DNA from: Methylobacterium sp. | GTDB taxonomy: Bacteria > Pseudomonadota > Alphaproteobacteria > Rhizobiales > Beijerinckiaceae | Length of the DNA stretch: 19,101 nucleotides | Assembly (NCBI GenBank): GCA_021154065.1 | Contig: JAJKJG010000243.1 | Span: 1-19,101 of the forward strand | Reading direction: 5' to 3' | Part shown: positions 1 to 19,101 of the stretch, one piece after another | Numbering within the stretch: the stretch's first letter is position 1 | Layout: the number at the start of each line of letters is the position of its first letter | The notes under the pieces: generated by a model | Database searches by the model: none | Seen by the model: only the letters and a program-made list of their open reading frames with translations | Told to the model about the DNA's origin: nothing | Program-made: the position numbers and the translations under genes

Positions 1-1
1 C

Positions 2-61
2 GCCGGCGCCGGCCTCCGGCGCCTGATCCGGGCGTTCGTCTCGAGGATCGACGATGTCTGA
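2..61 (+). CDS. Possible 3' end of an upstream gene (partial)
   Basis: One frame is open from the window edge and ends at a TGA (59-61) that overlaps the deoC start. The 19 visible residues contain GLRRLIRAFVSRIDDV, which reads like the charged amphipathic C-terminus of a protein. The 8-bp overlap with deoC would match the tight packing of the rest of the operon. Too little is visible to name a product. A nucleoside phosphorylase or nucleoside transporter would fit the pathway, but that is only a guess from context. Confidence 0.35.
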   Translation, partial: AGAGLRRLIRAFVSRIDDV

Positions 62-788
62 TGCCGACGTCGCCCGGCGCATCCTGCGCTGCCTCGATCT
101 CACCGATCTGTCGGCGACCTGTTCCGAGCCCGCCCTCGACGCGCTCTGCCGGCAGGCGCTGACGCCGCATGGCCCGGTCGCCGCCGTCTGCGTCTGGCCG
201 CAGCTCGTGGTGCGGGCGCGCGACCTCCTGCGCGGCTCGCCCGTGCGCATCGCGACGGTGGTGAACTTCCCCGAGGGCGAGGACGACCTCGAGCGGGTCA
301 GCGACGACGCCGAGGAGGCGGTCGGCGACGGCGCGAACGAGATCGACTGCGTCCTGCCCTACCGCTCCTTCCTGCGCGGCGAGACCGGACCCGTGCGCGA
401 CCTTCTCGCCGCGGTCCGCGACATGGTCGACGGCGGGCGCACGCTGAAGGTCGTCCTCGAGACCGGCGCGCTGCCGGACTCAGGCGCGATCGCCGCCGCG
501 AGCCGGCTTGCGATCGACAGCGGCGCCGATTTCCTCAAGACCTCGACCGGCAAGGCGGCGCCGCCGACGCCTGAAGCCGCCGAGACCATGCTCGAGGCGA
601 TCCGCGGCGCCGGCCGGCCGGTCGGGCTCAAGGTCTCGGGCGGCATCCGCACGCTCGCGGCGGCTCGCGACTACCTCGACCTCGCCGATCGCGTCATGGG
701 CGAAGGCTGGGCGACGCCGCAGACCTTCCGCATCGGCGCCAGCGCCCTCTACGACACGCTCGTCGCCGCAATCGAGGGGCGGGAGTGA
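54..788 (+). CDS. deoC: Deoxyribose-phosphate aldolase
   Basis: Class I aldolase that cleaves 2-deoxy-D-ribose 5-phosphate to glyceraldehyde 3-phosphate and acetaldehyde in the cytosol, the last step of deoxynucleoside breakdown. The 244-residue protein has the family length (about 220-260). It carries the active-site set: Asp98 in ANEIDCVL, the Schiff-base Lys162 in FLKTSTGK and the second lysine Lys193 in GLKVSGGIR. LDLTDL near residue 14 is the usual first strand. The ATG at 54 gives an N-terminus of normal length. The stop overlaps the GTG start of deoA by 4 bp, so the two are almost certainly co-transcribed and translationally coupled. No residue is missing and the identification is firm. 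Confidence 0.95.
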   Translation: MSDADVARRILRCLDLTDLSATCSEPALDALCRQALTPHGPVAAVCVWPQLVVRARDLLRGSPVRIATVVNFPEGEDDLERVSDDAEEAVGDGANEIDCVLPYRSFLRGETGPVRDLLAAVRDMVDGGRTLKVVLETGALPDSGAIAAASRLAIDSGADFLKTSTGKAAPPTPEAAETMLEAIRGAGRPVGLKVSGGIRTLAAARDYLDLADRVMGEGWATPQTFRIGASALYDTLVAAIEGRE

Positions 789-2110
789 GCGGATCGCGGA
801 AGCACCTCCCCCAGGAGATCATCCGCGCCAAGCGCGACGGGCGGGCGCTCGCCGAAGAGGAGATCGCCCACTTCATCGACTGGCTCGCCGCCGGCAGGGT
901 GTCCGAGGGTCAGGCCGCGGCCTTCGCCATGGCGGTGTTCTTCCGCGGCATGTCGACCGCGGAGCGCGTTGCGCTGACGCGCGCCATGACCGCCTCCGGC
1001 ACCGTGCTCGCCTGGGATCTGCCCGGCCCCGTCCTCGACAAGCATTCGACCGGCGGCGTCGGCGACACCGTCAGCCTCGTGCTCGCGCCCGCGGTCGCGG
1101 CCTGCGGCGGCTACGTGCCGATGATCTCCGGACGCGGCCTCGGCCACACCGGCGGCACGCTCGACAAGATGGACGCGATCCCGGGCTACATCTCGCAGCC
1201 GGACCTCGAGACGTTTCGCCGCGTGGTGCGCGAGGCCGGCTGCGCCATCATCGGCCAGACGGCCGAGCTCGCGCCGGCGGACCGGCGCCTCTACGCGATC
1301 CGCGACGTCACCGGTACGGTCGAGTCGCTCGACCTCCTCACCTCCTCGATCCTGTCGAAGAAGCTCGCCGCAGGCCTCCACGGCCTCGCCATGGACGTGA
1401 AGTTCGGCTCCGGCGCCTTCATGCGCGACATCGACGGCGGCCGCGAGCTCGCCCAGGCGATCGTGCACGTGGCGCGCGGGGCGGGCCTCGCCACGACGGC
1501 GCTCCTCACCGACATGCACGAGCCGCTCGCCTCCGCGGCCGGCAACGCCGTCGAGGTCGCCTATGCGCTCGACCATCTGACCGGGCGCCGGCGCGAGCCG
1601 CGCTTCCACGCCGTGACGGTCGAGCTCGCGGCCGAGATGCTGCTTCTCGGGCGCCTCGCCGCGACGGTCGAGGACGCCCGCGCCCAAATCGAGGCATCGC
1701 TGTCGTCCGGCCGCGCCGCCGAAACCTTCGGACGCATGGTCGCGGCGCTCGGCGGACCGCGCGACCTCCTCGACGATCCGAAGTGCCACCTCAAGGCGGC
1801 GCCGATCGTCGCCGCCATCCACGCCGAGCGCGCCGGCGTCGTGCAGGAGATTGCGACCCGCGAGCTCGGCCTCGCCGTCGTCGCCAAGGGCGGCGGCCGC
1901 ACCCGGCCGGAGGACGCGATCGACCATGCGGTCGGGCTGACCGAGATGGCGGCGGTCGGCGAGCGCGTCGACGGCGAGCGGCCGCTCGCCATCGCCCATG
2001 CGCGCCTGCAAGGCGATCTCGACATTGCGGCCGCGATGCTGCGCCGCGCCTACCGGCTGGGAGAGGAACCCGTCTCGCCGAGGCCGGTCATCGTCGAGCG
2101 CATCGCATGA
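785..2110 (+). CDS. deoA: Thymidine phosphorylase
   Basis: Phosphorolysis of thymidine (and deoxyuridine) to the free base and 2-deoxyribose 1-phosphate, which feeds DeoC after phosphopentomutase action. The 441 residues match the E. coli-type family length (about 440). Visible signatures are LPQEIIRAKRDG near the N-terminus, the phosphate-binding KHSTGGVGD and the family signature SGRGLGHTGGTLDKMD around residues 110-130, plus SSILSKKLAAG. The start is a GTG in a GTGA overlap with the deoC stop. The next gene begins in an ATGA overlap at this gene's TGA, so three genes are stacked with no intergenic space. I see no phosphopentomutase or deoR-type regulator in the window. Confidence 0.95.
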   Translation: MSGSRKHLPQEIIRAKRDGRALAEEEIAHFIDWLAAGRVSEGQAAAFAMAVFFRGMSTAERVALTRAMTASGTVLAWDLPGPVLDKHSTGGVGDTVSLVLAPAVAACGGYVPMISGRGLGHTGGTLDKMDAIPGYISQPDLETFRRVVREAGCAIIGQTAELAPADRRLYAIRDVTGTVESLDLLTSSILSKKLAAGLHGLAMDVKFGSGAFMRDIDGGRELAQAIVHVARGAGLATTALLTDMHEPLASAAGNAVEVAYALDHLTGRRREPRFHAVTVELAAEMLLLGRLAATVEDARAQIEASLSSGRAAETFGRMVAALGGPRDLLDDPKCHLKAAPIVAAIHAERAGVVQEIATRELGLAVVAKGGGRTRPEDAIDHAVGLTEMAAVGERVDGERPLAIAHARLQGDLDIAAAMLRRAYRLGEEPVSPRPVIVERIA

Positions 2111-3051
2111 GCCTCCTCGTCGCCATCACGCAGTGGGAGCCCGAGCCCTGGATCGAGCGCTTCCGGCGCCTGATGCCGGAACGCGCCGTCATCGCCCTGG
2201 GCGAGCCGTTCAACCCCGCCGAAATCCGTTACGCCGCCTCCTGGAAGCATCCGCCGGGCAGCCTCGCGGCGTTGCCGAACTTGCAGGTGCTGTTCTCGCT
2301 CGGCGCCGGGGTCGACCATCTCATGGGCGACCCGCAGCTGCCGGCCGTGCCGGTGGTGCGCGTCGTCGACGACGACCTGACGAACCGCATGAGCGAGTAC
2401 GTGGTGCTGCACTGCCTGATGCATCTGCGGCGCCAGCGCGCCTATGACGCGCAGCAGCGGCAGAAGCTGTGGCTCGACGACCGCTTCCAGCCGGGCGCGC
2501 ACCACGTCCGGGTCGGCATCATGGGGCTCGGCGTGCTCGGGCAGGACGCCGCCCGGAAGCTTAAGGTGATGGGCTTTGACGTCGCCGGCTGGAGCCGCTC
2601 GCCGCGGTCGGTCGAGGGCATGGCGACCTTTGCGGGCGCGGAGGGGCTCGACCGCTTCCTCGCCCGCACCGACATCCTCGTCTGCCTGTTGCCGCTGACG
2701 CAGGACACGCGCCACATCCTGAACCGCTCGGTCTTCGCGCGCCTCGCCCGGGACGGGCGTCTCGGCGGGCCGGTGGTGATCAACGCCGGCCGCGGCGGCC
2801 TCCAGGTCGAGGCCGACATTCTCGCCGCGCTCGACGACGGCACCCTCAAGGCCGCGACCCTCGACGTGTTCAAGACCGAGCCCCTGCCGCCGCAGTCGCC
2901 GCTCTGGACTCACCCGGCCCTCACCATCACGCCGCACAACGCGGCGATGAGCGACCCCGAGTCGATCGCGGTCCAGATCGCCGAGCAGATCCGCAACGTC
3001 GAACGCGGCGAGCCGCTGCGCAACGTCGTCGATCCGCGGACGGGATATTGA
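2107..3051 (+). CDS. ghrA: Glyoxylate/hydroxypyruvate reductase A-type 2-hydroxyacid dehydrogenase
   Basis: NAD(P)H-dependent reductase of the D-2-hydroxyacid dehydrogenase superfamily; GhrA reduces glyoxylate and hydroxypyruvate. The 314-residue protein has the Rossmann motif GIMGLGVLGQDAA, the substrate-binding and catalytic segment INAGRGG, the acidic partner in TEPLPPQSPLW and the catalytic His in ITPHNAA. The C-terminus (VDPRTGY) resembles the E. coli GhrA end. The ATG at 2107 overlaps the deoA stop by 4 bp, so it belongs to the deo operon. That pairing is not the textbook deo operon; a role in handling C2/C3 acids from deoxyribose catabolism is inference. A related 2-ketoacid reductase specificity is the main alternative. 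Confidence 0.87.
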   Translation: MSLLVAITQWEPEPWIERFRRLMPERAVIALGEPFNPAEIRYAASWKHPPGSLAALPNLQVLFSLGAGVDHLMGDPQLPAVPVVRVVDDDLTNRMSEYVVLHCLMHLRRQRAYDAQQRQKLWLDDRFQPGAHHVRVGIMGLGVLGQDAARKLKVMGFDVAGWSRSPRSVEGMATFAGAEGLDRFLARTDILVCLLPLTQDTRHILNRSVFARLARDGRLGGPVVINAGRGGLQVEADILAALDDGTLKAATLDVFKTEPLPPQSPLWTHPALTITPHNAAMSDPESIAVQIAEQIRNVERGEPLRNVVDPRTGY

Positions 3052-3159
3052 GACGTCGACTGCGCGCGAGTTGCGCCTGTCATCCCCGCCGAAGCGCAGC
3101 GAAGAGTCGGAACCCATTACGCCCGCAGCTCAGAGCCATGCGTCCGGGAATCGACCTGC

Positions 3160-3176
3160 GGTCGTCCGGGACGACC
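3160..3176. repeat. Perfect palindrome in a REP-like convergent spacer
   Basis: The 137-bp spacer between the converging ends of ghrA and the NlpC/P60 gene contains a perfect inverted repeat with 8-bp arms (GGTCGTCC/GGACGACC) around one base. CGTCCGGGA occurs twice, at 3141 and 3163. The preceding text (GTCATCCCCGCCGAAG...) resembles short dispersed intergenic repeats common in alphaproteobacteria. There is no T-tract, so it is not a classical intrinsic terminator, though it could form a hairpin at the 3' ends of both transcripts. Confidence 0.5.
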
Positions 3177-3188
3177 TCGGCTTGAGTG

Positions 3189-4055
3189 TCAAACCGTGCC
3201 GAGCCGATCCAGCCGCTTCACCGTGACGATCGGCCCGAAGCTCTTCAGTCGGATGCGCTCCTCGGCCTCGGCGAGCGGCTCGATCGCGACCGCCATGTGA
3301 TGGCCGTTGGCGTGGAGGAGGCGGGCGGCGTCGAGCATCACGCCCATGTGGCCCTTCCAGAAGATCAGGTCGCCGCGCGCCAGACCTGAGAGATCAGGCC
3401 GGATCTCGACGGGACGGCCGAGGGCCTTCTCCTGCAGGTCGGTGTCGCGCGGCGCCTTGATGCCGGCTGCCGCGAGCGCGAGCTGGACGAGGCCCGAGCA
3501 GTCGAGGCCGAGGCTGGTCTTGCCGCCCCAGAGGTAGGGCGTGCCCAGGAAGCGCTCGGCGACGGCGACGAAGTCCGGCTCATGGGCGTCGAGCGGCGCG
3601 AGATGGGCCGCAAAGACGAACCGCGTGTCGCCGATGCAGGCCCACTCGCCGTCGCGCCCGATAACCGCGACGGCGGCGCCGAGGCTGAGATGGCAACGGT
3701 GCGGCAGCTTCAGGTTCGGGCCCGGATAGACGAAGGTCCGCAGCGCCGCGATCCGGTGCGTCGGCGGCGGCTCGGGGTCGCCGAGCGCCTCGCTCGAGAG
3801 GTAGCCGACATAGCCGTCGGCCTCGAGCTGGCCCCAGGCGAAGCCCTCATGCTCGTCGAAGACCGTGACGCGCTCGCCCATCAGCGCCTCGGTGTCGATC
3901 GCGACCTCGGGCGAGGGATGCGGGCGCAGCGGCGTCGCGGGCGCGACGACGCGCCTTGCCGCACCGGTCGAGAAGCGCGGCGCCGCGACGGTACCGCGCA
4001 GGCGCTCGTCGGCAAGATCGGCGCGAGCCGGCGTGATGCGGCGGTCGAAATTCAT
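3189..4055 (-). CDS. C40-family NlpC/P60 peptidase with SH3-like N-terminal region
   Basis: Predicted cysteine endopeptidase that cuts peptide stems of murein or murein fragments. The 288-residue protein has two SH3b-like segments (about 35-95 and 100-155), the second beginning THRIAALRTFVYPGP. A C-terminal NlpC/P60 domain follows from about residue 160 (VAERFLGTPYLWGG). The catalytic triad is visible: Cys186 in LDCSGLVQ, His236 in KGHMGVML and His248 in LLHANGHH. There is no clear signal peptide, as usual for the cytosolic type that processes imported murein peptides. I chose the ATG at 4055 (MNFDRRITPARADL) because the open frame further upstream runs into the aminopeptidase gene and is low-complexity. 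It lies 41 bp downstream of the aminopeptidase on the same strand, so the pair probably forms a peptide-recycling operon. Confidence 0.92.
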   Translation of the reverse strand: MNFDRRITPARADLADERLRGTVAAPRFSTGAARRVVAPATPLRPHPSPEVAIDTEALMGERVTVFDEHEGFAWGQLEADGYVGYLSSEALGDPEPPPTHRIAALRTFVYPGPNLKLPHRCHLSLGAAVAVIGRDGEWACIGDTRFVFAAHLAPLDAHEPDFVAVAERFLGTPYLWGGKTSLGLDCSGLVQLALAAAGIKAPRDTDLQEKALGRPVEIRPDLSGLARGDLIFWKGHMGVMLDAARLLHANGHHMAVAIEPLAEAEERIRLKSFGPIVTVKRLDRLGTV

Positions 4056-4096
4056 GGCGCCGAGTGTAGCGCGATTCTGTAACGGTGCGTAACCGC

Positions 4097-5488
4097 TCAA
4101 GGGCCGTCGCCGTAGCGCTCCTTGAGGAGCGCGTAGACGAGGCGCGCGCCCTGGACCTCGCCGCCCTCCGGCCGCCCCGGCCGCGGCGCCGGGTTCCACG
4201 CATAGATGTCGAAATGGACGTAGGCTCTCGCCTTCTCGACGAAGCGCGTCAGGAACAGCGCCGCCGTGACCGAGCCGGCGAACGGCCCGCCCGAGATGTG
4301 GTTGAGATCGGCGATCTTCGAGTCGAGGAGCTTGGCGTAGGGGCGCCACAGCGGCATCCGCCAGGCCGGGTCGTTGACTGCCGTCGCGAGCCGCGCGAGA
4401 TCCCCGGCAAGCGCCTCGTCGTCGCTGTAGAAGGGCGGCAGCTCCGGCCCCAGCGCGACGCGCGCGGCGCCTGTGAGGGTCGCGAAATCGACCACGATCT
4501 CGGGCGCGTCCTCGTCGGCGAGCGCGAGCGCGTCGGCGAGGATCAGGCGCCCCTCGGCGTCGGTGTTGCCGATTTCGACCGAGAGGCCCTTGCGGCTCTG
4601 GAGCACGTCGCCGGGCCGGAAGGCGCTGCCCGACACCGCGTTCTCGACCGCAGCGACGAGGAGGCGGAGCCGCAGCCTGAGCCCGGCGCCCATGACCATG
4701 TCGGCAAGCGCGATCGCGGCGGCGGCGCCGCCCATGTCCTTCTTCATCAGCGCCATCGAGGCATCGGGCTTGAGGTTGAGGCCGCCGGTGTCGAAGGCGA
4801 CGCCCTTGCCCACGATGGTGACGCGCGGCGCCGCCGCGTCGCCCCAGGACAGGTCGACGAGGCGCGGCGCGCGCGACGAGGCGCGGCCGACGGCGTGGAT
4901 CATCGGGAAATTGCGGGCGAGGAGGTCATCGCCGACCACCGCCTCGACCGCGGCGCCGTGTTTTGCCGCGAGCGCCCGCACCGCGTCCTCGATCTCCTGC
5001 GGGCCGAGGTCGTTCGCCGGCGTGTTGACGAGATCGCGGCCGAGCGCCGTCGCCGCGGCGATGCGCGACGTCTCCTCGGCGTCGACGCCGGCCGGGGGCA
5101 CGAGCCGGCAGGGCTTTGCCGGCCGCTGCCGGTAGCGTTCGAAGCGGTAGGCGCCGAGGAGCCAGGCGAGTGTCGCGAGCTCCGGCTCCGCGGGCGACGC
5201 CGAGAAGCGGTAGGTCCCGGCCGGGAGCACGGTCGGCAGCTTGCCGACGAGGAAGCGATCGGCGCCGTTCGCCCCGGGCTCGTCCAGTCCGAAGAGCACG
5301 GCTTCGAGCGCTCCGCCCGGGCCGGGCAGGAGGCAATGGGCGCCGGGCTTCGCCTCGAACCCTTGCGCCGCCGCGAAGGCGCGCCCGGTGTCCGACAGGC
5401 CCGCCATCCCGGCCTCGACCCCCTTTTCGGTGACGAGCCGGATCGGAACGGCGCCGGCATCGTCCGGCGCGAGAAGCGGATGGGGCAT
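4097..5488 (-). CDS. Leucyl aminopeptidase family protein (peptidase family M17)
   Basis: Two-metal aminopeptidase that removes N-terminal residues from peptides in the cytosol. The 463-residue protein has an N-terminal macro-like domain and a C-terminal catalytic domain. It carries the complete M17 metal and active-site set: Lys228 and Asp233 in VGKGVAFDTGG, Lys240 in NLKP, Asp251 in MKKDMGGAAA, and Asp310, Glu312 and Arg314 in the signature NTDAEGRLILADAL. It is somewhat shorter than E. coli PepA (503). Alphaproteobacteria often hold this shorter paralogue next to an NlpC/P60 gene, as here, so I give no pepA symbol. ATG at 5488 has no strong ribosome-binding site. A second M17 enzyme elsewhere in the genome would be expected. 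Confidence 0.94.
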   Translation of the reverse strand: MPHPLLAPDDAGAVPIRLVTEKGVEAGMAGLSDTGRAFAAAQGFEAKPGAHCLLPGPGGALEAVLFGLDEPGANGADRFLVGKLPTVLPAGTYRFSASPAEPELATLAWLLGAYRFERYRQRPAKPCRLVPPAGVDAEETSRIAAATALGRDLVNTPANDLGPQEIEDAVRALAAKHGAAVEAVVGDDLLARNFPMIHAVGRASSRAPRLVDLSWGDAAAPRVTIVGKGVAFDTGGLNLKPDASMALMKKDMGGAAAAIALADMVMGAGLRLRLRLLVAAVENAVSGSAFRPGDVLQSRKGLSVEIGNTDAEGRLILADALALADEDAPEIVVDFATLTGAARVALGPELPPFYSDDEALAGDLARLATAVNDPAWRMPLWRPYAKLLDSKIADLNHISGGPFAGSVTAALFLTRFVEKARAYVHFDIYAWNPAPRPGRPEGGEVQGARLVYALLKERYGDGP

Positions 5489-5637
5489 GGGGATTCTGGG
5501 GAGTGACGGGGGGCCTCGCAGGTAGCCGGGTTCGCACCGTGCCGCAACGACGGATGCCGGCCTTTGCGGGATTCAGGAAAAATCCAGAAATAGCTCGCTA
5601 ACCTTCTCCTCCTTGGGGGAATGATCGGAGGTTTTCG

Positions 5638-5931
5638 ATGAACAGGTCTTGTGCCGTCGCGGCGCTCGCCCTTGCGGCGGCGACGGCGTTTTCGGCGCCC
5701 GCTTCGGCGGATTGGTACTACCGGCCCGGCTGGTCGCCCGGCGCGGCGGCCGCGGTCGGCGTTCTCGGCGGCGTCGCCGTCGGCGCCGCCATCGCCGCGA
5801 ATGCGCGTCCCGTCCCGGCGCCGGTCTATGTCGCGCCGCCGCCGGTCGCGGAGGAGTGCTTCGTCGAGCGCCGGCGCGTCTTCGTCCCGGGCTACGGCTG
5901 GGAGATGCGCCGCCGCACGGTCTGCGAATAG
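5638..5931 (+). CDS. Small exported protein with C-terminal cysteine motif
   Basis: A 97-residue protein of unknown function. The N-terminus is a clear Sec signal peptide: MNRS, a hydrophobic Ala/Leu stretch, and a probable cut after ASA at residue 24. The mature part starts DWYYRPGW, then has a Gly/Ala-rich hydrophobic segment (VGVLGGVAVGAAIAA) that could be membrane-associated or amyloid-like. A Pro-rich stretch (APVYVAPPPV) and a basic tail with two cysteines (EECFVERRR and RRTVCE) follow. A good GGAGG precedes the ATG by about 8 bp and a strong terminator follows, so it is a single-gene unit. Similar short YXRP/Pro-rich periplasmic proteins are common in Hyphomicrobiales, but no function can be claimed. 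Confidence 0.78.
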   Translation: MNRSCAVAALALAAATAFSAPASADWYYRPGWSPGAAAAVGVLGGVAVGAAIAANARPVPAPVYVAPPPVAEECFVERRRVFVPGYGWEMRRRTVCE

Positions 5932-5952
5932 GGCCGCGCGCCGCGTGACTGG

Positions 5953-5985
5953 AAAGCCCCGCCGGGCCCTCTCGGCGGGGCTTTT
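5953..5985 (+). terminator. Intrinsic terminator of the small exported protein gene
   Basis: Perfect 12-bp stem AAAGCCCCGCCG/CGGCGGGGCTTT with an 8-nt loop and TTTT at its 3' end, 21 bp after the stop codon at 5931. The A/T symmetry means it could also work on the other strand. Confidence 0.87.
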
Positions 5986-5998
5986 GCGTGAGTTGAAA

Positions 5999-6069
5999 GC
6001 ATGATCCCGAAAAGTGGCTACCGGTCTTCGGAAAAGATCATGCTCAAACAAAGAGTTAGAGCGGGAGGA
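5999..6069. repeat. Hyphomicrobiales-type palindromic intergenic element
   Basis: An outer 8-bp inverted repeat GCATGATC (5999-6006) / GATCATGC (6036-6043) encloses an inner CCGAA (6008-6012) / TTCGG (6027-6031). It is followed by the tail TGCTCAAACAAAGAGTTAGAG. I recognise this text from memory as a highly dispersed element in Rhizobiales-type genomes; the copy here differs at a few bases from the form I recall. It probably folds as RNA or single-stranded DNA. Its function is not established and it contains no gene. Confidence 0.75.
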
Positions 6070-6112
6070 CGGCTCGACGAGAAGTCATCGCGCTCGAGCG
6101 CAAGGACGCGGG

Positions 6113-6127
6113 TTAACGCTCGCTTAG
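6113..6127 (+). promoter_or_regulatory. Candidate CtrA-like site upstream of tadD
   Basis: TTAACGCTCGCTTAG fits the alphaproteobacterial CtrA consensus TTAA-N7-TTAA with one mismatch. A further TTAA follows at 6130, so GGTTAACGC is repeated directly 18 bp apart. The site ends 54 bp before the tadD ATG. CtrA controls pilus genes in Caulobacter, which makes the position suggestive, but such A/T tetramers also arise by chance. Confidence 0.35.
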
Positions 6128-6181
6128 GGTTAACGCCGTATTGACGACGGCAGGCGAAGCGGCGGTTCCCGGAGTTGCGCC

Positions 6182-7012
6182 ATGGCGTCACCATCCCATC
6201 CCCTGCGCGGCCTTGCGGCGGCGGCCCTCGTCGCGCTCGCAGCCGGCGGATGCCTGAAGCGCGGGCCGGCGGACGTCACGGGCTCGACCGGGCCGGTCGA
6301 GGCGGGGCGCCGCGACGCGCAGGCGTGGGCGGCGCGCTTCGAGGCCAACCCCGGCGACGGCGCCGCCGCGATCGGCTACGCCGCCGCGCTGCGCCAGAGC
6401 GACCAGCACGCCCAGGCGGTCGCCGTCCTGCAGCAGGCGGCGATCCGCAATCCCAAGGACCTGCCGCTCCTCGCTGCCTACGGCAAGGCGCTTGCCGACA
6501 CCGGCCGCTACAAGGAGGCGTCCGAGGTACTCGGCCGGGCGCATCTGCCGGAGAAGCCGGACTGGCGCATCCTGTCGGCGCAGGGCGCCGTCGCCGACCA
6601 GCTCGGCGACCACTCGCTGGCGCAGCGCTACTACGAGGCGGCGCTCAAGATCGCCCCGGGCGAGCCGACGGTGCTGTCCAATCTCGGCCTATCCTATGCG
6701 CTCTCGAAGCGCCTCGCCGACGCCGAGAAGACGCTGAGAGCCGCCGCCGCGACGCCGGCGGCCGACGCGCGCGTGCGCCAGAACCTCGCCCTCGTGCTCG
6801 GCCTCGAGGGCAAGTTCGCCGACGCCGAGGAGGTGCTCCGCCGCGACCTCCCGCCGGCCGAGGCCGCCGCGAACCTCGCCACCCTGAAGACCATGGTGGC
6901 CCAGCCGAACAGCTGGAAGGCGATCAAGAGCGCCGAGGACAAGAAGCCGGCGAAGGCATCGAAGGTCCGCGCCGCCGCGGCGAAGCCGGCGGAGTCGACG
7001 CCGACGGAATAG
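6182..7012 (+). CDS. tadD: TPR lipoprotein, TadD-like pilus assembly protein
   Basis: Predicted outer-membrane-associated lipoprotein of 276 residues. It has a signal peptide with a lipobox-like LAAGGC (Cys24; Ala rather than Leu at -3), then tetratricopeptide repeats from about residue 50 to 220 (for example LPLLAAYGKALADTGRYKEA and PTVLSNLGLSYALSKRLADA). The tail is Lys/Ala-rich. In Tad systems TadD is a TPR lipoprotein needed for Flp pilus secretion or assembly. The segment VRQNLALVLGLEGKFADAEE and the DLPPAEAAANLATLK motif match alphaproteobacterial TadD as I remember it. A GGAG lies 8 bp before the ATG. Transcription converges with the next gene. The remaining tad genes sit about 9 kb away on the other strand. 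A generic TPR lipoprotein is the alternative. Confidence 0.8.
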   Translation: MASPSHPLRGLAAAALVALAAGGCLKRGPADVTGSTGPVEAGRRDAQAWAARFEANPGDGAAAIGYAAALRQSDQHAQAVAVLQQAAIRNPKDLPLLAAYGKALADTGRYKEASEVLGRAHLPEKPDWRILSAQGAVADQLGDHSLAQRYYEAALKIAPGEPTVLSNLGLSYALSKRLADAEKTLRAAAATPAADARVRQNLALVLGLEGKFADAEEVLRRDLPPAEAAANLATLKTMVAQPNSWKAIKSAEDKKPAKASKVRAAAAKPAESTPTE

Positions 7013-7031
7013 ACCCCTCAGCCGGACCGCC

Positions 7032-7805
7032 TCACGGCACCTCTGCCCACTCGTCTTGCGCAGCGGCAAGAATGCCCGACACCTGATCGCATGCCATCAG
7101 CAGCGGGAAGGTGAACTCGGCCAGATCCTTGCCGGCCTGCGAGTCGCTTGGATAATGCAAGCCCAGGACCTCGCGGTTCCGCGCGATCCGCTGCGCCATC
7201 GCGTGTAGCGCGGTCGGAGGTTCAGGCGTCGGCGGAGGGGGCGAGGTCGGCGCCGGGGTCAGGCTCCAAACATCCTGCGGCAGGATTTCCTCGAGCACCC
7301 TCGCGACGAGATATGCCTCCGTCGCGTGGCCGCTCGGATAGGCGGCATGCGCCGGAACCGCGATCGGCGGCATCAGCACCGGATACAGTTGCGACGGCCG
7401 CGGCCGGTTCCAGTAGGCCTTGTGCCACATGGCCTGGAACTGCGCGATCTGCATCGCGATCGTGACGATTCGGAAAGTCTTCGGATGCGAGCCCGGAGCG
7501 AAGCTCCAGAGCCCACAGAAGTAGCCGACGATATTGTTCCGCTGCGCCAGCGCCTCGGCGAGCACGCCCGGCCGATACTCGATGAGCTCGGCAAGCGCGT
7601 CGAGCTCGTCCGCGACAGGATAGCTGCCATAGTCGGGAAGCGTGAAGTCGATCCAGGTATTGCCGTCACCGTCTGAAGCCTGCACGAACTCGCCGATAGT
7701 CGCGATGCCGAGCAGTTGCGATGACCAGGCGCCGGCCGGAAAAGCGATGTCGCCGAGCCGTTTGTGCAACGCGACTTGCCGTTCAGCACCTCGCCCGGCG
7801 GCCAC
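7032..7805 (-). CDS. Vanadium haloperoxidase/PAP2-superfamily enzyme, 5' end frameshifted
   Basis: The intact 257-residue frame has all three PAP2/vanadium-haloperoxidase motifs in order: KAYWNRPRP (K-x6-RP), YPSGHATEA (PSGH) and NREVLGLHYPSD (R-x5-H-x3-D). Such enzymes bind phosphate or vanadate; members are acid phosphatases or haloperoxidases, and the substrate cannot be told here. The GTG at 7805 is probably not the true start. Convincing coding sequence continues upstream in another frame (7912 to about 7777: MNLAGSGRDASPVV, ETWYRGNKWPPGEVLNGK). One extra base in the A-run at about 7776 would fuse it to KVALHKRLGDIAF, giving about 293 residues. No signal peptide is seen in either version. 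It lies downstream of the cyclase gene on the same strand and may share its transcript. Confidence 0.8.
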   Translation of the reverse strand: MAAGRGAERQVALHKRLGDIAFPAGAWSSQLLGIATIGEFVQASDGDGNTWIDFTLPDYGSYPVADELDALAELIEYRPGVLAEALAQRNNIVGYFCGLWSFAPGSHPKTFRIVTIAMQIAQFQAMWHKAYWNRPRPSQLYPVLMPPIAVPAHAAYPSGHATEAYLVARVLEEILPQDVWSLTPAPTSPPPPTPEPPTALHAMAQRIARNREVLGLHYPSDSQAGKDLAEFTFPLLMACDQVSGILAAAQDEWAEVP

Positions 7806-7908
7806 TTATTGCCGCGGTACCAGGTCTCCGGCGGCACCTTCTCGAGCGCGGGCGACACCCCGATGGGGCGCACCACCGGGCTGGCGTCGCGTCCGCTCCC
7901 CGCAAGGT

Positions 7909-7980
7909 TCATATGCCGTCCATGCCATCCATGCCGTCCATGCCGTCCATGCCGTCGGCCGGCCCGATTCCGCCCCTCAT
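7909..7980 (-). CDS. 23-residue Gly-Met-Asp repeat ORF, possibly the true start of the haloperoxidase gene
   Basis: A strong Shine-Dalgarno (AAGGGAGG, 7987-7994) lies 6 nt before an ATG at 7980. That ATG opens MRGGIGPAD followed by four GMD units and GI, ending at a TGA that overlaps the ATG at 7912 of the haloperoxidase N-terminal segment (ATGA). Either it is a short leader peptide that couples translation, or a further lost base at about 7912 has split one protein that began with the repeat. The 7912 ATG has no good ribosome-binding site of its own, which favours the second reading. Nothing can be said about function. Confidence 0.4.
   Translation of the reverse strand: MRGGIGPADGMDGMDGMDGMDGI
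7914..7956 (+). repeat. 9-bp tandem repeat, 4.8 copies
   Basis: TGCCGTCCA is repeated with period 9, with one C-to-A-type change in the second unit (TGCCATCCA). On the minus strand it encodes the Gly-Met-Asp tandem at the start of the haloperoxidase locus. Copy number changes would keep that frame because the unit is three codons long. Confidence 0.92.
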
Positions 7981-8022
7981 GGTCATCCTCCCTTGGGTCG
8001 AGCCCGTCCGAGGCGCGGGCGT

Positions 8023-9819
8023 TCACTCCGGTAATTCGGCCTTGCGCAGATGTGCCACGCAGGCCTCGCGAACTGTCGGATCGCAGAATGGGATCGTGAT
8101 GCTGGCATAGATACTTACCCGAAAACTCGGATCCTGCGCCAACAAACGCCTGCCGATCTCGCGCGCCTCCTCGAGGCGATCGAGGGCCGCAAGGGCGACG
8201 ATGAGCCCACGGAGTGTCGAGGTATAGCCCGGGTTCTCGCTTGCCGAGACGCGGCCCCATCTCAGAGCCTCCTCGAAGTTGCCGCTGGCGTAATGGGCCA
8301 TCGCGAGGAACCCGTAACAGACGTACAGGTCGCGGTCGAAGGGAGACAATCGCAACGCACGCTCGGCGCGCTCGATGGCCTCCCGTCCGCGCCCGAGATA
8401 ACTCATCGTCGCGCTCGACAAGATCCAGGCAAGAGCGAGGTTCGGGCACGCGGAGAGGGCGCGATCGAAATAGAAAAGCGCGCTCTCGCATTCCTGGAAC
8501 AGGAACGAGCGCACGTGACCGTAGGTGGCGAGCGCCACGGCATTGCCCTTGTCGAGGTCGATGGCGCGCAGCGCCAGCCTCGCGGCCTCGCCGGCGTCGG
8601 CCTTCCAATCCTGCGACCAGCCCTGCCCGATACTGATGCTGTGCCAACGCGCCGCCCAGGCGAACGGCATGGCGAAATTCGCGTCGTGCTGCATCGCTTG
8701 ATCGAGGAAGACCCGGGCCTGCGGGAAATTCGTGCGATCGAGTTTGCTGAGCACCTCGAGGGCACGCAGCATGCAGTCGTAGGCGGTGAACACCTCCGGC
8801 CGCTTGCGCATCGCCCGCTGCAGCTCGGCGCTGCGGACGTTCGGCGCGATGCCGCCGACGATCTTCGAGACGATGCGATCCTGCACCTCGAACAGCTCTT
8901 CGGTGCCGACCTCCATCTGCTCGGCCCAGAGCGCGGCGCCGGTCGCGGCCTCGCAGAGCTGGCTCGACACCCGCACCGTGCCGCCCAGACGGCGGATGCT
9001 GCCGGTCAGCACGTAGCGCACCCCGAGCGCGCGCCCGACCTCGCGCGGATCGGGCTGCCGGCCGCTGTAGAAGAGCGTCGAGGCGCGCGAGATCACCATC
9101 AGCTCGCGCAGGCCGGCGAGCGACATGATGATGTCATCGACGACGCCGTCGGCGAAGTACTCGTTCTTCGGATCGCCGCCGAGATTCCAGAACGGCAGCA
9201 CCGCGATCGAGGGCAGCGTCGTCTCGAGGGTCGAGACCGGAACGGCAAGGGCGGGCCGCGGCGGATCGAGCGCATAGGCGCGTACCGGCCCTTCGAAGTT
9301 CTTCAGCCGTAGCAGCCCGAGGTCGCGGGCGGCGGCGCCGACCGTGCCGCGCAACAGCTCGCGCGCCGTCTCGGACAAGATGATGCCGCCGGGCGGCGCG
9401 TGCTCCTGCAGCCGCGCCGCGAGGTTGACGCCGTCGCCGTAGATGTCGCTGCGGCCGCTGACCACCTCGCCGATGTGGATCGCGATCCGGAGCGCGATGA
9501 GGTCCTCGGCGCCCTTCGGTTCCGCGCTGCGCGGCACCCCGACCTGCACGGCCTGCGCCCATTCGACCGCGTCGAGCGCGCTCGGGAACTCCGCCAGCAC
9601 GCCATCGCCGGTCGACTTTACGATCACCCCATGGTGCCTGGCGGCCTCAGGACGGATGATCTCCTCGAGGATCGACATCCAGCGGGCGTGCGTGCGCCGC
9701 TCGTCCGACGCCATCAGGATCGAGTAGCCTACGATGTCGGTGAAGGCGATCGCCGCGAGCCGGCGCCGGTCGCGCCCGGCACGGGGTCTCTCGCTGCGCT
9801 CCTTGCGGGCCGGAACCAT
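8023..9819 (-). CDS. Class III adenylate/guanylate cyclase with TolB-like and TPR regions
   Basis: Predicted cytosolic cyclase making cAMP (or cGMP). With the ATG at 9819 it has 598 residues. The cyclase domain (about 17-190) shows both metal aspartates (Asp28 in FTDIVGYS, Asp72 in STGDG), the base-contact lysine in IVKSTGDG, and DIYGDGVNLAARLQ; it looks catalytically complete. A TolB/FlgO-like segment follows (about 202-330: PSIAVLPFWNLGG, GVRYVLTGSIRR), then TPR-like helices to the C-terminus. This three-part layout is common in Rhizobiales multi-cyclase families. The frame extends to an ATG at 9942, but those 41 residues look non-conserved and would leave only 25 bp to the divergent subtilase gene, so I prefer 9819. 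Its stop lies 42 bp before the start of the repeat ORF of the haloperoxidase locus. Confidence 0.86.
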   Translation of the reverse strand: MVPARKERSERPRAGRDRRRLAAIAFTDIVGYSILMASDERRTHARWMSILEEIIRPEAARHHGVIVKSTGDGVLAEFPSALDAVEWAQAVQVGVPRSAEPKGAEDLIALRIAIHIGEVVSGRSDIYGDGVNLAARLQEHAPPGGIILSETARELLRGTVGAAARDLGLLRLKNFEGPVRAYALDPPRPALAVPVSTLETTLPSIAVLPFWNLGGDPKNEYFADGVVDDIIMSLAGLRELMVISRASTLFYSGRQPDPREVGRALGVRYVLTGSIRRLGGTVRVSSQLCEAATGAALWAEQMEVGTEELFEVQDRIVSKIVGGIAPNVRSAELQRAMRKRPEVFTAYDCMLRALEVLSKLDRTNFPQARVFLDQAMQHDANFAMPFAWAARWHSISIGQGWSQDWKADAGEAARLALRAIDLDKGNAVALATYGHVRSFLFQECESALFYFDRALSACPNLALAWILSSATMSYLGRGREAIERAERALRLSPFDRDLYVCYGFLAMAHYASGNFEEALRWGRVSASENPGYTSTLRGLIVALAALDRLEEAREIGRRLLAQDPSFRVSIYASITIPFCDPTVREACVAHLRKAELPE

Positions 9820-9967
9820 CGCGGATCGTGCTTTCGCTCTTCGAGGGTCCCGGCTGTTCACGGCAGCGTCGCCGCAATATGCTGCCTGCCGGCGCATCGG
9901 CGCAAGGCGCATGCACGCCATGGTCCACCTGCCTGGCGGCATGAGCGTTAAAGCGGAGTGAACGGCA

Positions 9968-11414
9968 ATGGCCGATCCGTCCGGTAAGTCTCCATCAGGC
10001 GCGCAGGAGGCGCCGCGGCGCTACTACGCGTTGTTCCCCCCGCAAGGCGAGCTGCTCGAGCTCTACCGGCGGGGCGAGTTGAAGGCGATCATCGCCTTCT
10101 TCCAGCAGGAGTTCGCCAAAGCCGGCTTCCGGCATCTCGCCGCCACGAGCTTCGAGGTGTCGCTGCCGGCGCCGCGATGGCGCTTCGTCGGCGACCTGCC
10201 CGGCAAGGGCGACGCTGCCGCCGGCGCGGCGGCGCCGGACGTCGGCAAGGTGGCGCCGGGCGACTTCGACCCCGCACGACTGCTCCTCGCCTACGAGTTC
10301 GACGATCCGAGTTGGGGCCCGGAGTTCCTCGCCTTCCTCGACAAATGGCTCGTCGGCGTCGAGAAGCCGATCGTCGGCGTCGACCTGCGCCTCGACTTCG
10401 CCGAGCACTGGTGCCCCTCGGAAGCAACGAGCCCGATCTTCGGCACGCGCCGCGATGCCGGGCGGCTGGGGCTCGCGCGGCACGGCTGCACCGGCGAGCG
10501 CGTCAACGTCGTGATCGTCGACGAGGGTCTCGACGCGGCGCTGATCCCGAACTTCGGCGGCGGCTGGATCAGCGGCGGCGGCGCGCCCGGCACGACGAAG
10601 CGCGGCCACGGCGTGATGGTCGCCCGCAACGCGCTGCAGGCGGCGCCGCAGGCGCGGCTCTTCGACTGCCGCATCATTCCCGAGCGCATCGGCACCGTCG
10701 GCCATTTCATGAGCGACGTGCAGGCGGCGGTGCAGCAGATGCTCATCGACATCGCGCTGCATCGCCTGCTCGGCTACTGGCGCGAGCCGTGGGTGTTCGT
10801 CAACGCCTGGGCGCTGTTCCAGGCCTCGCAGGACCCGGACGGCAACTACAGCCGCAATCCGCTGCATCCGATCAATCTGCTCATCGACTTCATCGACGCC
10901 CAGGGCCACGACATCGTTTTCGCGGCCGGGAACTGCGGCCAGTTCTGCCCGAATTCGCGCTGCGACTGGGACGCCGGCCCCGGCAACACCATCCTCGGCG
11001 CGAACTCGCATCCGAAGGTGCTGACCGTCGGCGCCGTGCGCACCGACGGGCTGTGGCTCGGCTACTCGTCGCAAAGGGCCGGGTCAGCCGGAGCTTTCAC
11101 CTGGCAGTCCGAAGCGCGCCGAGGAGAAGCCGGACCTGTGCGCGCCGAGCCAGTTCTGCGAAGACGCCGACGCGCACGCCTTCAGCACCGGCACCAGCGC
11201 CGCCTGCGGCATCGCGGGGGGCGTCGTCGCGGCGATCCGAACCACCTGCCCGCCGAGCGCGCTTTCGCCGGGACAGCTGCGCGAAGCGCTGCGGAGGACG
11301 GCCAGGAAGCCGTGCGGGCCGCGGTGGGACGATCGGCTCGGTTACGGCGTCCTCGATGCCGCCGCCGCGGCGGACGAGGCGACGAAGGCGTGTCCCGCCG
11401 CGGCCGCCGCTTAA
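9968..11414 (+). CDS. Cytosolic subtilisin-like serine protease (S8) with one-base frameshift
   Basis: Subtilase with the Asp-His-Ser layout: Asp185 in VVIVDEGLD, His214 in KRGHGVMVA, oxyanion Asn322 in FAAGNCG and Ser410 in FSTGTSAACG. The serine is reached only after a frame change near 11075. The first frame reads GLWLGYSSQ and then becomes nonsense up to 11542. Dropping one A from CAAAGGG restores SSQGPGQPEL, a normal subtilase sequence, and continues through GTS to a TAA at 11412-11414, giving 481 residues. There is no signal peptide. The first 170 residues (RRYYALFPPQGELLELYRR) are an N-terminal region I do not recognise. The motifs deviate from secreted subtilases: HGVMVA replaces HGTHVAG, and the Ser motif lacks the usual proline. 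Strand and position make it divergent from the cyclase gene. Confidence 0.85.
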
Positions 11415-11462
11415 CCACGCCGTCAAGCGCCGCTTCACCATCGCTTAACCTTCTGCGAAGGT
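11408..11462 (+). promoter_or_regulatory. Repeated TTAACC boxes and small inverted repeat upstream of the Gly/Arg-rich gene
   Basis: CGCTTAACC occurs at 11408-11416 and again at 11442-11450, with a degenerate CGCTTCACC at 11431. The second copy runs into an inverted repeat ACCTTC-TGC-GAAGGT (11448-11462). The sequence lies 77 bp before the ATG at 11539. A similar CGCTAACCTTCT precedes the small exported protein gene at 5638. A promoter or operator is plausible but not proven. Confidence 0.3.
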
Positions 11463-11538
11463 CGGCCTCCTCCTGCGCGCGGCGGCTCAGGACCCTCTCA
11501 CTCGGCATGGGCGTGCGCGCCCGGGAAGGGTCTCGACG

Positions 11539-12138
11539 ATGAAGCGGATCGCGCTCCTGGCGACACTCGTCGCCGCCATCGTGATTTCGGACGGCGCCTC
11601 CGCCCGCGGCGGCGGCGGCTCTCGCGGCGGCGGCCTGCGCTCTTCCGGGGTCGCGCACGGCGGTCCGGGGTGGAGCGGTTTCTCGGCCGGGCAAGGCCGG
11701 TTCGCGCTCGCGGTCCGGGCCGGGGTGTCCCGCCGAGCGCTCTCGCATGGCGCCGTCCGGCAGGCGCGCATCGGCCACAGCGTCGCCGGGCGCGGCCATC
11801 GCGCCGTCGTCCCCGGCAGGTTCGCCGCGGTCTCGAGAGCCGTCCGCTGGCATCATCACCCGGGCCGCGGCTGGCGGCGCTTCGACGCCGGCTTCGATCC
11901 GGCCTCCGGCGTGGGATTTGGGGCCGTAGCATTGCCCGGCGATCCGGGCCTCGAGGGGCCCGGCGACCCGCCGCTCGCTTTCGGCCCCGGCGGGCCGGTG
12001 CTCGATGACGGCATCGCCGCCGTCACCACCCGGACCGGGGTCGCCTACGCGACTGAGGACGCGCCGGGCTCGATCCGCCGCACCCATGAGCTCGGCCATC
12101 CGCGTCCGTACTTCCCGCGCCGGCGCGGCCACAACTGA
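11539..12138 (+). CDS. Gly/Arg/His-rich exported protein of unknown function
   Basis: A 199-residue protein with a typical signal peptide (MKRIALLATLVAAIVI, likely cut after ASA at residue 22). A low-complexity mature region follows: a Gly-rich start (RGGGGSRGGG), repeated HG/GH and Arg-Ala segments, a WHHHPGRGWRR patch near residue 110, and a Gly/Pro-rich acidic part (PGDPGLEGPGDPP). There is no recognisable domain. AAGGG lies about 10 bp before the ATG. It is unrelated in sequence to its neighbours. The RHHxxGRGWRR type of patch recalls small cell-surface proteins of Rhizobiales, so an envelope location is the only inference I would make. A chance open frame in GC-rich DNA is less likely because of the signal peptide. 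Confidence 0.65.
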   Translation: MKRIALLATLVAAIVISDGASARGGGGSRGGGLRSSGVAHGGPGWSGFSAGQGRFALAVRAGVSRRALSHGAVRQARIGHSVAGRGHRAVVPGRFAAVSRAVRWHHHPGRGWRRFDAGFDPASGVGFGAVALPGDPGLEGPGDPPLAFGPGGPVLDDGIAAVTTRTGVAYATEDAPGSIRRTHELGHPRPYFPRRRGHN

Positions 12139-12208
12139 CGCGACCGAGCCGCCGTCGGCCCTCGATGAGTCATGCGCGCCGTCCTGGAGTTCGACGCGCT
12201 TGGAGCGC

Positions 12209-13564
12209 TTAGCCCGAGGCGGCGCTCGTCAGCGCGGCCTCGGCAACATCCGCAATCGAGGCATCGTTCGGGTTCGGGAAGCCGATCCGCTGGGCGAGGT
12301 CGGGGCGGTACAGCAACTTGGCCAAGCGGATGACCGCGCTTGCGATGCGCGGCTTCTCGTCCGCCGGCCACGTCGCGAGCCATTGGACGAACTGCTCGAT
12401 CTTGTCGCGATCCGCCGCGCGGTTCAGGGCTCCGCTCTGCACCAGGTGGGCGACGTGATGGACGAGGGGCGGCTTGCGCATGAAGCTGGGCTCCAGGACG
12501 TAAAGGCCCGGGCGGTACATGTCGCTTTCCTGCAGAAGGTAGGCGTGGACCGCGCGAAGCCTGAGGCCCGGCGTTGCCTTGAAGTCACCGTTAGCGTTCT
12601 GAATCCATGCCGTCTGGCCGATCGTGGCGATGGTTGCGGCGCGGATGAATTCGTTGGCCAGGTCGCCCGGCTCGATCCGCTCGAGGACATCCAAGGCGAT
12701 GTCGGTCAGCGGCGCGCGCGCATCGTCCTTGGCATAAAATGTCAGCAGCGTTCCGAGCCGCGTGACGCACTCGGGATTGTCGGCGTGAATCCGGCACCAG
12801 ACCGCCGCGTCCGCCACGATGCCGAGCGGCAGGTTCGGCTGCCGCAGGATGAACTTCAGCAGGTGCAGCGGTTCGGGACGTTTGAGGTTGCGCCTTAGCC
12901 AGGCGAAGGCGAACTCTTCGATAACGTCGAAGTTCCCGCCCGCATTGGCCCACCCTGCCATCACGTGATCGATGTCGTCTCGGCCCCGATGCAGTTCCAG
13001 CCAGCGGCGGACGTCCTGCGCGATGGCGTCGACGCCGCCCTTGGCATGGAGCCACGCTCGGTAGACGAACTGCGCCTCGGGGATGTTGGCATAGCGATCG
13101 AGCCAGCGGCGGACGTCCGCCGCGACGGCGTCAACGCCGCCCTCGGCGTCGAGCCGCGCGGCGTAGACGTGACTCGCCTCAAGAGTGTCGGCATGGTGGT
13201 CGAGCCAGCGGCGGATGTCCGCCGCGACGGCATCGACGCTCCCCTCGCCGCCGAGCCATGCGGCATAGACGAACCGTGCCTCGGAGATCTCGGCATGGCG
13301 GTCGAGCCAGCGGCGGATGTCCTGCGCGACCGCGTCGACATCGCCCCCGGCGTCGAGCCAAGCCCGATAGACGTGATTCGCCTCCGGGATCTCGGCATGA
13401 CGGTCGAGCCAGCGGCGAATGTCGTGCGCGACCGCATCGACGCCGCCCCTGGCGTCGAGCCACGCGCAATAGACGTAACTCGCCTCGGGAATCTCCCCAT
13501 GTCGAACAACCAGCGACGCATGTCCGGCGCGACGGCCTCGGCGCCGCCGCCGGCATCGAGCCAT
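12209..13564 (-). CDS. C-terminal part of the frameshifted STAND nuclease: repeat solenoid and C-terminal domain
   Basis: This is the continuation of the gene that begins at 16023, not an independent protein. The first 18 residues (MARCRRRRRGRR...) are an out-of-frame artefact, and real coding begins at VVRHGEIPEASY near 13507. It holds 34-residue repeats 5-9 complete (each about EASxVYRAWLDAxGG-VDAVAxDIRRWLDRHAEIP), a degenerate tenth unit (DHVMAGWANAGGNFD), and a helical C-terminal domain of about 220 residues. That domain (LHLLKFILRQPNLPLG...KLLYRPDLAQRIGFPNP) is not recognised. In STAND proteins this part usually recognises the trigger. One base restored at about 13505 gives a single protein of about 1271 residues. 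It ends 70 bp from the convergent Gly/Arg-rich gene. Confidence 0.85.
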   Translation of the reverse strand: MARCRRRRRGRRAGHASLVVRHGEIPEASYVYCAWLDARGGVDAVAHDIRRWLDRHAEIPEANHVYRAWLDAGGDVDAVAQDIRRWLDRHAEISEARFVYAAWLGGEGSVDAVAADIRRWLDHHADTLEASHVYAARLDAEGGVDAVAADVRRWLDRYANIPEAQFVYRAWLHAKGGVDAIAQDVRRWLELHRGRDDIDHVMAGWANAGGNFDVIEEFAFAWLRRNLKRPEPLHLLKFILRQPNLPLGIVADAAVWCRIHADNPECVTRLGTLLTFYAKDDARAPLTDIALDVLERIEPGDLANEFIRAATIATIGQTAWIQNANGDFKATPGLRLRAVHAYLLQESDMYRPGLYVLEPSFMRKPPLVHHVAHLVQSGALNRAADRDKIEQFVQWLATWPADEKPRIASAVIRLAKLLYRPDLAQRIGFPNPNDASIADVAEAALTSAASG

Positions 13565-16023
13565 GCGGTGTAGACGAACCGCGCCTCACCTAGCTCGGCG
13601 TGGCAGTCAAGCCAGCGGCGAACATCTCGTGCGATAGGTTCGATGCCACCCTTGGCCTTGAGCCACGCGCGATAAACGTAACTCGCCTCCGAGAGATCGC
13701 CATGGCGGTCGAGCCAAACCGAAAGATGCGATCGGACCGCTTCCGCGTCCTCGCTCTCATTTAGCCAAGTGTCGAAAACGAAGCTTGCCTTTCGGTTGGA
13801 CCAAGCGTGTAACAGAAGCCATTGGTTTACCACAGCCGCGACGGCGTCCGGCGATCTCCCCGCCTTCAGCCAGGCCACGATCAGGAAGTGCGTCTGGTGA
13901 TCGTCGGGCGCGCCTCTCATCTCGGCGAGCGCCCGCTCCGCGAAGCGGTCCGGATCGAGGGCGAAGGCGCGGCGCAGCAGGAGGTTCGACCGCTGCTCGT
14001 CACGATCCAGCGCGACCTCGAGGATCGGCTCGATGACGACGGCGCCGCGAGCGCGCAGAGATTCGTCGCCCGAGCGCGCGAGCCTCTCGGCCAAATACGA
14101 GAGCGGCCCATGGCAAGCAGGATCCTCGGCTAGCTCGCGGGCAAGCGCGGCGTCCTCCGCGATGAGCCCGACCAAACCCGCCGGCGCGAGAAGGCGGCTG
14201 CGAAGCAGCGCCTGCGCCACGGCAGCGAGCGCCTGCGGATCCTGCTCGCGGACCGATCGCATCAGCGCCGCGCCGTCGAGCTCGCCGAACCGGCCATGAC
14301 CCGCAAGCCGGTCGAGCGCCGCCAGCGCGCGCCCGAGCGCGCCGGCCGCCTGCGCCTCCCGCAGCATCGCGCGGGCGCGCGGCTGCGGCTGGATGCCGGC
14401 CTCGAACATATGGGCCGCGAGGAGCGCATCGGCGAAGACGTCGTGCGCGGCGAGAAGTGCGCCCTCATCGTCGTCGAACCAGCCGTCGGCAACGAAGGCG
14501 TCGACGATCGCCGAGGCGGCGTCGTTCGCGACGCGCAGGCGCTGAGTTTCCTGCACCGACAAGGGCAGCATGGCGGCGATTTCCGCCGTCCGCCGCAGGA
14601 CCTCGGCCCGGCTGCCGCCGAGGCGCTTGAGCGTGAGGGCAATCCGCCTGCGCGCCCACTGCTCGAAACTCGTCTCGGCGGCGAGCCCCTGGAACAGCCG
14701 CGCGAACGTCTCCGGCCGGTCTTCGTGCAGATGGAGCGCGAACGCGGCGAGCACCGGCAGACCCGCGCAGACGGCGGCGAGCCCGGCAATGGTCTCGATG
14801 CCGCCATGGGCGAGGATGCGCCGGACGACCCAATCGAGATACGCGCCGGCGTGCGGGCCGCTCTCCGCCCCGGCGAGCATCAACCGCCTGACGCCAAGAT
14901 CCTCGAGCGTCTGCTGCACGGTCGAGACGGCGCTCGCCCGGCAGGTCGCAACGAGGCGCAGGCGATGCCCGGCAGCATTGGCGGCCTCGATCGCCGCCGC
15001 GATCGCTGCAAGCTGGTTCTGCGCCTCGGCGTAGTCGACGAAGAGCAGGACGTCCGCGGCCTCCATATGGGACCGCGCGAGCTCCTCGACGGCACGATCG
15101 TCGGCCCGCTGTCCGCAGGAGAGGGCGAGCATGCCTTGCCGCTCGGCGGCGCGTGCGATCTCCAGCGCAAGGCGCGTCTTGCCGATCCCGCCCGGCCCCC
15201 CGACGACCAGCGCCGGCCGCGAGCCTTCGCTGAGCTCGGCGAGAAGCAGGTCCGGGTCGGGATGGAGGCCGCCGGTCGGAATGCCGCTCTCGCGCGCGAA
15301 CTCGGCAAACGAGAAGTACGGCAGGGACGCCGCGTCGAGGAACTTGCGGAAGGTGCGCGCGGACGCCGAGGCGTAGGCGTCGACCGCCGTCAAGCCAGCC
15401 GGAAGTCTGCCGAACCATCTGTAGCGCAGCGTCGGTCGCCGGGCGAGAACGCTCGCAAAGTGCTGTCCGCCGCGGACCTGGACGACGATTCGAGCCAGAT
15501 GATCCAACCTCGGATGCAGCTTGGAGATCGCCTCGAAGTCCCGCTCGATCTCGCCCTTCAGCCGGTCCACGGCGGATTCGTTGGCGAAGGTCGTGCTGAT
15601 GCAGAACCAGTATGCCGTGATGGCGCGCTGACGATCGAGCCAAGGGGCATGCGGCGAGGTCAGGACCTTCGCCTCCTCCTTTCCGCAGAGCTCCGGCAGC
15701 GTTTCCTTGAGGACCGAGGCGACCCTGCGCCAATCGCTTTCGGGACCATCGTCCCGCGCGTCGCTATGGAACTTGCACTCCAGCGCGGTTCGTCGGCCGT
15801 CACCCTGATCGATCAGGTCGATGCCGCCGTCGCGCCCGCGAACCGGATGCTGGACAAGATCCGGAAACTCGGTCGAGCTAAGCGCTTCCCAGACGAACTG
15901 TTGGAAGGCGCGACCGACATCCTCCCGCACGAGTATGCGGCGCTCGAAATCGAGGTTCGACGGATCGGGCGGCGAGAGCGTCATCTGCAAGTTGCATGTT
16001 AAGCTTTCGCCGAGCGATGTCAC
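12961..16023 (-). CDS. N-terminal part of a STAND NTPase with PD-(D/E)XK nuclease (Avs-like), frameshifted
   Basis: Domains: an Mrr-like restriction-endonuclease fold (about 25-190) with Asp69 in GRDGGIDLI and Glu82/Lys84 in ALECKFH; then a STAND P-loop NTPase with Walker A GGPGGIGKT (275-283), Walker B VLLFVDYAEAQ (Asp330), an Arg finger/sensor-like VATCRAS (Arg362) and the NB-ARC-type GLP motif (CAGLPVLAAF, about 420); then a helical winged-helix-like region (470-700) and the start of a repeat solenoid. Real coding ends at RRWL, residue 839 (13507); the remaining 180 residues of the open frame are an out-of-frame reading of the repeats. The start may be GTG 16023 or ATG 15984; neither has a clear ribosome-binding site. 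Nuclease plus STAND plus repeats is the layout of antiviral Avs proteins, where phage protein binding triggers DNA cleavage. The role here is inferred. Confidence 0.9.
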   Translation of the reverse strand: MTSLGESLTCNLQMTLSPPDPSNLDFERRILVREDVGRAFQQFVWEALSSTEFPDLVQHPVRGRDGGIDLIDQGDGRRTALECKFHSDARDDGPESDWRRVASVLKETLPELCGKEEAKVLTSPHAPWLDRQRAITAYWFCISTTFANESAVDRLKGEIERDFEAISKLHPRLDHLARIVVQVRGGQHFASVLARRPTLRYRWFGRLPAGLTAVDAYASASARTFRKFLDAASLPYFSFAEFARESGIPTGGLHPDPDLLLAELSEGSRPALVVGGPGGIGKTRLALEIARAAERQGMLALSCGQRADDRAVEELARSHMEAADVLLFVDYAEAQNQLAAIAAAIEAANAAGHRLRLVATCRASAVSTVQQTLEDLGVRRLMLAGAESGPHAGAYLDWVVRRILAHGGIETIAGLAAVCAGLPVLAAFALHLHEDRPETFARLFQGLAAETSFEQWARRRIALTLKRLGGSRAEVLRRTAEIAAMLPLSVQETQRLRVANDAASAIVDAFVADGWFDDDEGALLAAHDVFADALLAAHMFEAGIQPQPRARAMLREAQAAGALGRALAALDRLAGHGRFGELDGAALMRSVREQDPQALAAVAQALLRSRLLAPAGLVGLIAEDAALARELAEDPACHGPLSYLAERLARSGDESLRARGAVVIEPILEVALDRDEQRSNLLLRRAFALDPDRFAERALAEMRGAPDDHQTHFLIVAWLKAGRSPDAVAAVVNQWLLLHAWSNRKASFVFDTWLNESEDAEAVRSHLSVWLDRHGDLSEASYVYRAWLKAKGGIEPIARDVRRWLDCHAELGEARFVYTAWLDAGGGAEAVAPDMRRWLFDMGRFPRRVTSIARGSTPGAASMRSRTTFAAGSTVMPRSRRRITSIGLGSTPGAMSTRSRRTSAAGSTAMPRSPRHGSSMPHGSAARGASMPSRRTSAAGSTTMPTLLRRVTSTPRGSTPRAALTPSRRTSAAGSIAMPTSPRRSSSTERGSMPRAASTPSRRTSAAGWNCIGAETTSIT
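12977..13689 (-). repeat. Seven in-frame 102-bp repeats encoding a 34-residue solenoid unit
   Basis: The marker GTCGAGCCAGCGGCG recurs on the plus strand at 13199, 13301 and 13403, exactly 102 bp apart, and the protein repeats every 34 residues. Units 3-9 of the solenoid lie here: 7 x 102 bp minus the one missing base at about 13505, which makes 713 bp. More degenerate units flank it (to about 13905 and 12875). Conserved positions are EA..VY.AWL..GG and the second-helix core RRWLDRH. Two residues after EA and the K/G/R/E before GG vary. Each unit looks like a two-helix hairpin of TPR length but without the TPR consensus. Confidence 0.95.
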
Positions 16024-16193
16024 GTCGCCGGCACCGGCTTTTCGCGAGCGGCGCCTGTCAAATCGGCGCCGCCGATGACCCGTCGAAGGAGCAAGGCCCG
16101 CCCGCGCCCGTCCGCCCGGCCTCGTCGGGCGTTGGTGTGCTGCCGATCAGAGGAATTGCTTCACGTGGCACATCGGCCGCGCGAGCCGGAGGC
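16024..16193. other. Spacer between tadC and the STAND gene
   Basis: This 170-bp stretch lies downstream of tadC and upstream of the STAND gene on the same strand, so it should hold a terminator for the tad transcript and/or a promoter. I see only a GC hairpin CGCCCG/CGGGCG (16113-16131) without a T-tract, and a short GAGCC/GGCTC palindrome at the tadC stop. No convincing -35/-10 pair is visible, so read-through from the tad operon is possible. Confidence 0.3.
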
Positions 16194-17171
16194 TCACTTC
16201 CAGCCAAAGACCTGGATCAGCGCCGGCGTCATGATGACCACGAACAGCACCGGCAGGAAGAACAGGATCATCGGCACGGTCAGCTTCGGCGGCAGCGCCG
16301 CGGCCTTCTTCTCGGCCTCGTTCATGCGGATGTCGCGGCTCTCCTGCGAGAGCACGCGTAGCGCCTGCCCGAGCGGGGTGCCGTAGCGCTCCGCCTGGAT
16401 CAGCGCGGTGGTGATCGACTTCACGGCCTCGAGCCCGGTGCGGTTGCCGAGATTCTCATAGGCCTGCCGCCGCTCGGCGAGATAGGACAGCTCGGCGGTC
16501 GTGAGCGCGAGCTCCTCGGCGAGCGGGATGCATTGCGAGCCGACCTCGCCGGCAACGCGCCGGAAGGCCTGCTCGATCGACATGCCGGATTCGACGCAGA
16601 TCAGGAGCAGATCGAGGGCGTCGGGCCAGGAGCGGCGCATCACCACCTGGCGCTTCGAGATCGCGTTCGAGAGATAGATCTCGGGCGCCTTGACGCCGAG
16701 ATAGGCCGCGACGAGGACGCCGCCGAGCTTGAACAGCACCGGCATCGCGACGATCTTGAGCACGAACAGGTAGAAGCCGGCGATGAGGATCATGGCGATC
16801 GGCATCACCAGCCTGAAGAACAGGAACGCGACCTCCGAATGCTGGCCGCGGTAGCCGGCCATGACGAGCTGGTTCCGGGCGCTCTGCGTGCCGAGCCAGT
16901 CGTTGAGCTTGAAGCGGTCGACGGTCTGCTTCATGTAGGCTTTCGGAGCCTGGCGCAGCGACACCTTCTGCTGGGTCTTCGAGAGCCGTTCACGCTCGCG
17001 GGCGCGGATCTTGTCGCGCTCGAGGGCGACCGCCTTCATGCGCCGGCCGAGGCTGTCGCCCTCGACGAGGGGCATCGCGACGGTGAACACCGTCGCGGCG
17101 GCCGCGATCCCGACCAGGATCATGGCCATGAACTGCGGGTCGCTGAGTTTGCTGTAGAGAAGGGCAATCAT
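16194..17171 (-). CDS. tadC: TadC, inner-membrane platform protein of the Tad pilus (T2SSF family)
   Basis: A polytopic membrane protein of 325 residues. It pairs with TadB as the GspF-like platform that couples the TadA ATPase to Flp pilin extrusion. Visible are an N-terminal membrane segment (FMAMILVGIAAAATVFTVAM), a cytosolic basic stretch, two adjacent membrane helices around 120-170 (PIAMILIAGFYLFVLKIVAM), the T2SSF domain from about 185 to 290 (WPDALDLLLICVESGMSIEQ), and a last helix (PMILFFLPVLFVVIMTPAL). AAGGCG stands 5 bp before the ATG. It starts 21 bp after the tadB stop, so the two are co-transcribed. Length and topology are normal and no lesions are seen. Confidence 0.94.
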   Translation of the reverse strand: MIALLYSKLSDPQFMAMILVGIAAAATVFTVAMPLVEGDSLGRRMKAVALERDKIRARERERLSKTQQKVSLRQAPKAYMKQTVDRFKLNDWLGTQSARNQLVMAGYRGQHSEVAFLFFRLVMPIAMILIAGFYLFVLKIVAMPVLFKLGGVLVAAYLGVKAPEIYLSNAISKRQVVMRRSWPDALDLLLICVESGMSIEQAFRRVAGEVGSQCIPLAEELALTTAELSYLAERRQAYENLGNRTGLEAVKSITTALIQAERYGTPLGQALRVLSQESRDIRMNEAEKKAAALPPKLTVPMILFFLPVLFVVIMTPALIQVFGWK

Positions 17172-17192
17172 CGTGGCGCCTTGCGCGTCGGC

Positions 17193-18164
17193 CTAGAAGT
17201 CGAAGGCGATCATCTTCTTCATCACGAAGACGCCGGTCGCCATCCACATGCCGGAGACGACGAGCGCGATCTTGCCGGTCTGGGTCGTCCACAGGAGCTC
17301 GATGTAGCTCGGGCTCGACAGGTAGGTCAGGATGCCGACCGTGAACGGCAGGCAGGCGATGATCGCTGCCGAGGCCTTGGCTTCCATGCTCATCGCCTTG
17401 ATCTTGCCGGCCATCTTGCGGCGGTCGCGCAGCACCCGCGACAGGTTGCCGAGGGCCTCGGAGAGATTGCCGCCCGCTTTCTGCTGGATCGCGATCACGA
17501 TGCCGAAGAAGTTCGCCTCGGCGACCGGCACGCGCTCGAACAGCTTCGCCACCGCGTCGGCGATCGATATCCCGAGCGTCTGCGCGTCGATGATCGCCCT
17601 GAACTCGCCGCGCAGCGGCTCCTGGGCCTCGCCGGCGATCATGCGCATGCAGTCGCCGAGCGGCAGCCCGGCCTTGATGCCGCGCACGATCACGTCGATG
17701 GCGTTCGGAAGCTCCTGCAGGAAGCGCTTGATGCGGCGATTCTTGAGATAGGTGAGGAGCCAGCGCGGAAAGCCGAGCCCGCCGACGAAGATCCCGCCCG
17801 CGGCAACGATCGGGTTGCCCGAGATGACGAGCAGCGCGAGGGCGAGGACGAGGGCGGCGACGCCGCTGATGATGAAGAATTTCCGCTTCGTCCAGGTCAG
17901 CCCCGCCTGTGTGATCCTCGCCTCGATCGAGACCTTGTGGCGGGCCTTCTGGCGGGCCTCGAGCTCCTTGAGGCTCTGCGCCACCTGATCGCGGCGATTG
18001 ACCGCCGAGATGCGGTCGATCCGGCGTTCGGGTCCGCTCTCGACGAGCGCCTTCTGCCGCTTCTCGGCGCGCGCATCGCCCGACAGCAGCGGATAGACGA
18101 AGACATAGGCGAGCCCGCCGGCGGCGACGGACGCGAGCACGGCTCCGGCGATCGCGCTGTTCAC
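17193..18164 (-). CDS. tadB: TadB, inner-membrane platform protein of the Tad pilus (T2SSF family)
   Basis: Partner of TadC in the pilus platform; 323 residues with the GTG at 18164. An N-terminal helix (AIAGAVLASVAAGGLAYVFV) and a charged linker come first. Next are two membrane helices near 95-145 (IISGVAALVLALALLVISG), the T2SSF domain (LQELPNAIDVIVRGIKAGLP ... GNLSEALGNLSRVLRDR) and a C-terminal helix pair ending KKMIAFDF. The open frame extends further upstream to 18344, but that part overlaps tadA and is low-complexity. The GTG, 31 bp after the tadA stop, gives the family length and places the first membrane helix at the N-terminus. Confidence 0.94.
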   Translation of the reverse strand: MNSAIAGAVLASVAAGGLAYVFVYPLLSGDARAEKRQKALVESGPERRIDRISAVNRRDQVAQSLKELEARQKARHKVSIEARITQAGLTWTKRKFFIISGVAALVLALALLVISGNPIVAAGGIFVGGLGFPRWLLTYLKNRRIKRFLQELPNAIDVIVRGIKAGLPLGDCMRMIAGEAQEPLRGEFRAIIDAQTLGISIADAVAKLFERVPVAEANFFGIVIAIQQKAGGNLSEALGNLSRVLRDRRKMAGKIKAMSMEAKASAAIIACLPFTVGILTYLSSPSYIELLWTTQTGKIALVVSGMWMATGVFVMKKMIAFDF

Positions 18165-18195
18165 GGCATGCTTCCGCTGACGACGAGCGCGACGG

Positions 18196-19101
18196 TCATG
18201 CCGCCGCGTCCTCGCCGATGCGTTCCATGGCGTCGAGGGCGGCGGCGAGCCGCTTCTCCTCGCCATAGTAGCGGGCCCGTTCCCAGAACCGCGGGCGCCC
18301 GATTCCGGTCGACCGGTGCCGGCCGATGAGCTTGCCGGCAGCATCCTCGCCGACGATGTCGTAGAGGACGAGGTCCTGCGTGATGATGACGTCGCCTTCC
18401 ATGCCCATCACCTCGGTGACGTAGGTGATGCGGCGCGAGCCGTCGCGCAGGCGCGCCGCCTGTATGACGACGTCGACGGAGGCGCAGATCATCTCGCGGA
18501 TCGTCCGCGACGGCAGCGAGAAGCCGCCCATGGTGATCATCGATTCAAGTCGGGACAGGCACTCCCGCGGCGAGTTCGCGTGCAGCGTGCCCATCGATCC
18601 GTCGTGGCCGGTGTTCATGGCCTGGAGCAGGTCGAAGGCTTCGGCGCCGCGGACCTCGCCGACGATGATGCGCTCGGGCCGCATGCGCAGGCAGTTGCGC
18701 ACGAGGTCGCGCATCGTGATCTGGCCCTGGCCTTCGAGGTTCGGCGGCCGGGTCTCGAGCCGCACCACATGCGGCTGCTGGAGCTGCAGCTCGGCCGCGT
18801 CCTCGCAGGTGATGACGCGCTCGTCGAGCTCGATGTAGTTCGTGAGGCAGTTCAAGAGCGTCGTCTTGCCGGAGCCGGTTCCGCCGGAGATCACGACGTT
18901 GCAGCGCACCTTGCCGATGATCTTGAGGAGCGTCGCCCCCTCGGGCGAGATCGCCCCGAAGCGGCAGAGCTGGTCGAGGGTGAGCTTGTCCTTCTTGAAC
19001 TTGCGGATCGTCAGCGTCGGCCCGTCGATCGCGAGCGGCGGAGCGATGACGTTGACGCGCGAGCCGTCGGGCAGGCGCGCGTCGCAGATCGGCGACGATT
19101 C
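18196..19101 (-). CDS. tadA: TadA/CpaF secretion ATPase of the Tad pilus (5' part outside the window)
   Basis: Hexameric GspE/VirB11-type ATPase that powers Flp pilus assembly. The last 301 residues are visible and the frame is open to the window edge. Motifs in order: Walker [10 protein letters not shown], the Asp box ITCEDAAEL, Walker B with [11 protein letters not shown], and the His box [14 protein letters not shown]; the C-terminal [15 protein letters not shown] is typical of CpaF. Before Walker A the sequence [20 protein letters not shown] is the conserved N2-domain segment, so the ATG at 18909 is internal and not a start. tadB follows after 31 bp. The upstream cpa/pil genes presumably continue beyond 19101. 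Confidence 0.97.

Follow-up and report, generated by a model that had tools for sequence, protein, structure and literature searches.

A disrupted copy of a probable Avs-like defense protein with a TPR-like repeat sensor in a Methylobacterium tad locus

The window, by which we mean the whole 19,101-nucleotide Methylobacterium stretch analyzed here, carries on its minus strand a gene that is probably (at roughly 0.77, on our estimate) a disrupted copy of a single-gene Avs-like, i.e., bacterial NLR-like, defense protein that forms a family of its own and works by the mechanism proposed below. The shorter designation, an Avs-like defense protein of a separate family, is well supported. We favor a role in defense because the motifs are conserved, the nearest folds are those of Avs proteins, the effector is swapped in a relative, the distribution is patchy, copies lie in prophage and integrase contexts, and the tad site that the gene occupies is nearly empty in three of four relatives. 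The features on which the argument draws are as follows.

6182-7012, tadD-like TPR gene, flanking the insert
7013..16193, no strand, 9.2-kb insert between tadC and the tadD-like TPR gene (gap comparison with four relatives)
12209..12874, minus strand, C-terminal helical cap after the array (AlphaFold mean pLDDT of 91 for the C-terminal piece; alignment with relatives)
12209-13564, minus strand, ORF 2, later repeats and cap (ORF calling)
12875..13893, minus strand, about ten 34-residue helix-turn-helix units (TRF, structure model, unit alignment)
12961-16023, minus strand, ORF 1, nuclease, ATPase, and first repeats (ORF calling)
13480..13530, minus strand, frame change between ORF 12961-16023 and ORF 12209-13564, within a repeat unit (ORFs, three-frame view)
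13894..14388, minus strand, all-helical connector from the ATPase to the repeats (predicted structure)
14389..15426, minus strand, STAND ATPase with C-terminal helical/winged part, residues ~200-545
15025..15051, minus strand, Walker B VLLFVDYAE, residues ~325-333 (sequence and 29-row alignment)
15175..15198, minus strand, Walker A GPGGIGKT, residues 276-283 (sequence and 29-row alignment)
15469..15951, minus strand, nuclease-like domain, residues ~25-185, with G63xDGxID69 ... E82-C83-K84 (conservation, secondary structure, weak profile matches)
15772..15837, minus strand, predicted catalytic signature GRDGGID...LECK, residues 63-84 (29-row and nuclease-only alignments)
16194-17171, tadC, flanking the insert

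Gene layout and the change of frame

The ORF list and a three-frame view confirm that the features of the STAND gene are real, lie on the minus strand, and are split over two reading frames; the switch in the homologous reading falls within a repeat unit, close to position 13,505. An earlier sequence-only reading had described one protein of about 1271 residues; the two frames rule out such a single open frame, and 1271 is the length of the stretch. The analysis treated 13513-16023, with 837 residues, and 12209-13507, with 432 residues plus stop, as separate pieces. Judging from the starts of relatives, the gene more likely begins at the ATG at 15984 than at the GTG at 16023; the residue numbers of motifs given here count from the frame start at 16023.

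The second frame amounts to 432 codons without a stop and shows 25-41% identity in alignment with relatives. A protein named from a Microvirga sp. MAG (P0005) matches the window piece at 100% identity over their shared part and leaves the frame at the point where the window gene does; it later regains the original frame, whereas the window gene stays shifted, so that the two records differ within this repeat. The frame change could reflect either a decaying island or a repeat that is hard to sequence or assemble, and the window copy may be dead or misassembled. Programmed frameshifting, weighed by eye, was set aside as an explanation, since intact relatives need none. Elsewhere in the window, the 3' part of a subtilase-like gene (9968-11542, plus strand, and the following frame) is split between two frames like that of the STAND gene; it displays D, H, and GTSxA motifs by eye and has no Pfam match.

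We give even odds to the window copy, as distinct from the family, being a dead relict, i.e., the frameshifted passenger of an old, decaying island, a reading that is compatible with our main one. The two frames, the split subtilase-like neighbor, and the exit of the Microvirga-named record at the same point all agree with decay; against it stand the length of the stop-free second frame, its alignment with relatives, and the disagreement of the two records over whether the original frame is regained.

Nuclease-like domain, STAND ATPase, and relatives

Protein searches recovered at least 52 related proteins, a figure that is a lower bound because about 8,000 candidates were scored per search; three of these (P0003, P0004, and P0005) share 88-100% identity with the window. 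The N-terminal residues G63, D65, G66, I68, D69, E82, C83, and K84 are kept in at least 90% of 29 aligned sequences, one row of which (P0046) is without the nuclease, and a separate nuclease-only alignment covered 6 loci. At least 200 residues precede Walker A in 42 of the 52 relatives, and 37 of these 42 fit the nuclease motif pattern. Of the remaining five, four read by eye as variants with ESK (P0025), DFK (P0047), or ECK with an altered first motif (P0043) or as a truncated protein (P0039); the fifth is P0046, where a trypsin-like domain stands in place of the nuclease.

The PD-(D/E)XK core has the order alpha-beta-beta-beta-alpha-beta, with the D ... (D/E)xK residues on adjacent strands. 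In the window protein, strands are predicted at residues 70-72, 79-84, 137-142, and 180-184 and helices at 36-49 and 94-113; the model of the N-terminal piece (mean pLDDT of 88) places E82 and K84 within strand 79-84, with D69 adjacent to strand 70-72. This predicted order of helices and strands fits the core, and by motif and modeled topology the domain is a candidate member of the PD-(D/E)XK class. Profile matches among the six nuclease domains at E ≤ 1 were weak: Mrr_cat with three (best, 0.017, below the cut-off), LmuA with three (best, 1.6e-4), and Mrr_cat_2 and PDDEXK_15 with one each; a profile search against PDB sequences gave no significant match for the domain. Weak as they are, the profile matches point one way, and we predict the N-terminal domain to be a PD-(D/E)XK nuclease. 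It thus resembles Lamassu LmuA and the Mrr-type nucleases at the level of these matches and differs from them in being fused to a STAND module.

The central region reads GPGGIGKTR at residues 276-284 (Walker A), and a GLP motif, CAGLPVL, begins at residue 419. G276, G278, G279, G281, K282, T283, D330, Y331, and E333 are invariant in all 29 aligned sequences; conservation on this scale argues that neither the nuclease nor the Walker motifs arose by chance. Foldseek searches with the ATPase region returned Avs3, SAMD9, Avs4, and Avs5 as top PDB matches, and the Foldseek and VIA matches taken together include Avs proteins, NLRs, and Apaf-1. The Foldseek TM-scores to Avs chains are low (0.17-0.25), and in VIA the clamp loaders, at about 12, score almost as high as Avs5 at 14.1. 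At the profile level, Pfam nSTAND_NTPase5 (PF25199) matches 17 and nSTAND3 8 of the 29 members at 1e-3, and the window scores 27 bits for the former, below the curated 34. Taken on its Walker A and B motifs, its modeled AAA+/STAND fold, and its predicted helical/winged arm, the region is a STAND ATPase. The order of nuclease, STAND ATPase, and C-terminal solenoid that had been proposed from the letters of the sequence, along with the nuclease residues, the Walker pair, the GLP motif, and a solenoid of about ten units, was thus recovered by the conserved motifs, the Avs and SAMD9 fold matches, and the solenoid model.

The N-terminal domain is not constant in the family. P0043, with a nuclease, and P0046, with a trypsin-like domain, are 62% identical over 653 residues running from the ATPase into the array, and their N-termini do not align; PF13365 is listed for P0046, Trypsin_2 matching 1 of the 29 members. 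Over the corresponding part, identity between P0046 and the window piece is 31%. Judging from these alignments, one effector can take the place of another, as the trypsin-like protease does for the nuclease in one relative. Exchange of effectors on a single receptor is characteristic of defense STAND systems. Trypsin-like proteases are fused in AVAST, Lamassu, and Hachiman, and the variant seen here recalls the fused protease of AVAST (excerpt of PMC12799240).

The family is rare and scattered. In genome samples, a relative was found in at least 3 of 385 genomes of the class of G001, at least 5 of 396 of its order, at least 1 of 9 of the order of G037, and at least 1 of 297 of the phylum of G002, these three center genomes being counted among the matches. 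Among 119 genomes of a family with related tad genes, with few candidates scored per genome, none was found. Seven of the eight matching genomes have a stop-free open frame of 1079-1487 residues, and the copy in G508 runs off its contig. Scans of genome contigs with the single window protein gave no match, whereas scans with the alignment gave at least 11 loci; among the matches listed, L001 and L002 alone cover most of the N-terminal piece. At 1e-5, tblastn detected no relative in 72,556 plasmid records or 50,697 phage records, nor did blastn in distant mode against plasmids or a search of viral contigs that started from the trypsin-type relative.

Avs sensors are built of degenerate repeats. 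The proteins described here share with Avs1-Avs4 (AVAST) an N-terminal effector, predicted from motif and topology to be a nuclease, a central STAND module, and C-terminal helical repeats, and the first PDB fold matches are 8dgc (Avs3) and 8dgf (Avs4). They differ in having a regular 34-residue array and in length, the frames in the seven genomes being shorter than the solved Avs4 and Avs3 chains of about 1530-2030 residues. With PADLOC, ten families were matched by the 29 members at 1e-3; the sole Avs model among them, Avs1b, matched one member, and no Avs model matched the window. A profile search of PDB sequences gave matches at E ≤ 1, none of them an Avs chain. By profile, then, we rejected membership in the known Avs1-4 families, and as Avs1b in a single member is the only Avs model matched, a separate family, already suggested by the sequence-only reading, is likely. 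Avs5 (SIR2-STAND) differs in its effector, a SIR2 NADase (excerpt of PMC12931631) as against the nuclease-like domain here. Among the titles and abstract openings of the open-licence literature, we did not recognize this family as described.

Repeat array and its variation

TRF reports a 102-bp period with 7.0 copies at 12999-13716, and ten to eleven 34-residue units can be counted in the window by eye. AlphaFold models the C-terminal piece as helix pairs followed by a helical cap (pLDDT 91). In VIA, this solenoid matches importins and further alpha-solenoids, an arrangement that is common; Foldseek gave no match for it at 0.001. A fold search against viral structures returned nothing at E ≤ 0.001. 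The units have the length and the two helices of a TPR unit, and in Pfam neither window piece matches a TPR family at E ≤ 0.1. The suggestion that the repeat is not of the TPR consensus therefore stands for the window, but TPR_14 matches one of the 29 family members at 4e-13, and TPR-like is for this reason the name we prefer for the units.

The unit consensus was drawn from 24 arrays with 34-residue units, a set that counts the second frame of the window twice (P0002 and winB). It reads x-A-x-F-V-Y-x-A-W-L-D-A-x-G ... W-L-x-x-H-G, and A2, W9, L10, and W26 hardly vary. Unit length is uniform inside most proteins and varies between them; it is 34 in most, 36 in P0021, 43 in P0014, P0020, P0024, and P0028, and 45 in P0043 and P0046. 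A sister form of 1242 residues, P0048 (L031 5785-9513, minus strand), has the same nuclease and ATPase motifs with a different repeat of roughly 39 residues (AxFVLAPLLxRxDL...).

The mean identity of units within a protein ranges from 0.37 to 0.85 (21 arrays), against an average of 0.44 between proteins, and in many members the units resemble those of their own protein more than those of other proteins. Of the 37 arrays tested, 10 have three units in a row with a mean identity of 0.85 or above, the highest value for three units being 0.94; the window, at 0.70, falls short of what marks NLRs with high internal repeat conservation, at least 85% identity over at least 100 residues of repeats. The unit consensus and the 37-array counts leave aside P0001, P0003, P0005, and arrays with too few units, and the latter count also P0008 and P0048-P0050. 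A pair of Rhodobacter proteins is instructive here: P0019 and P0021 are 87% identical over residues 1-700, their arrays consist of six 34-residue units plus one of 36 versus eight 36-residue units plus one of 34, and one unit position differs between all 5 and all 8 of the units compared. Such a pattern would be expected if units were copied along the array. The two proteins also make a ready pair for tests of sensor specificity.

The most variable unit positions are on average 3, 7, 1, and 34 (24 arrays), position 3 being among the top five in 15 of 26 arrays. Over six arrays it is also the most changed (30 of 365 differences), a count equaled by 1 of 5000 uniform draws in which any position outside five conserved core positions could be hit, with units that share descent and with exposure uncontrolled. 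In adjacent units of five arrays, pN is about four times higher at positions 3 and 7 (0.371) than elsewhere (0.096, excluding 3, 7, and 11); pS is also higher there (0.378 versus 0.204), so that pN/pS is about 1 and not above. In the prophage array, which departs from the pattern, positions 13, 27, 24, and 34 lead. Because synonymous change is also raised and the prophage array deviates, we treat the variable positions 3 and 7 as a lead. The helix-A residues of 160 units are commonly polar or basic at these positions (position 3, Q 44, R 33, S 31; position 7, R 54, K 35).

Internally near-identical repeats, differences in unit number, and a few variable positions per unit are also features of the fungal HNWD/HIC NLRs of the HET-D/HET-E type, which belong to another kingdom and combine WD, ANK, or TPR repeats with HET and NACHT parts (excerpts of PMC4986451 and PMC12222747). 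Diversifying selection has been demonstrated for those receptors, as against the pN/pS of about 1 here. We tentatively suggest, at somewhat less than even odds, that the sensor evolves as the fungal incompatibility receptors do: units would be homogenized across the array, unit length would switch array-wide (34, 36, 43, 45), helix-A positions 3 and 7 would vary, and recognition would be retuned stepwise by gain, loss, or copying of units of roughly 102 bp.

Genomic context and proposed mode of action

The 9.2-kb insert lies in a gap between tadC and tadD that, measured between aligned ends, spans 128-199 bp in three of the four relatives examined, taken from 91 genomes with a matching tadB, and 2.16 kb in the fourth. 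Its cargo comprises the STAND gene, a PAP2 gene, a cyclase gene with TPRs, the subtilase-like gene recognized by eye, and one or more small genes, and the gap looks like an integration hot spot. The fourth relative (L049 7911-10069) holds other cargo there, desaturase-like and methyltransferase-like frames by eye, while L050-L052 are nearly empty. The cyclase-TPR gene of the window (8023-9942, minus strand) has an adenylate/guanylate cyclase domain and a weak PADLOC match to a Pycsar cyclase (5.5e-7), and a 9-bp tandem repeat of 4.9 copies lies between two insert genes at 7913-7956.

The excisionase-integrase interval is a usual site for superinfection-defense cargo in prophages. An intact relative of 1274 residues with about ten units occurs in IMG/VR record IMGVR_UViG_2889187427_000003 (L053 8022-11846), flanked by a Cox-like excisionase and an integrase; the same 38-kb record holds terminase, portal, head protease, major head, tail, and tape-measure genes. 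Of seven bacterial loci, two have integrase-family neighbors by Pfam: in L026 (G566), the relative directly follows a tyrosine integrase (7478-8752) and precedes IS21 genes, and in L027 (G638), a relative whose array has at least sixteen 34-residue units (8261-12703, minus strand) lies about 1.1 kb from an integrase-family gene (6221-7192, plus strand; E = 1.4e-9). Each of the seven genomes has 4 to 15 integrase matches in all, so that such nearness would be uncommon by chance. rpoA and rplQ are neighbors in most bacteria; in Sphingomonas sp. DG1-23, the relative (L001, about 9977-13860) sits between them, in an interval that also holds a gene resembling a TonB-dependent receptor. At L002, L028, L030, and L031, the neighbors have no evident tie to defense or mobility.

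By eye, no conserved partner gene accompanies the relatives at the seven loci, and PADLOC found no clear defense gene among their 40 neighbors, which were called by a custom script and may include some wrong-strand frames. At 1e-5, eight families matched one neighbor each: mad3 (8e-37), DrmD (1e-33), mad8 (3e-17), two AriA models, ATPase-Toprim, SduA, and ShosT; individual scans of ten of the 40 yielded no match. The DrmD match, in G566, is the IstB gene of an IS21 element that this genome carries in five equal copies, and the mad3 model hits dozens of sites in every one of the seven genomes and in 14 of 14 control genomes, so that neither supports a defense neighbor. The defense role proposed from the sequence is supported by the prophage copy and the two integrase-linked loci.

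We propose that in the resting state the C-terminal TPR-like solenoid would act as the sensor and hold the ATPase closed. A foreign protein, most likely of a phage, would bind the solenoid, whereupon the STAND ATPase would bind ATP and oligomerize; oligomerization would bring the N-terminal PD-(D/E)XK domains together and switch on DNA cleavage, by which the infected cell would be killed or arrested. The scheme is modeled on Avs (excerpt of PMC12931631), and it is by analogy that we infer ligand binding, ATP-dependent oligomerization, DNA cleavage, and cell death or another abortive outcome in a protein that would work like an Avs while lying outside Avs1-4 by the profiles tested.

An unlikely alternative is that these are STAND signaling or regulatory proteins whose nuclease domain serves a role internal to the cell, such as stress response, DNA repair, or development. 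STAND ATPases do include regulators such as MalT (excerpt of PMC10427625), most of the seven bacterial relatives show no evident link to defense, as between rpoA and rplQ in DG1-23, and clear defense neighbors were not found. Yet in the DefensePredictor E. coli set, 17% of known defense genes lie within ten genes of another (excerpt of PMC13092281), which makes missing defense neighbors weak counter-evidence. A housekeeping role is disfavored because each of the seven loci has other neighbors, nearly all sampled genomes lack the gene, one copy is prophage cargo, two stand beside integrases, and effectors are swapped.

TALE or PPR arrays read a polymer unit by unit, and the unit length of 34, the near-identical units of some members (up to 0.94), and the polar or basic residues common at helix-A positions 3 and 7 could suggest a sensor that reads a repetitive nucleic acid or filament in the same way; we consider this the least probable reading, as the variable positions are modestly enriched and absent from some arrays, such as that of the prophage, and TPR-like solenoids usually bind proteins. 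The triggers of Avs1-4, moreover, are phage proteins (excerpt of PMC12931631).

The sensor is the most interesting part of the Avs-like protein, because in many members, much as in the incompatibility receptors of fungi, its units are more alike within a protein than from one protein to another. Should intact members confer protection against phage, they would add to the Avs-like proteins a family that the defense profiles used here do not name. With a sensor so modular, the units and residues that set specificity would be directly addressable by removing or exchanging units. The family would then also offer a bacterial counterpart to the fungal repeat-shuffling receptors, in a host amenable to the laboratory (P0021 being named from Rhodobacter capsulatus).
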